This document shows positions 1-64,000 of a stretch of 64,000 nucleotides of DNA, in pieces. Each line of letters begins with the position of its first letter. The first letter of the stretch is position 1. Origin of the DNA: Sulfurospirillum sp. UCH001 (lineage in GTDB: Bacteria; Campylobacterota; Campylobacteria; Campylobacterales; Sulfurospirillaceae); contig NZ_AP014723.1 in NCBI RefSeq assembly GCF_001548035.1, forward strand, positions 930,001 to 994,000, given 5' to 3'. A program made the translations under genes and the position numbers. The notes beneath the pieces are model-generated. The model was given only the letters and a program-made list of their open reading frames with translations. It was not told the origin of the DNA and made no database searches.

Positions 1-1236
1 ATCGACCTGTTTTGTAAGCTCTCTCATTTGTTGATTGACCGCATTTTGTTCACTTTGGCTCTCTTGAACATCGGTATGTAAGGCTTCCAAGTCCTTCATA
101 AAATGCCCCATAACGCCCATGTTTTGTTTGAGAACATCTCTGGTTTGTTCACTCACGCCTTCTGATTCACTGAGTGTTTGTTTCAAAGTTGCTATAGGTT
201 TACGCATGGTCTCAATACTGCTTTCTTGCGCATGGATTGTGCCTAAAAGTGTTTGAGACGTTTTTTGCAAGCTTTGCGCCGAATTATGGGCATGATGTCC
301 GATGTCGCAGATACGAATAATCGTCTGTTCAACATTTGTAAATACGGAGCTAATAACACGTGCAATTCCATCTAACTCGTCTTTAGTGTCTGCAACCGTT
401 TTAATTTTTTGACGAAAATCGATATGGTTAGAATCTTCAATGACGGTTTGCAAATAGCTTCTCATGTGCAGGGTTTCTACCACAATGAGTCGAATAGCAA
501 AGAGTAATAAAAGCAACGTCAGTATAAAAACCAGAGCAGCGATACCTAAGTAGAAGGTGTAAGTATGATTGGCATCATGTAATGCTAAGAGCGCTTGATT
601 ACTCTCTTCAAGCTCATTGGTGTCACGGGTAAGATTGGTATTAAGATGGCTAAGGTTGGCTTTCACTCCTGACATGGCCTGTTGCGTTTTATCATTAAAC
701 GCAAGCGCTTCTTCAATAATTTTTCCCGTAATATCTTCAATCACCAAAGCAATATCTCGCACAGCATCTTCACTGGGATTGGTTCGCATGAGTTCTGCTA
801 ATATGGTAAATTGCCCTGCATAGGGCGCTATAAAAGGGCGTTTGCCTGCAGGCGTGTTTTGCCATGCGATCAGATCGTCCATAAGACGCTCTAGCTTACG
901 TTGTTGTGAAGGCTTGAAGTTGAGCGTAGAGAGATCATTGCGTATATTGCGCAACGTTGAGAGATCATTGTAAAGTTGTCCAACATCTTGCGCTTGTGTT
1001 TCAAGTGTGGAAAAATCATGAATGGTTTTAGTATTGACGTGTGTAGTTTCTACAAGGTTGTTTTTTAATGTATGTGATTTTGTAATTTGCTCATTAAAAA
1101 AATTTTGAGTATGAAAGTAGTTCATTCCATAAATGAGTCCCATAATAAGAAAAGAGACAAAAATCGTTAAAAAGCCGAGATAAAAACGATGCGCGATGGA
1201 AAGTTGTTTAAGATAGTGAATAAAAAGATGTGGCAT
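1..1236 (-). CDS. Chemoreceptor-like membrane protein, 3' end cut by window edge
   Basis: The minus-strand frame is open from an ATG at 1236 to the window edge, giving 412 residues without a stop. A membrane segment lies near residues 14-34, followed by a roughly 190-residue extracytoplasmic, mostly helical region and a second membrane segment near 228-250. After it comes a long polar, Gln/Ser/Glu-rich helical stretch of the kind that follows a HAMP domain. This is the architecture of a methyl-accepting chemotaxis protein. The signalling hairpin tip lies outside the window, so a PilJ-like or other coiled-coil sensor cannot be excluded. It is divergent from the chemoreceptor at 1388, with 151 bp between the two starts. 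Confidence 0.75.
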   Translation of the reverse strand, partial: MPHLFIHYLKQLSIAHRFYLGFLTIFVSFLIMGLIYGMNYFHTQNFFNEQITKSHTLKNNLVETTHVNTKTIHDFSTLETQAQDVGQLYNDLSTLRNIRNDLSTLNFKPSQQRKLERLMDDLIAWQNTPAGKRPFIAPYAGQFTILAELMRTNPSEDAVRDIALVIEDITGKIIEEALAFNDKTQQAMSGVKANLSHLNTNLTRDTNELEESNQALLALHDANHTYTFYLGIAALVFILTLLLLLFAIRLIVVETLHMRSYLQTVIEDSNHIDFRQKIKTVADTKDELDGIARVISSVFTNVEQTIIRICDIGHHAHNSAQSLQKTSQTLLGTIHAQESSIETMRKPIATLKQTLSESEGVSEQTRDVLKQNMGVMGHFMKDLEALHTDVQESQSEQNAVNQQMRELTKQVD

Positions 1237-1387
1237 AAATGTCTCCAAAACGAAAATTAAGATGAAGTTTAAATAAAATTGATTGCAAAATTATTACTTC
1301 GCTTATTTTTTAAACATTTTGTGCAACGCATTTACAACGAACCACCGATATACTTCAAATAGAGAATAGCCACTAAAAGGAGTGCTT

Positions 1388-3268
1388 ATGTCATTTAAAG
1401 CCAAGATTATCCTAACCATCTCCGTATTGATGTTTTTAAGTTTGAGTATCTTTAGCATGGTAAGCTATATGGATACGAAAAAGAACAGCATTATCCAAAT
1501 TGAAAATAGTTTGAAAATGGCATCGCGGGCATTGACAGATTATATTGATGTTTGGTCTGCAGGTAAAAAAAGCGGTATGGAAAGTTCTGCAAGAACATTG
1601 AGCGATATATCGACGATGGATGAAGCAGAAGTTCGTGCAAAACTTCAAGAGACAACCAAAACCTTGGGCGGTTTTGATACAACAGTAGGTTTAGAAACAG
1701 GAAAAGCGATTACCGGCACAGGCACACCACTCCCTGCTGGGTATGACCCAAGGGTTAGAGGCTGGTATAAGACGGTTAAGGCTTCTGGAAAAGTGGGCGT
1801 AACGGATGCGTATGTCGATGCTACCACCAATAAACTTATCGTCTCTTTTATGGCGCCAATTATTAAAAATGGAACATTTTTAGGAGCCGTTGTTATGGAC
1901 ATTGCTCTTGATACCTTAGTGAAAGCAACTGCAGATGTTAACTTTAATGGTGGGTATGGCGTACTGTTTGATACAAAACAAGTGATTATTGCGCACCCAA
2001 ATAAAGATTTGTTGGGTAAAGAGTTACCTTCTATCTTGCCGGAGCTTAGTAAAAAACTAGAAGGCAAAAAAGATGGATTGATTGAATATACATACAATAA
2101 CGATCAAAAAGTATTTGCTTTCAAAGTTTCATCTGAGACAGGTTGGACGCCAAGCATTACCTTTGATAAAGATGTCGCCTATAGCTTTTTATCCGCACAA
2201 ATGAAACAACTCATCCTTGTAGGTTTTGTAATGCTTATTCTCTCCATCGGAGTGATGATTGTGCTAATTAAAGCTCTACTCAAACCACTGGATAACCTCA
2301 ATGGTGTAGTACAAGAGCTCTCAAGTAGTGAAGGTGATCTTAGACAAAGACTTTCTGTTGCTTCCAATGATGAATTTGCTCAAGTGTCACGTAACATTAA
2401 TAAATTCATTGAAAAGCTTCATGAGATTGTGAAAAAGTCTAAAACGATTAGTAATGAAAATGCCTCTATCTCAGAAGAACTCTCACGTACCGCATCAGAA
2501 GTCGTACGTAATGTAGACACAGAGTCTAAAATCGTTGAGAGTACAAAAGAAGAAGGTATTGCATTAGTTAAAAGTATTGAAACCTCTGTTGTAAAAGCCA
2601 AAGATTCTCAAAAAGCACTCAGTGCTACTCAAAAAGATATCTCTGATGTAAAAGCTAAAGTAGAACAACTCGAATACACCATGCAAGCCACAGCTGCAAA
2701 AGAGCAAAACTTGGCTGAACGTCTTAATACAGTAAGCCATAATGCCAATGAAGTCAAAGATGTTCTAAACATCATTAGAGATATTGCCGATCAAACCAAC
2801 CTTTTAGCCCTCAATGCAGCGATTGAAGCTGCAAGGGCAGGAGAGCATGGACGTGGTTTTGCCGTGGTTGCCGATGAAGTACGAAAGTTGGCTGAGAGAA
2901 CACAAAAAAGCTTGGTTGAGATTGATGCAACCATCAATGTGGTGGTTCAATCCATTATGGATGCCAATACTGATATTGCTGCCAATGCAGGAGAAGTCAA
3001 TGCATTAGCATCTATCTCTATAGAACTTCAAGATGGTATGAACAGTGTCGAAACCATTATTCATAAAACCATTGATGAATCACACCATACAGTTAATGAC
3101 TTTATCGATACCGCTTCTAAAATCAAAAAGATTGTGGATGAGATCGAGAAGATCAATACCATCTCTAAAGAGAATGTTGGAAGTATCGATAATGTCTCTC
3201 AAGCCTCTGAACACCTTCATGTGATGACTGAAAACCTTAACAACGAACTGGGTAAGTTTAAGTCGTAA
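1388..3268 (+). CDS. Methyl-accepting chemotaxis protein with dCache-type sensor
   Basis: A complete transmembrane chemoreceptor of 626 residues. TM1 is near residues 7-28, the periplasmic sensor spans about 30-275, TM2 about 280-302, a HAMP domain follows, and the cytoplasmic signalling domain runs to the end. The sensor contains the DPRVRGWY-type segment typical of dCache_1 domains, which often bind amino or carboxylic acids; the ligand is unknown. The hairpin tip carries [19 protein letters not shown], which binds CheA and CheW. The ATG at 1388 is chosen because AGGAG lies five bases upstream; the in-frame GTG at 1382 would overlap that site. A CGATAT at 1346-1351 resembles the -10 of Campylobacter sigma-28 promoters, but no convincing upstream element is visible. 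Confidence 0.93.
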
Positions 3269-3373
3269 GGAAACCTTTTTTCTCTTGAAATTGCCTACGC
3301 TGTGTTACATCGCGTGGGCAATTTAAGCTTTGGACGTGTACAATCTTTGTAAAAAATTTTATAGAGAGTGTCC

Positions 3374-4000
3374 ATGTTAAACAAAGAACTACTTTCTGGA
3401 CTCTATGTCCTAACCGATGCAACGTTAACTCCAGAAGAGACAATGCTTGACCAAATCGAGCGTGTTTTAAAATGCGGTGTCAATGTCATTCAATACCGCG
3501 ATAAATACGCAAGTGAGGAAGAGGCTGAAAAACAGTGTCTAAGACTTCAAGCGTTATGTGACTACTATGAGGCAATTTTTATCATTGATGATAGACTTGA
3601 ACTTGCACATAGAATCAATGCCGATGGTTTGCATATCGGCGAAGATGATGTGACCTATGAAGAGGCACGCGCACTTTTAGGCAATGAAAAAATCATTGGA
3701 GTTTCCTGTTATGGAAACATTGAACGTGCCCAAAAATACGCTAATTTAGGTGCAGATTATGTGGCGTTTGGCTCATTCTTCCCATCTCCTACCAAACCGC
3801 ATGCTAAAGTCGTTGAACCAGAAATACTCAAGATTGCAAAAGAAAAACTGAATGTACCTATTTGTGCTATTGGTGGCATTAATGAAGAAAACATAACGTT
3901 GCTTTCGCGTTACAACATTGAAATGTATTCACTTATCAGTGCCGTATATAAAGACGATGCCATTGAGGAAAATTTAAAAAAATTACACGCAAAAATCTAG
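3374..4000 (+). CDS. thiE: Thiamine phosphate synthase
   Basis: This 208-residue TIM-barrel protein matches the ThiE/TenI family, which joins hydroxymethylpyrimidine diphosphate to thiazole phosphate to form thiamine phosphate. Visible family marks are VIQYRDK near residue 42 (QxRxK), IDDR near 74, DGLHIGEDD near 90 (HxGxxD), and the phosphate-binding AIGGI near the C-terminus. The start at 3374 is preferred over a GTG at 3368 because of spacing from a weak GAGAG. A TACAAT at 3339-3344 is a plausible -10. No other thi gene is adjacent. TenI, an aminotransferase-like paralogue without synthase activity, is the alternative, but the conserved substrate residues favour ThiE. Confidence 0.85.
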   Translation: MLNKELLSGLYVLTDATLTPEETMLDQIERVLKCGVNVIQYRDKYASEEEAEKQCLRLQALCDYYEAIFIIDDRLELAHRINADGLHIGEDDVTYEEARALLGNEKIIGVSCYGNIERAQKYANLGADYVAFGSFFPSPTKPHAKVVEPEILKIAKEKLNVPICAIGGINEENITLLSRYNIEMYSLISAVYKDDAIEENLKKLHAKI

Positions 4001-4010
4001 AGGAGTCTTT

Positions 4011-4997
4011 ATGGTTATAGAAAAGTTTGATGTCTCCATCACTAATGCAAGTAAAGGAATGGCATTGATGCTTATTTTGTGGCATCATCTTTTCTATGAG
4101 AAGCCAGAATCTGGTTTTATCGTTTTTCAAACAGCTCTTTTAGCCAAAGTATGTGTGGGTATCTATGTTGTGCTAAGCGGATACGGTTTAGCAGAATCGA
4201 TAAAGAAAAAAGGGCTTGAATTAGGCGCATTTTATAAACGTCGTTTGCTCAAGTTATATATGAATTATTGGCTGATAGCACTTATTTTTGTTCCTTTTGG
4301 AGCATGGTTTATGGACAGAACGCTCTCTAGTGTCTATGGGGAGCACGTATTTCAAGGTTTTATCATTCAGATGTTAGGGCTTCATATGTTTACATGGGTC
4401 AGTTATGGCTACAATGCGACATGGTGGTTTATGAGCCTCATCATTGTTTTATATGCGATTTTCCCTTTTGTGTATACATTGACTAAAAAATTTCATCTTT
4501 GGTTTTTAGCGTTTACTGCGGTGCTTTTGTTTGTACCTATTCCACTCGTGAATGACTGGATATTTCCATTTTCTGTGGGTGTCTATCTTTCTCAAAAAGA
4601 TGGCTTTGTCAAAATGCTCATTTGGTTTGACAAACAAGGGCGTTGGCGCTTTTTAACCTTGGCAATTTTTACGGCATTTGTAGCATGGTATCGTCAAAAT
4701 GGTTGGTATTTTGACAGTATACGAGCCGATACTTTCTTTGCGATTTTACTCATTCTTTGGACAACAGAATTGGTTGTTTTTTCTTCATGGGCGAAGAGGG
4801 CATTTGAGTTCGTAGGAATTCATTCGTTCAATATCTTTTTATTCCACACATTCATTTACTATTACTATTTTCCTGAGTTTATCTACAAATTTCATAACCC
4901 TGTGTTGATTTTTGCAGTACTTTTAGGCGTGTGCTTGCTCGTTTCTGTAGGGATTGAGAGTTTTAAGAAGAAGATAGGATTTGATAAACTGATCTGA
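4011..4997 (+). CDS. Acyltransferase 3 family membrane protein
   Basis: A polytopic membrane protein of 328 residues with about ten hydrophobic segments. The N-terminal TM carries LWHHLFY, the conserved histidine site of acyltransferase-3 proteins, and the C-terminal region has LFHTFIYYYY. Family members (OafA, NodX, fucose 4-O-acetylase-like) transfer acetyl or other acyl groups to sugars or lipids at the membrane. The gene starts 10 bp after thiE behind AGGAG, so the two are probably cotranscribed, though no functional link to thiamine is evident. No C-terminal SGNH domain is fused. The substrate cannot be told from sequence. Confidence 0.8.
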   Translation: MVIEKFDVSITNASKGMALMLILWHHLFYEKPESGFIVFQTALLAKVCVGIYVVLSGYGLAESIKKKGLELGAFYKRRLLKLYMNYWLIALIFVPFGAWFMDRTLSSVYGEHVFQGFIIQMLGLHMFTWVSYGYNATWWFMSLIIVLYAIFPFVYTLTKKFHLWFLAFTAVLLFVPIPLVNDWIFPFSVGVYLSQKDGFVKMLIWFDKQGRWRFLTLAIFTAFVAWYRQNGWYFDSIRADTFFAILLILWTTELVVFSSWAKRAFEFVGIHSFNIFLFHTFIYYYYFPEFIYKFHNPVLIFAVLLGVCLLVSVGIESFKKKIGFDKLI

Positions 4998-5003
4998 TAG
5001 ATG

Positions 5004-5034
5004 AATAAGATGCCCTAATTTAGGGCATCTTATT
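5004..5034. terminator. Bidirectional hairpin between convergent genes
   Basis: AATAAGATGCCCTAA and its exact reverse complement flank a single base, forming a very stable hairpin with A/T-rich flanks on both sides. It lies between the convergent acyltransferase and ferritin-like genes and touches the latter's stop codon. Confidence 0.8.
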
Positions 5035-5542
5035 AAAGTGTAGTTTTTTGAACAAACTTCTCGCTTAAATGGTTAAACTCAGCACTCTCTACCCAAGTTT
5101 GAGGGGTTGAGATATACTCAATCACATTTTCCAAAAGAACATAATGCGCTCTTTCTTCTTCTGCAATGCGTAAAAAGGCCTGTTTTTGTTCTCCCTCTTC
5201 AAGCATTAGTGCTTTTTCGGTATAAAATTTGTAGCTATTTTCTTCAGAACGTAGCGCATTTTTATAAAACTCTATTTGATCTTGACTGAAATTAGGGAGT
5301 TGATTTTCTTTTTGCATTTTCTCAAAGATATTTTTAGTGTTCTTAAAAATATCAACACTGGATTGTGTAGGGATGATCTGATTTTTGCTCATTTTTTCAA
5401 ACACAACGTAATGTTTGACCTCTTCATCGGCAAGCATTGTCAAAATAGACTTGACACCAGGATCCTCTGTTTTGGATGCTAAATCGCGGTAGTATTTCTC
5501 TCCATCTTTTTCGACTTTCATCGCATATTCATAGACATTCAT
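5033..5542 (-). CDS. Ferritin-like (rubrerythrin-type) diiron protein, copy A
   Basis: A soluble four-helix protein of 169 residues. It shows the ferritin-like pattern of two helix pairs: an early Glu in EKDGEKYY, then DEEVKHY (ExxH) near residue 40, a Glu in RSEENSYKFY, and EEERAHY (ExxH) near 128. These are the expected diiron ligands of rubrerythrin-type domains. No C-terminal rubredoxin domain is present, so it is not a classical rubrerythrin. Such proteins commonly act in peroxide reduction or iron handling in anaerobes. A paralogue lies immediately upstream at 5669-6151, with 126 bp between them. The start has AGGGG upstream. Confidence 0.82.
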   Translation of the reverse strand: MNVYEYAMKVEKDGEKYYRDLASKTEDPGVKSILTMLADEEVKHYVVFEKMSKNQIIPTQSSVDIFKNTKNIFEKMQKENQLPNFSQDQIEFYKNALRSEENSYKFYTEKALMLEEGEQKQAFLRIAEEERAHYVLLENVIEYISTPQTWVESAEFNHLSEKFVQKTTL

Positions 5543-5652
5543 CGTACACCCCTTTGTTTTGGTTTTGATACTAAGATAAATCTATACTCATTTTATAAGA
5601 AAGCTATGATAAAAATCTGATAAAGAATTCGGCTTAATTTATCATTGAAAAT

Positions 5653-5682
5653 AAAAAAAGCCTAAAAATTATAAAGGCATTT
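5653..5682 (-). terminator. Weak intrinsic terminator after ferritin-like copy B
   Basis: On the minus strand a GCCT/AGGC stem flanked by A-run/T-run complementarity is followed by a run of seven T. It overlaps the stop codon of the gene it would terminate. The stem is short, so efficiency is uncertain. Confidence 0.4.
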
Positions 5683-6151
5683 TGAGTTCGTGATTTTCAA
5701 TCCACGTTACAGGGTCCATAGCAAATGTCAGAAGATTTTGAAGCAAAATCATATGTTCTCTTTCTTCTTCTGCAATACGTAAAAATGCCTCTTTTTGTTT
5801 TCCATCTTCAAGCATATTACCTTTTTCCATATAAAATTTGTAGCTGTTCTCTTCCGTACGAAGAGCACTTCTAAATGACTCTATATAAGAACGAGAAAAA
5901 GAAAAATGAGGATTTTCTTCGCGCATTTTACGAAACAATGCAAGCGTATGCTTGATTAAATGTGTTGAATGTTGTGTCGTAAAAGATTGCTGTTTATTCA
6001 TTTTCTCAAAAATAATATAGTGCTTGATCTCTTCTTCTGCAAGCATGATAAAAATGCTTTTGATTCCTTTGTCTTCGATTTTTTCAGCAAGTTCGCGATA
6101 AAAACGTTCACCATCTTTTTCAAGCTTCATCGCATATTCGTAGATATTCAT
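5669..6151 (-). CDS. Ferritin-like (rubrerythrin-type) diiron protein, copy B
   Basis: This 160-residue paralogue of the gene at 5033 begins almost identically (MNIYEYAMKLEKDGER) and has the same ligand layout: EEEIKHY near residue 40, RTEENSYKFY near 98 and EEEREHM near 128. It too lacks a rubredoxin domain. The two copies differ mainly in the linker around residues 50-85 and at the C-terminus. A weak terminator follows it, so the pair may be independently transcribed. The likely role is oxidative-stress protection or iron handling; the partner electron donor is not visible here. Confidence 0.82.
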   Translation of the reverse strand: MNIYEYAMKLEKDGERFYRELAEKIEDKGIKSIFIMLAEEEIKHYIIFEKMNKQQSFTTQHSTHLIKHTLALFRKMREENPHFSFSRSYIESFRSALRTEENSYKFYMEKGNMLEDGKQKEAFLRIAEEEREHMILLQNLLTFAMDPVTWIENHELKMPL

Positions 6152-6217
6152 TGTATCCCTTATGATGTCCTAATGAAGATATTGTATAAAAATTTAGTGA
6201 TAAATCTCTTGAAAGCG

Positions 6218-6844
6218 CTAAACAGAACTCTCCAAAATCAGTAATAAAACGACAAAAAAGTGGAAAATAGAACCGCCTAAGACGAAAAAATGCCAAATGG
6301 TATGACTGTACGCAAGGCTTTTCCAAACATAAAAGATGATTCCTACCGTGTAGGTCAATCCTCCAGCTAAAAGCAAAGATAATGGCAATAATGTCAGATT
6401 TTCAATCAATGGATTGATAGCAAAAACAACCATCCATCCCATTAAGGCGTATAAGGCTAAAGAGAGCTTATGAAAGCGTTGTGGATAGATAATCTTAAGA
6501 CTAATTCCAAAAGCGGCGATTGTCCATGCAATGCTAAAAAGTATCCATCCCACAACACCTTTGATACCCAAAAGTGACACAGGTGTGTATGTACCAGCGA
6601 TAAGAACATAAATTGCGCTATGGTCGACTTGTCGTAAAATGGACTTTACATTAGGAATGCGAATGGCATGATACAGTGTCGATGCACCATACATGACGAT
6701 AAGCGACAATCCAAAAACGAGGGCGCTTGCGATTTTTGCACCATCGCCACTTTGTCCCGCAAAAACACACAGCAGTGTTAATGCGCTTACACTGAGTAAA
6801 AGTCCAATTCCATGAGTAATGCTATGCCAAATCTCTTCGATCAA
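6218..6844 (-). CDS. Hemolysin III family (PAQR-like) membrane protein
   Basis: A 208-residue protein with seven predicted membrane helices. It carries the hemolysin III/PAQR signature: SITHGIGLLLS at the N-terminus, STLYHAI near residue 57, DHSAIYVLIAGTYTP near 75-90, and HFFVLGGSIFHFF near the C-terminus. The conserved Ser, Asp and His residues form a putative zinc site as in adiponectin-receptor homologues. The family is widespread in bacteria; cytolysis was reported for a Bacillus member, but a general membrane-homeostasis or lipid-hydrolase role is more likely. It stands alone on the minus strand, divergent from the LysE-type gene. Confidence 0.87.
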   Translation of the reverse strand: MIEEIWHSITHGIGLLLSVSALTLLCVFAGQSGDGAKIASALVFGLSLIVMYGASTLYHAIRIPNVKSILRQVDHSAIYVLIAGTYTPVSLLGIKGVVGWILFSIAWTIAAFGISLKIIYPQRFHKLSLALYALMGWMVVFAINPLIENLTLLPLSLLLAGGLTYTVGIIFYVWKSLAYSHTIWHFFVLGGSIFHFFVVLLLILESSV

Positions 6845-7032
6845 AGAGTAAGAAGTTGTTGTTTCGATGGTGTCTCCTTTCTTAAAAATTTTAAGAGCAA
6901 CGTACCTATTATACTGTGATTTTTGTAATATCGTTTCTAAATTGATCTATTCAAACAATTTTTTTTGGAGTATAGTCTAAGGCGTTTATCGCTACAATTT
7001 CTCAATCTTTTGTATCCTAAAAGGAGATTGTA

Positions 7033-7659
7033 ATGCTCGAATTTCAAACGATTGTGATGTTTGTGACCGCTTCAACGCTTTTGGCACTTGCCCCTGGTCC
7101 TGATATCCTTTTTGTCTTAACCCAATCTATGGCAAAAGGTAGCCGTTCAGGTATCGTGATTGCTCTTGGATTATGCAGTGGACTCATTTTTCATACAACA
7201 GCTGTTGCACTGGGTGTTGCTGTCATTTTTCAGACGTCAGCGGTAGCATTTACCATCTTAAAATTTGTAGGAGCAGCCTACCTTTTATACCTTGCTTTCA
7301 TGGCATTCAAAGATGCGAGTAAGAGTAAATTAGAGAGCGATAAAACACCTATTAGCCTCAAAGCGCTTTACAGACGCGGTATTTTTATGAACATTACCAA
7401 TCCTAAAGTATCTATCTTCTTTTTGGCTTTTCTGCCTCAATTCACCAATCCCGAAATAGGAAATGTTACAGGACAGATTTTTCTTTTAGGCGCATTGTTT
7501 ATGCTAAGTGCGTTTACTGTTTTTACACTTGTCTCTTTGTTGGCTGGTCGTGTCGGTGCGTGGTTTTCTAAAACACAAAATGGTGAAAAAATTCTCAACC
7601 GTGTTGCGGGAACTGTTTTTGCGGCTTTAGCCATTAAATTAGCCCTCGCATCACGATAG
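7033..7659 (+). CDS. LysE/RhtB family amino-acid exporter
   Basis: A 208-residue inner-membrane protein with about six helices. The N-terminal APGPDILFVLTQS matches the PGP(N/D) signature of the RhtB branch of LysE exporters, and NITNPKVSIFFLAFLPQF near residue 118-135 is the second conserved block. These proteins export homoserine, threonine, leucine or related amino acids; the substrate here is unknown. AAGGAG precedes the start by six bases, and a TACAAT at 6993-6998 is a plausible -10. A 30-codon membrane peptide follows within 10 bp. Confidence 0.88.
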   Translation: MLEFQTIVMFVTASTLLALAPGPDILFVLTQSMAKGSRSGIVIALGLCSGLIFHTTAVALGVAVIFQTSAVAFTILKFVGAAYLLYLAFMAFKDASKSKLESDKTPISLKALYRRGIFMNITNPKVSIFFLAFLPQFTNPEIGNVTGQIFLLGALFMLSAFTVFTLVSLLAGRVGAWFSKTQNGEKILNRVAGTVFAALAIKLALASR

Positions 7660-7667
7660 GGCTTATC

Positions 7668-7760
7668 ATGAAAAAATCTCAACTTCTCGCGATCATCCTT
7701 GCACTTTTTTTCGGAGTGTTACTTATTGAAATCATTTTGAAAAATATTTTAGGCTCATAG
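7668..7760 (+). CDS. Candidate 30-residue single-TM membrane peptide
   Basis: An ATG at 7668, 8 bp after the LysE-type stop codon, opens 30 codons ending at TAG 7758-7760. The peptide starts MKKSQLL, has a hydrophobic core of about 16 residues, then a charged tail ending KNILGS. Positive N-terminus plus one helix fits a small inner-membrane protein. The Shine-Dalgarno is weak (AGGGCTT), so expression would probably rely on coupling to the upstream gene. No homologue is recognised. It could be a chance ORF. Confidence 0.4.
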   Translation: MKKSQLLAIILALFFGVLLIEIILKNILGS

Positions 7761-7827
7761 AAAATATCATACAGTTGTTCGTCGTAGCTGTTACGATAAG
7801 GTAAAAAGAAGTCTAATGGGAGTCTGT

Positions 7828-8571
7828 ATGAAAATAGGTCTTTTTATCCCCTGTTTTATGAATGAGTTATATCCTGAAGCCTCTATGGCAACGCTTAAAG
7901 TGCTAGAGAATTTAGGATTGGATGTGGAGTATCCACTAGAGCAAACCTGTTGTGGACAAGCACAAGCCAATACGGGCTGTGCTAAAGAAGCAGGTGTTTT
8001 AGCTGAACGTTTCTTCAAAATCTTTAAAGATTATGATTATATCGTTGCTCCGAGTGGAAGCTGCGTAAGTATGGTACGTCACAATTATGCACAATTTTTA
8101 GAGGGCCGTGATGGTTTTGAGCGTATGCGAAGTCATACCTATGAGCTTGTCGAATTTTTGCATGATGTGATCAAACCAACCTCTATGAATGCTACATTTA
8201 AACACAAAGTTGGAATTCATAACAGCTGTCATGCTCATAGAGAACTTGGTATGGCAAGTATGAGTGAGAAAAATGTACCCGAATTTTCAAAAATCAAAAA
8301 TTTACTGGACAAAGTAGAAGGCATTAGTTACTCTGAACTCACGCGCAAAGATGAATGTTGTGGTTTTGGCGGAACATTTGCCATTACAGAAGAAGCAATG
8401 AGTGTAGCGATGGGACGAGCGCGCTTGCAAGACCATCTTGATGCAGGCAGTGAATACATCACCGGTGTTGATATGTCATGCTTGATGCATATGCAAGGTG
8501 TCATTGACCGCGAGAAACTTCCACTTAAAACGATTTATATTGCTCAAATTTTAGCAGGAGATGTGAAATGA
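7828..8571 (+). CDS. lutA: Lactate utilization protein A (CCG-domain Fe-S subunit)
   Basis: LutA (LldE/YkgE) is the CCG-domain subunit of the three-part L-lactate dehydrogenase LutABC, which passes electrons from lactate to the quinone pool. The protein has 247 residues with two cysteine-rich CCG repeats: C41-C42-G and C177-C178-G, each with an upstream cysteine (C9/C80, C134). These motifs bind iron-sulfur clusters in heterodisulfide-reductase-like proteins. The ATG at 7828 is preferred over that at 7816 because GGGAG lies five bases upstream. Its stop overlaps the lutB start as ATGA. The neighbouring genes make LutA more likely than a GlcF or HdrB-type protein. Confidence 0.92.
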   Translation: MKIGLFIPCFMNELYPEASMATLKVLENLGLDVEYPLEQTCCGQAQANTGCAKEAGVLAERFFKIFKDYDYIVAPSGSCVSMVRHNYAQFLEGRDGFERMRSHTYELVEFLHDVIKPTSMNATFKHKVGIHNSCHAHRELGMASMSEKNVPEFSKIKNLLDKVEGISYSELTRKDECCGFGGTFAITEEAMSVAMGRARLQDHLDAGSEYITGVDMSCLMHMQGVIDREKLPLKTIYIAQILAGDVK

Positions 8572-9941
8572 GTATTAACCATCCTGAACTTGCAGAAAAA
8601 TTCGCTACGAATGTAGAGCGTATGAAATGGCACGACAAAGCGCTTTGGTTTGTACGTGTTAAACGCGACAATCAAGCAAAAAGCTTAGACGAATGGGAAG
8701 AACTTCGCAACACTGCTGATAAGATCAAATCTCATACGTTAAGCCATTTGGATGAATACCTAGAAGTCTTTGAGAAAAATGCGCAAGCACGAGGTATTCA
8801 TGTGCATTGGGCAAAAGATGCGAAAGAGCACAATGAGATCGTTCTAGAGATTTTACGCGCTAAAAGTGTGAAGATGATCGTGAAAAGTAAGTCCATGCTC
8901 ACAGAAGAGTGTCATCTTAACCCATATCTTGAAAAAAATGGTATCGAAGTGGTCGATACAGATCTTGGAGAGCGTATTGTTCAACTTCGCCATGAACCAC
9001 CATCTCACATTGTACTTCCAGCAATCCATCTTAAAAAAGAAGACGTTGGAACAACATTTGAGAAATTCCTCAAAACAGAAAAAGGCAATTCTGATCCGAC
9101 ATACTTAACCAGAGCAGCTCGTGCACATTTGCGTGAGAAGTTTTTAGGGGCAGATGCTGCGATGACAGGTGTGAATTTCGCGATTGCTGAGACGGGTGGC
9201 ATTGTTGTTTGTACCAATGAAGGAAACGCAGACTTAGGTGCAGCACTTCCAAAGCTTCATATCGCGTGTATGGGTATTGAGAAGATTATTCCTCGTTTGA
9301 AAGATTTAAGTATCTTCACACGTCTTTTAGCAAGAAGTGCAACGGGACAACCTGTAACGACCTATACATCGCATTATCATGGACCTGTTGAGGGCGGAGA
9401 GATGCATATTGTTATCGTTGATAACGGTAGATCAAAGATTCTTTCTCAAGAGCGTTATATCAAATCACTTCAGTGCATTCGTTGTGGTGCATGTCTTAAT
9501 ACATGCCCAATTTATAGACGAAGCGGTGGGTACAGCTATGGCTATACGATTCCAGGACCTATTGGTTCAACTTTAGCACCAAGTCGCGATCTTAAAAAAT
9601 ACTATAGTTTACCGTTTGCATGCTCACTCTGTTCTTCATGTTCAAACGTGTGCCCTGTAAAAGTAGATTTAGCGCAACAACTCTATTTGAAACGTCAAGA
9701 TGTTGTAGATGCTGGGTATTTAAGCCCGACAAAACACAATGCCCTCAAAATGGCAACATGGTTGATGTGCCGTCCAAAACTTATGGATTTTGCAGGCTTT
9801 ATGGCGCGTAAGATGGTACCGTTATTGCCTCGAGCATTAGTCTATTCTAAATTCAACTTATGGGGAAAAAATAGAGAATTACCACCATTCCCTAAAAACA
9901 GTTTTAAAGAACTTTACAAAGAAAAGAAGGGTATCCAATGA
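8568..9941 (+). CDS. lutB: Lactate utilization protein B (ferredoxin-like Fe-S subunit)
   Basis: LutB (LldF/YkgF), 457 residues. The N-terminal two thirds form the LUD domain (for example NFAIAETGGIVVCTNEGN near residues 203-220). Two [4Fe-4S] motifs follow: C303-x2-C306-x2-C309-x3-C313 and C352-x2-C355-x2-C358-x3-C362. The C-terminus is a short LutB-specific extension. It overlaps lutA and lutC by four bases each, so translation of the three genes is coupled and they form one complex. In Campylobacter jejuni the homologous genes support growth on L-lactate; the same role is inferred here. No lactate permease lies next to it. Confidence 0.94.
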   Translation: MSINHPELAEKFATNVERMKWHDKALWFVRVKRDNQAKSLDEWEELRNTADKIKSHTLSHLDEYLEVFEKNAQARGIHVHWAKDAKEHNEIVLEILRAKSVKMIVKSKSMLTEECHLNPYLEKNGIEVVDTDLGERIVQLRHEPPSHIVLPAIHLKKEDVGTTFEKFLKTEKGNSDPTYLTRAARAHLREKFLGADAAMTGVNFAIAETGGIVVCTNEGNADLGAALPKLHIACMGIEKIIPRLKDLSIFTRLLARSATGQPVTTYTSHYHGPVEGGEMHIVIVDNGRSKILSQERYIKSLQCIRCGACLNTCPIYRRSGGYSYGYTIPGPIGSTLAPSRDLKKYYSLPFACSLCSSCSNVCPVKVDLAQQLYLKRQDVVDAGYLSPTKHNALKMATWLMCRPKLMDFAGFMARKMVPLLPRALVYSKFNLWGKNRELPPFPKNSFKELYKEKKGIQ

Positions 9942-10522
9942 GTTCACGTGAAGCCATTTTAAAAGCAATTAGAGAAGGCAGACCTTATAGTGAAGATGCG
10001 CTTCCAGAGGTCAATATCGTTCATACGACGTTTGAAGACTTGGAAGGAAAATTTGCAACAACACTCGCTGGTGTTGGTGGTAATGCTGTTTCGTTAGAAA
10101 ATATGAATTCCGTTGAAGCGTACATTAAAGAGCATTATAAAGATGCGTCTGTCATCGTCTCCACAGTAGGTGAGCTTAAAGGAACGAAAGAGCTTGGTGC
10201 GACCGATGATCCACATACGCTCAAAGATGTTGATTTGGCTATTATCAAAGGTGAATTTGCCGTAGCTGAAAATGGTGCCGTATGGGTCAAAGAAGCAGAT
10301 GCAAGACATAGAGCGCTTTATTTTATTGCTCAAAAATTAATGATTATTGTGCCAAAAGGTGAACTGGTTCATACAATGCATGAAGCCTATGCAAGGGTGA
10401 GTTTTGGCTCAAAAGATGTATTTGGTATTTTTATCAGTGGACCTTCAAAAACGGCTGATATTGAACAATCTTTGGTTATTGGAGCACATGGCGCTACAGA
10501 AGCGTGCGTGGTGTTTGTTTAA
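9938..10522 (+). CDS. lutC: Lactate utilization protein C
   Basis: LutC (LldG/YkgG), 194 residues, a LUD-domain protein without cysteine clusters. Conserved blocks include DVDLAIIKGEFAVAENGAVW near residues 92-112 and the C-terminal GAHGA segment. It is the last gene of the lutABC operon and starts within the lutB stop as ATGA. A perfect hairpin terminator follows 9 bp after the stop. In Bacillus subtilis and Campylobacter all three Lut proteins are needed for L-lactate oxidation; LutC has no separate catalytic assignment. Confidence 0.92.
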   Translation: MSSREAILKAIREGRPYSEDALPEVNIVHTTFEDLEGKFATTLAGVGGNAVSLENMNSVEAYIKEHYKDASVIVSTVGELKGTKELGATDDPHTLKDVDLAIIKGEFAVAENGAVWVKEADARHRALYFIAQKLMIIVPKGELVHTMHEAYARVSFGSKDVFGIFISGPSKTADIEQSLVIGAHGATEACVVFV

Positions 10523-10531
10523 TGCTGATAC

Positions 10532-10555
10532 ACTCTGAGGGAAAACCCTCAGAGT
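10532..10555. terminator. Bidirectional terminator of lutABC
   Basis: ACTCTGAGGG and its exact complement flank an AAAA loop, followed by TCTATTTT. It separates the convergent lutC and DMT transporter genes. Confidence 0.85.
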
Positions 10556-10561
10556 TCTATT

Positions 10562-11467
10562 TTACAGTAGCTTCTCTTTAGCCCTAAATTTTGGGAGCTG
10601 AGAAATAATAATTCCTCCAAAAATCACAAAACTTGCCATCATCTCCGTTTGACTAAGAACTTCACCTAAAAAGAGATACGCCAAAAGTACGGTAAATACA
10701 GGAATGAGATTGACAAAAACAGAGGCTTTTGAGGCTTCAATACGACTAAGCGCTAGGTTAAACATACCATAACCTCCAAGCGTCACCACAATACCTAAGT
10801 AGCAAATCCATCCGATAACGTCCCAAGAGATAGTGAGTGGCACTCCCCACGATTCCCAAACGGCTAATGGGAAGAAAAAGAGCATGCCTACAAACGCCTG
10901 TATGGCTGTTAAGAAAAGGGCTGAAAATCTTTGACTAAGATATCGCACAGAAATTGCATACCACGTACCACAGATCATGGCACAAAATTCCAAGAAATTA
11001 CCAAGCAGTGGATTGCTTGCGTGTTCACTGCTTTGCGCTCCAAGACTTAGCCAAATAGCACCAGCAACCGCTAAAACAGAGCCTATAACGACACGCTTGC
11101 TTAGGTACTCTTTGAGTACGAAACTAGCAGCTATCGCAGTCATGAGAGGCATCATAGAGGTGATCATACCCGCTTGGGATGCTGTGGTATATTGTAATGC
11201 TTTAGCTTCAAAGATGAAGTAAAGACATGGTTCAAAAAGTGTAAGCAAAAGAATGTATTTGATATCTTTTTTTGTAAATTCAAGTTTTCTAAATTGATTG
11301 ATAAAATAGACAAAGCAAAGACTAGCTATTACCATACGTCCAAAAACAACACTCATAGGTCCAAGGGGTCCAATAGCAGCTTTGAGGGCTATGAACGAGC
11401 TTGCCCATGTGAGCATGGCAATCAGTAAAAATAAAATGCCGATCAAATCAATACGCTGTTGCTTCAT
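10562..11467 (-). CDS. DMT family transporter (two EamA domains)
   Basis: A 301-residue protein with ten hydrophobic segments arranged as two EamA repeats, as in the drug/metabolite transporter superfamily. The first repeat begins MLTWASSFIALKAAIG, with a typical WGS-like entry. The second contains the conserved proline and glutamate region FVNLIPVFTVLLAYLFLGE near residues 248-266. Substrates of this family range from amino acids to nucleotide sugars and cannot be predicted. The gene is monocistronic and ends at the bidirectional lutC terminator. The short polar C-terminus is cytoplasmic. Confidence 0.85.
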   Translation of the reverse strand: MKQQRIDLIGILFLLIAMLTWASSFIALKAAIGPLGPMSVVFGRMVIASLCFVYFINQFRKLEFTKKDIKYILLLTLFEPCLYFIFEAKALQYTTASQAGMITSMMPLMTAIAASFVLKEYLSKRVVIGSVLAVAGAIWLSLGAQSSEHASNPLLGNFLEFCAMICGTWYAISVRYLSQRFSALFLTAIQAFVGMLFFFPLAVWESWGVPLTISWDVIGWICYLGIVVTLGGYGMFNLALSRIEASKASVFVNLIPVFTVLLAYLFLGEVLSQTEMMASFVIFGGIIISQLPKFRAKEKLL

Positions 11468-11548
11468 TGTGTAATCTCTTTAATGAAAAAATGTCTGCCA
11501 TTGTATCTTTTGTTTGCTAAAATCAGCGCTATAGTGTAGAATGAGTGC

Positions 11549-12196
11549 ATGGAACTTTTTAACATACGTAACATCATTCTTGTCATTGTTCTTATCCTCG
11601 GCATCAACTACTACAAAAGTAAGCAAGAGGTTGATGTGCAGAGTCTCTCTTTACCTCTGGATACCAAAATATTGGCATTTGGCGATAGCCTAACGTTTGG
11701 TTATGGAGTAGCGCGTGATAAAAGTTACCCCTCACTGCTGGTCGATCTTTTACATGTAACCGTCATTAATGAAGGCTTCTCAGGAGAACTGAGTGCTCAG
11801 GGGTTGGCACGTTTACCAAGTGTGCTTGAACGCCATAAACCCGATATTTTAGTCTTGTGCCATGGTGCAAATGATATGTTGCGAAAGCAAGACTTAACAC
11901 AAACCAAAGCCAATCTCAACCAAATGGTCAAAATGGCAAAAGAGAAAGGTATCTATGTTTTGTTAGTAGGCGTTCCAAGTTTCGATATTTTAACGTTTAA
12001 TGTACCTTCGTTTTACTATGAAGTTGCCAAAGAAAATAACATTGAAATCGAAGATAAAAGCCTGAAAAAGATTATGGATGGTGAAAATCTCAAATCAGAT
12101 AAAGTGCATCCTAATGAACAAGGCTATGAATTAATGGCTAAAAATATCGCACGAATACTCAGTGAAAACTACCATTTATCCGCGAAAACGTTTTAA
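11549..12196 (+). CDS. SGNH/GDSL hydrolase (TesA-like arylesterase)
   Basis: A 215-residue protein with an N-terminal hydrophobic segment (about residues 7-22), suggesting an inner-membrane anchor with a periplasmic enzyme domain. SGNH blocks are all present: FGDSLTFGYGV (block I, catalytic Ser), GFSGE (Gly block), GANDM (Asn block) and DKVHP (Asp/His dyad near residue 187). This matches the TesA/EstA type of lysophospholipase, thioesterase or arylesterase. A TATAGT at 11530-11535 could be the -10, giving a very short leader. The last 21 bases overlap the convergent small gene. Confidence 0.85.
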   Translation: MELFNIRNIILVIVLILGINYYKSKQEVDVQSLSLPLDTKILAFGDSLTFGYGVARDKSYPSLLVDLLHVTVINEGFSGELSAQGLARLPSVLERHKPDILVLCHGANDMLRKQDLTQTKANLNQMVKMAKEKGIYVLLVGVPSFDILTFNVPSFYYEVAKENNIEIEDKSLKKIMDGENLKSDKVHPNEQGYELMAKNIARILSENYHLSAKTF

Positions 12197-12436
12197 AATC
12201 CCCTTCAAATACTCTTCTGCAAGTGTCGCAATTTCAGCTTCTGAAAGTGTAATCGGCGTTGTTTTACTAGGAACATTGTTTAGAAGTACCGCAAGTTGTG
12301 TGCATGTTTTAAAAAGCTCTTCAGGCGCCATTTTAACCATGATTTGTACAACATCATTGGGAAGGTTTTTAGGTTCTAATTGATGTAGTGCTGTAATATG
12401 TGCTAAAAATGTTTCGATGGTTGGATGCAAGATCAT
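12176..12436 (-). CDS. Small hypothetical soluble protein
   Basis: I do not recognise this protein. It has 86 residues from an ATG at 12436, or 93 from a TTG at 12457. It is mostly helical, with acidic and leucine-rich segments (for example EIATLAEEYLKGILKRFRG at the C-terminus), and has no signal or membrane segment. AAGGA sits very close to the ATG, and the TTG has no ribosome-binding site, so the start is uncertain. Its 3' end overlaps the convergent SGNH hydrolase gene by 21 bases. Coding-like amino-acid composition supports a real gene. Confidence 0.6.
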   Translation of the reverse strand: MILHPTIETFLAHITALHQLEPKNLPNDVVQIMVKMAPEELFKTCTQLAVLLNNVPSKTTPITLSEAEIATLAEEYLKGILKRFRG

Positions 12437-12560
12437 TTCCTTATTTTTTGTGTGCAATTATGCCACATTCTTGAGGCGTCTTATCCATTAACTTTTTCAT
12501 GTAAGGATGAACTCCACTCTTCCACGTTACAATCTGTTCATTACAGTTAAAGGGCTTTGC

Positions 12561-14378
12561 ATGAGTATGTACGATCTTGAGGCGTTTTTACGCTCCATTC
12601 ACCCGTTTCAACTGCTGACAAAAGCGGAGATAAGTAAAGCCATAGGTGCTATGAACATCGCCTATTATAAAAAAGAGACTGTGCTTCTCTCTCCTTCAAA
12701 GCCTTCTGAGTTTTTATACATCATCATCAAAGGTGAAGTAGGGGAGTATAACGAAGAAGAACTGCTTAAAGTGTACAGCAAGTCCAATTCATTTGATGCG
12801 GATGCACTGATTTACAACAAAAGCGAGAGCTGTTTTAAAGTCCTTGAAGAGCTTATCTGTTATGAACTCAAAAAAGAGGACTTCCTCTCACTCCTTGATA
12901 GCAATGCCGCATTTAAGGCATATTTCATTCAAGACCTTGCCAATAAAATCCAATCTGCTAAAGCTAAAGAGTATACCACTGAGCTTTCGGGTTTTATGAT
13001 GGCACGGGTGCAAGACAGCTATTTACATGAGCCAACTATTGTTGAGAAAGAGTGCTCCATCATGGATGCGCTCAAGCAGATGGAGGCCAAAAAAAGCAGT
13101 TGTATCATCGTACGTAATGGCGATGGTTATGAGTATGGCATTGTAACTGATAGTATTGTGCGTCGTCATGTTCTTTTTAACGAATATGACAAACATGCCG
13201 CAATTGGACCGATCGCACTGCATCCTATCATAACCATCGAAGCCGATGACTATTTATTCAATGCGCTTCTTAGCTTTACCAAGCATTCGATTAAACGCAT
13301 TGTTGTAACGCGTGATGGTGAAATTATAGGTATTTTAGAGCAGTTGGATTTGCTGAGCTACTTTGCCAATCATACCTATCTTGTTGCCGTTCAGATACGA
13401 AAAGCAACGACCGTTGATGAGCTAAAACAAGCCAGTTCTGACCTCATTAACATTGTAAAAAAGCTACATGTAAAAGGGACAAAGGTTGATTATATCGCTA
13501 AGCTCATCTCTGAAATCAATGAGAAGATTTACGAAAAACTCTATGGGATGATTTTACCACCTGAGTTGGCTAAAAAAGCGTGTTTGATTGTTATGGGGAG
13601 TGAAGGGCGTAAAGAACAACTCTTAAAAACCGACCAAGACAATGCCCTTATTATCGATGATGGTATGGATGAAAGCCTGTATGTTCCTTATATGCAACGC
13701 TTCACCGAAACGCTCATCGACTTTGGTTTCCCCCGCTGTGAAGGTAACATCATGGTTTCAAACCCTTATTGGTGCAAGCATTGGAGTTCTTATCATAAAG
13801 AGATTATGAGGTGGTTTGATGCTCCAACAATGGAAGATGTGATGAACCTTGCGATCTTTTTTGATGCGATTCCTGTTGCAGGTGAAAGCTCAATGCTTCT
13901 TAAACTTAAAGCTGAAGTATTTGAGCGAGTAGAGGGGCAAAGCCCTTTTTTAGCCAACTTTGCTAAGGCTGCCATAGCGTTTGAAACACCCATAGGCATT
14001 TTTACAACACTGATTTCTGAAAACAATAAAATTGATGTCAAAAAAGGGGGTATCTTCCCCATCGTTCAAGGAGTGCGTGCACTTGCATTAGAGCATAAAA
14101 TCGAGCCTACCGATACAGTAACACGCATTAAAAAACTTGCAAAACTCGATGTCATCGATAGTGATTTTGCAGGTGCGCTCATCGAGGCACTTGATACGCT
14201 TCTAAACTTGCGTCTCAAAGAGCGTTTAGCACGAGGCGAGGGCAAAGGGCTCGATAACTTTGTTAACATCGAAAACCTCAACCAATTAGAGCTAGAACTT
14301 CTCAAAGACAGCTTTAAAATTGTCAACAAATTTAAGAAGTTTTTGATGCATCATTTTAAACTCTCTATGGTGAGTTAA
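12561..14378 (+). CDS. CNBD-CBS-DUF294 putative nucleotidyltransferase regulator
   Basis: A 605-residue soluble multidomain protein. Residues about 10-130 form a cyclic-nucleotide-binding-like domain, about 150-280 a pair of CBS domains (ending EIIGILEQLDLLSYF), about 310-440 a DUF294 nucleotidyltransferase-like domain with GSEGRKEQ and TDQDNA motifs, and the rest a DUF294 C-terminal helical domain. The NT motif resembles GlnD-type domains. Such proteins often sit beside DnaQ-like exonucleases and cation/acetate symporters; the exonuclease is present here, one base downstream. The start at 12561 is chosen for AAAGGG six bases upstream; an ATG at 12507 has a poorly spaced site. The physiological role is unknown. 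Confidence 0.85.
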   Translation: MSMYDLEAFLRSIHPFQLLTKAEISKAIGAMNIAYYKKETVLLSPSKPSEFLYIIIKGEVGEYNEEELLKVYSKSNSFDADALIYNKSESCFKVLEELICYELKKEDFLSLLDSNAAFKAYFIQDLANKIQSAKAKEYTTELSGFMMARVQDSYLHEPTIVEKECSIMDALKQMEAKKSSCIIVRNGDGYEYGIVTDSIVRRHVLFNEYDKHAAIGPIALHPIITIEADDYLFNALLSFTKHSIKRIVVTRDGEIIGILEQLDLLSYFANHTYLVAVQIRKATTVDELKQASSDLINIVKKLHVKGTKVDYIAKLISEINEKIYEKLYGMILPPELAKKACLIVMGSEGRKEQLLKTDQDNALIIDDGMDESLYVPYMQRFTETLIDFGFPRCEGNIMVSNPYWCKHWSSYHKEIMRWFDAPTMEDVMNLAIFFDAIPVAGESSMLLKLKAEVFERVEGQSPFLANFAKAAIAFETPIGIFTTLISENNKIDVKKGGIFPIVQGVRALALEHKIEPTDTVTRIKKLAKLDVIDSDFAGALIEALDTLLNLRLKERLARGEGKGLDNFVNIENLNQLELELLKDSFKIVNKFKKFLMHHFKLSMVS

Positions 14379-14379
14379 G

Positions 14380-14991
14380 ATGTTTGCCTCTTTTTTTGCC
14401 AAGCGTAATGCTAAAAACCTTAACGATGAACAGTACCGTTTTTTATTTGAGGAAGCTCCTTTGGATGAAGTGGTGGTCTTTGATACCGAAACAACAGGCC
14501 TCAATCCTAAAAAAGATGAGATTCTCTCTATCGGAGCGGTAAAGCTCAAAGGCAACAAAATCTTGATGTCCGAAAAGTTTGAACTCTTTGTAAAACCCAC
14601 ACGAGAGATCAATGAACAGAGTATCAAGATTCACCAAATTCGCAATATAGACCTACAAAATGGGTGTGAAGCACGTGAAGCGATTACGAAGTTTTTACAC
14701 TTTATCGGATCTCGTCCGTTGGTCGGTTATTACCTTGAATTTGACATCAAGATGATTAACAAATACCTAAAACCCTATCTTGGCATCACTTTACCAAACC
14801 GACAAATTGAAGTCTCAGGGCTCTACCACGATAAAAAGATAAAGCTCATTCCTGATGGCGTTATAGATTTACGGTTTGATGTTATGATGAAGGATTTGGG
14901 CTTGCCAATTTTTGGCAAACACGATGCCCTCAATGATGCTGTGATGACAGCGATGATGTACATTAAACTTCAAAATATTGAGAAGGTCTAG
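14380..14991 (+). CDS. DnaQ-like 3'-5' exonuclease
   Basis: A 203-residue protein with the DEDDh exonuclease motifs: FDTETTGLNPKKDEI (Exo I) near residue 32, GYYLEFDIKM (Exo II) near 114, and KHDALNDAVMTAMM (Exo III His and Asp) near 185. It resembles the epsilon subunit of DNA polymerase III but lacks a clear clamp-binding C-terminus. The gene begins one base after the DUF294 stop, so the two are translationally coupled. Its stop overlaps the stop of the convergent Rrf2 gene (CTAG). A general RNA/DNA exonuclease working with the DUF294 partner is more likely than the replicative proofreading subunit. Confidence 0.85.
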   Translation: MFASFFAKRNAKNLNDEQYRFLFEEAPLDEVVVFDTETTGLNPKKDEILSIGAVKLKGNKILMSEKFELFVKPTREINEQSIKIHQIRNIDLQNGCEAREAITKFLHFIGSRPLVGYYLEFDIKMINKYLKPYLGITLPNRQIEVSGLYHDKKIKLIPDGVIDLRFDVMMKDLGLPIFGKHDALNDAVMTAMMYIKLQNIEKV

Positions 14992-15386
14992 TGTTTTTTA
15001 TGAAGATCTTTGAGTGTAGAGTTTTTAAACATTTCATCGATGAGTTGCTTAGGCTTTGACCAACATTCATGCAAAGCACAATGCTCACCTTGCCCACAGA
15101 GTCCTTCTCCCATAATACATACATCATCATTTAGATCATTCATTACTTCTAAAATATCGTAAAGGGTGATTTCCTCAACAGGTTTTGCAAAGATAAATCC
15201 ACCATTTTTCCCTCTGGTTGAACTAATAAATCCAGCTTTTCCTAGATTAGTCATAATGCGTGTGAGATATTTATAAGGGATATTGAGTGTTTCTGAAAGT
15301 CCTTTTGCAGTATGCTGGTCTTCTTCATGAAGGCTCATGTGTGACAAAATGCGTAGAGCATATTCAGATGTTGTTTTAAGTTTCAT
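14988..15386 (-). CDS. Rrf2 family transcriptional regulator with four cysteines
   Basis: A 132-residue regulator. The winged helix-turn-helix spans about residues 1-65 (start MKLKTTSEYALRIL; wing STRGKNGGF). The C-terminal segment has Cys at 90, 97, 103 and 108, close to the spacing of the [Fe-S] ligands of IscR and NsrR. It is divergent from the haem-copper two-gene unit, with a perfect palindrome between them. This suggests a nitric-oxide- or redox-sensing repressor of that unit, an inference from position. The ATG at 15386 has GGAG seven bases upstream; a TTG at 15401 lacks a site. Confidence 0.9.
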   Translation of the reverse strand: MKLKTTSEYALRILSHMSLHEEDQHTAKGLSETLNIPYKYLTRIMTNLGKAGFISSTRGKNGGFIFAKPVEEITLYDILEVMNDLNDDVCIMGEGLCGQGEHCALHECWSKPKQLIDEMFKNSTLKDLHKKH

Positions 15387-15567
15387 ACGATTCTCCGTCA
15401 ATTCATAAACTTCTTGCTATAGAAAATTGATTGTAGTGTTCTAAGAAGTCATCTGTATTGTATAGAAAAAATATTAAACACAGATAACACAATAAATATA
15501 GTATTTTTAAAGTAAAAATCTATCAGCAATTTTTAATTTTCGCTTTAGTAGTATTGCACTGGTTAAA

Positions 15568-15585
15568 TACTACCTTTTGGTAGTA
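15568..15585. promoter_or_regulatory. Perfect palindrome, candidate Rrf2 operator
   Basis: TACTACCTTTTGGTAGTA: seven-base arms around TTTT, 21 bp before the start of the haem-copper subunit gene. A further GTAGTATT at 15548-15555 is inverted relative to AATACTAC at 15566-15573. A TTAAAT at 15564-15569 could be the -10, so binding would block transcription. The hairpin is not followed by a coding end, arguing against a terminator. Confidence 0.6.
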
Positions 15586-15606
15586 ATAAAAAACAAAGGA
15601 TGAGGT

Positions 15607-16194
15607 ATGACGTTTTTGAACTCTTTAGAGTTGTTGGCATTCCACAATGTTGCATATACCATTTATGCATTGCTCATTATTGCGATCATTGCTTGGTTTG
15701 GTTATAACCTTACACGTAGTGAAGCAGCAAAGCCTTTAGTGCGCATCCCTTTTTATGGGTTTATCGCATTTTTGGTGGCAGCGGGAGTCGGGCACCATAT
15801 TTTTACGTACAATGTAGTTCCTTGGGTTGCACAGGACATTATGCGTGAAAGTATCACACCAGATAAAGTCTATAAAGTTGTGGTTGAAAAACATCAGTTT
15901 CAACTTCCAAGTGAAAAGCTTGTCGTCGAATGCGGGCAAAAAATATTGTTTGATGTTACGAGTAAAGATTTGGTCTATGGTTTCGGACTATTCCGTAAAG
16001 ATGGAACCATGGTAACGCAAATGCAAGTCAATCCAGGTTCTAAAAATACCATTTTATGGACATTCCATGATGAGGGTGTATTTGATCTTATGTCGACAGA
16101 GTACTCTGGTCCAAAAGGAAATGGTATGTTCGTACCTAGCATTATGGAAGTGAGAGGTTGTAAAACCAAATTGGCTCAAGGAGGTTCTAAATGA
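15607..16194 (+). CDS. Haem-copper reductase subunit II-like cupredoxin without CuA ligands (gNOR-type)
   Basis: A 195-residue protein with two membrane helices (about residues 15-33 and 50-70) and a periplasmic cupredoxin domain as in cytochrome oxidase subunit II. The CuA ligands are absent: Tyr124 stands for the first His (DLVYGFGLF), Ser163 and Ser167 for the two Cys, and Gly171 for the second His. Only Met174 and Glu165 remain. It therefore cannot build CuA. The stop overlaps subunit I as ATGA. The arrangement fits a gNOR-type nitric oxide reductase rather than an oxygen reductase. AAAGGATGAGGT precedes the start. Confidence 0.8.
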   Translation: MTFLNSLELLAFHNVAYTIYALLIIAIIAWFGYNLTRSEAAKPLVRIPFYGFIAFLVAAGVGHHIFTYNVVPWVAQDIMRESITPDKVYKVVVEKHQFQLPSEKLVVECGQKILFDVTSKDLVYGFGLFRKDGTMVTQMQVNPGSKNTILWTFHDEGVFDLMSTEYSGPKGNGMFVPSIMEVRGCKTKLAQGGSK

Positions 16195-17846
16195 GTTTTA
16201 TGCATGATTTTGTTCATGGCGCAGATAATAAATTTGATCATATGAGTTTGAATGCTTTACAAAAAGCAACACTAAGAGCCGTTGTCGTTTCATTTTTATT
16301 TTATGGATTGGCAGCGTTAGAGGGTATGATTATGCGTGCAGCGTCTATTGCACCTTCTGTTCCTCCTGTTCATGGTAGTGTCGATCATTACTTCTCTATT
16401 ATGACCGTTCATCCTATCGTTGGTATTTTTGGTTCAACCTATCAGTTAGTGTTTGGAGCATTTCTTTTCCTCGTGCCATTTCTAACAAAAAAGCCGTTGT
16501 ATAGCATTAAATTAGCGAATGCTACATGGATTTTAATTACGGTTGGAACAATGACATCGTGGTTAGCTTCATTTGTTTATAACTATGCACCGCTTTATAC
16601 GCTTTACTGGCCATTGCCTGCGGATACAACACAATTTAAAGCGATTGGTGGCGTTATGTTTATCGTCGGTGTTGCGCTCATTATGATAGGAACATTGCTC
16701 TTTATTTATAACATTTATGCAACCGTCTTTTCAAAAGTGGGTGTTCATAAGAACAAAACAACAAAAGAGCTTCTTATCTCTGGTTTTGGTATCGATGGTA
16801 TGCTCAATCTTGTTCATAAACTGACTGGTAAACAACCGTATTCAAAAGAGCCAGCGCTTTCGTTACCTGTTGTTGCTATTTTTAGAGGAACAGTCGATAC
16901 CTTCCTCGATGCGCTTGTTATTTTATCAGCGGGTGTTTTAGTTCTTGTCTATCTTCTTGCCGATATGGGTGGCGTTAAATTAGATGTTGCGTCTATTGAT
17001 GCGCTGTTATATAAAAACTGGTTCTGGTGGGGACTTGACCTTGTTGCTGATGGATTGGTACTTATCTATGTCGCGGGTTCTTGGTATCTTTTAGCAACAC
17101 TGATAACAGGGCAAAAACTTTTTATGGAAAACGTTGCACGTGCGGCGTTGATGCTAGAGCTTTTGGTTTCATGGATGGTGTGGTCTCACCACTTGCTTGC
17201 AGATCAAGGTCAACCAGAAATGATGAAACTTATCTCTGGCGAGATGGTAACGGCGTTTGAACTTTTGACACAAGGTTTAGCGCTGTTCATTACACTTGTA
17301 ACCCTTTGGAAAGCAAGACCGCTTAAAATGACAATGGAGCTCAAATACCTTCTTGGCGGTTTAATCGGATTTGGTTTGGCTGTTCCTGCGGGTATCATTC
17401 AAGCCGATATGGCAATGAACCGTGTCCTTCACAATACGCAATGGATCATCGGTGCGCACGTACATATTGCAATTATCGTTGGTCTTTATATGACACTTTA
17501 TAGTGCGGTATATGTCCTTTGGCCACTGGTAACCAACAATGCAAAGCTTTGGAGTACAAAACTAGCCAATGCGCATTTCTGGTTACACCTTATTGGTGGT
17601 ATCGGTATGGGTGCATTTATGGGTATGGCAGGACTTGATGGTATGCTTAGACGTCATCTTTACTTCAATGGCGAATATAACCTCTTTATGATTCTTGCAG
17701 CGATTTGTGGCACGATGTTACTTGTTGCTTGGCTTCTTTTCTTGTTCAACGTCATTATGTCTGTTGGACTCAAAGGTCTTATTGGTATCTTCTTACCATC
17801 AAAGAACAAAGAAGCAAGCTATGGCATTGAGCCAGCAAATGCTTAA
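16191..17846 (+). CDS. Haem-copper superfamily subunit I, gNOR-like nitric oxide reductase
   Basis: A 551-residue membrane protein with 12 or more helices. Haem ligands are visible: His74 (low-spin haem), and His423 and His425 in GAHVHIA (high- and low-spin). His333-His334 (SHHLLAD) are two ligands of the active-site metal. The third TM6 ligand is changed: GLDLVADG places Asp283 where oxygen reductases and cNOR have His, and Asp287 where they have Tyr or Glu. There is thus no cross-linked Tyr, and oxygen reductase function is unlikely. I recall an Asp replacement of this kind being described for the gNOR family; this needs alignment. It probably reduces NO with quinol-derived electrons. A hairpin follows. 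Confidence 0.82.
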   Translation: MSFMHDFVHGADNKFDHMSLNALQKATLRAVVVSFLFYGLAALEGMIMRAASIAPSVPPVHGSVDHYFSIMTVHPIVGIFGSTYQLVFGAFLFLVPFLTKKPLYSIKLANATWILITVGTMTSWLASFVYNYAPLYTLYWPLPADTTQFKAIGGVMFIVGVALIMIGTLLFIYNIYATVFSKVGVHKNKTTKELLISGFGIDGMLNLVHKLTGKQPYSKEPALSLPVVAIFRGTVDTFLDALVILSAGVLVLVYLLADMGGVKLDVASIDALLYKNWFWWGLDLVADGLVLIYVAGSWYLLATLITGQKLFMENVARAALMLELLVSWMVWSHHLLADQGQPEMMKLISGEMVTAFELLTQGLALFITLVTLWKARPLKMTMELKYLLGGLIGFGLAVPAGIIQADMAMNRVLHNTQWIIGAHVHIAIIVGLYMTLYSAVYVLWPLVTNNAKLWSTKLANAHFWLHLIGGIGMGAFMGMAGLDGMLRRHLYFNGEYNLFMILAAICGTMLLVAWLLFLFNVIMSVGLKGLIGIFLPSKNKEASYGIEPANA

Positions 17847-17852
17847 TCTTTT

Positions 17853-17875
17853 TTGCACCGCTTTATGCGGTGCAA
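17853..17875 (+). terminator. Hairpin terminator after haem-copper unit
   Basis: TTGCACCGC and its exact complement flank TTTAT, followed by CTTCTTTAT. It lies 7 bp after the subunit I stop. Confidence 0.7.
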
Positions 17876-17896
17876 CTTCTTTATAAAGTGTCAACG

Positions 17897-18505
17897 ATGA
17901 TACATTTAGAACGTGTTGCACGAGAGATTAAAACCATAGGGCTTTATGATTTAGTCTATCAAGATGTTGAAAAAGCGCTTGGTAAGAAACATATCGAACT
18001 CATCGATATAGAACACTGTTTACAAACACATCCTGAGATTTTAGAAGCTTACAAACAAACAAACCTCGAATACAACATCAGCAATATCCATATCAAGCCT
18101 ATTGATGAAGCATTGGTTGATACGGAAGATAAAAAAGATGTAAGGCGTGTGAATACGAATTTAGCAACACTACAAGAGATTGAAAAATACACGATTGATT
18201 TTGAACAAAGTTCGATTCTTGTCATTATCATGTCAATCGAATTTTTTGTCCTCTTTTCGGTGCAGTATTTTATTGTCTTGCTTAACTTAAAAGAGTGGCA
18301 GTGGGAGATTTACGGTGTGTTTGGGCTCTCTGTACTTTGGGCTTGGCTGTACGCTAAAAAAGAGCGCAAAAAGTTTGAGCATCATGCATGCATGTATGCA
18401 AAACTTTATGAAGAAACACTTCAACTCTTGGATGCTCTTGAGAGTAAAGGATGCATTGAGAGAAAAAATTTAATGATACAAGAGAGTAGTGAAGACCATA
18501 TTTAA
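17897..18505 (+). CDS. Hypothetical protein with two membrane helices
   Basis: Not recognised. The protein has 202 residues: a soluble N-terminal part of about 105, two hydrophobic segments near residues 108-130 and 138-155, and a charged helical tail (KKERKKFEHHACMYAK onward). The start at 17897 is preferred over an upstream ATG at 17870 because the latter lies inside the preceding terminator hairpin. No strong ribosome-binding site is visible. It lies between the haem-copper unit and a chemoreceptor gene 36 bp downstream, so it may be cotranscribed with the receptor, but no shared role can be shown. Confidence 0.7.
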   Translation: MIHLERVAREIKTIGLYDLVYQDVEKALGKKHIELIDIEHCLQTHPEILEAYKQTNLEYNISNIHIKPIDEALVDTEDKKDVRRVNTNLATLQEIEKYTIDFEQSSILVIIMSIEFFVLFSVQYFIVLLNLKEWQWEIYGVFGLSVLWAWLYAKKERKKFEHHACMYAKLYEETLQLLDALESKGCIERKNLMIQESSEDHI

Positions 18506-18541
18506 AAAGATTGAAAATTAAAATAAAATCAAGGGATAGAT

Positions 18542-20155
18542 ATGTTTTTTGCGACAATTAAAAGAAAATTGTTCCTTATGTTAGGTATTTTATTCATAGG
18601 TGTTTTTATTTTAGGCTATGAAATCATCACCTTGAGTCATGATGGTAAAATGACTGCTACACGGTTATGGATCATCGGAAAGGTAGAAACTCACGTTGCG
18701 CAAAGCATGATGGAGCTAAGAGGTTTTCAACTCTTCCTTGATGCCAAACGTTTAGAATCATTCGAGCAAAATTATAAAGAAACGCTCTCATCTATCGATA
18801 CACTTTTCCCCATTTTACTTGCTAAAATAAACCAAGAGAGAATTGTTGCATTAAAAAACGATGTAGAGAAGTGGTACGCAATTAGTAAAAAACGTGTTGT
18901 ATTACTTCAAAAACATGGATCTGGTATTCAAGAGAATACTTTTGCCCAAACCAACGCAGCAGAATATGAAGAGTTTAAAGCACTTACTCTCCAATCTGCT
19001 ACACTGTTTGATGCGATTATTCATCAAACAAACGTTTTAGGCGAGGGTGTAAAAGAGGTCAATTTTGAAAGCCTTGATAACAGTGCTATGATGGGAAAAA
19101 TTGCACTGGGTAGTGTTTCTTTGTTTTTGCTGGTTCTTTTTGGCATAACCAACCAAAGCATTCAAAAATCTGTGATTAACGCAAAAAAATGGATAGAGTA
19201 TATTCAACACCATAAAGACTTACAGGTCAAGATAGATACGGGTTCAAACGACGAAATTAAAGAGACAATGAACTCACTCAACCTTCTGCTCGATGAGATA
19301 TCTCGTACGCTCAATGCTGCTAAAAATAATGCCTTTGAAAATGCATCTGTTGCCGAAGAACTTTCCCAAACATGTTTTCAAATTGGTCAAAGGGCAGAAG
19401 AAGAAGCGGGTATCGTCACGGTAACAACACACGAGGCGCAACATGTGTTGTTACAGATGGAAGAGATGAATGAACGTACCAATGAAGCGGAGAATATAAC
19501 CCTTGAGGCACAAAAAAGTTTAACCATAGCACAACGTTCATTAGAGGAAACATTAACCCAACTCAATGAAACCGTACTTATTGAAACACATATGAATGAG
19601 AGACTGAATCATCTTGCAACCGAAGCGGTTCAAGTAAAATCAGTTTTAAATGTGATTAGTGAAATCGCAGATCAAACTAACCTTTTAGCCTTAAATGCGG
19701 CTATTGAAGCGGCACGCGCAGGGGAACATGGACGAGGTTTCGCGGTGGTGGCTGATGAGGTAAGAAAGTTAGCAGAGCGTACGCAAAAAAGTTTATTGGA
19801 AACCAATACTACGGTCAATTTAATTGTACAGTCAATCAATGATATTAGTGGCGAGATGAATACCAATAGTGTGCGTATTCATGCGCTATGCAATCTCTCT
19901 GAAAAAGTTTCAGTCCAAACCAATGAAGCTGTTTCTATGCTGAATCAAACTACCGATGTGACTCATCATGTTGCTCTTAAAATGAAAGAGAATATCAAGC
20001 TTGTTCATGAAGCGGTCATCACTAAAATAAGTATTATTAACGAGCTCTCAAGCTCCAATGCTAGAAGTGTCGAAGAGATCGCATCTTCTGCAAAACATGT
20101 TTCTGCTTTAGCTGAGGCACTTAGCCAATCTCTCGCTGTTTTTAAAACCGCATAA
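18542..20155 (+). CDS. Methyl-accepting chemotaxis protein with small helical sensor
   Basis: A chemoreceptor of 537 residues. TM1 is near residues 9-28, a helical periplasmic domain (about 30-180, four-helix-bundle-like) follows, and TM2 is near 186-206. The cytoplasmic part has a short degenerate HAMP-like stretch and a full signalling domain with [19 protein letters not shown] at its tip. That tip is almost identical to the receptor at 1388, as expected for receptors sharing one CheA/CheW array. The sensor resembles 4HB_MCP domains, which bind small ligands or sense redox and metals; the ligand is unknown. An AAGGGATAG lies just before the start. Confidence 0.9.
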
Positions 20156-20158
20156 GTG

Positions 20159-20178
20159 TGAGGAGAAAATTCTCCTCA
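20159..20178 (+). terminator. Hairpin after chemoreceptor gene
   Basis: TGAGGAGAA and its complement separated by AA, 4 bp after the stop. There is no T-run after it, so it may be a weak or Rho-assisted terminator. Confidence 0.4.
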
Positions 20179-20353
20179 TACTCCTAGATGATGCATAAAT
20201 CCATAATGCTTATGCTATGTCTATGCTACGAAATTGATATAATATAACGTGATAAATATTTGATGCGACAACTATAGCGTTTGAGATAAAGTTGCCGGTT
20301 TGTACTGGCTCATTTATAGCAGTTGTTGGTTTTCAAAAAGACTGACAATTTAC

Positions 20354-20369
20354 ATCAATATATGTTGAT
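20354..20369 (+). promoter_or_regulatory. ArsR-type operator in front of acr3
   Basis: ATCAATATATGTTGAT matches exactly the ATCAA-N6-TTGAT consensus I recall for ArsR binding sites in several ars operons. It lies 17 bp before the acr3 start. The 198 bp upstream of it (20156-20353) hold the preceding hairpin and an AT-rich TATAAT at 20238-20243, with no gene seen. Confidence 0.65.
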
Positions 20370-20386
20370 ATATAAAGGATGTTGTG

Positions 20387-21442
20387 ATGCAAAATGAATC
20401 TACAAAAACCGCTTCTGGTATGGGCTTTTTTGAGCGTTATCTTACCGTGTGGGTGGCTTTGTGTATTGTTGTAGGTGTTGCTATTGGTCAGTTTTTTCCT
20501 ATTATCCCTCACACGTTAAGCCGTTTTGAATATGCCAATGTCTCCATACCTATCGCGATTCTCATTTGGTTGATGATTTACCCGATGATGCTCAAAATTG
20601 ACTTTGCGAGTATTTTAGATGCGGGTAAAAAACCTAAAGGTTTGTGCATTACCTGTACGGTGAATTGGTTGATCAAACCGTTTACGATGTACCTTATTGC
20701 GGCATTATTTTTTAAAGTAATTTTTGCAAGCTTTTTGCCTGAAAATCTTGCGAATGAATACTTAGCAGGAGCCATCTTACTAGGCGCGGCTCCTTGTACG
20801 GCGATGGTGTTTGTATGGAGCCATCTCACCAAAGGCGATCCTGCTTATACCTTGATTCAAGTAGCGGTGAATGATTTGATTTTACTTATTGCATTCACGC
20901 CCATTGTGGCTTTTTTGCTGGGTGTAAGCAATGTTTTTGTCCCTTATGACACGCTCTTTTTATCGGTGATTTTATTTGTTGTTATTCCTTTACTTAGCGG
21001 GTATCTTTCACGTCGTTACGTCATAAAGCACAAAGGGCTTAGTTACTTTGAAAATGTGTTTATTAAAAAATTTAACAACACGACCATTTTAGGGCTTTTG
21101 CTCACACTTATCATTATCTTTACGTTTCAAGGCGATATCATTCTCAACAACCCGTTGCACGTACTTTTGATTGCAATTCCTCTTACTATCCAAACGTTTT
21201 TTATTTTTTACATCTCGTATGGTTGGGCACGTGTGTGGAAACTTCCTCATAACATTGCAGCACCTGCTGGCATGATAGGTGCAAGTAATTTTTTTGAGCT
21301 CTCTGTAGCCGTAGCGATTACGCTCTTTGGATTGCAATCAGGTGCAACACTCGCAACAGTCGTAGGGGTACTGGTGGAAGTGCCTGTCATGCTGGCATTG
21401 GTGCGCATAGCAAACAATACAAGAGAGTGGTTTGAAAAGTAA
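20387..21442 (+). CDS. acr3: Acr3 family arsenite efflux transporter
   Basis: Acr3 extrudes arsenite (and often antimonite) across the inner membrane using the proton-motive force. The protein has 351 residues and about ten helices. The conserved Cys of TM4 is present as Cys137 in GAAPCTAMV, and the TM9 Glu in ASNFFELSVA; both are needed in studied Acr3 proteins. GTCNW-like and GDPAYTLIQVAVND segments also match. The ATG at 20387 is seven bases after AAGGA; a GTG at 20384 is too close. An ArsR-type operator lies just upstream but no arsR or arsC is nearby, so a regulator acting in trans is inferred. Confidence 0.92.
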   Translation: MQNESTKTASGMGFFERYLTVWVALCIVVGVAIGQFFPIIPHTLSRFEYANVSIPIAILIWLMIYPMMLKIDFASILDAGKKPKGLCITCTVNWLIKPFTMYLIAALFFKVIFASFLPENLANEYLAGAILLGAAPCTAMVFVWSHLTKGDPAYTLIQVAVNDLILLIAFTPIVAFLLGVSNVFVPYDTLFLSVILFVVIPLLSGYLSRRYVIKHKGLSYFENVFIKKFNNTTILGLLLTLIIIFTFQGDIILNNPLHVLLIAIPLTIQTFFIFYISYGWARVWKLPHNIAAPAGMIGASNFFELSVAVAITLFGLQSGATLATVVGVLVEVPVMLALVRIANNTREWFEK

Positions 21443-21454
21443 GGAACATATAGG

Positions 21455-21479
21455 CTACGAGAGGTATCCCCTCTCGTAG
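21455..21479. terminator. Bidirectional terminator between acr3 and metE
   Basis: CTACGAGAGG and its exact complement flank TATCC, between two convergent stops. Confidence 0.8.
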
Positions 21480-21484
21480 TGATT

Positions 21485-23680
21485 TTAGCGTGCTAACTGC
21501 ACCGCTTTAATCATGTTGGCAAGTGCCGCTTTGGTCTCCTGCCAACCTCTTGTTTTAAGCCCACAATCTGGGTTGATCCAGAGTTGCTCTTTAGGCAGAA
21601 CCTGTAAGAACGCTTTGATCTGCTCGCTCATCTCTTCTACACTTGGAATACGCGGTGAGTGAATGTCATACACCCCTGGTCCAATTTGCGCTTTGTAGTT
21701 TGCTTTTTGAAAGACTTTGAGCAGTTTATTGCCACTGCGTGAAGTCTCAATGGTGATGACATCAGCATCCATACGCTCTATCGTGTCAATGATGTCGTTG
21801 AAGTTACTGTAACACATATGAGTATGAATCTGTGTTTGATCCCACGCCGTTCCAACAGAAGCTTTGAAACTCTCCACGGCCCATTTTTCATAGGCTTTGA
21901 TTTTTTCTTCACGTAAGGGATACCCCTCTTTAAAGGCTGCTTCATCCACTTGAATGATCTTGATGTCGTGACGTTGTAGATCATCAACCTCTTCAGCAAT
22001 CGCTTTGGCAACCTCAAAAGCGACTTCACTTTTTGGAATGTCATCGCGCACAAACGACCAGTTCAAAATGGTCACAGGACCTGTGAGCATGCCTTTCATT
22101 GGCTTATTGGTTAGACTTTGTGCATAGACTGTCCAGTCAACACTAAGCGTTTGTTTTCGTTTCACACTGCCGTATAAAAGCGGAGGTTTGACACAACGGC
22201 TGCCATAGCTTTGAACCCAACCGTTTTGACTAAAGGCAAAGCCTTCTAAGAGTTCGCCAAAGTATTCGACCATGTCGTTGCGCTCAAATTCGCCATGTAC
22301 TAAGACATCAAGACCAAGCTCTTCTTGAATGGTAACACACTCTTGTATGGATGTTTTTAGGGATGCTTCATACTGTTCTTGTGATATCTCACCTTTCTTA
22401 TAAGCATTGCGGACCGCTCGTGTCTCTTTGGTTTGAGGGAAAGAGCCAATGGTTGTGGTTGGGAAAAGTGGTAAGTTGAGTGCTTTTTGTTGCAATAAAG
22501 ATCGCGTCGCATAAGAAGAGCGTGTATAAAAAATAGCAGCACTTTTTGTGGAAGTCGCTATTTTAGGGCATTCGTTTGCTATAGGTTTTTCTTTTTTCTC
22601 CCATAGTGTGTTTATGTGCTCTAACTCTGCTAATTTTTCCAGTGCAAAGCTGAGGCGATTTTTCACTTCAGGCTCCATTTTTTCTTCAAAACGAGTGCTA
22701 AAAGGGACATGCAAAAGAGAGCACGACGTGGAGAGAATGAGACGTTTGGCATCAACGGTTTCGCTGATTTGCTCTAAAAGTGCATAGGTTTTAGCCGTAT
22801 TGTTTTTCCAAACATTTCGTCCATCGATAATACCAGCAATAAGCATTTTATCTTTAAGATGCGAAAGCGCTTTGAGGTTTTCTTCTCCATACACAAAATC
22901 AAGCCCAATAGCCCAGATAGGGCAATTTCCTAGTACTTCAACCGCTTCATTAGCACGATCGAAGTAGGTTACAACCGCGATTTTAAGATTGTGGCTTGTT
23001 GTGCCAAGCGTATCATAAGCGATTTTGAGTAAGCTCAAAAACTTTGGCTCTAACGTCTTGGCAAATAAAGGTTCATCAAATTGTACGACAATCTCTTCAC
23101 CTAAGCTTTCAATCGCTTTTAAAACTTTTTCATACGCTTCTAGGATGCTATCAAATAGCGAGAAAATATCGCTTCCATCGACAGGATTTGCAAGGGCAAG
23201 AAAGGTTAAAGGGCCTATAAGATTTATCTTTGGATTTAATCCAAGTGCCTTAGCCTCGATGTACTCATCTACAATTTTTGAAATGTCCACGTGAAACGCC
23301 ATATGCGCATGAATTTCTGGGACAATGTAGTGGTAATTGGTATTAAACCACTTGGTCATCTCCATAGCAGCGCGTTGTGCATCACCCCTTGCCATTGCAA
23401 AATAACGTTCCGTTTTATCTTCGATTCCGACAAAACGAGGAGGAATAGCTCCTAGCATAACGATGGTATCGAGCATTGTGTCATAAAGGCTAAAATCATT
23501 GCATGAAATAAAGTCGATGTGATGTTCTTGTTGATACTTCCAGTGGCGTTCGCGTAATGTTTTCGCAACTGTTTTGACCTCTTCAAAAGAGGCATTCCCT
23601 GCCCAAAATGCTTCCAATGCAAATTTGAGCTCACGTTTTTCCCCGATACGAGGAAATCCTGTAACATAAGTTTTGGACAT
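21485..23680 (-). CDS. metE: Cobalamin-independent methionine synthase
   Basis: MetE transfers the methyl group of 5-methyltetrahydropteroyltri-glutamate to homocysteine, the last step of methionine synthesis. The 731-residue protein has the usual two-barrel layout: N-terminal folate-like barrel (start MSKTYVTGFPRIGEKRELKF) and catalytic C-terminal barrel. Zinc ligands are visible in THMCYSNF (His and Cys), a downstream Glu, and NPDCGLKTR (Cys). The start at 23680 is chosen because AAGGA precedes it and it matches the family N-terminus; the frame stays open 25 codons further upstream. The gene stands alone; no methylenetetrahydrofolate reductase or SAM riboswitch is adjacent. Confidence 0.95.
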   Translation of the reverse strand: MSKTYVTGFPRIGEKRELKFALEAFWAGNASFEEVKTVAKTLRERHWKYQQEHHIDFISCNDFSLYDTMLDTIVMLGAIPPRFVGIEDKTERYFAMARGDAQRAAMEMTKWFNTNYHYIVPEIHAHMAFHVDISKIVDEYIEAKALGLNPKINLIGPLTFLALANPVDGSDIFSLFDSILEAYEKVLKAIESLGEEIVVQFDEPLFAKTLEPKFLSLLKIAYDTLGTTSHNLKIAVVTYFDRANEAVEVLGNCPIWAIGLDFVYGEENLKALSHLKDKMLIAGIIDGRNVWKNNTAKTYALLEQISETVDAKRLILSTSCSLLHVPFSTRFEEKMEPEVKNRLSFALEKLAELEHINTLWEKKEKPIANECPKIATSTKSAAIFYTRSSYATRSLLQQKALNLPLFPTTTIGSFPQTKETRAVRNAYKKGEISQEQYEASLKTSIQECVTIQEELGLDVLVHGEFERNDMVEYFGELLEGFAFSQNGWVQSYGSRCVKPPLLYGSVKRKQTLSVDWTVYAQSLTNKPMKGMLTGPVTILNWSFVRDDIPKSEVAFEVAKAIAEEVDDLQRHDIKIIQVDEAAFKEGYPLREEKIKAYEKWAVESFKASVGTAWDQTQIHTHMCYSNFNDIIDTIERMDADVITIETSRSGNKLLKVFQKANYKAQIGPGVYDIHSPRIPSVEEMSEQIKAFLQVLPKEQLWINPDCGLKTRGWQETKAALANMIKAVQLAR

Positions 23681-23703
23681 ACTTTTTCCTTGTTTTATAC
23701 CTA

Positions 23704-23726
23704 TCAAAAAAGCCATACTTTTTTGA
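23704..23726 (-). promoter_or_regulatory. Inverted repeat in metE leader
   Basis: TCAAAAAA and TTTTTTGA flank seven bases, 24 bp upstream of the metE start. It could be a regulator site or attenuator-like hairpin. It does not resemble a SAM or cobalamin riboswitch. Confidence 0.35.
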
Positions 23727-23764
23727 AAAATGAAACCAGCTAAAATGCGTGGCAAAGCGTGTGA

Positions 23765-24133
23765 TTAAATGGGTTGTAAAAAAGGAAAAAGAGGAGGGTG
23801 GATGCCTGAACGGCGAAAGCTGAAATAGCGGCAGTTACAATTAGATTTACGTCTTTTTTTGGCACGCTTTATGGCGGAGTGGGCACGTTTTGCAAAAAGG
23901 CGACTGCATTTACAAATACGAGGACGGTAGGAAGAGACAAATCCTAAAAAGGCAACGGCGGTAAGTGGAGGTGGGTCATCTTCGATGATTTCTTCATCGC
24001 AGGTATCGGCAAACAGACGTGTCGTATGAATCAAGCGTGTTTGATGGCGCTTTGTTTTATACTCAATCGTTGATGCTTGAATGGAAGCGAGCCTAAAATA
24101 GCCCTTTTTGCCGAAACCTAGAGGCAATCTCAC
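23765..24133 (-). CDS. Orphan basic, cysteine-containing hypothetical protein
   Basis: Not recognised. From a GTG at 24133 the frame encodes 122 residues. The middle is acidic-proline (EEIIEDDPPPL) followed by a short hydrophobic patch; the C-terminal third is very basic with four Cys (ICKCSRLF, SNCNCRYF) and an AKRAHSAIKRAKKRRK helix. AAGGA lies ten bases before the GTG. The frame extends to a TTG at 24175, but a strong TATAAT (24164-24169, minus strand, preceded by TGC) lies inside that extension, so the shorter form is favoured. A nucleic-acid or metal binder is possible; a spurious ORF cannot be excluded. Confidence 0.5.
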   Translation of the reverse strand: MRLPLGFGKKGYFRLASIQASTIEYKTKRHQTRLIHTTRLFADTCDEEIIEDDPPPLTAVAFLGFVSSYRPRICKCSRLFAKRAHSAIKRAKKRRKSNCNCRYFSFRRSGIHPPLFPFLQPI

Positions 24134-24246
24134 GTGATAATCGTCCTTAAATATGATCTTGGCATTATAGCACAATGGCTTACATGTAAAAACTATTTAC
24201 TATACTTCGCTAAAATAAAGCCATCTTTATTTGAAGGAGAATGGAT

Positions 24247-25098
24247 ATGGAAGTTGTTAAAACCGTCGTATTATTAACCTTAATGACATTGATGTTTGTA
24301 TGGGTTGGTGGCATGATGGGAGGCTCTCAAGGCATGTTAATTGCCCTTGTTATGGCTGGTGTCATGAACTTTGTGAGCTACTTTTATTCCGATCAGCTCG
24401 TTCTTAGACATTACAATGCTGTGCCTGTAACACACCAAGAAGCGAGCGGACTTTATGCTATTGTTGAGCGTTTAAGTTCAAAAGCGAATATTCCAGTGCC
24501 TCAAGTCTATATTATTCCCGATTCTACACCCAATGCGTTTGCCACAGGGCGCAACCCTTCACATGCTGCCGTTGCAGTCACAGAAGGGCTTTTAGAGCTT
24601 TTAGATGATGACGAAGTAGAAGCGGTACTTGCCCATGAGCTTAGCCACGTAAGGCACTATGATATTTTAGTGGGAACCATTGCAGCAACAATCGCAGGTG
24701 CAATTGGTGTTATTGCCAATATGATGCAATTTGGTGCTATATTTGGTGGAGATAGAGAAAATCGTCCTAATCCTATTGTGATGATTGTTCTTGCGATTAT
24801 TCTACCGCTTGCAGCGGCAGTCATTCAGATGGCGATTAGTCGGAATCGTGAGTATATGGCAGATGAAGGTGCGGCTCGTTTAACAAAACACCCTGAATGG
24901 TTGCAAAGTGCGTTAGCAAAACTTTCCAATTATAATCAACGAGGTATGGTACACGAAGCGACACCAGAGAGTGCGCATATGTTTATTATTAACCCTTTTT
25001 CGGGTAAGGACATCTCTTTTGCATCCCTTTTTTCAACGCATCCTTCTACAGAAGATAGAATTGCAAGGTTAGAAGAGTTAAAATTTGAAATTCGTTAA
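24247..25098 (+). CDS. htpX: Membrane zinc metalloprotease HtpX
   Basis: HtpX (M48B) is an inner-membrane protease that removes misfolded membrane proteins. The 283-residue protein has two N-terminal helices (about 5-50), the zinc site HELSH near residue 132 ([13 protein letters not shown]), two further hydrophobic segments near 145-200, and a downstream Glu ligand in [10 protein letters not shown] near 205. The ATG at 24247 is preferred over 24241 for its spacing from AAGGAG. A cupin gene follows 20 bp later and is probably cotranscribed. TAAAAT at 24211-24216 or TATACT at 24201-24206 may be the -10. Confidence 0.93.
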
Positions 25099-25118
25099 TT
25101 TTATAGCAAAGGCTTATT

Positions 25119-25493
25119 ATGAAAAAATCTCTTAGTGAAATTCCAAGTACTCCGCTTCAAGCAGGTGAGGGTGCAAGTATGCAGATGCTCATTTCTCCTG
25201 AAGTTGCGCCTCATTTTGCAATGCGTAAGTTTGTCATTAAAAAAGATGGGCATATGCCATTTCATACCAATACGGTTGAACATGAGCAGTATGTTTTAAA
25301 AGGAAAAGCCAGAGTGCGTATGGGCGATGATAGTTTCATTGCAGTCAAAGATGATGTCATCTTTGTTCCAGCAGGTGTACCTCATTCGTATCATGTGATT
25401 GGTGATGAAGATTATGAATTTTTATGCCTTATCCCAAATCAAGAAGACAAAATAGAAATGGTAAATGCCGGCGGTCAGAGCTGTGGTTGTTAG
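25119..25493 (+). CDS. Small cupin-domain protein
   Basis: A single-domain cupin of 124 residues. Motif 1 is HTNTVEHEQYVLKG near residues 47-60 and motif 2 PAGVPHSYHVIG near 87-98; together they give three His and one Glu for metal binding. The tail ends GGQSCGC, an unusual cysteine pair that could be a fourth metal or redox site. Such small cupins include isomerases, dioxygenases and sensors, and the substrate is not predictable. It follows htpX by 20 bp with AAAGG upstream. Confidence 0.82.
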   Translation: MKKSLSEIPSTPLQAGEGASMQMLISPEVAPHFAMRKFVIKKDGHMPFHTNTVEHEQYVLKGKARVRMGDDSFIAVKDDVIFVPAGVPHSYHVIGDEDYEFLCLIPNQEDKIEMVNAGGQSCGC

Positions 25494-25495
25494 AT

Positions 25496-25520
25496 ATGAA
25501 GCCTCATACTGAGGCTTCAT
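25496..25520. terminator. Bidirectional terminator, cupin/hydrolase
   Basis: ATGAAGCCTCA and its exact complement flank TAC. It contains the stop codon of the convergent hydrolase gene. Confidence 0.8.
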
Positions 25521-26053
25521 GCACGTTGAAGCTGTCCTAAGTAAGCGTTTCCTTCTTCCCATGAACCAATATCACTCGCACTGTTAATGTGCCCTTTGTC
25601 TCCTACGTTAACAAAAGCACTTCCCCACGCTTTCGCCAAACTTTTTGCATAATCTATCGTTGCATATGGATCGTTCGTACTAGCGATAATAATACTTGGA
25701 AAATCAAGCAATCCCATAGGAGTGTTTTCAAACCCCTCAGCAGCAGTTGGAAAAACGGCAGAATGTGGATCTGGAGGTGCAACAAAAAGCGCTCCTTTAA
25801 TAGAAGAGTGTATCTTTTGTGCATCCCAATGTGCAACCACTAAGCAGGCAAGGCTATGTGCCACAAGGATGACATCTTCACCTGCCTCTGCAACGGCTTC
25901 TTCAAGTTTCGCTACCCATTCATGACAAATAGGGTGTTCCCAATCGTTTTGAATAACCCGTTTAAAGTCAGGATTTTCTTTCTCCCAAAGCGTCTGCCAA
26001 TGCTCAGCTCCTGAGTCTTGATACCCTGGTAAAATAAGCACAGATGTTGCCAT
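25517..26053 (-). CDS. RBBP9/YdeN family alpha/beta serine hydrolase
   Basis: A small alpha/beta hydrolase of 178 residues. It shows the family start (VLILPGYQDSGAEHWQTLWE), the nucleophile elbow AHSLACL near residue 67 (Ser), an Asp in ASTNDPYA near 126, and a C-terminal His in GDKGHINS near 154. This matches the Ser_hydrolase family of RBBP9 and YdeN, whose natural substrates are poorly known. No signal peptide is present, so it is cytoplasmic. The gene is monocistronic and ends inside the shared terminator. Confidence 0.88.
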   Translation of the reverse strand: MATSVLILPGYQDSGAEHWQTLWEKENPDFKRVIQNDWEHPICHEWVAKLEEAVAEAGEDVILVAHSLACLVVAHWDAQKIHSSIKGALFVAPPDPHSAVFPTAAEGFENTPMGLLDFPSIIIASTNDPYATIDYAKSLAKAWGSAFVNVGDKGHINSASDIGSWEEGNAYLGQLQRA

Positions 26054-26150
26054 AAATCCCTCATAAAATCAATTTTAAAGATTATTGTAGTCTAGCATGA
26101 CTTAATTAAGAGCGAGTAGGTTATGATAATAAAAAAAATAAGGAATTTTC

Positions 26151-26699
26151 ATGCGCCTTTTTCCTGAAAAAACAGCGATGCTTTTAGTGGACGTTCAAGA
26201 ACGCCTCTTTGTGCATATCGAAGATCATGAACGTATAGAAAAACATTTAATAGCACTTATACAGGGACTTCAGCATTTAGAAATTCCTATTTTATGCAAT
26301 CAACAATACACGCAAGGTTTAGGCGAGACTATTAGCTCTCTACGTGCCGTTCTTCTCGAAAAAAGTGTGTATGAAAAACGCACTTTTAGTTGTTGTCAAA
26401 ATGATGATGTTATGTCTAAGCTAAGGGATTTAAATGTTACGTGTGTGGTTGTTGTAGGTGTTGAGAGTCATGTGTGTGTGCTGCAAAGTGTACGTGATCT
26501 TATCGAAGCAGGCTTTGAAGTGATGTTATGTGTCGATGCTATAGGCTCTCGAAAATATAAAGACCATGAAGTAGCCCTTCACCGTATGGAAAAAGAGGGT
26601 GCATGGCTTTGCACAACAGAGTCGCTTTTATTTGAACTGGTGCAAAGTGCAAACCATACACATTTCAAAGCCATAAGCGCATTGGTTAAAACACTCTAA
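26151..26699 (+). CDS. Isochorismatase-family cysteine hydrolase
   Basis: A 182-residue cytoplasmic hydrolase. The catalytic triad of the isochorismatase-like family is visible: Asp in AMLLVDVQERL near residue 14, Lys in YEKRTFSCC near 78, and Cys in VGVESHVCVLQ near 111. The cis-peptide segment VVGVE also fits. Members include nicotinamidases, isochorismatases and YcaC-like proteins; the typical metal site of nicotinamidases is not evident, so a YcaC-like hydrolase of unknown substrate is the safer call. TATGAT at 26122-26127 and AAGGA support transcription and translation from here. Confidence 0.85.
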   Translation: MRLFPEKTAMLLVDVQERLFVHIEDHERIEKHLIALIQGLQHLEIPILCNQQYTQGLGETISSLRAVLLEKSVYEKRTFSCCQNDDVMSKLRDLNVTCVVVVGVESHVCVLQSVRDLIEAGFEVMLCVDAIGSRKYKDHEVALHRMEKEGAWLCTTESLLFELVQSANHTHFKAISALVKTL

Positions 26700-26708
26700 A
26701 AACAGTTG

Positions 26709-26741
26709 CTATGTAAAGAAGATTAGGACTTTTTTACATAG
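26709..26741. terminator. Hairpin between convergent hydrolase and cheR
   Basis: CTATGTAAA and TTTACATAG flank 15 bases and overlap the cheR 3' end. This is a moderate hairpin with T-rich sequence. Confidence 0.45.
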
Positions 26742-27565
26742 TAAGAGAGACGATGATCGGTATGTTTTATAAAATAAGGATTCTCAGGGATGATATCTGC
26801 ATGTCCTAAGAAGAGTTTTCCCTCAGGTTTGAGAAGTGTCGCGAAACGCTCAATCGTTTTTAGACGAAAGTCATCATCAAAGTAGATGAGCATATTACGT
26901 GAAAATATAATGTCAAATTTGCCCAACGAGAGGAACTCGTGTTCAAAAATATTGACTTTCGTGAAAGAAATAGACGAAAAATATTCGCGCTTTGCACGGT
27001 AAAAGCGATCTTCTTGTGTAAAAAATTTCTCTTTAAGACGTTGATCTAATTTATGCAAAGAGCGTTCTGAAAAAAGACCTTTTTGTGCCTTCTCGATCGC
27101 TTCTGAATTAATGTCAATACCCGTAATACTAAATTCTCTTGGTTCTCTTCTTCTCTCTTGTAACATCATAGAAAGAGAATAGACCTCTTCACCTGAAGCA
27201 CATGGTGCACAAAGAATTTTGACATTGGGAATAGAGAGCGCAAAGTTAACTGCTAAATCAAGTTGTGACTCTTCACGGTAGAAATAGGTTTCATTGACGG
27301 TGACTAAGTCAATGAGGTCTTGTCTCAGTGCTCTATCATGTTGAAGCGCTTCAAAGAGTTTGCGAAAGCTGTAAATCTCTTTGCGTTCACAAAAGAGGCG
27401 GAGTTTGGTTTCAATGACACTATTTTTTGAGAAAAGATCAATGCCGATTTCACGTTTAATGTAATGCAAAAGATCTTGAAGCCCAAAAGTGTTGAACTCT
27501 TGAGGAGCTGCAACTTCGTTTTTAAGTGCGATTTCTGGCTCTTTTTTTCTTTTCCAAAACAACAT
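26723..27565 (-). CDS. cheR: Chemotaxis protein methyltransferase CheR
   Basis: CheR methylates glutamates on chemoreceptors using S-adenosylmethionine. The protein has 280 residues: an all-helical N-terminal domain (about 20-90) and a methyltransferase domain with the SAM loop ILCAPCASGEEVYSL near 135, the NETYFYRE segment near 91, and the FSRNMLIYF motif near 220. The first 25 residues are a charged extension. Its start overlaps the cheB stop by one base, so the two adaptation enzymes are coupled. It would act on receptors such as those encoded at 1388 and 18542. Confidence 0.93.
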   Translation of the reverse strand: MLFWKRKKEPEIALKNEVAAPQEFNTFGLQDLLHYIKREIGIDLFSKNSVIETKLRLFCERKEIYSFRKLFEALQHDRALRQDLIDLVTVNETYFYREESQLDLAVNFALSIPNVKILCAPCASGEEVYSLSMMLQERRREPREFSITGIDINSEAIEKAQKGLFSERSLHKLDQRLKEKFFTQEDRFYRAKREYFSSISFTKVNIFEHEFLSLGKFDIIFSRNMLIYFDDDFRLKTIERFATLLKPEGKLFLGHADIIPENPYFIKHTDHRLSYYVKKS

Positions 27566-28134
27566 TAAGATTCTCCAAATTTTTTAATGGTTTGAACAAT
27601 ATCGTCTAATGGTAATGAGACAATATTGGGATTAATTTCTATAGCACGCTTTGGCATTCCATATACTATAGCACTTTTTTCACTTTCTGCTATGCATTTT
27701 GCGCCAATTTTTTGCAATTCACTAAGTCCATTGGCACCATCATGCCCAATTCCAGTGAGTAAAACAGCTAATATCTCTGCATCTTTCGCACATTCAACGC
27801 TAGAAGAAAAGAGTGAATCGATGCTTGGATTGTAAGGAGTATCTCCCTCTTCAACAGGCTCAATTTTAGGTGAAAAATCTCCCTTTCGCATACGACAGTT
27901 TTGAGGGCAAATGTAGATGTTTGCGTTATGTAAACTCATTTTTTTATCGACAGCATGAACGGGCAGATTGAGTTCGTTTTGAAATTGGCTGATGAAACTA
28001 GGAATAAATGTCGCATTCATATGTTGAGCGATAACAATAGCACCGTTAAACGTTGGCGAAATAGCAGATAAAATTTTTTTGAGATGACCAGGACCTCCAG
28101 TAGAGGCCCCAATCAAGACGATTTTGGGTTTCAT
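27565..28134 (-). CDS. cheB: Chemotaxis methylesterase CheB lacking receiver domain
   Basis: CheB removes methyl esters from receptors. This 189-residue protein consists of the catalytic domain only: IGASTGGPGHL near residue 8 (Ser11), IAQHM near 37 (His), and LLTGIGHDGANG near 128 (Asp). The N-terminal phosphorylation (receiver) domain is absent, as is known for Campylobacter CheB. Its activity is thus not controlled by CheA phosphorylation in the usual way. cheR follows with a one-base overlap. The start lies behind a degenerate GGAG (AAAGATGGAGTTTA). Confidence 0.94.
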   Translation of the reverse strand: MKPKIVLIGASTGGPGHLKKILSAISPTFNGAIVIAQHMNATFIPSFISQFQNELNLPVHAVDKKMSLHNANIYICPQNCRMRKGDFSPKIEPVEEGDTPYNPSIDSLFSSSVECAKDAEILAVLLTGIGHDGANGLSELQKIGAKCIAESEKSAIVYGMPKRAIEINPNIVSLPLDDIVQTIKKFGES

Positions 28135-28187
28135 TAAACTCCATCTTTTATAAGAGTTCTTGTGAACTCTTTATTAACGATCTTTGG

Positions 28188-28249
28188 GCAAAGCTCAAAG
28201 ACCTACGCTAACCGCTATGGTTCTAAAGCTTGCCTCTTTTGAGGCAGAA
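28188..28249. repeat. Intergenic structured repeat, copy A (short form)
   Basis: Begins GCAAAGCTCAAA and ends AAAGCTTGCCTCTTTTGAGG then CAGAA. GCAA(A)GCT can pair with AGCTTGC, and GCCTC/GAGGC form a second small hairpin. A longer copy with the same ends lies at 32207-32298, in the same orientation relative to its neighbours. Confidence 0.7.
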
Positions 28250-28251
28250 CT

Positions 28252-28271
28252 TTCTTGCAATTTTGCAAGAA
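28252..28271 (-). terminator. Hairpin after pepA
   Basis: TTCTTGCAA and its exact complement separated by TT, 2 bp past the pepA stop. It has no T-run on the minus strand. Confidence 0.5.
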
Positions 28272-28273
28272 GC

Positions 28274-29725
28274 CTATTTTTTATTTTCTTCGATCATCCA
28301 GTAAAGATTCATTCTTACTCCTGCACCTGTTGCGCCAAATTGGTTATAACCCCATGCTTTTTCAAGGTACGCTGGACCTGCGATATCAAGGTGTAACCAT
28401 TTGTCTTTATTCTCTTCTTCGATAAAATTATCAAGGAAAAGACCCGCAGTAATAGCGCCACCATAACGGCTTGAACTGATGTTTGACATATCTGCTACAG
28501 AGCTTTTGAGAAGTTTTCTGAGGTATTTATTAAATGGTAGAACTCCGCTGAGTTCACCGCTTTTATCAGAAGCTTTACGCATAGAGTGTTTTAGTTCACT
28601 GTTGTGACCCATAATACCTGTTGTGTATTCGCCAAGGGCAACCACACATGCACCCGTAAGAGTCGCCATGTCAACCAGTAAATCAGGTTTGAGCTCTTGT
28701 GCGTAGCAGAGACAATCAGCTAAAACTAAACGACCTTCCGCATCTGTATTGCGTACTTCAATAGTTTTGCCATTTTTTGCAACTAAAACATCATCAGGCT
28801 TGTAGGCATCGCCTCCGATCATATTTTCAGTTGCCCCAATAATGGCATGAATTTCATATGGCAGCTCAAGCGTAGCAGCACCTTTTAAGATAGCCATCAC
28901 GGCAGCTGCACCGCTTTTGTCGGCTTTCATAGTGACCATATGCTCACTTGGTTTTAGGCTAAGTCCACCACTATCATACGTTAAACCTTTACCTACATAC
29001 ACAAAACGTTTTTTGACCTCTTTTGGCTTATAGGTAAGATGAATAAGGCGTGGAGGATGGACACTTGCACGATTAACAGCGAGAAATGCATTCATGCCTT
29101 GTGCTTTCAAAAAGTTCTCATCCATCACTTTACAATAGACATTTGGAATAGAGGTTAGGGTTTGAGCAACATCCGCGAGTGCCATAGGTGTCATGTCTTG
29201 CGGTGTTGCATTGACGATTTCTTTTGCAAAATTCGTTGCTTCTGCTACAGCAGTTGCTGAACGTAGTGCTTTAGTAGCTGTTTCGAGTGAAACATCAACA
29301 CGGCTATAATCATCTAAACAGATGATGATTTTTTCAAGTTTTGAAGGCTCTTTTTTACTTTTGTAGGTATCAAAGGTATAGCTCCCTAAGATAAAGCCTT
29401 CAACAAGAGCTTTGATATTTACACCAGGGCAGTCATTGGAGTAGGTTCCAATAGCAAGTGATTTGAGATTTGTTTTTTTGATGCATTCGAGTGCTTTTGA
29501 AGCTGCAAGGCGAATTTCATCGGCATCTAGCGAGTCACATCCTACATAAATGGTTTTACTTGAAGGTACAAAGAGTGTCTCTTCACTTTCACCTTTAAAT
29601 CCCAAAAGCTCTAATGTCTCTTTATCTGCAATAGAAGCGTGATTTAGGTCTTTATTAATAACGAAGACGATTTTTGCGTCTACGATTGCTTCATTAATTT
29701 TTTTGTTCAGTAGTGCGATTTGCAT
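28274..29725 (-). CDS. pepA: Leucyl aminopeptidase (M17)
   Basis: A cytosolic dinuclear-metal aminopeptidase that releases N-terminal residues from peptides. The protein has 483 residues: a variable N-terminal domain (about 1-165) and the M17 catalytic domain with VGKGLTYDSGGLSLKP near 245 (Lys and Asp ligands), MKADKSGAAAV near 268, and NTDAEGRLVLADCL near 335 (metal ligands and catalytic Arg). AAGGA precedes the ATG at 29725; the frame is open further upstream but inside dedA. The start overlaps the end of dedA by 32 bases, so the two are cotranscribed. Confidence 0.94.
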   Translation of the reverse strand: MQIALLNKKINEAIVDAKIVFVINKDLNHASIADKETLELLGFKGESEETLFVPSSKTIYVGCDSLDADEIRLAASKALECIKKTNLKSLAIGTYSNDCPGVNIKALVEGFILGSYTFDTYKSKKEPSKLEKIIICLDDYSRVDVSLETATKALRSATAVAEATNFAKEIVNATPQDMTPMALADVAQTLTSIPNVYCKVMDENFLKAQGMNAFLAVNRASVHPPRLIHLTYKPKEVKKRFVYVGKGLTYDSGGLSLKPSEHMVTMKADKSGAAAVMAILKGAATLELPYEIHAIIGATENMIGGDAYKPDDVLVAKNGKTIEVRNTDAEGRLVLADCLCYAQELKPDLLVDMATLTGACVVALGEYTTGIMGHNSELKHSMRKASDKSGELSGVLPFNKYLRKLLKSSVADMSNISSSRYGGAITAGLFLDNFIEEENKDKWLHLDIAGPAYLEKAWGYNQFGATGAGVRMNLYWMIEENKK

Positions 29726-30404
29726 GTTTTTCCTTAAATGTCTTGTCTGTAACTTTATGAAAATAATAAGAGATACCACCACCAATGATAGCAGCTAATG
29801 GAATAGCAAAATACCAGTGTTGTTTTGCCCAATGTATCACAATAAGAATCTCTTGACCAAAATACCATGTTGGAATAATCGTCAGTGCCGCCCAAAACCA
29901 TGCGGAAATAAGATTGATAAAGGCAAACATTTTCCCACTGTAGCGTGTAAGTCCAATAGAAATTGGAATAACGGTACGAAGGCCATAGAGATAACGTTGG
30001 ATAAAAATAATCGGCCAACCGTATCTTTTTAGAAGCAGGTGTGCAAGAGCGAGTTTACGGCGTTGACCTTTGAGCTTTTTATGAACAAATTTTTTGTTAA
30101 AACGTCCGATGTAAAAGTAGACTTGATCACCTGCAAAACCACCGAGTCCTGCTACAAAGATAGCAAGAAAGAGGTTCATGTCACCTGTATGGGTGAGTAA
30201 GCCTGCCATAACAAGACCCATTTCACCCTCTAGCATACCCCAGAAAAAGAGAATGATATAGCCATACTCTTTCATCAAATAGATGAATTTATTTTCCAAT
30301 CCAACAACAGGAGCCATGTATAAAACATAGCCTAATGTAGAGAGAATAACGACCATAAAAAGAGTGAAAAGTTTTCCAGAGTGTTTATTTAAAAATTCAC
30401 TCAT
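29694..30404 (-). CDS. DedA family membrane protein
   Basis: A 236-residue inner-membrane protein of the DedA/VTT family, some of whose members flip undecaprenyl phosphate or phosphatidylethanolamine. It has about five hydrophobic segments, including re-entrant ones. Conserved family features are EGEMGLVMAGLLTHTG near residue 60, the GGFAGDQVYFYIGR block near 90-103, and FIQRYLYGLRTVIPI near 155. It lies between trpB (4 bp upstream) and pepA (32 bp overlap) in a compact minus-strand operon. Whether it is a true UptA-type flippase cannot be told from sequence. Confidence 0.88.
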   Translation of the reverse strand: MSEFLNKHSGKLFTLFMVVILSTLGYVLYMAPVVGLENKFIYLMKEYGYIILFFWGMLEGEMGLVMAGLLTHTGDMNLFLAIFVAGLGGFAGDQVYFYIGRFNKKFVHKKLKGQRRKLALAHLLLKRYGWPIIFIQRYLYGLRTVIPISIGLTRYSGKMFAFINLISAWFWAALTIIPTWYFGQEILIVIHWAKQHWYFAIPLAAIIGGGISYYFHKVTDKTFKEKHANRTTEQKN

Positions 30405-30408
30405 GGTC

Positions 30409-31614
30409 TTATCCTATATTCAAAATTGATTTTGCTTGAACCATATCTTTATCCCCACGGCCAGAGAGATTCACAATAATGACTTTGTTTTTGATCTCTT
30501 CTTTAGGGATTTTTTTAAGGTATGCTACGGCATGAGCACTTTCAAATGCAGGGATAATGCCTTCTTTACGGCTCAACCATACAAAAGCATCTAATGCTTC
30601 TTGATCGGTGATATTATCGTATTTAGCAATACCAAGGTCTTTAAGATACGCGTGTTCTGGTCCAATGCCTGGGTAATCAAGTCCTGCAGAAATAGAATGT
30701 GCCTCAAGAATTTGCCCATCATCATCTTGGAGGAGGTAACTCATCTGTCCATGAAGTACACCTGGGCTTCCTTTGGCGAGTGAACAGCCATGTTTATCGG
30801 TATCAACGCCATGACCACCGGCTTCAATGCCGATGCATTGGACACCTTCTTCACCTAAGAAATGGCTAAAGATACCCATAGCATTGCTTCCACCACCAAT
30901 ACACGCTACAACCATATCGGGAAGACGTTTTTCTTTCACTAAAATTTGTGCTTTTGCTTCATAGCCAATAATTGCTTGAAAATCACGCACCATCATAGGA
31001 TAAGGATGTGGACCTGCAACGGTTCCAATGATGTAAAACGTGTCGCGTGCATGAGTGACCCAATAACGAATCGCTTCATTCATCGCATCTTTGAGTGTTT
31101 TACTTCCACTCTTAACAGAGTGAACTTTTGCACCTAAGAGTTTCATACGAAAAACATTGAGCTCTTGTCTCTCAACATCTTTCTCACCCATGAAGACTTC
31201 GCATTCAAGTCCTAAAAGTGCTGCAATGGTTGCTGTTGCGACACCATGTTGTCCGGCACCCGTTTCAGCGATAACACGCTTTTTCCCCATCTTTTTAGCA
31301 ATCAAACCTTGCACGATGGTATTGTTGACTTTATGCGCACCGGTATGGTTTAGATCTTCTCGTTTCAGATAGACTTTAGCCCCCAACTCTTGTGAAACGT
31401 TTTTAGCGTAGTAGAGTGCGGAAGGACGACCTACGTAGTCTTTCATGTAGTGTTCAACTTCACTCCAGAAGTTTTCATTGAAACGAAGGGATTGATACTC
31501 TTTTTCAAGCTCTAAAAGAACAGGCATCAGTGTTTCAGGAACATATCTCCCACCAAAAATACCAAAATGTCCATTTGCATCAGGGTCAAATTTAGAAGCT
31601 CTAGGAATGTACAT
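30409..31614 (-). CDS. trpB: Tryptophan synthase beta chain
   Basis: TrpB condenses indole with serine using pyridoxal phosphate. The protein has 401 residues, normal for the TrpB1 type. The PLP lysine is in [15 protein letters not shown] near residue 93, the catalytic Glu in ETGAGQHG near 115, and the phosphate-binding [10 protein letters not shown] near 238. The first ATG overlaps the apt stop by one base. No trpA is adjacent; the gene is embedded in a run of apt, dedA and pepA genes. trpA may lie elsewhere, or this may be a stand-alone copy that salvages indole. Confidence 0.93.
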
Positions 31615-32171
31615 TAGAACACCTCTAATACAGAATAAACAGAGGTGGTTTTTTTAATGTCTAAATCGCCTTGTAAAAATGTGAGATTGATAATAAAACA
31701 GGCTTCAATACACTCTGCACCTGCCTTATTGATGAGATTAACAGCAGCAGTAGCTGTTCCTCCTGTTGCGATAAGATCATCAATAAGTAGAACTTTTGGT
31801 TTTGATGATTGTACAGATGAAAAAGCGTCGATATGGATGCATACTTCATCAACACCGTACTCTAGGGAGTATTTTTCACTAATGGTTGTGTAAGGGAGTT
31901 TGCCAGGTTTTCTTATAGGAACAAATCGTGTTTTAAGACGTGCTGCAAGTGCTGCACCAAAGATAAATCCACGGCTTTCAATACCTGCAATATAATCGAT
32001 CTGCATGTTAGAATAACGCTCAGCCAAATGATCCATTAAAAGTGTAAATGCTTTTGCATCGCCTAAAAGGGTTGTGATATCTTTGAATTTAATGCCTGGT
32101 TTTGGAAAATCTTCGATTTCGCGAATAGAATTTAAAAGATAGTTTTTATCAGCTTCACTTAAATGACTCAT
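31614..32171 (-). CDS. apt: Adenine phosphoribosyltransferase
   Basis: Apt salvages adenine, joining it with PRPP to give AMP. The 185-residue protein starts [13 protein letters not shown] and has the family features: [13 protein letters not shown] near residue 22-34, [14 protein letters not shown] near 65, RKPGKLPY near 88, and the PRPP-binding [13 protein letters not shown] near 126. AAGG lies seven bases before the ATG at 32171; an upstream in-frame start at 32210 would run into the intergenic repeat. trpB begins on its stop codon. Confidence 0.94.
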
Positions 32172-32206
32172 ACAATAACCTTTTTCATTTTTTATACGCT
32201 TTTCAA

Positions 32207-32298
32207 GCAAAGCTCAAAAAGCTACGTTTGCCACTAGGGCGCAAAACAAGGGCATTAGCCCGATGTTTCTCTGAAAAGCTTGCCTCTTTGAGGCAGAA
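32207..32298. repeat. Intergenic structured repeat, copy B (long form)
   Basis: It has the same boundary blocks as copy A at 28188: GCAAAGCTCAAA at one end and AAAGCTTGCCTCTTTGAGGC then AGAA at the other. About 30 extra internal bases contain a GGGCATTAGCCC hairpin. It lies between the coiled-coil gene and apt. Confidence 0.7.
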
Positions 32299-32341
32299 AA
32301 ATGTTGACATATAAACACAAAAACAAAAGAATACACGTACA

Positions 32342-32674
32342 TTATAAAAGTGCTTCGATCTTTCCTTCAAGCTCTTTAATATGCTGGCGGAGTTTGTCTC
32401 CTTCCATGCGGTATTGACTATTACGTGTACGGAGTGATTTGAGGTCATTCTTGACCTTTTTGAGTTCGTCACTTAAAATATCAATATTGCCCAGTGATCG
32501 TTGAAGCTGGACTTGATATTTACGAATGACAACCTCGGCATCATTAAGGGTTTGTTTGACGACAATATTACTGCGCTTCTCTTTACGTAGAAGCGTTTTG
32601 AAGTAAAACACCATAATCAACAAGTAAATACAAGCGGAAAACAGTACCGTTGTTACAACCCATTCGAGTGCCAT
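32342..32674 (-). CDS. Membrane-anchored coiled-coil protein
   Basis: A 110-residue protein with one N-terminal membrane helix (about 5-26) followed by a positively charged stretch and a long heptad-like coiled coil (about 45-108, for example DILSDELKKVKNDLKSL). This organisation resembles small division- or envelope-associated anchors, but I do not recognise a specific family. It lies 2 bp after rpiB and upstream of the intergenic repeat, so it is probably expressed with rpiB. The function is unknown. Confidence 0.75.
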   Translation of the reverse strand: MALEWVVTTVLFSACIYLLIMVFYFKTLLRKEKRSNIVVKQTLNDAEVVIRKYQVQLQRSLGNIDILSDELKKVKNDLKSLRTRNSQYRMEGDKLRQHIKELEGKIEALL

Positions 32675-32676
32675 GG

Positions 32677-33105
32677 TTATAACTCTAATTTTTCAACACG
32701 TTCAGCGTGTCTGCCACCTTCAAATGAAGTAGCACACCATGCTTTGAGCATAGACTCGACAACACCAAGTCCAACGATACGTTGACCAAAACAGAGTACA
32801 TTAGCATCATTATGTGCACGTGCCATCTCTGCGGTGTAAGCGTCGTGACAAAGAGCAGCTCTAATGCCAACATGCTTGTTGGCTGCTAAACTCATACCGA
32901 TACCCGATCCACAGATAAGAATACCCTGTGTTCCACTGTTTTTGAGAACTTCAAGGCAAAGAGCATGTGCGTAATCAGGATAATCAACGCGTTCATCATT
33001 AAATGGTCCAAGATCAATGACTTCGTGCCCCATGTGTTGGAGCATCACAATGACATCAGGTTTGATGGCAATGCCTGCATGATCGGTTGCTATAAAAAAC
33101 TTCAA
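32677..33105 (-). CDS. rpiB: Ribose 5-phosphate isomerase B
   Basis: RpiB interconverts ribose 5-phosphate and ribulose 5-phosphate in the pentose phosphate pathway. The 142-residue protein has DHAGIAIK near residue 8, the catalytic Cys in CGSGIGMSLAANK near 66, and the HNDANVLCFGQR segment near 98-109. It matches RpiB rather than the related galactose 6-phosphate isomerase LacA/B by context. It is the first gene of a minus-strand run followed by the coiled-coil protein, apt, trpB, dedA and pepA, linking ribose phosphate to purine salvage. Confidence 0.94.
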   Translation of the reverse strand: MKFFIATDHAGIAIKPDVIVMLQHMGHEVIDLGPFNDERVDYPDYAHALCLEVLKNSGTQGILICGSGIGMSLAANKHVGIRAALCHDAYTAEMARAHNDANVLCFGQRIVGLGVVESMLKAWCATSFEGGRHAERVEKLEL

Positions 33106-33168
33106 GGAAATGTCCTTCTATAAGGGAATAAGGACGATTATAGCACAAGGATTATTATAAATTCCAAA

Positions 33169-33194
33169 AACAGACCTCCCTTAGGAAGTCTGTT
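33169..33194 (-). terminator. Hairpin after M50 protease gene
   Basis: AACAGAC.TCC pairs with GGA.GTCTGTT with one internal mismatch. The following minus-strand sequence is T-rich (TTTTTGGAATTTATAATAAT), fitting an intrinsic terminator. Confidence 0.6.
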
Positions 33195-33846
33195 AATATA
33201 ACCATCCGATAACGTAGCGAATAGGCATAAAAAAGTAGTGTGAAAGTGGTGTAGCAATGAAGAGAATGAGGATAATCATTCCATAACGCTCCATAGATTC
33301 GTAAAGGCGAACTAAGCCATTCCAACCCATAATCATACCAAGGTACGTAAGAGCATGTGAGCCATCAAGTGGTGGAATAGGGTAGAGATTAAACAGTCCT
33401 AGAACCACATTGTAAATAAGCGATTGGATAAAGAAATAGACAACAAAATACTCTATATAGCTGTTGACTTGGTGTAAATCTTGGAAGAAGCTAAGCACTC
33501 CTGCACAGATGAGTGCAAGTATAAAATTGTAGGCAATACCTGCGAGTGAAACATGAATAGCTGCTTTATACCCACCATTGCGAATAACGGTAGGAATGAA
33601 AATTGGTACTGGTTTTGCCCAACCAAACATAAATGGCGCACCACTGAAAAAAAGAACTGCAGGTACAATAATCGTACCTACAATATCAACATGCACAATA
33701 GGATTAATGCTAAGACGCCCTTGATATTTAGCCGTGTTGTCTCCATAGCGATAGGCAACATAACCATGCATGATTTCATGCCCAATAATAGCTATCATAA
33801 GGGCTAGAACAGTGGCTATAATTTCAAGAAGATTAACGGTATCCAT
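33193..33846 (-). CDS. Site-2 protease family (M50) membrane metalloprotease
   Basis: A 217-residue protein with about six membrane helices. The zinc motif is HEIMHGYVAYRYGD near residue 23 (HExxH), and the second ligand is in NLYPIPPLDGSH near 155 (NxxPxxxLDG). These define the M50B group of small intramembrane proteases related to SpoIVFB and FtsH-independent S2P. No PDZ domain is present. The gene starts on the last base of lepB, so it is expressed with folD and lepB. Its substrate is unknown. Confidence 0.9.
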   Translation of the reverse strand: MDTVNLLEIIATVLALMIAIIGHEIMHGYVAYRYGDNTAKYQGRLSINPIVHVDIVGTIIVPAVLFFSGAPFMFGWAKPVPIFIPTVIRNGGYKAAIHVSLAGIAYNFILALICAGVLSFFQDLHQVNSYIEYFVVYFFIQSLIYNVVLGLFNLYPIPPLDGSHALTYLGMIMGWNGLVRLYESMERYGMIILILFIATPLSHYFFMPIRYVIGWLY

Positions 33847-34736
33847 TAAAAGAAGCTTTCATCATATTGCATTGTTTCTACAAAACGACCAATACGATTC
33901 CATCTGATGGTGTATTCGTCTGTTTTTTTCCATGATGCTAACTCGCTTGGTGAGAGGAGTTTCTCTTCTTCTGGACCTTTTTTCTCCCATGAAAAATAGA
34001 TAAACCAAGGCTTACCGACAATCAGTTTATAAGGAACACTGCCCCAAAAACGGCTATCATTAGAGTGGTCACGGTTATCACCCATCATAAAAAAGTTGTC
34101 TTTTTCTACTTTGGCATAAAAAGCGTTAAAACTATACCCTGAAATAGCAGGAAGTTCTTGTACAAGGGCTGGTTTCATCGCAAGCTGATTCGCTCCTAAA
34201 TGAAGTACCATTTGCTGAAAAAGATCCACAGAATCATCGTACTGAATACCGTGAAATTTCTCTTTATACGGATTGTTAACCCATAATTTACCAGCAATAG
34301 TTTTGATTTTTTCTGCTGGATAATTTGCTTTGATGTATTCATCCCCTTCACTAAAGTGAATATAGAGGTTTTTCTCTTGGAAAAGAATTTCATCGCCTTC
34401 TGTCGCTACACAACGTTTGACGTAGTGTACTTTCTCGTCTTTTGGATAACGAAAAACAACAATATCTCCGCGTTTTGGACGCTCACCTTCGATAAGATGA
34501 CCATTGCCATTAAAGTCTGGCAATACTGGAATTTCAAGCCACGGAATATGTGGAGTAGCGATACCATACGAGAATTTTTTAACAAAAAGATGATCTCCCA
34601 CAAGCAAGGTTCGTTTCATAGAACCACTCGGAATAACAAACGCTTGTGCAACAAAAAAGATGACAAAAAGTACGATGACAAGAGTTCCTGTCCAACTGTT
34701 AGAAAAAATGTAAAAACGGTTAAGTAAATTTTTCAT
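33846..34736 (-). CDS. lepB: Signal peptidase I
   Basis: LepB cleaves signal peptides from exported proteins. The protein has 296 residues with one N-terminal membrane helix (about 15-35) and a periplasmic catalytic domain. The nucleophile Ser is in IPSGSMKRTL near residue 41, the general base Lys in HYVKRCVATEGD near 106, and MGDNRDHSNDSR near 222 is box E. The ATG at 34736 is chosen since AGGA precedes it and the upstream open frame overlaps folD. folD lies 11 bp upstream. The length is typical for Campylobacterota. Confidence 0.94.
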   Translation of the reverse strand: MKNLLNRFYIFSNSWTGTLVIVLFVIFFVAQAFVIPSGSMKRTLLVGDHLFVKKFSYGIATPHIPWLEIPVLPDFNGNGHLIEGERPKRGDIVVFRYPKDEKVHYVKRCVATEGDEILFQEKNLYIHFSEGDEYIKANYPAEKIKTIAGKLWVNNPYKEKFHGIQYDDSVDLFQQMVLHLGANQLAMKPALVQELPAISGYSFNAFYAKVEKDNFFMMGDNRDHSNDSRFWGSVPYKLIVGKPWFIYFSWEKKGPEEEKLLSPSELASWKKTDEYTIRWNRIGRFVETMQYDESFF

Positions 34737-34747
34737 GAAAGTCCTAA

Positions 34748-35590
34748 TTATAAACGATGCTTCGCTGCTTTGATGGTGTTCTCTAACAACATCGCGATGG
34801 TCATAGGACCAACTCCACCGGGGACAGGGGTAATGAAAGAACATTTTGGAGAAACAGCTGCATAATCGACATCTCCAACAAGACGACCGTCTTCTGTTTT
34901 GTTGATACCAATATCAATCACAATAGCGCCTTCTTTAACCATATCCTCTTTGATAAGATTTCGACAACCGACACCCACGATGACAAGATCTGCTTTTTGT
35001 GTATGCGATTTAAGATCTTTTGTGAAAATATGGCAAATGTCAACCGTTGCACCTGCATTAAGAAGAAGATTCATCATCGGTTTACCAACGATATTACTTG
35101 CTCCCACCACACACGCATCGAGCCCTTTTGGATCAATGTTGTAGTGCGCTAAAAGGCGCATAACACCAAGAGGTGTACAAGGAACAAAACTATCTAGTCC
35201 TGCAACTAAACGTCCAACATTAAAAGGATGAAAACCATCGACATCTTTTTTAGGGTCTATTGCTTCAATAATTTTTGTCGTATCGATATGCTTTGGAAGA
35301 GGAAGTTGAACAAGTACGCCATCGATGTTAGGATTATTATTAATCATAGAGATAGTTTCTAAAATTTTCTCTTGTGAAATAGTGGTTGGCATTTTATGAA
35401 TAATCGAATAAATTCCAGCCGTATCACATGCTTTTTCTTTCATTTTGACATAGGTTTGACTCGCCGCATCATCACCGACTAAAATAACAGCAAGACCTGG
35501 TGTAATGCCTTTTTCATTTAGCTTATCACTCTCTTTTTTGAGTTCAATTTTGATTTGATCTGACAGTGCTTTTCCATTGAGGATCTGCAT
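34748..35590 (-). CDS. folD: Methylenetetrahydrofolate dehydrogenase/cyclohydrolase
   Basis: FolD is a bifunctional enzyme interconverting 5,10-methylene- and 10-formyl-tetrahydrofolate. The 280-residue protein shows YVKMKEKACDTAG near residue 49 (catalytic Lys), GVLVQLPLPKHI near 94, and PGGVGPMTIAMLLENT near the C-terminus. The Rossmann-fold segment VVGASNIVGKPM near 160 binds NAD(P). It heads the folD-lepB-M50 operon on the minus strand and is divergent from the cytochrome gene with 70 bp between them. Confidence 0.95.
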   Translation of the reverse strand: MQILNGKALSDQIKIELKKESDKLNEKGITPGLAVILVGDDAASQTYVKMKEKACDTAGIYSIIHKMPTTISQEKILETISMINNNPNIDGVLVQLPLPKHIDTTKIIEAIDPKKDVDGFHPFNVGRLVAGLDSFVPCTPLGVMRLLAHYNIDPKGLDACVVGASNIVGKPMMNLLLNAGATVDICHIFTKDLKSHTQKADLVIVGVGCRNLIKEDMVKEGAIVIDIGINKTEDGRLVGDVDYAAVSPKCSFITPVPGGVGPMTIAMLLENTIKAAKHRL

Positions 35591-35660
35591 TCAAACATCC
35601 TTTTAGTTCATTTTTGGTACTATACCAAATTACGAATAAAGAGAGGATAAAGCAGTTTTG

Positions 35661-36005
35661 ATGCGGTTTTTGCTTACCTGTAATGTATGTTTATTTTTGC
35701 TCTCAACTCCTCTTTGGAGCGAGGACTTTATTACCAAAATGGAATATGCGAAGATGCTTTATTCCAACCCTAGAGGCATTGGCTGTAACAAGTGCCATGG
35801 GGAAAAAGGTGAAGGTTCTGTTATCTCTCAATACCCGCACAAAGGCAAGATGGTTGCACTTGAAGCCCCAAATATTACCAATGTGCCAAAAGAGCGTTTT
35901 TTTCAAGCGTTAACCTCTCAACACCGCGTTATGCCAACGTACTTTTTAACATGGCAAGAGATCGATAGCTTGTATTATTACGTTTCTAGCGAAGTGAAAA
36001 AGTAG
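35661..36005 (+). CDS. Small periplasmic c-type cytochrome
   Basis: A 114-residue protein with an N-terminal signal peptide (about 1-20, ending TPLWS) and one haem c site, Cys42-x2-Cys45-His46 (CNKCH). Met91 in HRVMPTYF is the likely sixth ligand. It resembles the small monohaem cytochromes found next to hemL in Campylobacter. The electron partner is unknown. An ATG at 35661 is preferred over the TTG at 35658; GAGAGG lies rather far upstream. hemL follows 54 bp later with its own promoter-like sequence. Confidence 0.85.
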   Translation: MRFLLTCNVCLFLLSTPLWSEDFITKMEYAKMLYSNPRGIGCNKCHGEKGEGSVISQYPHKGKMVALEAPNITNVPKERFFQALTSQHRVMPTYFLTWQEIDSLYYYVSSEVKK

Positions 36006-36024
36006 TTTGTTTAGAAACTTTTTG

Positions 36025-36030
36025 TAAAAT
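36025..36030 (+). promoter_or_regulatory. Candidate -10 element for hemL
   Basis: TAAAAT preceded by TTTG and an AT-rich stretch, as in many Campylobacterota sigma-70 promoters. Its expected start point near 36037 leaves no leader for the ATG at 36039, supporting 36060 as the true hemL start. Confidence 0.45.
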
Positions 36031-36059
36031 AATCAAAAATGAATGAAGGAATTGTGACA

Positions 36060-37346
36060 ATGCATTACGATAAAAGCATTAAAGCGTATGAAAAAGCACG
36101 AAATGTTATTCCTGGTGGTGTTGATTCGCCTGTTCGTGCGTTTAAAAGTGTAGGTGGAACGCCTCTTTTTATTAAAAAAGGTGAAGGTGCTTATCTTATC
36201 GATGTAGATGGCAATCGTTATGTTGATTATGTTCAAAGTTGGGGTCCATTGATTTTTGGACATGCCAATAAAACGATCGAAAAAGCGGTGATTAAAGCTG
36301 TTAAAAAAGGACTTAGTTTTGGAGCACCGACAAAGGCAGAAACCAAACTTGCAACTCTTATCTGTTCTATTTTCCCAGACATGGATAAAGTGCGTTTTGT
36401 GAGCAGTGGAACAGAAGCGGTCATGAGCGCAATTAGATTAGCACGTGGTTTTACAGGTAAAGATGACATTATTAAATTTGAAGGCTGTTACCATGGCCAT
36501 AGTGACTCACTTTTAGTACAGGCGGGAAGTGGTGCAGTCACCTTTGGTAGTCCAAGTTCTCCTGGTGTACCAGCCGACTTAACAAAACATACGCTTTTAG
36601 CAAAATACAATGACATTAAAAGTGTCAAAAAATGTTTTGAGAATTCTAAAAATATAGCATGTATCATCATTGAACCAATTGCAGGCAATATGGGGTTTGT
36701 TCCAGCCGATCCAAAATTTTTAGAAGAGTTGCGTGCTCTTTGTGATAAACATGGAACACTTTTGATTTTTGATGAAGTTATGAGTGGATTTAGAGCAAGT
36801 CTAAAAGGCGCTCAGGGTATCTACCAAACACTTCCTGATTTAGTAACGTTTGGTAAAGTTATCGGTGGTGGTATGCCTGTGGGTGCCTTTGCAGGACGAG
36901 CAGAAGTGATGGATAAACTCTCTCCAGATGGTTCCGTTTATCAAGCAGGAACACTTAGTGGTAATCCTGTCGCGATGGCTGCAGGTTTGGCTTCATTAGA
37001 GCAAATTGTGGATGAGTCAGATTTATATGTAAGACTTGAAAAGAAAGCAAAAAGATTGGTTGACGGTTTAAAAGAAGCTGCAAAAGAAGTAGGTATACCG
37101 CTTCAAGTAGGCGCTATTGGTTCTATGTTTGGCTTCTTCTTTAATGAGAAACCTGTGAAAAATTTTGATGATGCTCTTAAGTCAGATACAACTCGTTTTG
37201 CAGCATTCCATCAGGGTATGCTTCGTGAAGGATTTTATTTTGCGTGTTCACAATTTGAAACAGGTTTTATCTGCGATGCGATGAGCGATGAGATCATTGA
37301 AGAGACTATCGAAGCAGCTCAAAAAGTCTTTAAAGAGATTGCATGA
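36060..37346 (+). CDS. hemL: Glutamate-1-semialdehyde 2,1-aminomutase
   Basis: HemL makes 5-aminolevulinate from glutamate 1-semialdehyde in the C5 route of haem synthesis. The 428-residue PLP enzyme starts [13 protein letters not shown] and shows [11 protein letters not shown] near residue 17, the cofactor region [16 protein letters not shown] near 122, DEVMSGFR near 240, and the PLP lysine in [15 protein letters not shown] near 265. AAGGA lies nine bases before the ATG at 36060. The next gene starts inside its stop as ATGA. It supplies haem for cytochromes such as that encoded just upstream. Confidence 0.95.
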
Positions 37347-37639
37347 GCGAAAAAGAAAAACCAAAATACGGTAAACTCATTGAAGGTGCAGAACAGCTCT
37401 CTTTAGGCATTTCCATTGTAGTGGCGATTCTTATTGGTATTGGACTTGGAATGCTGATGAGTGACTGGTTTAATACGCCATGGCTATTATGGGTGGGTGT
37501 ATCATGGGGTGTTGGTGGAGCTATTTTAAATGTCTATAAGGCATACAAAAAAAATGTTGCATCCCTTGATGAGCTTAAAGACGATGTGAGATATAAAAAA
37601 TATCAACAACAAAAAGATGATGATGAAGACGACAAGTAA
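37343..37639 (+). CDS. atpZ: AtpZ/AtpI family membrane protein
   Basis: A 98-residue protein with two membrane helices (about 20-43 and 48-68) separated by the short acidic loop MSDWFNTPW. This matches the AtpZ (ATPase_gene1) family associated with F0F1 ATP synthase, proposed to help magnesium or calcium supply or c-ring assembly. It is not next to atp genes here, which is usual in Campylobacterota. It overlaps hemL by four bases and the next gene by 23. The acidic tail ends DDDEDDK. Confidence 0.78.
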
Positions 37640-38123
37640 GCTGTTACGTTTTTATCTCTTAGGTGATCTTGTTGTTATTGTGTTTTCATTGGTGCAAGGT
37701 GGTCATTGGTTACTCAATACGCAACTGGCTTTTATCTGTTCATTATTGATTACACTTGCATCATTTCGTTCGTATCATACGTTTGTGAAGCGTCGTGTTG
37801 ATGCAGGGCTCATACCTGATGATAAGTTTGATAAATACTATGAAGACGATAAAGAAGAAAACGATGAGGAAGAGAGTGCTCATCCAAAAGTCGCTAAAGT
37901 AGGTTTTAAACAAAGCTTTCAAAATCTTGCTTTAAGCTATAAAAGTGCACTTTCACTGTATCGTATTCTCTCATATGGCGTGCTGTTTTTAGTGGTACTT
38001 TTTTTAATTCGCCATGAGACATTAGATGCAGTTGCATTTTTTATAGGCTTAAGTGTGGTACCGCTCTCAAGCTTTTTATCTGTTGTGTTTGTGAAAAAGG
38101 GTTTAAATGAAACGAATGAGTAA
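37617..38123 (+). CDS. Hypothetical membrane protein
   Basis: A 168-residue protein with two N-terminal membrane helices (about 12-27 and 33-48), a charged acidic loop (KYYEDDKEENDEEE) and two C-terminal helices (about 118-130 and 136-160). Homologous-looking small membrane proteins lie between hemL and mqnC in related genomes, as far as I recall, but no function is known. Three consecutive ATG codons lie at 37617-37625, and none has a clear ribosome-binding site, so translation is probably coupled to atpZ, which it overlaps. Confidence 0.72.
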   Translation: MMMKTTSKLLRFYLLGDLVVIVFSLVQGGHWLLNTQLAFICSLLITLASFRSYHTFVKRRVDAGLIPDDKFDKYYEDDKEENDEEESAHPKVAKVGFKQSFQNLALSYKSALSLYRILSYGVLFLVVLFLIRHETLDAVAFFIGLSVVPLSSFLSVVFVKKGLNETNE

Positions 38124-39156
38124 TGAAGAAGCTTTACGTTTAATTCGTGAGGCAGATTTGAATACACTAGGCGAAATGGCGTTTAAACGAAAGATGGAAC
38201 TTCATCCTGAAAATCTCACGACATTTGTTGTTGATCGTAACATTAATTATACCAATGTGTGTTGGGTTGATTGCAAATTTTGTGCATTTTATCGCCATCA
38301 TAAAGAGGATGAAGCGTATGTGCTCTCTTTTGAAGAGATTGGTCAGAAGATTGAAGAGTTGATTGAAATTGGTGGGACACAGATTCTTTTTCAAGGTGGT
38401 GTGCATCCAAAGCTTAAAATCGAGTGGTATGAAGAGTTGGTAGAGTGGATTAGTACCAATTATCCAAGTATCACGATTCATGGTTTTTCAGCCATCGAGA
38501 TTGATTACATCGCTAAAATTTCTAAAATTAGTTACCAAGAAGTACTCCTTCGTCTTCAAAAAAAAGGACTCTATAGCATCCCAGGTGCTGGTGCAGAGAT
38601 TTTGAGCGACCGTGTTCGTGACATTATCGCGCCTAAAAAACTAGGAACCGATGAGTGGTTAGGTGTACATAGAGCAGCCCATAAAATAGGCATGCGCTCA
38701 ACGGCTACTATGATGTTTGGAACCTTAGAAACGGATGAAGAAATTATTGAGCATTGGGAAAAAATCAGAGAACTTCAAGATGAAACAGGTGGGTTTAGAG
38801 CGTTCATTATGTGGAGTTTTCAAAGTGATCATACAAAGCTGAAAGAAGAGCATCCTGAAATTAAAAAACAATCAGCCAACCGCTATCTTAGACTTTTAGC
38901 GGTAAGCCGTTTGTATTTGGATAATTTTAAAAATATTCAAAGCTCTTGGGTCACGCAAGGAAGCTACATCGGCCAACTAGCGCTCATGTTTGGGGCAAAC
39001 GATCTTGGTAGTACGATGATGGAAGAAAATGTGGTCAAAGCTGCAGGAGCAGCAAATAGAATGAACCAAACAGAGATGATTAAGCTCATCAAAGATATTG
39101 GTTCAATACCAGCCAAACGTGATACTTCGTACACGATTTTGGAGAAATTTGCATGA
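38107..39156 (+). CDS. mqnC: Cyclic dehypoxanthinyl futalosine synthase
   Basis: MqnC is the radical-SAM enzyme that cyclises dehypoxanthine futalosine in the futalosine pathway of menaquinone synthesis, the quinone used by anaerobic Campylobacterota respiration. The 349-residue protein has the cluster motif Cys52-x3-Cys56-x2-Cys59 (CWVDCKFC), the GGT.ILFQGG.HP segment near 93-105, and PGAGAEILSDRVR near 160. AAGGG lies five bases before the ATG. MqnE, a relative, has a different second half; the length and motifs favour MqnC. It overlaps both neighbours, so the hemL-to-recG genes form one operon. Confidence 0.92.
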   Translation: MKRMSNEEALRLIREADLNTLGEMAFKRKMELHPENLTTFVVDRNINYTNVCWVDCKFCAFYRHHKEDEAYVLSFEEIGQKIEELIEIGGTQILFQGGVHPKLKIEWYEELVEWISTNYPSITIHGFSAIEIDYIAKISKISYQEVLLRLQKKGLYSIPGAGAEILSDRVRDIIAPKKLGTDEWLGVHRAAHKIGMRSTATMMFGTLETDEEIIEHWEKIRELQDETGGFRAFIMWSFQSDHTKLKEEHPEIKKQSANRYLRLLAVSRLYLDNFKNIQSSWVTQGSYIGQLALMFGANDLGSTMMEENVVKAAGAANRMNQTEMIKLIKDIGSIPAKRDTSYTILEKFA

Positions 39157-40451
39157 AAAAAGTGTTGTTAACAATAATGATTTTGGTACAAGGAGTATTA
39201 GTGGCTCAAGAAGTCAGTCAAATCAATGTAAATGGTGTAGAAATCCCTGTGGTATTTGAGAAAGATACCTCTTTGCCTATTGCTTCAGTACAACTTGTTG
39301 TTAGAAATGCTGGAAGTATGGAAGATGGTGCCAATGAAGGTATCGCGAAGTTTTTAGCTGCTATGCTTGGTGAAGGAACCAAAGAGATGGGCTCAACAGC
39401 TTTTGCAGAAGAATTGGAATTTCGTGCGATTAGCCTTGGTGCTCATAGTGGCGTTGAGACCCTTGTATTTGAAGCTTCTGCCCTTAAAGAGCAGTTTCCT
39501 TACGCTATGGATATGCTCAAAAAATTACTCAAAAGCCCTAACTTTAGCAAAGAAAGTTTTGACAAAATCAAGCTTTTAACCCTTGGAATGCTCTCAAACA
39601 AAGAGAGCGATTTTGACTACATCGCAAATCTTAATTTACAAAAACTGATCTTTGAGAATACCCCTTTTGCGCATGCATATAGTGGTGATGTCAAAAGTAT
39701 TAAAGCACTGAAACTCAAAGATGTTGAAAATTTTTATAAAGAACGTGTAAATTTGGAGAGTCTTATCATTGTTGCAGGTGGTGACATTGAGTTAGAGGAA
39801 CTTAAAAAATTAATTGCACCGGTTCTTTCTGAAATTAAACATGGAAAGCGTCGAGAAATTGCCTATTATGACGCGAATAAAAACGCCAAAGAGTTGATTG
39901 TCGATAAAGAAAGTGAGCAAGCCTATATCTACTTTGGTGCCCCTTTTTACATGAAAAGTGGCGACCCTGAAGCGTATAAAGCAAAAGTTGCAAGCTTTAT
40001 TTTAGGCGAGAGTGGTTTTGGAAGCCGTTTGATGGAAGAAGTACGTGTCAAACGTGGACTTGCGTATTCAAGTTACAGTAGAAGCAATATTGGTAAATCG
40101 AGCAGTAGTTTTACAGGGCATCTTCAAACTAAAAATGAGAATTTAGACGAAGCCAAAAAAGTTGTTGCTTCAGAGATCAAACGTTTTGTAGAAGAGGGTG
40201 TAAGCGCAGAAGAGCTTGCTCAAGCTAAGCGCTTTTTATTAGGGAGTGAACCTCTTCGAAACGAAACGCTTTCTCAACGACTTTCTCGCGCATTTTTTGA
40301 ATACTACAGTGGATTTGAGTTAGGTCATTCGAAAAAGCAGTTAGAAAAGATTGAAACATTAAGCTTAGAAGAGTTAAACAGCTTCATAAAGAAACACGAT
40401 GAGATCACAGCACTTAGCTTTTCGGTAGTCACGAAACGTGCAAAACCTTGA
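39153..40451 (+). CDS. M16 family peptidase homologue without HxxEH zinc motif
   Basis: A 432-residue periplasmic protein with a signal peptide (about 1-18). It has the two-lobed fold of M16B peptidases, including the C-terminal recognition block SRLMEEVRVKRGLAYSSYS near residue 290-308. The zinc-binding HxxEH is replaced by Lys66-Phe-Leu-Ala69-Ala70 (GIAKFLAAML), so it should not be a working metalloprotease alone. In heterodimeric M16B enzymes one subunit is inactive like this, but no active partner is adjacent. It overlaps mqnC (ATGA) and recG (14 bases). Confidence 0.86.
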   Translation: MKKVLLTIMILVQGVLVAQEVSQINVNGVEIPVVFEKDTSLPIASVQLVVRNAGSMEDGANEGIAKFLAAMLGEGTKEMGSTAFAEELEFRAISLGAHSGVETLVFEASALKEQFPYAMDMLKKLLKSPNFSKESFDKIKLLTLGMLSNKESDFDYIANLNLQKLIFENTPFAHAYSGDVKSIKALKLKDVENFYKERVNLESLIIVAGGDIELEELKKLIAPVLSEIKHGKRREIAYYDANKNAKELIVDKESEQAYIYFGAPFYMKSGDPEAYKAKVASFILGESGFGSRLMEEVRVKRGLAYSSYSRSNIGKSSSSFTGHLQTKNENLDEAKKVVASEIKRFVEEGVSAEELAQAKRFLLGSEPLRNETLSQRLSRAFFEYYSGFELGHSKKQLEKIETLSLEELNSFIKKHDEITALSFSVVTKRAKP

Positions 40452-42258
40452 TCTTGACCCTATAGATAAAGAACGTTTAAAAAAAATAGGAGCAGGAACG
40501 CTTTTAGATTTAGCGCTCCTGTTACCTCATTCTTACGAAAACACAACACTTACGCCTACACCTCTTTTAGAGCAGACTAACACAATAGCGGTTAAAGTCC
40601 TCTCTGTAAAACAAAGTCCTAAAGTATTTCAAATAGCATTTTACGTTGAATCCTGGAATACCCATCTTGATGGAGTCATCTTTGCGTTCAAGCCTTATCA
40701 TAAAGCACAATTTAGAGTAGGAAGTGAACTCTTTATCCATGGAAAAGTAAGTTACAATGGTGGCAGATTGCAAATGGTTCAGCCAAAAATCATCACAACC
40801 ATCAATACATTAATTCCAAAATATAAAACACCGCTTCAAAATAAAACGGTGATAAGTTTGATGCAACGCTATCTTACACTTGATGCACTCTTACGTGAAG
40901 GACTCAACGAAAAAGAAGCTAAAACGCTTTTACGTCTGCATTTCCCGAGTGCTAAAGAAGCCAGTACTATAAGTAGTTTTGGTTACTCAGAATCCATCCT
41001 AAATGTACTGAAATATGTCGAAATACATAACTATCTCAAAAAGCTTTCTGGAAAAAAAGTAAGCTTCCCTTCATGTGCTAAGCTAGATGGTGATGAAAAA
41101 CCTTTTATAGCTTCGCTTCCTTTTACATTAACGGCCGATCAACAAAAAGTTATTGGTGAAATTAAGCGAGATTTTCTAAGTGAAAATGCAGCAAAACGTG
41201 TCATTATGGGTGATGTAGGCTGCGGAAAAACGATGGTGATATTGGCTTCTGTGATGATGACATATCCTAGAAAAGCCGTTCTTATGGCCCCAACCACGGT
41301 ACTTGCCAATCAACTTTATGAAGAAGCTGTAAAGTATTTACCAAAGCATATTAAGACGATTTTGATTACTCAAGAAGCTGATAGCAAGAAAAATATAGAG
41401 AATTTTGATTTTATTATTGGGACACACGCTCTACTGTATAGAGAACTCCCACACTGTGCACTGGTGATGGTTGATGAACAGCATCGTTTTGGCACGAAAC
41501 AGCGTTCTTTACTCTCCGCTCTTGTTTCAAAAAAAGCGTGGCATCCACATTATTTGCAGTTTTCCGCCACACCAATTCCACGAACACTCAGTATGATTCA
41601 ATCCTCTTTAGTCGATTTTTCATTTATTAAAATGCTTCCATTTCCTAAAGACATTACCACTAAAGTCATCGCTAAAAAAGATTTTAAAGCCTTGGTTGAA
41701 CATATCAAAAATGAAATTGTACAAAAACACCAATGTATCATTGTTTATCCACTTGTGGAAGAGAGCGAAATGATCAATTATCAATCGATCGATGAAGGAC
41801 GTGGTTTTTGGGAAAAACATTTTGAAGGTGTTTTTGTTACGTATGGTAAAGATAAAAACAAAGAAGAGATTCTAAAAACGTTTAAAGAAGAGGGTAATTT
41901 ACTCATCTCTACGACTGTTGTAGAAGTAGGTATCTCTCTTCCTCGTCTTTCGACCATTGTGATTGTTGGTGCTGAACGTTTAGGACTTGCTAGTTTGCAT
42001 CAGCTTCGTGGACGTGTGAGTCGTAATGGTTTAAAAGGTTACTGCTATTTGTATACCAATCTTGCAAAAAGTGAAAGACTGGAAAAATTTAGCCAGACAT
42101 TGGATGGATTTGAAATCGCAGAATTGGATTTAGAGTACCGCCAAGGGGGAGACGTCGTTGGCGGACTCATTCAAAGTGGTAAAAAATTGGTTTGGTTTGA
42201 AATGGGGTGTGATGAAGAAATTTTAAAAGAGGCAAAAAAAAGAGTTGAGGAGGCGTAA
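40438..42258 (+). CDS. recG: ATP-dependent DNA helicase RecG
   Basis: RecG remodels stalled forks and branched DNA. The 606-residue protein is shorter than the E. coli enzyme (693), as in other Campylobacterota. It has a wedge/OB region (about 40-130), Walker A GDVGCGKTM near 258, DEQH near 345 (motif II), FSATPIPRTL near 376 (motif III) and QLRGRVSRN near 520 (motif VI). It starts with GTG at 40438, overlapping the M16 gene by 14 bases, with only a weak ribosome-binding site, so coupling is likely. A strong hairpin spans its stop codon. Confidence 0.94.
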   Translation: MQNLDLDPIDKERLKKIGAGTLLDLALLLPHSYENTTLTPTPLLEQTNTIAVKVLSVKQSPKVFQIAFYVESWNTHLDGVIFAFKPYHKAQFRVGSELFIHGKVSYNGGRLQMVQPKIITTINTLIPKYKTPLQNKTVISLMQRYLTLDALLREGLNEKEAKTLLRLHFPSAKEASTISSFGYSESILNVLKYVEIHNYLKKLSGKKVSFPSCAKLDGDEKPFIASLPFTLTADQQKVIGEIKRDFLSENAAKRVIMGDVGCGKTMVILASVMMTYPRKAVLMAPTTVLANQLYEEAVKYLPKHIKTILITQEADSKKNIENFDFIIGTHALLYRELPHCALVMVDEQHRFGTKQRSLLSALVSKKAWHPHYLQFSATPIPRTLSMIQSSLVDFSFIKMLPFPKDITTKVIAKKDFKALVEHIKNEIVQKHQCIIVYPLVEESEMINYQSIDEGRGFWEKHFEGVFVTYGKDKNKEEILKTFKEEGNLLISTTVVEVGISLPRLSTIVIVGAERLGLASLHQLRGRVSRNGLKGYCYLYTNLAKSERLEKFSQTLDGFEIAELDLEYRQGGDVVGGLIQSGKKLVWFEMGCDEEILKEAKKRVEEA

Positions 42259-42269
42259 AGCCTCCTCAA
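42245..42269 (+). terminator. Terminator at recG stop
   Basis: TTGAGGAGGC and its exact complement flank GTAAA, which is followed by AAAGTTT. It includes the recG stop and also faces the convergent hpf gene. Confidence 0.75.
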
Positions 42270-42278
42270 AGTTTAGGT

Positions 42279-42800
42279 TTAATAAAGACCAAATCTTCCA
42301 TCTGTTTTTTTATACATAACGCGGAATTTATCTTCCATATCATGGAATACAATAAATTGTCTATCTGAAGCTTTTAGTTCATTCATAGCATCTTCAACCT
42401 CAATAGGTTTGTAGCTGTTAAGACGCATTGGAACGATCTCATCATCGCTTCCTTCCGCATTTTCAGGTGTTTCTACTGCTTCAAGGCCTTCAATAGGCTT
42501 ATGCGTGTTAATTTTATCGTGGTGACGGCGTAGAACTTTTTTTGCACGCTCAATCGCTAGATCAATCGCAGCATAGACATCTTTGTCTTTTTGTTGAATA
42601 ACAACAGTGTTTTTATGCGCCATGTTAATAGCAAATTCAACGTTAAAGCCTTTTTTGCCATTTTTTTCATCCGCTGAGATCACAGTACGCACAGAGATAA
42701 TGTCCAAATTGTATTTGCCAAGAGCATCAACTGCACCTTCAATGTAAGCTTTGATAGGCTCGGTCAAATCAAATTGTTTTCCTACGATACTTGTGTTCAT
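42279..42800 (-). CDS. hpf: Ribosome hibernation promoting factor, long form
   Basis: HPF binds the 30S decoding region in stationary phase and dimerises ribosomes into inactive 100S particles. The 173-residue protein is the long form: an S30AE domain (about 1-100; start MNTSIVGKQFDLTEPIKAYI) and a C-terminal dimerisation domain (about 115-173, ending TDGRFGLY). GGAG lies seven bases before the ATG. A small CCCTT/AAGGG hairpin lies just ahead of it. It is monocistronic and convergent with recG. Confidence 0.92.
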   Translation of the reverse strand: MNTSIVGKQFDLTEPIKAYIEGAVDALGKYNLDIISVRTVISADEKNGKKGFNVEFAINMAHKNTVVIQQKDKDVYAAIDLAIERAKKVLRRHHDKINTHKPIEGLEAVETPENAEGSDDEIVPMRLNSYKPIEVEDAMNELKASDRQFIVFHDMEDKFRVMYKKTDGRFGLY

Positions 42801-42890
42801 CTTGTCTCCTTTTCCTTCCCTTTTTCAAGGGTTTATGAAGTCAGTATAACAAATAAAACCTTAAATGAAAAGGAGGTTTAAAAGCTGAAA

Positions 42891-43352
42891 TTACGGCTTT
42901 TGGATGGTTCGTCTGTGTAAGCGAATGGGTTCTGTTGAGATATTATTGTCCGTTGTTGTTGAAACTATTGTATCAATAATAACGGTGATGTTAGAATCAT
43001 CAGTTGCAACAAGATCGCTTAGGATATTACAGTTATTATTAGAAGCTGATGCTAGTCCTCTGCCTAAGTAATTGATCGTTACATTAATATCGAACATCGC
43101 TGTAGCCCCTGCTTGGGGATATTGTGCGTTGATAGCATTTAAACAGCCATTTGTTGTATTGATGTCATGTCCACTGATAGCAAGGAGAGCGTATTCTGTG
43201 CCACTTTGTACCAAAAGCTCTGCCTGCTCACGAAGGAAGAGATCACTGGTTTGCTTCGTTGAAAACGTTGAAAAAGAGAGTGCTAAAGCAGCAATAGTAG
43301 CAACTAAGACGATAAAAATAATTGCAGTGATAAGTGAGAAACCTTTACGCAT
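42891..43352 (-). CDS. Minor pseudopilin, MshP/PilX/GspK-like
   Basis: A 153-residue prepilin-like protein. The leader MRKG is followed by FSLITAIIFIVLVATIAALAL: a prepilin-peptidase site with Thr in place of the usual Glu5. Lack of Glu5 and the GFSLITAI pattern are typical of the MshP/PilX/GspK type of minor pilin. Four D/E-x-N-x-S/T sequons (DINTT, DINVT, DSNIT, DNNIS) are present. The start overlaps the preceding pseudopilin stop as TAATG. It is the last gene of the four-gene cluster that begins at 48809. Confidence 0.75.
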   Translation of the reverse strand: MRKGFSLITAIIFIVLVATIAALALSFSTFSTKQTSDLFLREQAELLVQSGTEYALLAISGHDINTTNGCLNAINAQYPQAGATAMFDINVTINYLGRGLASASNNNCNILSDLVATDDSNITVIIDTIVSTTTDNNISTEPIRLHRRTIQKP

Positions 43353-44320
43353 TAGAATATCGCCTTTTCTTTGCAAGCACTAAAGTCAAAGTTACCGCTT
43401 TGATTATTATCATGAATGCACAGTTTTATACGAATGGCATCACCTATTTGAAGTATACGAAATGTACTTACATTTTGGGCAAGAATAGAAGATGTTCCAT
43501 TCACGGCATAATTCTCTCCTTCCCATGGTTGGTAGTTATAATGTAAGGTAAGGTTAAAATCATTAGCATTGCCTACTGGTACAAGAGCATAAGCGGTATG
43601 TGAGAGATAGTACTGTTCAAAAAGATCACCAGAGCCATCTCCATCGTAGTCAATCAAGTCATCATTAGCGACATTGGAATTAAGTTGAAGAATCGTAAGG
43701 TTAGTTGCACAATTACTATTTACGCAACGTACACGTCTTGCATAGGGGTTGTTGGCAATCGTTGTTGCATTTTCATAATAATTTGAAAATGTACCTGGTT
43801 TTGGACCTTTGAAAAAAAGTCCAGGTCTTTTTGCTCCAGCTGTTGCATCTAATGAAACAGAATTATTTGTAAGAGCTTTTATAATGTCATTTGTAAAATC
43901 AAGTCGGCTTCCAGGTGATGAAAGTGTCCTACTCGCATGGCTTGTATTGACATCACTCATATCAATAAATCCACTCCAACCAGGAACGACAGATGTTCCA
44001 TTGTGCTCACCTAAAAAGCTTTCATTACTAACACCGATCCATTCAATAATATTGTATCCAGGAACAGCACTAGAAAGTGCAACCCAATTAACACCATTAT
44101 CATTACTCGCTCTTACACTATCTTTAATGCGGTACTGTAGGCGTTTAGCTATTTGTTCTAATACGATTTCTGTTTGACTCTCAAGGCGGGTAATGGCGCG
44201 TGTCCGAAGGTAGTTCTCATAAAGTTTAGCAACAATCTCTGATCCAATACTAGCAACGATACCAAAAACAACGATGACCATTACGAGTTCTATCATCGTA
44301 AAAGCAGGGTGCTTTTTCAT
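43352..44320 (-). CDS. Minor pseudopilin, MshO/PilW/GspJ-like
   Basis: A 322-residue prepilin-like protein. Leader MKKHPA is followed by FTMIELVMVIVVFGIVAS, a classical type IV prepilin site with Glu5. The long C-terminal domain is polar. The size and position fit the PilW/MshO group. Sequons DVNTS, DFNLT, DNNQS and EHNGT are present. AAGG lies eight bases before the start at 44320. It overlaps both neighbours (ATGA with the upstream gene, TAATG with the downstream gene), so the set is translationally coupled and probably assembles together at a pilus or pseudopilus tip. Confidence 0.8.
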   Translation of the reverse strand: MKKHPAFTMIELVMVIVVFGIVASIGSEIVAKLYENYLRTRAITRLESQTEIVLEQIAKRLQYRIKDSVRASNDNGVNWVALSSAVPGYNIIEWIGVSNESFLGEHNGTSVVPGWSGFIDMSDVNTSHASRTLSSPGSRLDFTNDIIKALTNNSVSLDATAGAKRPGLFFKGPKPGTFSNYYENATTIANNPYARRVRCVNSNCATNLTILQLNSNVANDDLIDYDGDGSGDLFEQYYLSHTAYALVPVGNANDFNLTLHYNYQPWEGENYAVNGTSSILAQNVSTFRILQIGDAIRIKLCIHDNNQSGNFDFSACKEKAIF

Positions 44321-44979
44321 AAGTAAGGCCTTGAAGGAAGCAAAGAAGATTCTCCTATATTGCATGAAAAAGTACGCAAGGTAATATTTTGGTTACCTCC
44401 TGAAGCTGTGACTGCAATGGTTTTTATATTTGTTCTAACATTTGCATTGTTAGGATTAAATGTAAAATTATTCAATGGTGTATTACTATATGTTGCAGTA
44501 TCACTGGCATAAGTTATTGTTGGCGTTAATGTTAGTGCAGTAAAAACATAATCAAGTGTTCCCGCTCCTTCTAAAGTGGCAGTAATGGTTGTAGCTTGTC
44601 CATTAAAATCATCAATATCATCAAGTCCATCAGTACCAATTGCAGATGCTGTATCACCAGCAAGAGAACATTTACGTCTATAATCTGCGTTGACATGTCC
44701 TATTCGTCTAAAAGTTGTAGCTGAACAATTCAAATCTCCATCACCATTGATTGCTGTTAGAACAAATGATCTCTGAGCTGCTGCGTCATAACTATTGTGA
44801 TCCCATTCATAGGTCAAAATATCACCTATCTTTGTTTTTGCTGCAAGGATAGCTTCTTGTTGTAATGAAAAAGTATTGTTTGTTTGTACTTGCGTAAGGA
44901 TAAGTGGTAGACTCATAACGGCAATGCCCATGACTACAATAGCGAAAACAAGCTCTAACATTGACATAGCAGAACGCAT
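44317..44979 (-). CDS. Minor pseudopilin, MshD/PilV/GspI-like
   Basis: A 220-residue prepilin-like protein. The short leader MRSA is followed by MSMLELVFAIVVMGIAV, a prepilin-peptidase site with Glu5. The rest is a polar, Thr/Asn-rich globular domain with four Cys, probably paired in the periplasm. Size and order fit the PilV/MshD group. One sequon (DLNCS) is seen. The ATG at 44979 has GGAG eight bases upstream, located in the last codons of the large surface-protein gene, so translation is coupled to it. A GTG at 44988 is less likely. Confidence 0.78.
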   Translation of the reverse strand: MRSAMSMLELVFAIVVMGIAVMSLPLILTQVQTNNTFSLQQEAILAAKTKIGDILTYEWDHNSYDAAAQRSFVLTAINGDGDLNCSATTFRRIGHVNADYRRKCSLAGDTASAIGTDGLDDIDDFNGQATTITATLEGAGTLDYVFTALTLTPTITYASDTATYSNTPLNNFTFNPNNANVRTNIKTIAVTASGGNQNITLRTFSCNIGESSLLPSRPYL

Positions 44980-44981
44980 TA

Positions 44982-47900
44982 CTACCACTCCATTCGACGA
45001 TTTGTTCGTGTTGAAGCATTTACATCAACGGTTTTTCCAAGATCACCTTGCCCTGCCCAGTTGCCAGAATTAATAAATTCAACATTAAAATCATTCGTTG
45101 TAGCTGAGCTAGTGAAAGGATTATAAATGAGCCATGAAGATGGTCGCATATGAATACGATCAGTATATGGAGCTGTAGCGTTTGTAAGTGTATGGCTAGT
45201 ATCAAAGCCATTTGCATTAATAGTACTTAGATTTGGATTTGCAATATTAGTAGTACCCATTTTAGTAAATTGAAAAACATTTCCAAATGTTGTGTTTGTA
45301 TGGAGAGGATTTTGATACCAATAAAATGACGTAGGACTTTGTAACCCTGTGATGTTGAAATTAGCTTTTATACATTCATTACAATAAATCTCATAACGAA
45401 TCGTTGTATTAATAGGACTTGTTCCTCTATAATCTGTTGAGTAAACCCGACCATAATAAAATGTTGCGTTTTGATCTGTAAAAGCTTTTGTTCCTGTGCG
45501 ATTATCTTGATTAGATGTATTGACATCACTTATTCGAAAAATAAAAGGTTGCACAGTTTTTGTCATGTTACGATCAAAATTTACAAGGTATTGAACTTGT
45601 GCTGTGCCATTAGCGTCGTTACTGTCAAATTGTGTATTATTGAGTGGCATTGTGTAGCTTGAAATATTTGCTAAAGCTATGCTTCCATTGAGATCATGTA
45701 ATCTATCATACCAAAGTAATCTGTTTAATCCTGTCAATGTGTTTCCAACTGTAGCTGTATTGATGGTAAGATTTGCATCTTTAGCATAACAGAGAGATGT
45801 ATAATTAGAAAGAATAGCGTTTGTAGCACTGCGAGCAGAAATATTAAGATCAAGTAATGCAGAAATGTTTCTATCAGCAGGGTTGGGATATGTTTCAAAA
45901 TTGGAAAGATATGTAAAGCCATTTCCACCATTTGTAAAATTACCATCAATAGTAAAACTATTTGGGACAACTTTGATTTGTCTCGTGAAAGGAGAAATAA
46001 AACGTTGAGCATCTGGTGTATCGTCTGCATCAACAAGGGCATATTCAGAACCACTGGTTTCATGTATTGTCATATTAAAATCACCAACATTAGGAAGCGA
46101 ATATGTTCTTGTAACTAGTCCATTTGTAAAATCAATTGAAGGTGAAAATTCAATAGAAGGAACGGCACATGTTTTGCTACTATCACTGATGTTAACATCT
46201 ACTTTAAAAGAGCTGTTTACTGTCTCATTATAATCTGTCGTACCTGTTCCATTGAATTGATTAGCATAAAATGAAATTGTAGTATTTTGATCGGCTATAA
46301 ATTGTTGGTTTGCTGCAATTGTACTATTGAAATCATTTGGACGAATAGCAAAATTATCACGAGAACAATTGGTTGATCCATTAACTTTATCTGACAGACA
46401 CATAAGACAACCGTAAGCATTATTGTACTTTGGAGGATAGATATTTCCTTTACTACCAGCATTTGTATAAGCATTCGAATTACAAGGAGCATCTTTTCCT
46501 GTTGGAGCAGTTATACATTCTGTCACATCATATGGAATAATGTCATCAATTTTATCTTCATTTCCATTAAGGCATTGTGGAACACCTTTTAAATTTCCAG
46601 TAATACTACTATTATTTGTACAGTTGTTTCCTACTAAATTTAACGATACTTTATTCCAATCGATAAAATGAGCTTTAATACGGGCATTTCGTTTTGCTTG
46701 ATTAACCAATGTAAAAGAATTTGATACAGCGGTATATTGATTACCATCACGAGCAAAAGTAGCGGTTACATCAGTAGTGCTACTTAAAGGATTATCCTCT
46801 GTACAAATACTATTAGATAATCTGAATAAAATGAGCATATCGTAAGAAGCACTGCTATAAATTGTTGGTTGAGGATTCGAAGTATTACTACCCAAAAAGA
46901 CAGCTTCTAGGGTTTTATTGCTTATATTGGCAATACTTGTTTTTAATCCGTCAAGGACATTATAGTTGTATGCATTATTATATGTGTCAACAATATCTAT
47001 AAGAGAAGGAGATGTAACAAGTCCACCAACTGTTCCTGCTGTATTAATATTGCTCATTCCTTCTAATAAAACTGCTTCATGTGTCGCTGCATTATAATAA
47101 TGAGTGTATGCAACATTAGTAACATTTTGTTCAGATAATGTTTGATCATAATCGTCGCGTATTTTTACAGAAAATTTCATTAATTCACGGGCATTGACAG
47201 CCATATATGGAACATTACACCATACTTTCGTTGCTTTGGAAATATTATTATCTGCATAATCTACTGAACAATTAGCATCTTTTAATAATGAGACGCAGGC
47301 AGGATCTGTTGATCCTATCGCACAATGATAATTTGTTTCTGAAGATGTTTTGAGACGGATACTATTTTTAATAGCAGTTGCATTACGATCAATAATATCT
47401 AAGAGCATATCACCACCAACAGAAGAAGAAAAGGTGTCATATATCGTAATGTTTTCAGCAGCTTCATTACCAGAATTATTTAAATCTAATGTATACTGAA
47501 CATAATCACCAGGATAAAGAGCTTGAGTAGGGGTTGTATTGGATTCTTTTCTAAAAGAACTAATATCAGGTTGATACATGTCTACTGAAAAAGCAACCAT
47601 ACCAGGAAAAGATTGATCGCTTGTATTATTATTATTTTTTACACTTAGTTGCAATATAGTGCTGGTCTGATTCATATCAATACACGCTACTGTAGCTCCT
47701 GAACTATTTTTACAACTTGTTTTAATATCAAAAACATCTAAATCAATACCTGGGTTATAAATACGTGTGCTATTCAGTAAAGTTCCAAAAATGGAAATAG
47801 AATCATTCAAAAATGATCCAACAGGATTTACACTGTTATATACATCTTGTAGAGTACCACTTTTATTGCTTAATTTTACTTTTTCCCCTGTAAGTTGTTT

Positions 47901-48809
47901 TTCTGCACCCATAGCATAGAAAGCCATAGATCCAGTTGGCACTTGACTTAATGGGGTTAAAAATCCACTAATATTAATATCAATCGATTCTGTTTGATTG
48001 GTTGGAGGAAGTAAAAATTTAAAACCATCATAAATCGATACATTTTTATATTTTTGACCAGATGCGATTGGTCTTACATATTCAACAATGAGAGACCATC
48101 CACCCATTGGACCCCATGTAACATTTCCCGCAATTTCAGGTTCATACATAGTACTATCTAGACCTGCAGTTGTTTTTATATTTCCTACAGTGAAAGTTTT
48201 TTTATTTGAAGCGTATCCTCCATTTTTGACAATATCAGTGACATCTGCTGTCGCTTGATAGAAAAGACGAAATCCTTTAATATTAGTGGTGTTGTTAAGA
48301 TAGGCATAATAATTAACTTTAGTTGAATCATTTGCATTAGCTGTAATCGTGTGATCTACGCCATCAGGAGTTCGAAAAATGACACTGTTGAAGCCTGAAG
48401 TTGCAGTATCATACGCTAACTGTGTTGCAGTTGTTCCATGTATATGCCCATTCCAGTATAAATAAGCTTTAGTAATATTTGCATCTGATGGAATCGTTAA
48501 AGTTGCACTAGAAGAGTTGAGAGGAATTTGTGATGTAGGTATGTCTGTTAAGAACATACTGTCTGCATTTGCCAATAAACCAGTATAGTTCCAATCACAT
48601 TTTGTTCCATTCTTAACACATAATATGGGAGCTCCAGTTACGTTAAAATCACCATAGATATTAACTCCAGAAGTACCACTTGTATTTCTTAAGCTAAAAG
48701 AACGTTCATTCTTGGTAATCCATCCAGCAAAAGAAATACTAGTTACAAGAATACATAACACAGTAATTTTAGATACAGAGTGAAAAAAAGATAGGTAGTT
48801 ACTTTTCAT
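44982..48809 (-). CDS. Large secreted surface protein, MshQ/PilY1-like, rich in N-glycosylation sequons
   Basis: A 1275-residue protein with a signal peptide (about 1-30, ending SISFA). It has a DUF11-like segment near residues 430-465 (GDYVQYTLDLNNSGNEAAEN) and beta-rich Asn/Thr/Ser-rich sequence throughout, with paired Cys. The C-terminus (RIHMRPSSWLIYNP, then GNWAGQGDLGK and RRMEW) resembles endings I recall from large Campylobacterota pilus-cluster proteins. Twenty-six D/E-x-N-x-S/T sequons are countable. A strong GGAGG precedes the start. Three minor pseudopilins follow, so a pilus-tip adhesin role like PilY1 or MshQ is inferred. No membrane anchor is seen. Confidence 0.72.
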   Translation of the reverse strand: MKSNYLSFFHSVSKITVLCILVTSISFAGWITKNERSFSLRNTSGTSGVNIYGDFNVTGAPILCVKNGTKCDWNYTGLLANADSMFLTDIPTSQIPLNSSSATLTIPSDANITKAYLYWNGHIHGTTATQLAYDTATSGFNSVIFRTPDGVDHTITANANDSTKVNYYAYLNNTTNIKGFRLFYQATADVTDIVKNGGYASNKKTFTVGNIKTTAGLDSTMYEPEIAGNVTWGPMGGWSLIVEYVRPIASGQKYKNVSIYDGFKFLLPPTNQTESIDINISGFLTPLSQVPTGSMAFYAMGAEKQLTGEKVKLSNKSGTLQDVYNSVNPVGSFLNDSISIFGTLLNSTRIYNPGIDLDVFDIKTSCKNSSGATVACIDMNQTSTILQLSVKNNNNTSDQSFPGMVAFSVDMYQPDISSFRKESNTTPTQALYPGDYVQYTLDLNNSGNEAAENITIYDTFSSSVGGDMLLDIIDRNATAIKNSIRLKTSSETNYHCAIGSTDPACVSLLKDANCSVDYADNNISKATKVWCNVPYMAVNARELMKFSVKIRDDYDQTLSEQNVTNVAYTHYYNAATHEAVLLEGMSNINTAGTVGGLVTSPSLIDIVDTYNNAYNYNVLDGLKTSIANISNKTLEAVFLGSNTSNPQPTIYSSASYDMLILFRLSNSICTEDNPLSSTTDVTATFARDGNQYTAVSNSFTLVNQAKRNARIKAHFIDWNKVSLNLVGNNCTNNSSITGNLKGVPQCLNGNEDKIDDIIPYDVTECITAPTGKDAPCNSNAYTNAGSKGNIYPPKYNNAYGCLMCLSDKVNGSTNCSRDNFAIRPNDFNSTIAANQQFIADQNTTISFYANQFNGTGTTDYNETVNSSFKVDVNISDSSKTCAVPSIEFSPSIDFTNGLVTRTYSLPNVGDFNMTIHETSGSEYALVDADDTPDAQRFISPFTRQIKVVPNSFTIDGNFTNGGNGFTYLSNFETYPNPADRNISALLDLNISARSATNAILSNYTSLCYAKDANLTINTATVGNTLTGLNRLLWYDRLHDLNGSIALANISSYTMPLNNTQFDSNDANGTAQVQYLVNFDRNMTKTVQPFIFRISDVNTSNQDNRTGTKAFTDQNATFYYGRVYSTDYRGTSPINTTIRYEIYCNECIKANFNITGLQSPTSFYWYQNPLHTNTTFGNVFQFTKMGTTNIANPNLSTINANGFDTSHTLTNATAPYTDRIHMRPSSWLIYNPFTSSATTNDFNVEFINSGNWAGQGDLGKTVDVNASTRTNRRMEW

Positions 48810-48835
48810 AGACAACCTCCGTATTTTAACAAATG

Positions 48836-48862
48836 AAATCCAAAATGGATATATCTGGATTT
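48836..48862 (-). terminator. Hairpin between fliW and surface-protein gene
   Basis: AAATCCA and TGGATTT flank 13 bases at the fliW stop. The minus-strand tail is TTTCATTTGTTAAAATA. It may be a weak terminator separating fliW from the pseudopilin cluster. Confidence 0.45.
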
Positions 48863-49260
48863 TACTCAGACTTCTCTTTATTTAAAAATTGCGAAATACT
48901 CTCCATCAATCCAAAATCAGGATATTGATTTGCATCTAAAACAACTTGTGCAACTGTTCCATTATCAACATTAAATACGAGAGGCGCGATAAAGTTAATT
49001 GTTGAGGTTTCAATAGGTGTCGCAACAATCATAATATTTAAAATAAGAATATTTGTAGTTTTTTCATTGATATCTAGTAATGCTCTAAAGTACTCAGGAA
49101 TTTCAAATTCATACGGACGAATCATAAAAGGGTTAATAAGAACAAAGGTTGTTGCATCGGACTTTGATATAAATTTTACGAAGAAATCATCAACTTTTTC
49201 AAGTTCTGCTTCTTTAATTGATTCAAATCCAGGGATCGGTGCTTTCACAGAAAAGATCAT
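48862..49260 (-). CDS. fliW: Flagellar assembly factor FliW
   Basis: FliW binds flagellin and antagonises the translational repressor CsrA, tying flagellin synthesis to filament export. The 132-residue protein shows the FliW family pattern: start MIFSVKAPIPGFE (GxPGFE-like), FVLINPFMIRPYEFEIP near residue 45-60, and an NFIAPLVFN segment near 98. AAGGA lies five bases before the ATG at 49260. In Campylobacter FliW also helps localise flaA mRNA. No csrA gene is in the window. It precedes the pilus-like cluster on the same strand, separated by a hairpin. Confidence 0.92.
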   Translation of the reverse strand: MIFSVKAPIPGFESIKEAELEKVDDFFVKFISKSDATTFVLINPFMIRPYEFEIPEYFRALLDINEKTTNILILNIMIVATPIETSTINFIAPLVFNVDNGTVAQVVLDANQYPDFGLMESISQFLNKEKSE

Positions 49261-49391
49261 ATTATTCCTTTTAAAAAACAAATATTTTATCTATTGTATC
49301 ATTTTGTACGTTAAATGAGGCAAGTTGTTTGAAAGAAATGTACTTCAAAGCAAAAAAAATCATTTTTATTTTAAGATAACAAAAAAGAAGA

Positions 49392-49397
49392 TACAAT
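49392..49397 (+). promoter_or_regulatory. Candidate -10 element for bamD
   Basis: TACAAT preceded by AAGA and long A/T runs (49350-49390), in the AT-periodic style of Campylobacterota promoters, 29 bp before the bamD ATG. Confidence 0.4.
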
Positions 49398-49426
49398 AGG
49401 TTTTTTTAACACAAAGGATAGAGTGA

Positions 49427-50074
49427 ATGAAGATAGCAAATGTTCTTATTGTGGCGTCATTAGTGGCTTTTATGAGCGGTTGTGCCTCCAAGGATAAAGA
49501 GGTTTTCAATATGCCCGCAACCTATTGGTACGAAGAGATTGCAAAACAAATAAAAAGTCAAGATTTAGAAAAAGCCGATTCGCTTTATACTTCATTAGCC
49601 AGTGAGCATATTGAATCACCACTTTTACCTGATGCTATGATGATGCTTGCCAATGCACATATGCAAGATGAAGAGTATGTACTAGCTAACTTTTATCTTG
49701 ATGAGTATTTGAAGCGTTATGGAAGTAAAGCAAATGCAGATCATGTTCGTTTTATGAAGATTAAAGCAAATTATGAGGCATTCCCAAACCCAAATAGAAA
49801 TCAGCAACTATTGATTGATACCATCAATCAAACAAAAGATTTTTTAGCACGTTATCCAGATTCAAAATTTAGACCATTAGCTGAGACGATTTTATTACGA
49901 TTAGAGCTAGGTGAATATTTCTTAGATTCAAATATCAAAGACTTGTATTCAAGAGTTGATAAACCAGAAGCAGCAAAAGCATATGACGAAAAACTCAAAA
50001 AATCTTCACTTGGTGAAGCAAAAATCGTCGAACCAAAAATCCCTTGGTATCGTTCTTGGTTTGAAAAACAATAA
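49427..50074 (+). CDS. bamD: Outer membrane assembly lipoprotein BamD
   Basis: BamD is the essential lipoprotein partner of BamA in inserting outer-membrane beta-barrels. The 215-residue protein has a lipoprotein signal peptide with the lipobox SGC near residue 19 (Cys19), then tetratricopeptide-like helices: YEEIAKQIKSQDLEKADSLY, PLLPDAMMMLANAHM and FLARYPDSKF. This matches BamD in length and repeats. The C-terminus ends PWYRSWFEKQ. lon follows 117 bp later behind its own palindrome and promoter-like sequence. The association of bamD with lon is common in Campylobacterota. Confidence 0.92.
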   Translation: MKIANVLIVASLVAFMSGCASKDKEVFNMPATYWYEEIAKQIKSQDLEKADSLYTSLASEHIESPLLPDAMMMLANAHMQDEEYVLANFYLDEYLKRYGSKANADHVRFMKIKANYEAFPNPNRNQQLLIDTINQTKDFLARYPDSKFRPLAETILLRLELGEYFLDSNIKDLYSRVDKPEAAKAYDEKLKKSSLGEAKIVEPKIPWYRSWFEKQ

Positions 50075-50120
50075 ACACTATAACTTTTTATTTACTTCTT
50101 TACTATACAATCTAATTATC

Positions 50121-50143
50121 GCATAAGAGCTTAGCTCTTATGC
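50121..50143. promoter_or_regulatory. Perfect 23-bp palindrome in the bamD-lon interval
   Basis: GCATAAGAGC and its exact complement flank TTA. No T-run follows. TTAGCT (50131-50136) within it is 16 bp from TACAAT (50153-50158), a possible lon promoter, so it may be an operator as well as, or instead of, the bamD terminator. Confidence 0.55.
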
Positions 50144-50191
50144 CCTTACATGTACAATACAAAAAAAGATAAACTAAATGGAGATTGAGCG

Positions 50192-52615
50192 ATGAAACTC
50201 AGTGACTATACCGCGTTTCCTGCGGACATACCTATTGTCGTTGAAGACAATTTATTTTTATACCCTTTTATGATTTCTCCTCTATTTTTAACGGATGAAG
50301 AAAACATTCGTGCCGCCAATGATGCCTTAGATCATAACTCTTTAGTTATGGTATGTACAGCCAAAGTAGGCAATGAGCATGGGCGCGATTTTAATGCAAT
50401 TTATCCAGCAGGTGTGATTGGTTCTATTATGCGTAAAGTAGATCTTCCTGATGGCAGAGTAAAAATCCTTTTTCAAGGAATGCAAAAAGGAAGAATTTTA
50501 AAAGAACTCTCTACAACACCTCTACGTGCAACGGTTGAACTTATTCAAACACATCATTCTGAGCCGATGAAGGTAGAGGCAACCTTAGCTGTTTTACGTG
50601 AGAAAATTGCACAACTTGCATCTTTGGGCGGGCAATTCCCACCAGATTTGATTAAAACGATTGAAGATAACAGCGATATTCATCGTATAACGGACTTAGT
50701 GGCAAGTAGTATGAAGCTCAAAAAAGAGCAAGCCTATAAATTGTTTATTGAAAGTGATGATGAGACAAGACTTTTACAACTTATTGATTATGTGATTGAA
50801 GAGATTGAATCAAGTCGATTAAAAAAAGAGATTAAAACAAAGGTACATTCACAAATTGAAAAAGTGAATAAAGAGTATTTCCTTAAAGAGCAACTTAAAC
50901 AGATTCAAAAAGAGCTAGGAACGGACAATCAACGAGAAGAAGAGATTGAAGAGTATCGTAAAAAGCTTGAAGCAAAAAAAGAGCATATGGAAGAGGATGC
51001 CTATAAAGAGATTAAAAAGCAGATCGATAAACTTTCTCGTATGCATCCAGACTCTGCTGATGCCAATTTAATTCAGAGTTATCTTGACTGGGTTATTGAA
51101 ATTCCTTTTGGTAAAGCCGCTAAAAAAGACCTTGATGTTTTAGAAGTTAAATCACAACTCGATAAAGATCATTACTCGCTTGAAAAACCAAAAGAGCGTA
51201 TCGAGGAGTTTTTTGCGGTACGTGAACTTCTTTCTAAACGAGGCATTGCTGATAAATCAGCCAATGGTGCTATTTTATGTTTTGCGGGCCCTCCGGGTGT
51301 TGGTAAAACATCTTTGGCCAATTCTATTGCAAAAGCATTGAAACGTAAACTGGTTCGTATTGCCTTGGGTGGACTTGAAGATGTTAATGAGCTAAGAGGC
51401 CATAGACGCACCTACATTGGCGCGATGCCTGGTCGTATTGTTCAAGGTATTATCGAAGCAGGGGAAATGAACCCAGTTGTTGTTTTAGATGAGATCGACA
51501 AAGTAGCAAGAAGCTTCAGAGGAGATCCTACAGCGGTTCTTTTAGAAGTTCTGGACCCAGAACAAAACAACAAATTTAGAGATTATTATCTCAATTTCAA
51601 TATTGACCTGAGCAAAGTCATTTTTATTGCTACCGCAAATGAAGTTGGCTCGATTCCTGCACCATTACGTGATCGTATGGAGTTCATTTTTGTCAACTCA
51701 TATACACCTCAAGAAAAGTATGAGATTGCAAAGAAATATTTGATTCCTCAAGAGCTTAAAAAGCACGGTTTGAAAAACAGTGAAATCAATATTTCTAAAC
51801 CTACATTGCAGTTAATTATTGCCAATTATACACGAGAATCAGGTGTAAGAAATTTACGCCGAAGAATTGCAGATATCTTACGAAAAGTAGCGAAGCAGCT
51901 TTTAATGGACCCTTCCATTGATAAAGTAACGATTACACATACCAACTTGAAAGATTACTTGCCAAAAACTGTTTTTGAAATTGATGAAGTCGATAAAGAG
52001 AACAGCGTGGGAATTGTCAATGGTTTGGCATGGACAAGTGTAGGTGGCGATGTGTTGAAAGTAGAAGCGATTCGCATTCAGGGCAAAGGTGGCATTCAAA
52101 TCACAGGTTCACTCGGTGATGTTATGAAAGAATCGGCTAAAATTGCTCTTAGTGTTGTTAAAGTTTTAATTGATAACAAAAAAATTCAAGTGCCACTTTC
52201 TATTATCCCGACATCGGGACTTGATAAAGAAGAGTGTGCAAAAGCTGTTGAACCAAGTGATGTTTACAGACGTTATGACCTTCATATTCACGTGCCAGAA
52301 GGCGCTACACCCAAAGATGGCCCAAGTGCTGGAATTACTATGGCAACAGCGATTGCTTCGATTTTATGTGATAAAAAAGTTAAAAGTGATGTTGCAATGA
52401 CAGGTGAACTTACCTTAACGGGTAAAGTTCTTCCAATTGGTGGGCTTAAAGAAAAACTCATAGCTGCCTATAAAGCGAAGATCAAAACAGCATTGATTCC
52501 AAAGAAAAATTATGAAAAAGATTTGGATGAAATTCCTGATGAAGTTAAAGAAAAAATGAAAATTATCCCTGTCTCTCGGGTAGAAGAAGTGTTGGAATTT
52601 GCGTTAGTCAAATAA
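50192..52615 (+). CDS. lon: ATP-dependent protease Lon
   Basis: Lon degrades misfolded and regulatory proteins. The 807-residue protein has the N-terminal LON substrate domain (about 10-205), a coiled linker, the AAA+ module with Walker [10 protein letters not shown] near residue 369 and VVLDEIDK near 431 (Walker B), and the protease domain with catalytic Ser712 (GPSAG) and Lys755 (GGLKEK). It is complete and of normal length. GGAGATTGAGCG precedes the start. In Campylobacter lon belongs to heat-shock regulation; the palindrome upstream could serve regulation here, but it is not a CIRCE or HAIR sequence. Confidence 0.96.
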
Positions 52616-52623
52616 ATTTTTAA

Positions 52624-52650
52624 GAGGGCTATTCAGCTAGGGTAGTCCTC
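52624..52650 (+). terminator. Imperfect hairpin after lon
   Basis: GAGGGCTA pairs with TAGTCCTC with one G-U pair, 8 bp after the lon stop. There is no clear T-run. The remaining 60 bp to the rpsR terminator show nothing further. Confidence 0.35.
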
Positions 52651-52711
52651 AAAACGAATGAGTGATTGAATTTACGAGTTAGATGGTGAACGAAGTAGAT
52701 TTAAAAGAAGA

Positions 52712-52733
52712 AAAGCCCCATATTTGAGGCTTT
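52712..52733 (-). terminator. Terminator of the rpsF-ssb-rpsR operon
   Basis: On the minus strand AAAGCC...GGCTTT (one internal mismatch) is followed by TTCTTCTTTTAAA, 4 bp after the rpsR stop. Confidence 0.65.
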
Positions 52734-52736
52734 ATG

Positions 52737-53003
52737 CTATTGTTGTAATTGTTCGAAAGGAACAGCAACAACTTTTTGAGTGTCAATGATGTAAGGGATA
52801 ACTGCTGTAGCACGTGCGCGTTTGATCGCTAGTTCTACCATCTCTTGATGTCTTTTGCAGTTACCAGTTAAACGACGAGGCATAATTTTGTATCTCTCAG
52901 AAAGAGAATGTCTCAAAATTTTTGCATCTTTATAGTCAACGTATTCTACTTTTGCTTCACAGTATTTGCAGTATTTGCGTGCAAATTTTCTTTTCTCTGC
53001 CAT
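52737..53003 (-). CDS. rpsR: 30S ribosomal protein S18
   Basis: S18 binds the central domain of 16S rRNA with S6. The 88-residue protein starts [19 protein letters not shown]. The CKYC pair and later Cys/His (NCKRHQE) suggest the zinc-binding (C+) form. Core sequence [20 protein letters not shown] matches the universal S18 block. It is the last gene of rpsF-ssb-rpsR, the classic bacterial order with ssb between the S6 and S18 genes. AAAGGA precedes the start. Confidence 0.97.
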
Positions 53004-53021
53004 TTTTTATCCTTTTATTTA

Positions 53022-53534
53022 CTAAAACGGTATTTCATCATCGTTAATATCGATGTCTGGAATTTCATGACCACTATATTCAGGAGTAGATTGTCTTGGA
53101 TATGCAGCTGGCTTTTGTTGGTTGGCAGCATTATAGCCAACATTTGGTGTGCCCATCATAGTTTCACCATAACTTCCACCCATATCTGCACCACCGCCTT
53201 CTTGTCCACCGCGAGTATCCATCATCTGGAGTGTTTCAACAGTGATAGAGTGCTTTGAGCGCTTTACACCTTGTTGATCTGTCCATTGATCAAGTTTTAA
53301 ACGACCTTCAACCAACACTTTTTTGCCACGGCTTAGGTATTGATTAGCGATCTCTGCGGTACGTCCAAAAAAGGTGATGTCGATAAAGCATACTTCTTCA
53401 CCTTGGCTACCATCTTGCTTTTTGAAGCGACGATTGGTCGCAAGTCCCGTGGTACAAACTGCGCCACCATTTGGTAGATAACGAAGTTCACAATCACGTG
53501 TCAGGTTACCAAGCATAATTACTCTATTGAACAT
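53022..53534 (-). CDS. ssb: Single-stranded DNA-binding protein
   Basis: SSB coats single-stranded DNA in replication, recombination and repair. The protein has 170 residues: an OB-fold (about 1-110; start MFNRVIMLGNLTRDCELRY), a Gly/Pro/Gln-rich linker, and the acidic partner-binding tail ending DINDDEIPF. Two adjacent ATG codons are possible; the second (53534) has better spacing from AAGGAG. The gene is 10 bp after rpsF and 18 bp before rpsR. Confidence 0.97.
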   Translation of the reverse strand: MFNRVIMLGNLTRDCELRYLPNGGAVCTTGLATNRRFKKQDGSQGEEVCFIDITFFGRTAEIANQYLSRGKKVLVEGRLKLDQWTDQQGVKRSKHSITVETLQMMDTRGGQEGGGADMGGSYGETMMGTPNVGYNAANQQKPAAYPRQSTPEYSGHEIPDIDINDDEIPF

Positions 53535-53547
53535 CATGGCTCCTTAA

Positions 53548-53949
53548 TTAAGCTTCAGTTGTAACAGTGTCTTCTACAATCTCTTTAGATTCAACAACTG
53601 CTGGTGCATCACCTTTTTTAGTGATTTTCTCAACTTGTTTGTTCCAGAATCTAAGTTCTTTTTGATTTTCAAATTTAACAGTCATAAAGCGGATAAACTC
53701 TTCAGTAATTCTGATAAGTCTTTCAACCTCAGCAATAGCAGCTGTAGGAGCAGTAAAGTAAAATACTACGTATGTTCCACGCTCAAATTTATCGATTTGA
53801 TACGCAAGTTTACGTGTACCCATCTCAAGTGTTGCAGAAATAACTGCACCGTTTTTTTCTAAAATTTCTTTTAGATAGTTTAGTTTTGCTTGTAGCTCTT
53901 CTACCGTTAGTGTAGGCTTTACTACAACAAGCAACTCATAATGTCGCAT
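53548..53949 (-). CDS. rpsF: 30S ribosomal protein S6
   Basis: S6 pairs with S18 on the 30S platform. The 133-residue protein starts [19 protein letters not shown] and contains the core [22 protein letters not shown] near residues 45-66. The acidic C-terminal extension (from about 105) is longer than the minimum, as in other Campylobacterota. AGAAGGAG precedes the start. It is first in the rpsF-ssb-rpsR operon, with a TATAAT at 54018-54023 and a leader hairpin. Confidence 0.97.
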
Positions 53950-53970
53950 CGTTTCTCCTTCTGGATTTCA

Positions 53971-53992
53971 CCCAAATAGATCAGTATTTGAG
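53971..53992 (-). promoter_or_regulatory. Hairpin in rpsF leader
   Basis: On the minus strand CTCAAATA pairs with TATTTGGG (one U-G pair) around a six-base loop, 21 bp before the rpsF start. rpsF leaders in many bacteria bind the S6:S18 complex; whether this one does is not evident from the loop sequence. Confidence 0.35.
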
Positions 53993-54017
53993 TAAGGATT
54001 TTTTAGAATAGGCGTGG

Positions 54018-54023
54018 ATTATA
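54018..54023 (-). promoter_or_regulatory. Candidate -10 element of rpsF operon
   Basis: Perfect TATAAT on the minus strand (context ACAGTATAATCC), about 70 bp before the rpsF start. The -35 region is AT-rich without a consensus match. Confidence 0.55.
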
Positions 54024-54069
54024 CTGTAATTCACCTTATGCATTTCTTACTTTGCATAAAGGATAAATG

Positions 54070-55056
54070 CTATAAAGAGCTTTGGAGTTTGATAAGGCTT
54101 GAGAGCAGATAGCTTGTTTTTTCAACATTGCCTGCCTTTTTTAGGCGGTATTCTGCATCAATCAGAAGGTTTGAAAGTTTATGATACGTTGCAAGATCTA
54201 TTTTAATTGATTGTTGCGAGCGTTGTGCAGCAAGTTGGGGAGGAAGTGGGTAGCCCAGAATTGCTTTTGCGTCAAATGAACCATGTAATTTAATATAAGA
54301 ATGAAATAAAAAGAGTTGTGTTACATGTGCTTGAATGGCATTGATAATACGAATTTCTTCAATACCATCTCCATCAATAAGTCGTTCAAATTCTTCTTTA
54401 ATGTCTTTTTTTTCTAAGAGTTTTGTAATGAACTGATCCATTGAAACAGAACCTAGACCATAGACTAACGTATTAATGTCATTCACACCGATTTCTTTAC
54501 CTAAAACTAAAAGCTTTTCACATTCGTTGACACACAATGAAAGATCCTCGGTATGGATCATATAAAGATGCTGTAAAGCATAACGGTCAATGGAAAGTCC
54601 AATAGCATTCGCATGATTTTGCAAAAGCTGCATAGCTTCATTAAAATCCGCTTTAAAGAGACGTACAAACACACCGTCATTTTGTTTATCAAAAAGTTTT
54701 GTAAAAGGCGTTGCTTTTTTATCTTCCCCAAAATATTGATAAATAAAATAACTTGAGTCGTTTTTAGCACACAACCCAACAAGAATTTCAAGCTCTTTTG
54801 TTGGAATGGTTTTGTCTGTTTTAACGATTAAAACATTGCGATCGCCAAATAAAGACGATTGAGAAAGAAAATTTTTAGCTGAAGTGAAATTGTACTCATC
54901 AAAATACATCATGACTTTTTCTTCACTTCCAACTTGTAGAAGCGTTAAAAGCTGTTGGGTGAGAACATTGTTTTGATAAGCACATGCTCCATATAAAAGA
55001 GTTGATTTTGGTGCTTTACCTGATTTTAAAACACCTTCAAATTCTCTTTTATACAT
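54070..55056 (-). CDS. holA: DNA polymerase III delta subunit
   Basis: HolA is the clamp-loader subunit that opens the sliding clamp. The 328-residue protein is divergent, as usual for Campylobacterota. The N-terminal part shows STLLYGACAYQNNVL near residue 19 and FGDRNVLIVKTDK near 70, a Rossmann-like core without Walker motif, followed by a helical C-terminal domain. GGAG lies five bases before the ATG at 55056; a TTG at 55059 is less likely. It overlaps the end of rnr by eight bases, so both are in one operon. Confidence 0.85.
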   Translation of the reverse strand: MYKREFEGVLKSGKAPKSTLLYGACAYQNNVLTQQLLTLLQVGSEEKVMMYFDEYNFTSAKNFLSQSSLFGDRNVLIVKTDKTIPTKELEILVGLCAKNDSSYFIYQYFGEDKKATPFTKLFDKQNDGVFVRLFKADFNEAMQLLQNHANAIGLSIDRYALQHLYMIHTEDLSLCVNECEKLLVLGKEIGVNDINTLVYGLGSVSMDQFITKLLEKKDIKEEFERLIDGDGIEEIRIINAIQAHVTQLFLFHSYIKLHGSFDAKAILGYPLPPQLAAQRSQQSIKIDLATYHKLSNLLIDAEYRLKKAGNVEKTSYLLSSLIKLQSSL

Positions 55057-56995
55057 CAAAACTCCTCGTTACGCGCGCATAAATTCGAGCGGTTGCAATG
55101 TTGCTTTCAACAATTTTAATTTCAACACGCTGTAATAAGTGAACGTCATTGTCTAGTAAGAAGATACGAGCACCCTTAAGTTCATCATCGAGCTTTGCAA
55201 TCGGATTTTGTTCTGTTTCAACAACAATGGCTTTAAAATTGTCACCAACATGTTCTGCCATGAAGCGAGCAAATTTACGATCCATATAATCCCAAGCCAC
55301 TTTATCACTCTCTCGCTCTAGATTACTTATTTTTTCACACAGTGGACCTATGTCTTTGAGTAAAAAGGTGAGTTTTTTCTCATCATTCGCCATTTTTGCT
55401 TTTAAAAGACGGTGCAAAGTTAGATCACTATAACGTCGAATCGGTGAGGTAAAGTGCGTATAGATGTCAAATCCAAGTCCAAAGTGACCTTTGTTCTCAG
55501 GCTCATAAATGGCTTTCTTTTGACTTTTAATAATCAGCTTATCGACTTCCTCTCGAAGCCCTAAATCATCGGCTTTAGCTTGAATACCTTGAATCATTTT
55601 TGGAAGATCACTACTGAGTTTTGCATTGATACCAATGAGCGCTAAGTCATTTAAAAGTGCTTCCATACGCTCATATGAAGGGCTTTCATGTGTTCTAAAG
55701 ATACCAAAGCCTAGCTTTTTAGCTGCTGCTTTATTGGCTAAAAGCATACAATCTTCAATAAGCCCATGAGAAGGCGTTTCTTCTTCTATTGTCGTTGAGA
55801 TAAGATTTTGGTTTTCATCGACTCGCATTCTAATTTCTGCTGAGCGGAATGAAAAGGCATTTTCAAGCCGTATATCTCGTAGTTTTTGTGTAAGTGTATG
55901 TAGGGGTAAAAGGTATTCTAATATCGTTTTATCAGCATTATCGGCATCGTCTGTTTTTCCTGCCAAAAAATGGTCTATTTGTTCATACGTATAGCGTTTG
56001 GATGAATGAATGACACTTTCAAAAAGCTCTTCTTTAAGAGGGTTGCATGTCAAAGGATCCAGTGTTATTTTAAACGTATATGCAAGTCTATCTACATTTG
56101 GTTTTAATGAGCAGATATTTTCACTGAGAGCTCTTGGAAGCATGGGAATCGATTTATGAGGGAAATAGATGGAAAAGCCTCGTTCAATTGCTTCTTTATC
56201 GATAGGTCCCATAGGATACACATATTCACTAACATCTGCGATGGCAACATAAAGCGTGTGATTTTGGACATCAAAATAGATAGCATCATCAAAATCTTTG
56301 GCATCGACTGGATCAATCGTACAGAAAGGAAGATGTGTCAAATCTATGCGCTGAGGGTAGTATGACTTTTCTACAAAATCACCATGGCTTTTTGCTTCAG
56401 CTTCAGCTTCTTTACTGAAAAACTCTTTTTTATCGAAAAGTGCTAAAGATATTTTCTCATCAACTAAAGGATCACCAATAACACCTAGAACTTCTTCAAT
56501 GACATTGCTTACATTGTCGATTTTTAAAACACTGCCAAGAGGAAGCTGTTTGAGTGATTTTTGACTGGCTGTAATGTCAAACAAAGATTCATTTTTAACA
56601 TTACACCCAACCACTTTACCTTTGCTCATTTTTGTATAGACAATGCTCTTTGCAAAAGCACGCTGTGCTATATAGACAACGAAAGCTTTAGCACGTCCTC
56701 CTCGTTTGTTTGCCACTCTTTTCGCCACAACTAAATCACCACGCATCCCACCATTTAGGTCTTTTGCTTCGATAATGATATCTTTTGCACGTGTAGGTTC
56801 GAGTGAGCTTAAATATCCTGTACCACTAAATGCAACATCTAATTTACCAACGATGTACGAAGGATCAAGTACATAAAGATCTTTTTTAGGTTGAAGAACT
56901 CTAAGTTGAATGAGGGCTTTAAAATGAGGGAGAAAAGAGGCAGGCACATTCTCTTGTGCTACCCCTTCTTTAAGGCTTAAAAGGAAATTTTTCAC
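55049..56995 (-). CDS. rnr: Ribonuclease R-type 3'-5' exoribonuclease
   Basis: An RNB-family exoribonuclease of 648 residues, shorter than E. coli RNase R (813). Cold-shock-like RNA-binding regions occupy about 55-190. The catalytic RNB domain begins with DPVDAKDFDDAIY near residue 226 (Asp ligands for magnesium) and includes HFTSPIRRYSDL near 513. The C-terminal S1 region is short and degenerate. Campylobacterota usually have one such enzyme, which takes part in RNA turnover and rRNA processing. It overlaps the HDOD gene upstream by four bases and holA downstream by eight. Confidence 0.92.
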   Translation of the reverse strand: MKNFLLSLKEGVAQENVPASFLPHFKALIQLRVLQPKKDLYVLDPSYIVGKLDVAFSGTGYLSSLEPTRAKDIIIEAKDLNGGMRGDLVVAKRVANKRGGRAKAFVVYIAQRAFAKSIVYTKMSKGKVVGCNVKNESLFDITASQKSLKQLPLGSVLKIDNVSNVIEEVLGVIGDPLVDEKISLALFDKKEFFSKEAEAEAKSHGDFVEKSYYPQRIDLTHLPFCTIDPVDAKDFDDAIYFDVQNHTLYVAIADVSEYVYPMGPIDKEAIERGFSIYFPHKSIPMLPRALSENICSLKPNVDRLAYTFKITLDPLTCNPLKEELFESVIHSSKRYTYEQIDHFLAGKTDDADNADKTILEYLLPLHTLTQKLRDIRLENAFSFRSAEIRMRVDENQNLISTTIEEETPSHGLIEDCMLLANKAAAKKLGFGIFRTHESPSYERMEALLNDLALIGINAKLSSDLPKMIQGIQAKADDLGLREEVDKLIIKSQKKAIYEPENKGHFGLGFDIYTHFTSPIRRYSDLTLHRLLKAKMANDEKKLTFLLKDIGPLCEKISNLERESDKVAWDYMDRKFARFMAEHVGDNFKAIVVETEQNPIAKLDDELKGARIFLLDNDVHLLQRVEIKIVESNIATARIYARVTRSFDV

Positions 56996-57804
56996 TGTCT
57001 AAATTGCTCAATTGTTTGTAAAAATGGCTCATGGTTTAGACCGTATTCATCTAAAAGTTTTAGTGAACGAGCAATTGAGGCATCATCAAGTTGACCAAAA
57101 ATATTGATGCTATTTTTTACCACATTAAGTGCGGCAGAAAATGCTTTGATATGTTCTGCTGCTTCAAAAGGATCGTTTGAAAATTTGATAGATTCAACCA
57201 ATTCACTTTCTAAATTCCATTGTTCAAAGATTTTGGCGGTAATTTCTTCATTGGAGAAGCCTACGTACTCTTTTTCAAGTGCTGAGAGTTCATGTGGTGC
57301 TTTAATGGACGCAAGTGCTGTTTGAAAAGCTTCATTTTTTTGTTGTTCGATGAGTTCATGTGCAATGATGATTTTACCAACTTCCATCATAAAAGCTGCA
57401 GGTTGTAGTACGTCAAGCATTGCTTTGTTCACTTTTGAATACCATTTGAACATAAAGGTGCTTTGAAGCGTGCTGATATCTAAAAAAGTTGTATTAGAAA
57501 TACGATAAGGAGTAAGATCAATTTTAATATTTTGTTTAATAGCACTAGAAAGAGCAAAACCACGTACTGTTGCCATTCCAAATAAAGACACAGCATGCGA
57601 AATGTTTTTAATTTCTCTACTGAAGCCATAGAGTGGGGAATTGGAAGATTTTAAGATATTGGCAGTGAGCATAGGATCGCTCTCGACTACCTTGACAAGA
57701 TCAGCTAAAGAGCTGTTTTTATCGACGCAAATACGTTGTATTTTGAGTACCGTATCATCAAGGGGCGGAAGCGCTTTGATTTTTTTTAAAATATTTTCGT
57801 CCAT
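56992..57804 (-). CDS. HDOD domain protein
   Basis: A 270-residue protein consisting of a single HDOD domain. Typical features are the N-terminal LPPLDDTVLKIQRIC, VVESDPMLTANILKSSNSPLYG near residues 38-59, and INFSRAVSLFGMATVRG-like sequence (SHAVSLFGMATVRG) near 70. HDOD domains are HD-like but lack the metal-binding pair and act as regulatory or scaffolding modules in signalling, sometimes linked to cyclic-di-GMP or chemotaxis. No second domain is fused. AGGA precedes the ATG. It is the first gene of the HDOD-rnr-holA run and is divergent from ilvC. Confidence 0.88.
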   Translation of the reverse strand: MDENILKKIKALPPLDDTVLKIQRICVDKNSSLADLVKVVESDPMLTANILKSSNSPLYGFSREIKNISHAVSLFGMATVRGFALSSAIKQNIKIDLTPYRISNTTFLDISTLQSTFMFKWYSKVNKAMLDVLQPAAFMMEVGKIIIAHELIEQQKNEAFQTALASIKAPHELSALEKEYVGFSNEEITAKIFEQWNLESELVESIKFSNDPFEAAEHIKAFSAALNVVKNSINIFGQLDDASIARSLKLLDEYGLNHEPFLQTIEQFRQ

Positions 57805-57905
57805 AACTGATTCCTAGTGATTTTGTTTATACCCAAATTCTATCTCGTGTTGGTTTATAGTTTGCTTTGTTGGTTCATATGTAAAGTTTTTAAGTAACTA
57901 TTCTG

Positions 57906-57911
57906 TAAAAT
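57906..57911 (+). promoter_or_regulatory. Candidate -10 element for ilvC
   Basis: TAAAAT preceded by CTG, 34 bp before the ilvC start, with T-rich upstream sequence. No leader peptide rich in branched-chain residues is visible, so classical attenuation is unlikely. Confidence 0.4.
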
Positions 57912-57942
57912 ACCGACATTTAATATTACACGTAAGGATTGA

Positions 57943-58968
<1,026 letters not shown>

Positions 58969-59005
58969 TCAATAATTATTGCCCGTAAAAGTGGGTAAAC
59001 AATTG

Positions 59006-59037
59006 AATGGCAAGTTAAGTAATGCTTTCTTGCCATT
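59006..59037 (+). terminator. Hairpin after ilvC
   Basis: AATGGCAAG and CTTGCCATT flank a 14-base loop, 38 bp after the ilvC stop. There is no strong T-run. Confidence 0.5.
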
Positions 59038-59087
59038 CTCTTAAGTACATTTCATCACATTTGATATAACTATTTTAAAGAGGTTAC

Positions 59088-59897
59088 ATGGGCATTGTTA
59101 TCACCGTAACGTCTGGTAAGGGTGGTGTTGGTAAATCAACGACTACAGCAAACCTTGCCGTAGGACTTGCAAATTTAGGCAAAAAAGTTGTTGCGATTGA
59201 CTTTGACATAGGTCTTAGAAATCTTGACATGATTTTAGGACTGGAAAATCGCATTGTATATGATGTTGTTGATGTCATGGAAGGTCGTTGTAATCTTGCT
59301 CAAGCTTTGATTAACGATAAAAAGTCTAAAACACTCTATTTTTTACCTGCGAGTCAGACCAAAGATAAAGATATTTTGAACAAAGATAAGGTCAAAGCTT
59401 TGATTGAAAACCTCAAAGAGAGTTTTGACATTGTATTGCTTGATTCTCCTGCCGGAATTGAAAGTGGTTTTGAACACTCAATTTTCCTAGCAGACCGTGC
59501 GTTGATCGTTTCTACACCTGACGTAAGTTCTGTTCGTGATGCTGATCGTGTTATCGGTATTATTGACGCGAAGAGTGAAAAAGCGAAAAATGGACAAGAA
59601 GTTGAAAAACACATTATTATTAACCGTATTAAGCCAGAGATGGTGGAAGCTGGTAATATGCTAAGTGTTGAAGATGTATTGAGTATTCTTGCGTTACCAC
59701 TTATTGGTATTGTTCCAGATGATGAAGATATTATTACATCAACAAACACTGGATCACCTATTGTCAATAAAGAGAAATCGCTCTCAGCGGAAGCGTATCG
59801 TAATATTGCGCGTCGTATCTTAGGCGAAGAGGTAGAATTTTTAGATATTAGAGCCAAGAAAGGACTTATCGCAACTCTGAAAGGAATTTTTAAATGA
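59088..59897 (+). CDS. minD: Septum site-determining ATPase MinD
   Basis: MinD is a membrane-associated ATPase that with MinC and MinE restricts Z-ring formation to midcell. The 269-residue protein has the deviant Walker [11 protein letters not shown] near residue 10-19, [10 protein letters not shown] near 38, and [12 protein letters not shown] near 118. The C-terminal [13 protein letters not shown] is the amphipathic membrane-targeting helix. minE starts inside its stop (ATGA). minC is not adjacent. It is distinct from FlhG/MinD2 by its closeness to minE and its C-terminal helix. Confidence 0.95.
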
Positions 59898-60133
59898 GTT
59901 TCTTTGACAATCTTTTTGGACGCAATAAACCAACAGCTGATGTAGCAAAAAATCGTTTAAAAATTATGCTTGCGCATGAGAGAGCAAGTTGTAAATTACC
60001 ATATATGGACGATCTTCGTAATGATTTAATTGCGGTAATTCGTAAATATACAAAAGTAGAAGATGTTAAAATAACCTCTCAAACCAATCAAAATCTTGAG
60101 TTATTAGAAGTAGAAGTCATCCTTGGAAAGTAA
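59894..60133 (+). CDS. minE: Cell division topological specificity factor MinE
   Basis: MinE stimulates MinD ATPase and drives Min patterning. The 79-residue protein starts [13 protein letters not shown] (membrane-targeting amphipathic segment), has the anti-MinCD/contact helix [14 protein letters not shown]-like sequence ([14 protein letters not shown]) near residues 18-31, and a C-terminal topological domain ending [10 protein letters not shown]. It overlaps minD by four bases, so the two are made in a fixed ratio. Confidence 0.94.
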
Positions 60134-60142
60134 ACTGCATTC

Positions 60143-61285
60143 ATGGTAAAAAAGATTAAAGAAAAACATTCCCCGAAAGAGTCCCCTTCGTTCCATGAGA
60201 TAAGATCAGCGCAACTGAAAAAGTATAGCCTGATCTTAATGCTCATTCTAACTTTAAGCATGATCGCTTTTGGTGTTTATTTGTATATGACTACTTCATA
60301 TCAACAATATCAAATAGTGCAAAAGAATCAAACATCCTCTAGTGATGAACTCATGCGTAAAATGAAACAGATGTTAGATGAGGAAAAAGCACGACAAGTG
60401 ACTTTACCGCCTACTCCTACACCTGAAACAAATATGTCAACAGTGATTGAGAGCAATCAAAGTGCTGACAAAGCTCTTGAGCATAATGAGACACAAGCAA
60501 TAACACCAGCCATTTCTCAAGCACATGAAGAAGAGAATAAAGCGCATGAACTTTCTGAGGTCAGTGACTATCAGCGTAGCATAAAGGAGAGTGGAAAACC
60601 TCATAAGCCTCACGAAGTTATTCGTAAGAAATACCCTGAGGGTACAACACCAAAACTTGCTATCATTATTGATGATGTCTCTTTCCCTTGGCAAACACGC
60701 ATGATAAAAGATATACCGTATAAAGTAACGCCTTCTTTTTTCCCTCCTACAAAAGGACATCCTGAAACAGTGCGTTTGTCACATGAGTTCGAATTTGCGA
60801 TGATCCACTTACCGATGGAATCAAAAAACTACTCTTCGCCAGAGCCTGATACATTGAATATTGTAGATTCAAGTGAAGTGATTGAGCGGAGAATCAAACG
60901 TATTAAAGAGTGGTTCCCTGAACTTGTCTATTATAACAATCATACAGGTGGCTCTTTTACAGCCGATTATAATGCGATGGATCGTTTGGTAAAAATCATG
61001 AAAGAGCATGGTCTTGTTTTTGTTGACAGTCGTACCGTTGGAAATTCTAAAGCGCCTGAAATTACAAAAAAATACGATATGTTCCTCTATTCAAGAGACG
61101 TATTTTTAGACAATTCGTTAGATAAAAACTTAATCCGCATACAACTTAAAGAAGCGGTTATGAAAGCGAAAAAACACGGTTATGCGATCGCTATTGGGCA
61201 TCCACATAAAAATACACTCGAAGTTCTCCGTGATTCAAGGGATCTTTTAGAGGGTATTGATCTGGTTTATCTCAAAGATTTATGA
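60143..61285 (+). CDS. Divergent polysaccharide deacetylase (YibQ-like), membrane-anchored
   Basis: A 380-residue protein: a short basic cytoplasmic tail, one membrane helix (about 30-50), a periplasmic linker (about 52-160), and a YibQ/DUF610-type NodB-fold domain (about 168-378). Domain marks are LAIIIDDVSF near 170, HLPMESKNY near 215, HTGGSFT near 255, FVDSRTV near 290 and IAIGHPHKNT near 350. The linker holds three sequons (ETNMS, ESNQS, EHNET) and may be N-glycosylated. The substrate is unknown, probably a cell-wall glycan. It lies between minE and dprA. Confidence 0.85.
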   Translation: MVKKIKEKHSPKESPSFHEIRSAQLKKYSLILMLILTLSMIAFGVYLYMTTSYQQYQIVQKNQTSSSDELMRKMKQMLDEEKARQVTLPPTPTPETNMSTVIESNQSADKALEHNETQAITPAISQAHEEENKAHELSEVSDYQRSIKESGKPHKPHEVIRKKYPEGTTPKLAIIIDDVSFPWQTRMIKDIPYKVTPSFFPPTKGHPETVRLSHEFEFAMIHLPMESKNYSSPEPDTLNIVDSSEVIERRIKRIKEWFPELVYYNNHTGGSFTADYNAMDRLVKIMKEHGLVFVDSRTVGNSKAPEITKKYDMFLYSRDVFLDNSLDKNLIRIQLKEAVMKAKKHGYAIAIGHPHKNTLEVLRDSRDLLEGIDLVYLKDL

Positions 61286-62058
61286 TGATTCAAACGATAG
61301 ACTTTCACGTTCCTGAATTGGAAATGATGAAAGTCTATCCAAAAACACTCTACTATTTGGGCAAAATAGAGCTACTAAAACGTCCAAAAATCTCTATCGT
61401 TGGAACACGTCATCCCATCAATTACACTAAAATTTATACACAAGAACTTGCACGAAAGCTTTCTTTAGCAGGGGTTTGCATTGTCAGTGGTGGTGCACAG
61501 GGTGTTGATGCCTTAGCCCATCAAGCAGCCGGTGTTTCAAATACCATTATGGTAGCAGGAACAGGACTTGATGTTCGCTATCCAGCAATTCATCAAAAGT
61601 TGATTGCTGAAATTGAAAAAGAGGGATTGGTTTTGAGCCAATTTGAAGCGGGACAACCTTCTTTGAAGTGGAATTTCCCTCTTCGCAATGAACTCATTGT
61701 CGCTCTAGGCGATGCACTCATCGTTACGCAAGCAGATTTAAAAAGCGGAACGATGCATAGCATCGAATTTGCTCTTAAAATGCAAAAGCCCATCTATGTT
61801 TTACCTCACCATTTGGGTGAAAGTGAGGGAACAAATTGGCTCTTATCTCAGGGACTTGCAACGCCTATTTATGACATTGAAGCATTTGTGGTACAATTTG
61901 GTTCTGCAGATTTAATCGACGAAACAGATGATTTTTTAGTCTATTGTGACACGCATCCATTCTATCATGATGCTGTAGCAAAATTTGCAGAAAAAGTATT
62001 TGAATACGAATGTTTAGGTAAAATAAAAGTTGAAAATGGACGCATAAAGCGTACGTAA
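61282..62058 (+). CDS. dprA: DNA-processing protein DprA
   Basis: DprA binds incoming single-stranded DNA during natural transformation and loads RecA. The 258-residue protein consists of the Rossmann-fold core: ISIVGTRHPINY near residue 37, VSGGAQGVDALAHQAA near 70, TGLDVRYP near 94 and NFPLRNELIVALGDALIVTQA near 131-151. It lacks the N-terminal SAM and has a short C-terminal region, as in Campylobacter and Helicobacter, where it supports competence. Two ATG codons overlap the previous stop; the first is used here. Confidence 0.92.
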   Translation: MMIQTIDFHVPELEMMKVYPKTLYYLGKIELLKRPKISIVGTRHPINYTKIYTQELARKLSLAGVCIVSGGAQGVDALAHQAAGVSNTIMVAGTGLDVRYPAIHQKLIAEIEKEGLVLSQFEAGQPSLKWNFPLRNELIVALGDALIVTQADLKSGTMHSIEFALKMQKPIYVLPHHLGESEGTNWLLSQGLATPIYDIEAFVVQFGSADLIDETDDFLVYCDTHPFYHDAVAKFAEKVFEYECLGKIKVENGRIKRT

Positions 62059-62067
62059 AGGACACGT

Positions 62068-62871
62068 ATGGGACTTGAGTGGATTGTAGCATTCTTAGTG
62101 TTAGGGTTAGTCGTTGGTTTTATGGCTGGGCTGCTTGGTATTGGAGGGGGAGGCATTATGGTGCCCGTGCTTACATCCATTTTCTTAGCACAAGGTGTTC
62201 CTGTTGAACAGGTAGTTCATATGGCACTTGGTACCTCTATGGCATCTATCGTTTTTACCTCATTTGCAAGTATGCGAGCACACCATAAAAAGGGTGCGGT
62301 GATGTGGAATGTGGTGAAGGTCATGGCAGGTGGTGTTATTATCGGAACGTTTGCTGCAACATTTTTAGCAACGTATATGAAATCCGTACATCTGGCAATT
62401 TTCTTTGCTATTTTTATGGCTTATGTTTCTATTCAAATGGCCATTGATAAAAAACCAAAACCAAGTCGCGAACTCTCCACGCCTGTTTCTTTATTTAGTG
62501 TAGGTTCACTCATTGGTATTGTCTCAGCACTTGTATCTATTGGTGGAGGGTCTTTGACGGTACCTTATCTTGTATGGCAAAATATTGATCTTAAACGTGC
62601 TATCGCTACTTCTGCAGCTATTGGATTTCCACTTTCCATTGCAGGTACTGTTGGTTATATTGTCAATGGTATGATGCATGCAGAAGGAGGTGCAGAGATG
62701 ATGTTAGGTTTTGTGTATCTGCCTGGTGTTTTACTGATCTCTCTTGTGAGTTATTTTACGGCACCACTGGGTGCAAAGATGGCACATACCCTTCCTGTTG
62801 GTAAACTTAAGAAGATTTTTGCTTTACTATTGATGATACTTAGTATTAAGATGTTGACATCTGTCATTTGA
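62068..62871 (+). CDS. TauE/SafE family sulfite/anion exporter-like permease
   Basis: A 267-residue membrane protein with about eight helices in two repeats. The repeat signatures GIGGGGIMVPVL near residue 25 and SIGGGSLTVPYLVW near 163 define the TauE/SafE (DUF81) family, whose members move sulfite, sulfoacetate or other organosulfur anions. The substrate here is unknown. AAAGGA precedes the start at good spacing. It follows dprA by 9 bp and may be part of the minD operon or read by transcription from it. Confidence 0.88.
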   Translation: MGLEWIVAFLVLGLVVGFMAGLLGIGGGGIMVPVLTSIFLAQGVPVEQVVHMALGTSMASIVFTSFASMRAHHKKGAVMWNVVKVMAGGVIIGTFAATFLATYMKSVHLAIFFAIFMAYVSIQMAIDKKPKPSRELSTPVSLFSVGSLIGIVSALVSIGGGSLTVPYLVWQNIDLKRAIATSAAIGFPLSIAGTVGYIVNGMMHAEGGAEMMLGFVYLPGVLLISLVSYFTAPLGAKMAHTLPVGKLKKIFALLLMILSIKMLTSVI

Positions 62872-62898
62872 AATGATGTGTATAAAAGAGGATTTGTG

Positions 62899-63423
62899 AT
62901 GCATAGAGGTTTTTTTATGGCGCTTTTATTGCCTTCTCTGCTTGTATGTGCAAGTAACCTTTTTGAGGAAAGTCACGTTGCAGCAGTTCCAAACGGTTGT
63001 ATGGAACGCATTGAAATCAAAAATAGTTATACGCCTATTGATTTGTTCAAATCCAGTGCCGTCTGTATTGAAGAGCAAAAATACCCACAAGCGGTTGAAC
63101 TCTATCTTGTTGCTACGGCATATGGTTATTTTGATACAGAGCGTGTGGTTGATAAAAGTACGAGAAACGTTCTAGATACACTAAAAACAGAGATCTTTGG
63201 CCCCATTAACGCGAATAAACGCAACCAGTTTGCAGAAGCGTTACGTGCAAGATTGGACGATATGAAATCAAGCTGTTCGTTTCTTGCAAAATTAGGAATC
63301 CCAACGTATTATCCCGAGTATATGGTCCAAACAGGCGTTACACGCGGTGATGGACTTATCTTAAACTACAATGCAAAAGCATTATGGGAAGATACACGCC
63401 TTAATTATCTGCGTTGTCCTTAA
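62899..63423 (+). CDS. Hypothetical secreted protein
   Basis: I do not recognise this family. The 174-residue protein has a signal peptide (about 1-20, ending LLVCASN; a Cys17 lipobox LLVC is possible but atypical). The mature part has helical, tetratricopeptide-like sequence (FKSSAVCIEEQKYPQAVELYLVA) and about five Cys (NGCMERI, SAVCIE, SSCSFL, LRCP), suggesting disulfides in the periplasm. The ATG at 62899 has GAGG seven bases upstream; a GTG at 62878 is less likely. Its stop overlaps the stop of the convergent serine dehydratase gene. Confidence 0.75.
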   Translation: MHRGFFMALLLPSLLVCASNLFEESHVAAVPNGCMERIEIKNSYTPIDLFKSSAVCIEEQKYPQAVELYLVATAYGYFDTERVVDKSTRNVLDTLKTEIFGPINANKRNQFAEALRARLDDMKSSCSFLAKLGIPTYYPEYMVQTGVTRGDGLILNYNAKALWEDTRLNYLRCP

Positions 63424-64000
63424 AGATAACGCTTTGCCAGACCTCCGAGTGAGGTCTCTTTGTATTTGGTATTCATATCTTTACCTGTCTCTACCATCGT
63501 TTGAATAATCTCATCAAAACTGACTTTATGTGCTCCATCCGTGTACGAAGTGTATTCTGCTGCATCAATAGCACGAATGGCAGCCACAGCATTACGCTCA
63601 ATGCACGGCACTTGCACGTACCCTGCGATTGGGTCACATGTCATGCCTAAGTGATGCTCTAGTCCCATTTCTGCCGCATAGTCAATCTGCTGCAAATTGC
63701 CTCCAAAAAGATACGAAGCCATCCCTGCTGCCATAGAGCAGGCAACACCCACTTCTCCTTGGCAACCTACTTCTGCGCCTGAAATAGAACCATTGAATTT
63801 TACGATATTGCCTAAAAGCCCAGCAACGGCAAGAGCACGTAAACAATCAGTTTGATCTAAGTTGTAAAGTTCTTTGAGGTAACGAAGCACCGCAGGTACA
63901 ACTCCACATGCCCCACAGGTAGGTGCTGTAACAACGACATTGCCCGATGCATTTTCTTCGCTGGTTGCAAGGGCATAAGCGAAGATCATGCCGTGCGCAC
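63420..64000 (-). CDS. sdaA: L-serine dehydratase (iron-sulfur type), 5' end cut by window edge
   Basis: The last 193 codons of an L-serine ammonia-lyase, which converts serine to pyruvate and ammonia with a catalytic [4Fe-4S] cluster. The frame is open to the window edge. Visible are YALATSEENASGN and APTCGACGVVPAVL (cluster Cys), ISGAEVGCQGEVGVACSMAA and MTCDPIAGYVQVPCIERN, the usual cysteine-bearing blocks of the alpha domain. The fused (SdaA-type) or split nature of the protein cannot be seen. Serine is a major carbon source for many Campylobacterota. Confidence 0.93.
   Translation of the reverse strand, partial: AHGMIFAYALATSEENASGNVVVTAPTCGACGVVPAVLRYLKELYNLDQTDCLRALAVAGLLGNIVKFNGSISGAEVGCQGEVGVACSMAAGMASYLFGGNLQQIDYAAEMGLEHHLGMTCDPIAGYVQVPCIERNAVAAIRAIDAAEYTSYTDGAHKVSFDEIIQTMVETGKDMNTKYKETSLGGLAKRYL

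Follow-up and report, generated by a model that had tools for sequence, protein, structure and literature searches.

A putative gNOR-type nitric oxide reductase operon with a linked third gene in a nitrate-ammonifying Sulfurospirillum-like genome

Nitric oxide reductases (NORs) release N2O, a strong greenhouse gas, as their product. gNOR is a family proposed from phylogenomics and related to B-type oxidases, and it is not one of the four NOR families with a biochemical characterisation (PMC11388526). It has been described as norGH, a quinone-oxidising and non-electrogenic enzyme (PMC8906906), and has been reported with D as active-site residue in Sulfurimonas, Sulfurovum and Persephonella (PMC8756737, Table A4), as well as in Ca. 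Methylomirabilis (PMC6094997). The family is little characterised, and the literature searched yielded no measured NO reduction for any gNOR. The window analysed here is a stretch of 64,000 nucleotides (bases 930001-994000) from the genome of Sulfurospirillum sp. UCH001, a single contig of 2.6 Mb with its closest relatives in the Sulfurospirillaceae (Campylobacterota). Since gNOR has already been published, the two-Asp site of this locus is a family signature and not a new discovery, and the His-to-Asp change at the TM6 metal ligand (position 283 here) is presumably a published gNOR trait. The kind of enzyme is therefore already known, the locus being a new member in a Sulfurospirillum-like nitrate-ammonifying genome; the part for which no description was found in the literature searched is a gNOR-linked family of membrane proteins, here ORF3.

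The gene of the putative gNOR catalytic subunit I (16191..17846, plus strand) encodes 551 aa with a COX1 fold (PF00115, E 1.5e-51), and its classification draws on residues, tree and alignments. TM6 carries the motif G281-LDLVAD-G288 (GLDLVADG; 17031..17054, plus strand), in which residue reading, MAFFT and profile alignment place D283 (codon 17037-17039) at the metal-ligand His position and D287 (codon 17049-17051) at the Tyr/Glu position; the remaining two metal-ligand His, H333-H334 (17187..17192, plus strand), were located by residue reading and MAFFT. The haem ligands are H74/H425 for the low-spin haem and H423 for the high-spin haem. The initial annotation had listed H74, H333, H334, H423 and H425 as kept; all five are in place, and its coordinates and length were right. 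D283, D287 and these five His are invariant across 103 non-identical homologues, which share about 61-97% identity with the window protein, so that a sequencing slip or chance can be excluded for the Asp pair; many further residues of subunit I are also invariant in this set.

MAFFT, run with oxidases of types A, B and C as well as cNOR and qNOR, aligns D283 to the metal-ligand His of TM6 (HPEVY in A-type, HLWVE in cNOR), and D287, at +4 from D283, takes the position of Tyr in A/B oxidases or of Glu in c/qNOR; the alignment opens a one-residue gap beside the A/B-type Tyr, which is still at +4 when counted from the ligand His. The spacing of 50 residues between D283 and H333 equals that between the metal-ligand His and the HH pair in A-type oxidases. 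The profile-profile alignment with A/B-type oxidases is nearly full-length (hhalign E 2.7e-31) and sets D283 against H251 and D287 against Y255. Both earlier claims, that Asp283 stands where the third metal-ligand His should be and that Asp287 stands where oxidases have Tyr and cNOR has Glu, are thus borne out by the two kinds of alignment. The search for a His in the TM6 ligand slot returned none; after H209, the next His in the translated sequence is H333. Subunit I has neither the three-His CuB site with cross-linked His-Tyr of the oxygen reductases (A/B/C) nor the TM6 HxxxE motif of cNOR/qNOR. A standard qNOR or cNOR misread through a shifted alignment would be expected to carry out the same overall reaction, and Glu211 of cNOR does occupy the position of D287; however, this reading is already refuted by the sequence, which offers no His at 209-333 for the TM6 ligand slot, the clades are separate at 100/100, and a distinct cNOR-like gene is also present in most gNOR genomes, so that we regard it as scarcely credible.

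The c/qNOR profile match (E 5.8e-5) is far weaker than the A/B match, and the predicted fold of subunit I (pTM 0.82) finds its best matches among A-type, bo3 and ba3 oxidases. Both results would suit a divergent oxygen reductase, or an enzyme with NO as side substrate only, working without the Tyr radical. Such an enzyme is improbable here, since the O-O-cleaving Tyr and one metal-ligand His are missing and are never restored in the 103 sequences; a strong match to a C-type-like oxidase is already present in 33 of the 34 gNOR genomes searched (the exception, G170, is a draft); and the examples of bNOR and eNOR demonstrate that NORs can occur on the B-type side (PMC11388526). The AlphaFold model of subunit I has pLDDT below 50 at residues 281-286, and ligand geometry from this model was dropped because the active site is too poorly resolved. 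Homology predicts a two-His, two-Asp metal site with both Asp coordinating. No solved example of a metal site with two carboxylates was found among the relatives, which counts against the gNOR explanation; if confirmed, a two-Asp haem-copper site tests which metal ligands NO reduction truly needs.

The tree comprised oxidases of types A, B and C together with cNOR and qNOR. Subunit I groups with its relatives in a separate clade (100/100 support) outside all of these groups; this clade is placed near the A- and B-types and far from C-type, cNOR and qNOR, with long branches leaving its exact sister group unsure. Placement inside an oxygen-reductase clade was therefore not recovered, and the separate clade, together with Asp as the published active-site residue, supports the earlier reading of a gNOR rather than an oxidase. 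A large part of the clade consists of relatives from Sulfurimonas and Sulfurovum, which are among the three genera in the published gNOR list (PMC8756737). Given these relatives and the signature and taxa in the literature, the window protein is filed as gNOR, an assignment supported by signature, taxa and gene order. A plasmid occurrence of gNOR was also considered and rejected, as only oxidases were matched, at <33% identity.

On the upstream side, the gene of subunit II (15607..16194, plus strand) overlaps that of subunit I by 4 bases; its product has two TM segments and a periplasmic cupredoxin domain whose CuA site is lost, and it matches the Thermus ba3 subunit II (E 1e-7). The CuA His is replaced by Tyr in all 76 subunit II sequences; among the other CuA ligands of this set, both Cys give way to Ser/Thr/Ala and the second His varies, Met alone being kept. 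Electron entry via CuA is excluded by the loss of the His and Cys ligands, and quinol is the probable donor, a proposal based on the absence of CuA rather than on any identified quinol site. In 18 gNOR genomes, the window genome among them, no haem O/A synthase passed the curated cut-off, so b-type haems are expected; in G201, a near-threshold haem O/A synthase copy lies beside that genome's own A-type-like oxidase. Subunit II is present in 75 of 78 gNOR loci with room for it, and this retention speaks against a further alternative, namely a sensor of NO or nitrosative stress, or a catalytically damped homologue, with no metal in its site and haems that bind NO but do not turn it over. The loss of a ligand can mean that catalysis is lost, and divergent COX1-like proteins exist in the window genome, but every other haem and metal ligand is invariant, as are many further residues, and the association with NirS across genomes, given below, fits an enzyme; a sensor or damped homologue is accordingly quite improbable.

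The genome survey covered 249 Campylobacterota genomes, 27 with gNOR and 222 without. A strong NirS match was obtained in 37 of the 249 genomes, comprising 24/27 of those with gNOR vs 13/222 of the others (p 5e-21 by genome); by genus, NirS is found in 12 of 13 gNOR genera vs 4 of 43 others (p 4e-8), a counting that controls relatedness only in part. The distance between gNOR and nirS is 4.6-11 kb in three genomes. An additional haem-copper oxidase (HCO) that resembles cNOR in size and score occurs, mostly beside nirS, in 23 of the 24 genomes with both gNOR and NirS; the cNOR motif was read in just 11 genes, those of NirS genomes without gNOR, and every one of these 11 genomes has cNorB with HLWVE. 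The idea of gNOR as a cNOR substitute was dropped, since most gNOR genomes hold both. The association with denitrification alone is no proof of the NO substrate, because NirS genomes mostly hold cNOR too. Meanwhile, the window genome has Nap and Nrf, and searches for NirS, NirK, full NosZ and cNOR gave no match, which makes the host an ammonifier with gNOR as the sole NOR found; through gNOR, a nitrate ammonifier that lacks NirS, NirK and NosZ would then be a source of N2O. The simplest role for gNOR in this host would be NO detoxification. Only 9 of the 44 Sulfurospirillaceae-level genomes searched carry gNOR, which was counted against the gNOR explanation; set against a published survey of eleven Sulfurospirillum genomes, in which a nor cluster was found in one strain only, the same count indicates that pipelines restricted to cNOR/qNOR miss gNOR. 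As separate observations, the locus G000:C1:1029927-1030433 (L003), with a relative at L144, encodes a multi-helix protein of ~525 aa that carries an AHAH motif, matches COX1 below threshold and represents a very divergent HCO-like family, with another membrane protein encoded next to it downstream; COX1 is matched weakly and in part by a membrane protein of ~420 aa at G000:C1:1590554-1590835 (L004).

Downstream of subunit I lies ORF3 (17897..18505, plus strand), a membrane protein of ~202 aa from an unnamed gNOR-linked family; the first ATG matching its relatives is at 17897, and the listed GTG at 17870 falls inside a hairpin. Members of the family have ~200 aa and a strongly kept core, EKYTLDFEQSS...EFFVLFSVQYFIVLL. 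In the contig collection, where ORF3 equivalents stand at loci L014-L092, the family comes after gNOR at 68 of the 73 loci with room; in the 249 Campylobacterota genomes it is found in 23 of the 27 with gNOR, always just downstream of it, and G237 holds a 24th, diverged copy. The only gNOR genomes without ORF3 are G096, G164 and G257, all with diverged gNOR, and none of the 222 gNOR-less genomes has the family, a single weak match in G065 sitting in a 29-aa frame. Attempts to identify ORF3 through Pfam, NCBIfam, PDB sequence and Foldseek gave no reliable match and were rejected; its model is all-helical with a mean pLDDT of 86. We infer that ORF3 is a dedicated gNOR partner, and since gNOR without ORF3 exists, an assembly factor or accessory subunit is likelier than a part of the chemistry. 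A more far-reaching proposal, in which Campylobacterota gNOR has three components, ORF3 is a subunit or metal-inserting factor and the two-Asp, two-His site holds a non-Cu metal, is possible but doubtful. ORF3 offers a concrete lead if two-gene gNOR expression fails to assemble. In addition, a YcxB-like fourth gene follows ORF3 in 59 of 81 gNOR loci (e.g. L023:8334-8846) and is absent from the window operon. An ACR3-type arsenite efflux transporter (20384-21442) is encoded two genes past ORF3, behind a chemoreceptor.

Divergent from the operon lies a gene (14988..15401, minus strand) for a regulator of the Rrf2 family whose Cys cluster is of Fe-S type, and a perfect palindrome, ACTACC-TTTT-GGTAGT (ACTACCTTTTGGTAGT; 15569..15584, plus strand), is a candidate operator upstream of subunit II. 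The Rrf2 gene failed the NsrR equivalog test, with 51.8 bits vs the NCBIfam cut-off of 182. In Sulfurospirillaceae relatives that have the Rrf2 gene as well, the arms of the palindrome (ACTACC-N4-GGTAGT) are largely conserved; the window has one perfect match, with 0.75 expected by chance at up to two mismatches. The Rrf2 protein and the palindrome are a candidate regulator-operator pair. Rrf2 as a general gNOR regulator was rejected, since neighbourhood clustering places it at 4 of 81 loci; together with tblastn, in which Rrf2 beside gNOR is essentially confined to close Sulfurospirillaceae loci, this makes the linkage local. A strong hairpin with a 9-bp stem and a weak T tail, identified by pattern match only, lies between subunit I and ORF3 (17853..17875, plus strand); it is possibly an attenuator or processing site and may set a different expression of ORF3.

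Taken as a whole, the locus very probably encodes a quinol-fed membrane NO reductase of the gNOR family that detoxifies NO in a nitrate-ammonifying host. gNOR would reduce 2 NO to N2O at a binuclear site composed of the high-spin haem b3, with H423 as proximal ligand, and a non-haem metal whose ligands would be H333, H334 and probably D283 and/or D287. Electrons would come from the quinol pool, not from soluble cytochrome c via CuA, and would pass through the low-spin haem b (H74/H425). The NO removed would most likely arise in Nap/Nrf nitrate ammonification or come from neighbours, and ORF3 may assist the enzyme as its dedicated partner.

Compared with known systems, the window locus shares with published gNOR the Asp active-site residue, the core of cupredoxin subunit II and subunit I, and the taxa, while the ORF3 link and the YcxB-like fourth gene seen here were not found for gNOR in the literature searched. 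With the A-/B-type oxidases (ba3, aa3, bo3) it has in common the fold, the haem ligands and two CuB His, and it differs from them in Asp for the third CuB His, Asp for Tyr and the loss of CuA. cNOR and qNOR are alike in the expected reaction and in the carboxylate at TM6 +4 (Glu211 in cNOR), but they retain three His plus Glu and are distant in profile and tree, and cNOR in addition uses a haem c subunit. eNOR, sNOR and bNOR (CuANOR) resemble the window enzyme as NORs with an altered residue at the Tyr position, which is Gln in eNOR, Asn in sNOR and Asn in bNOR (PMC8756737, Table A4), and Asp in the window.
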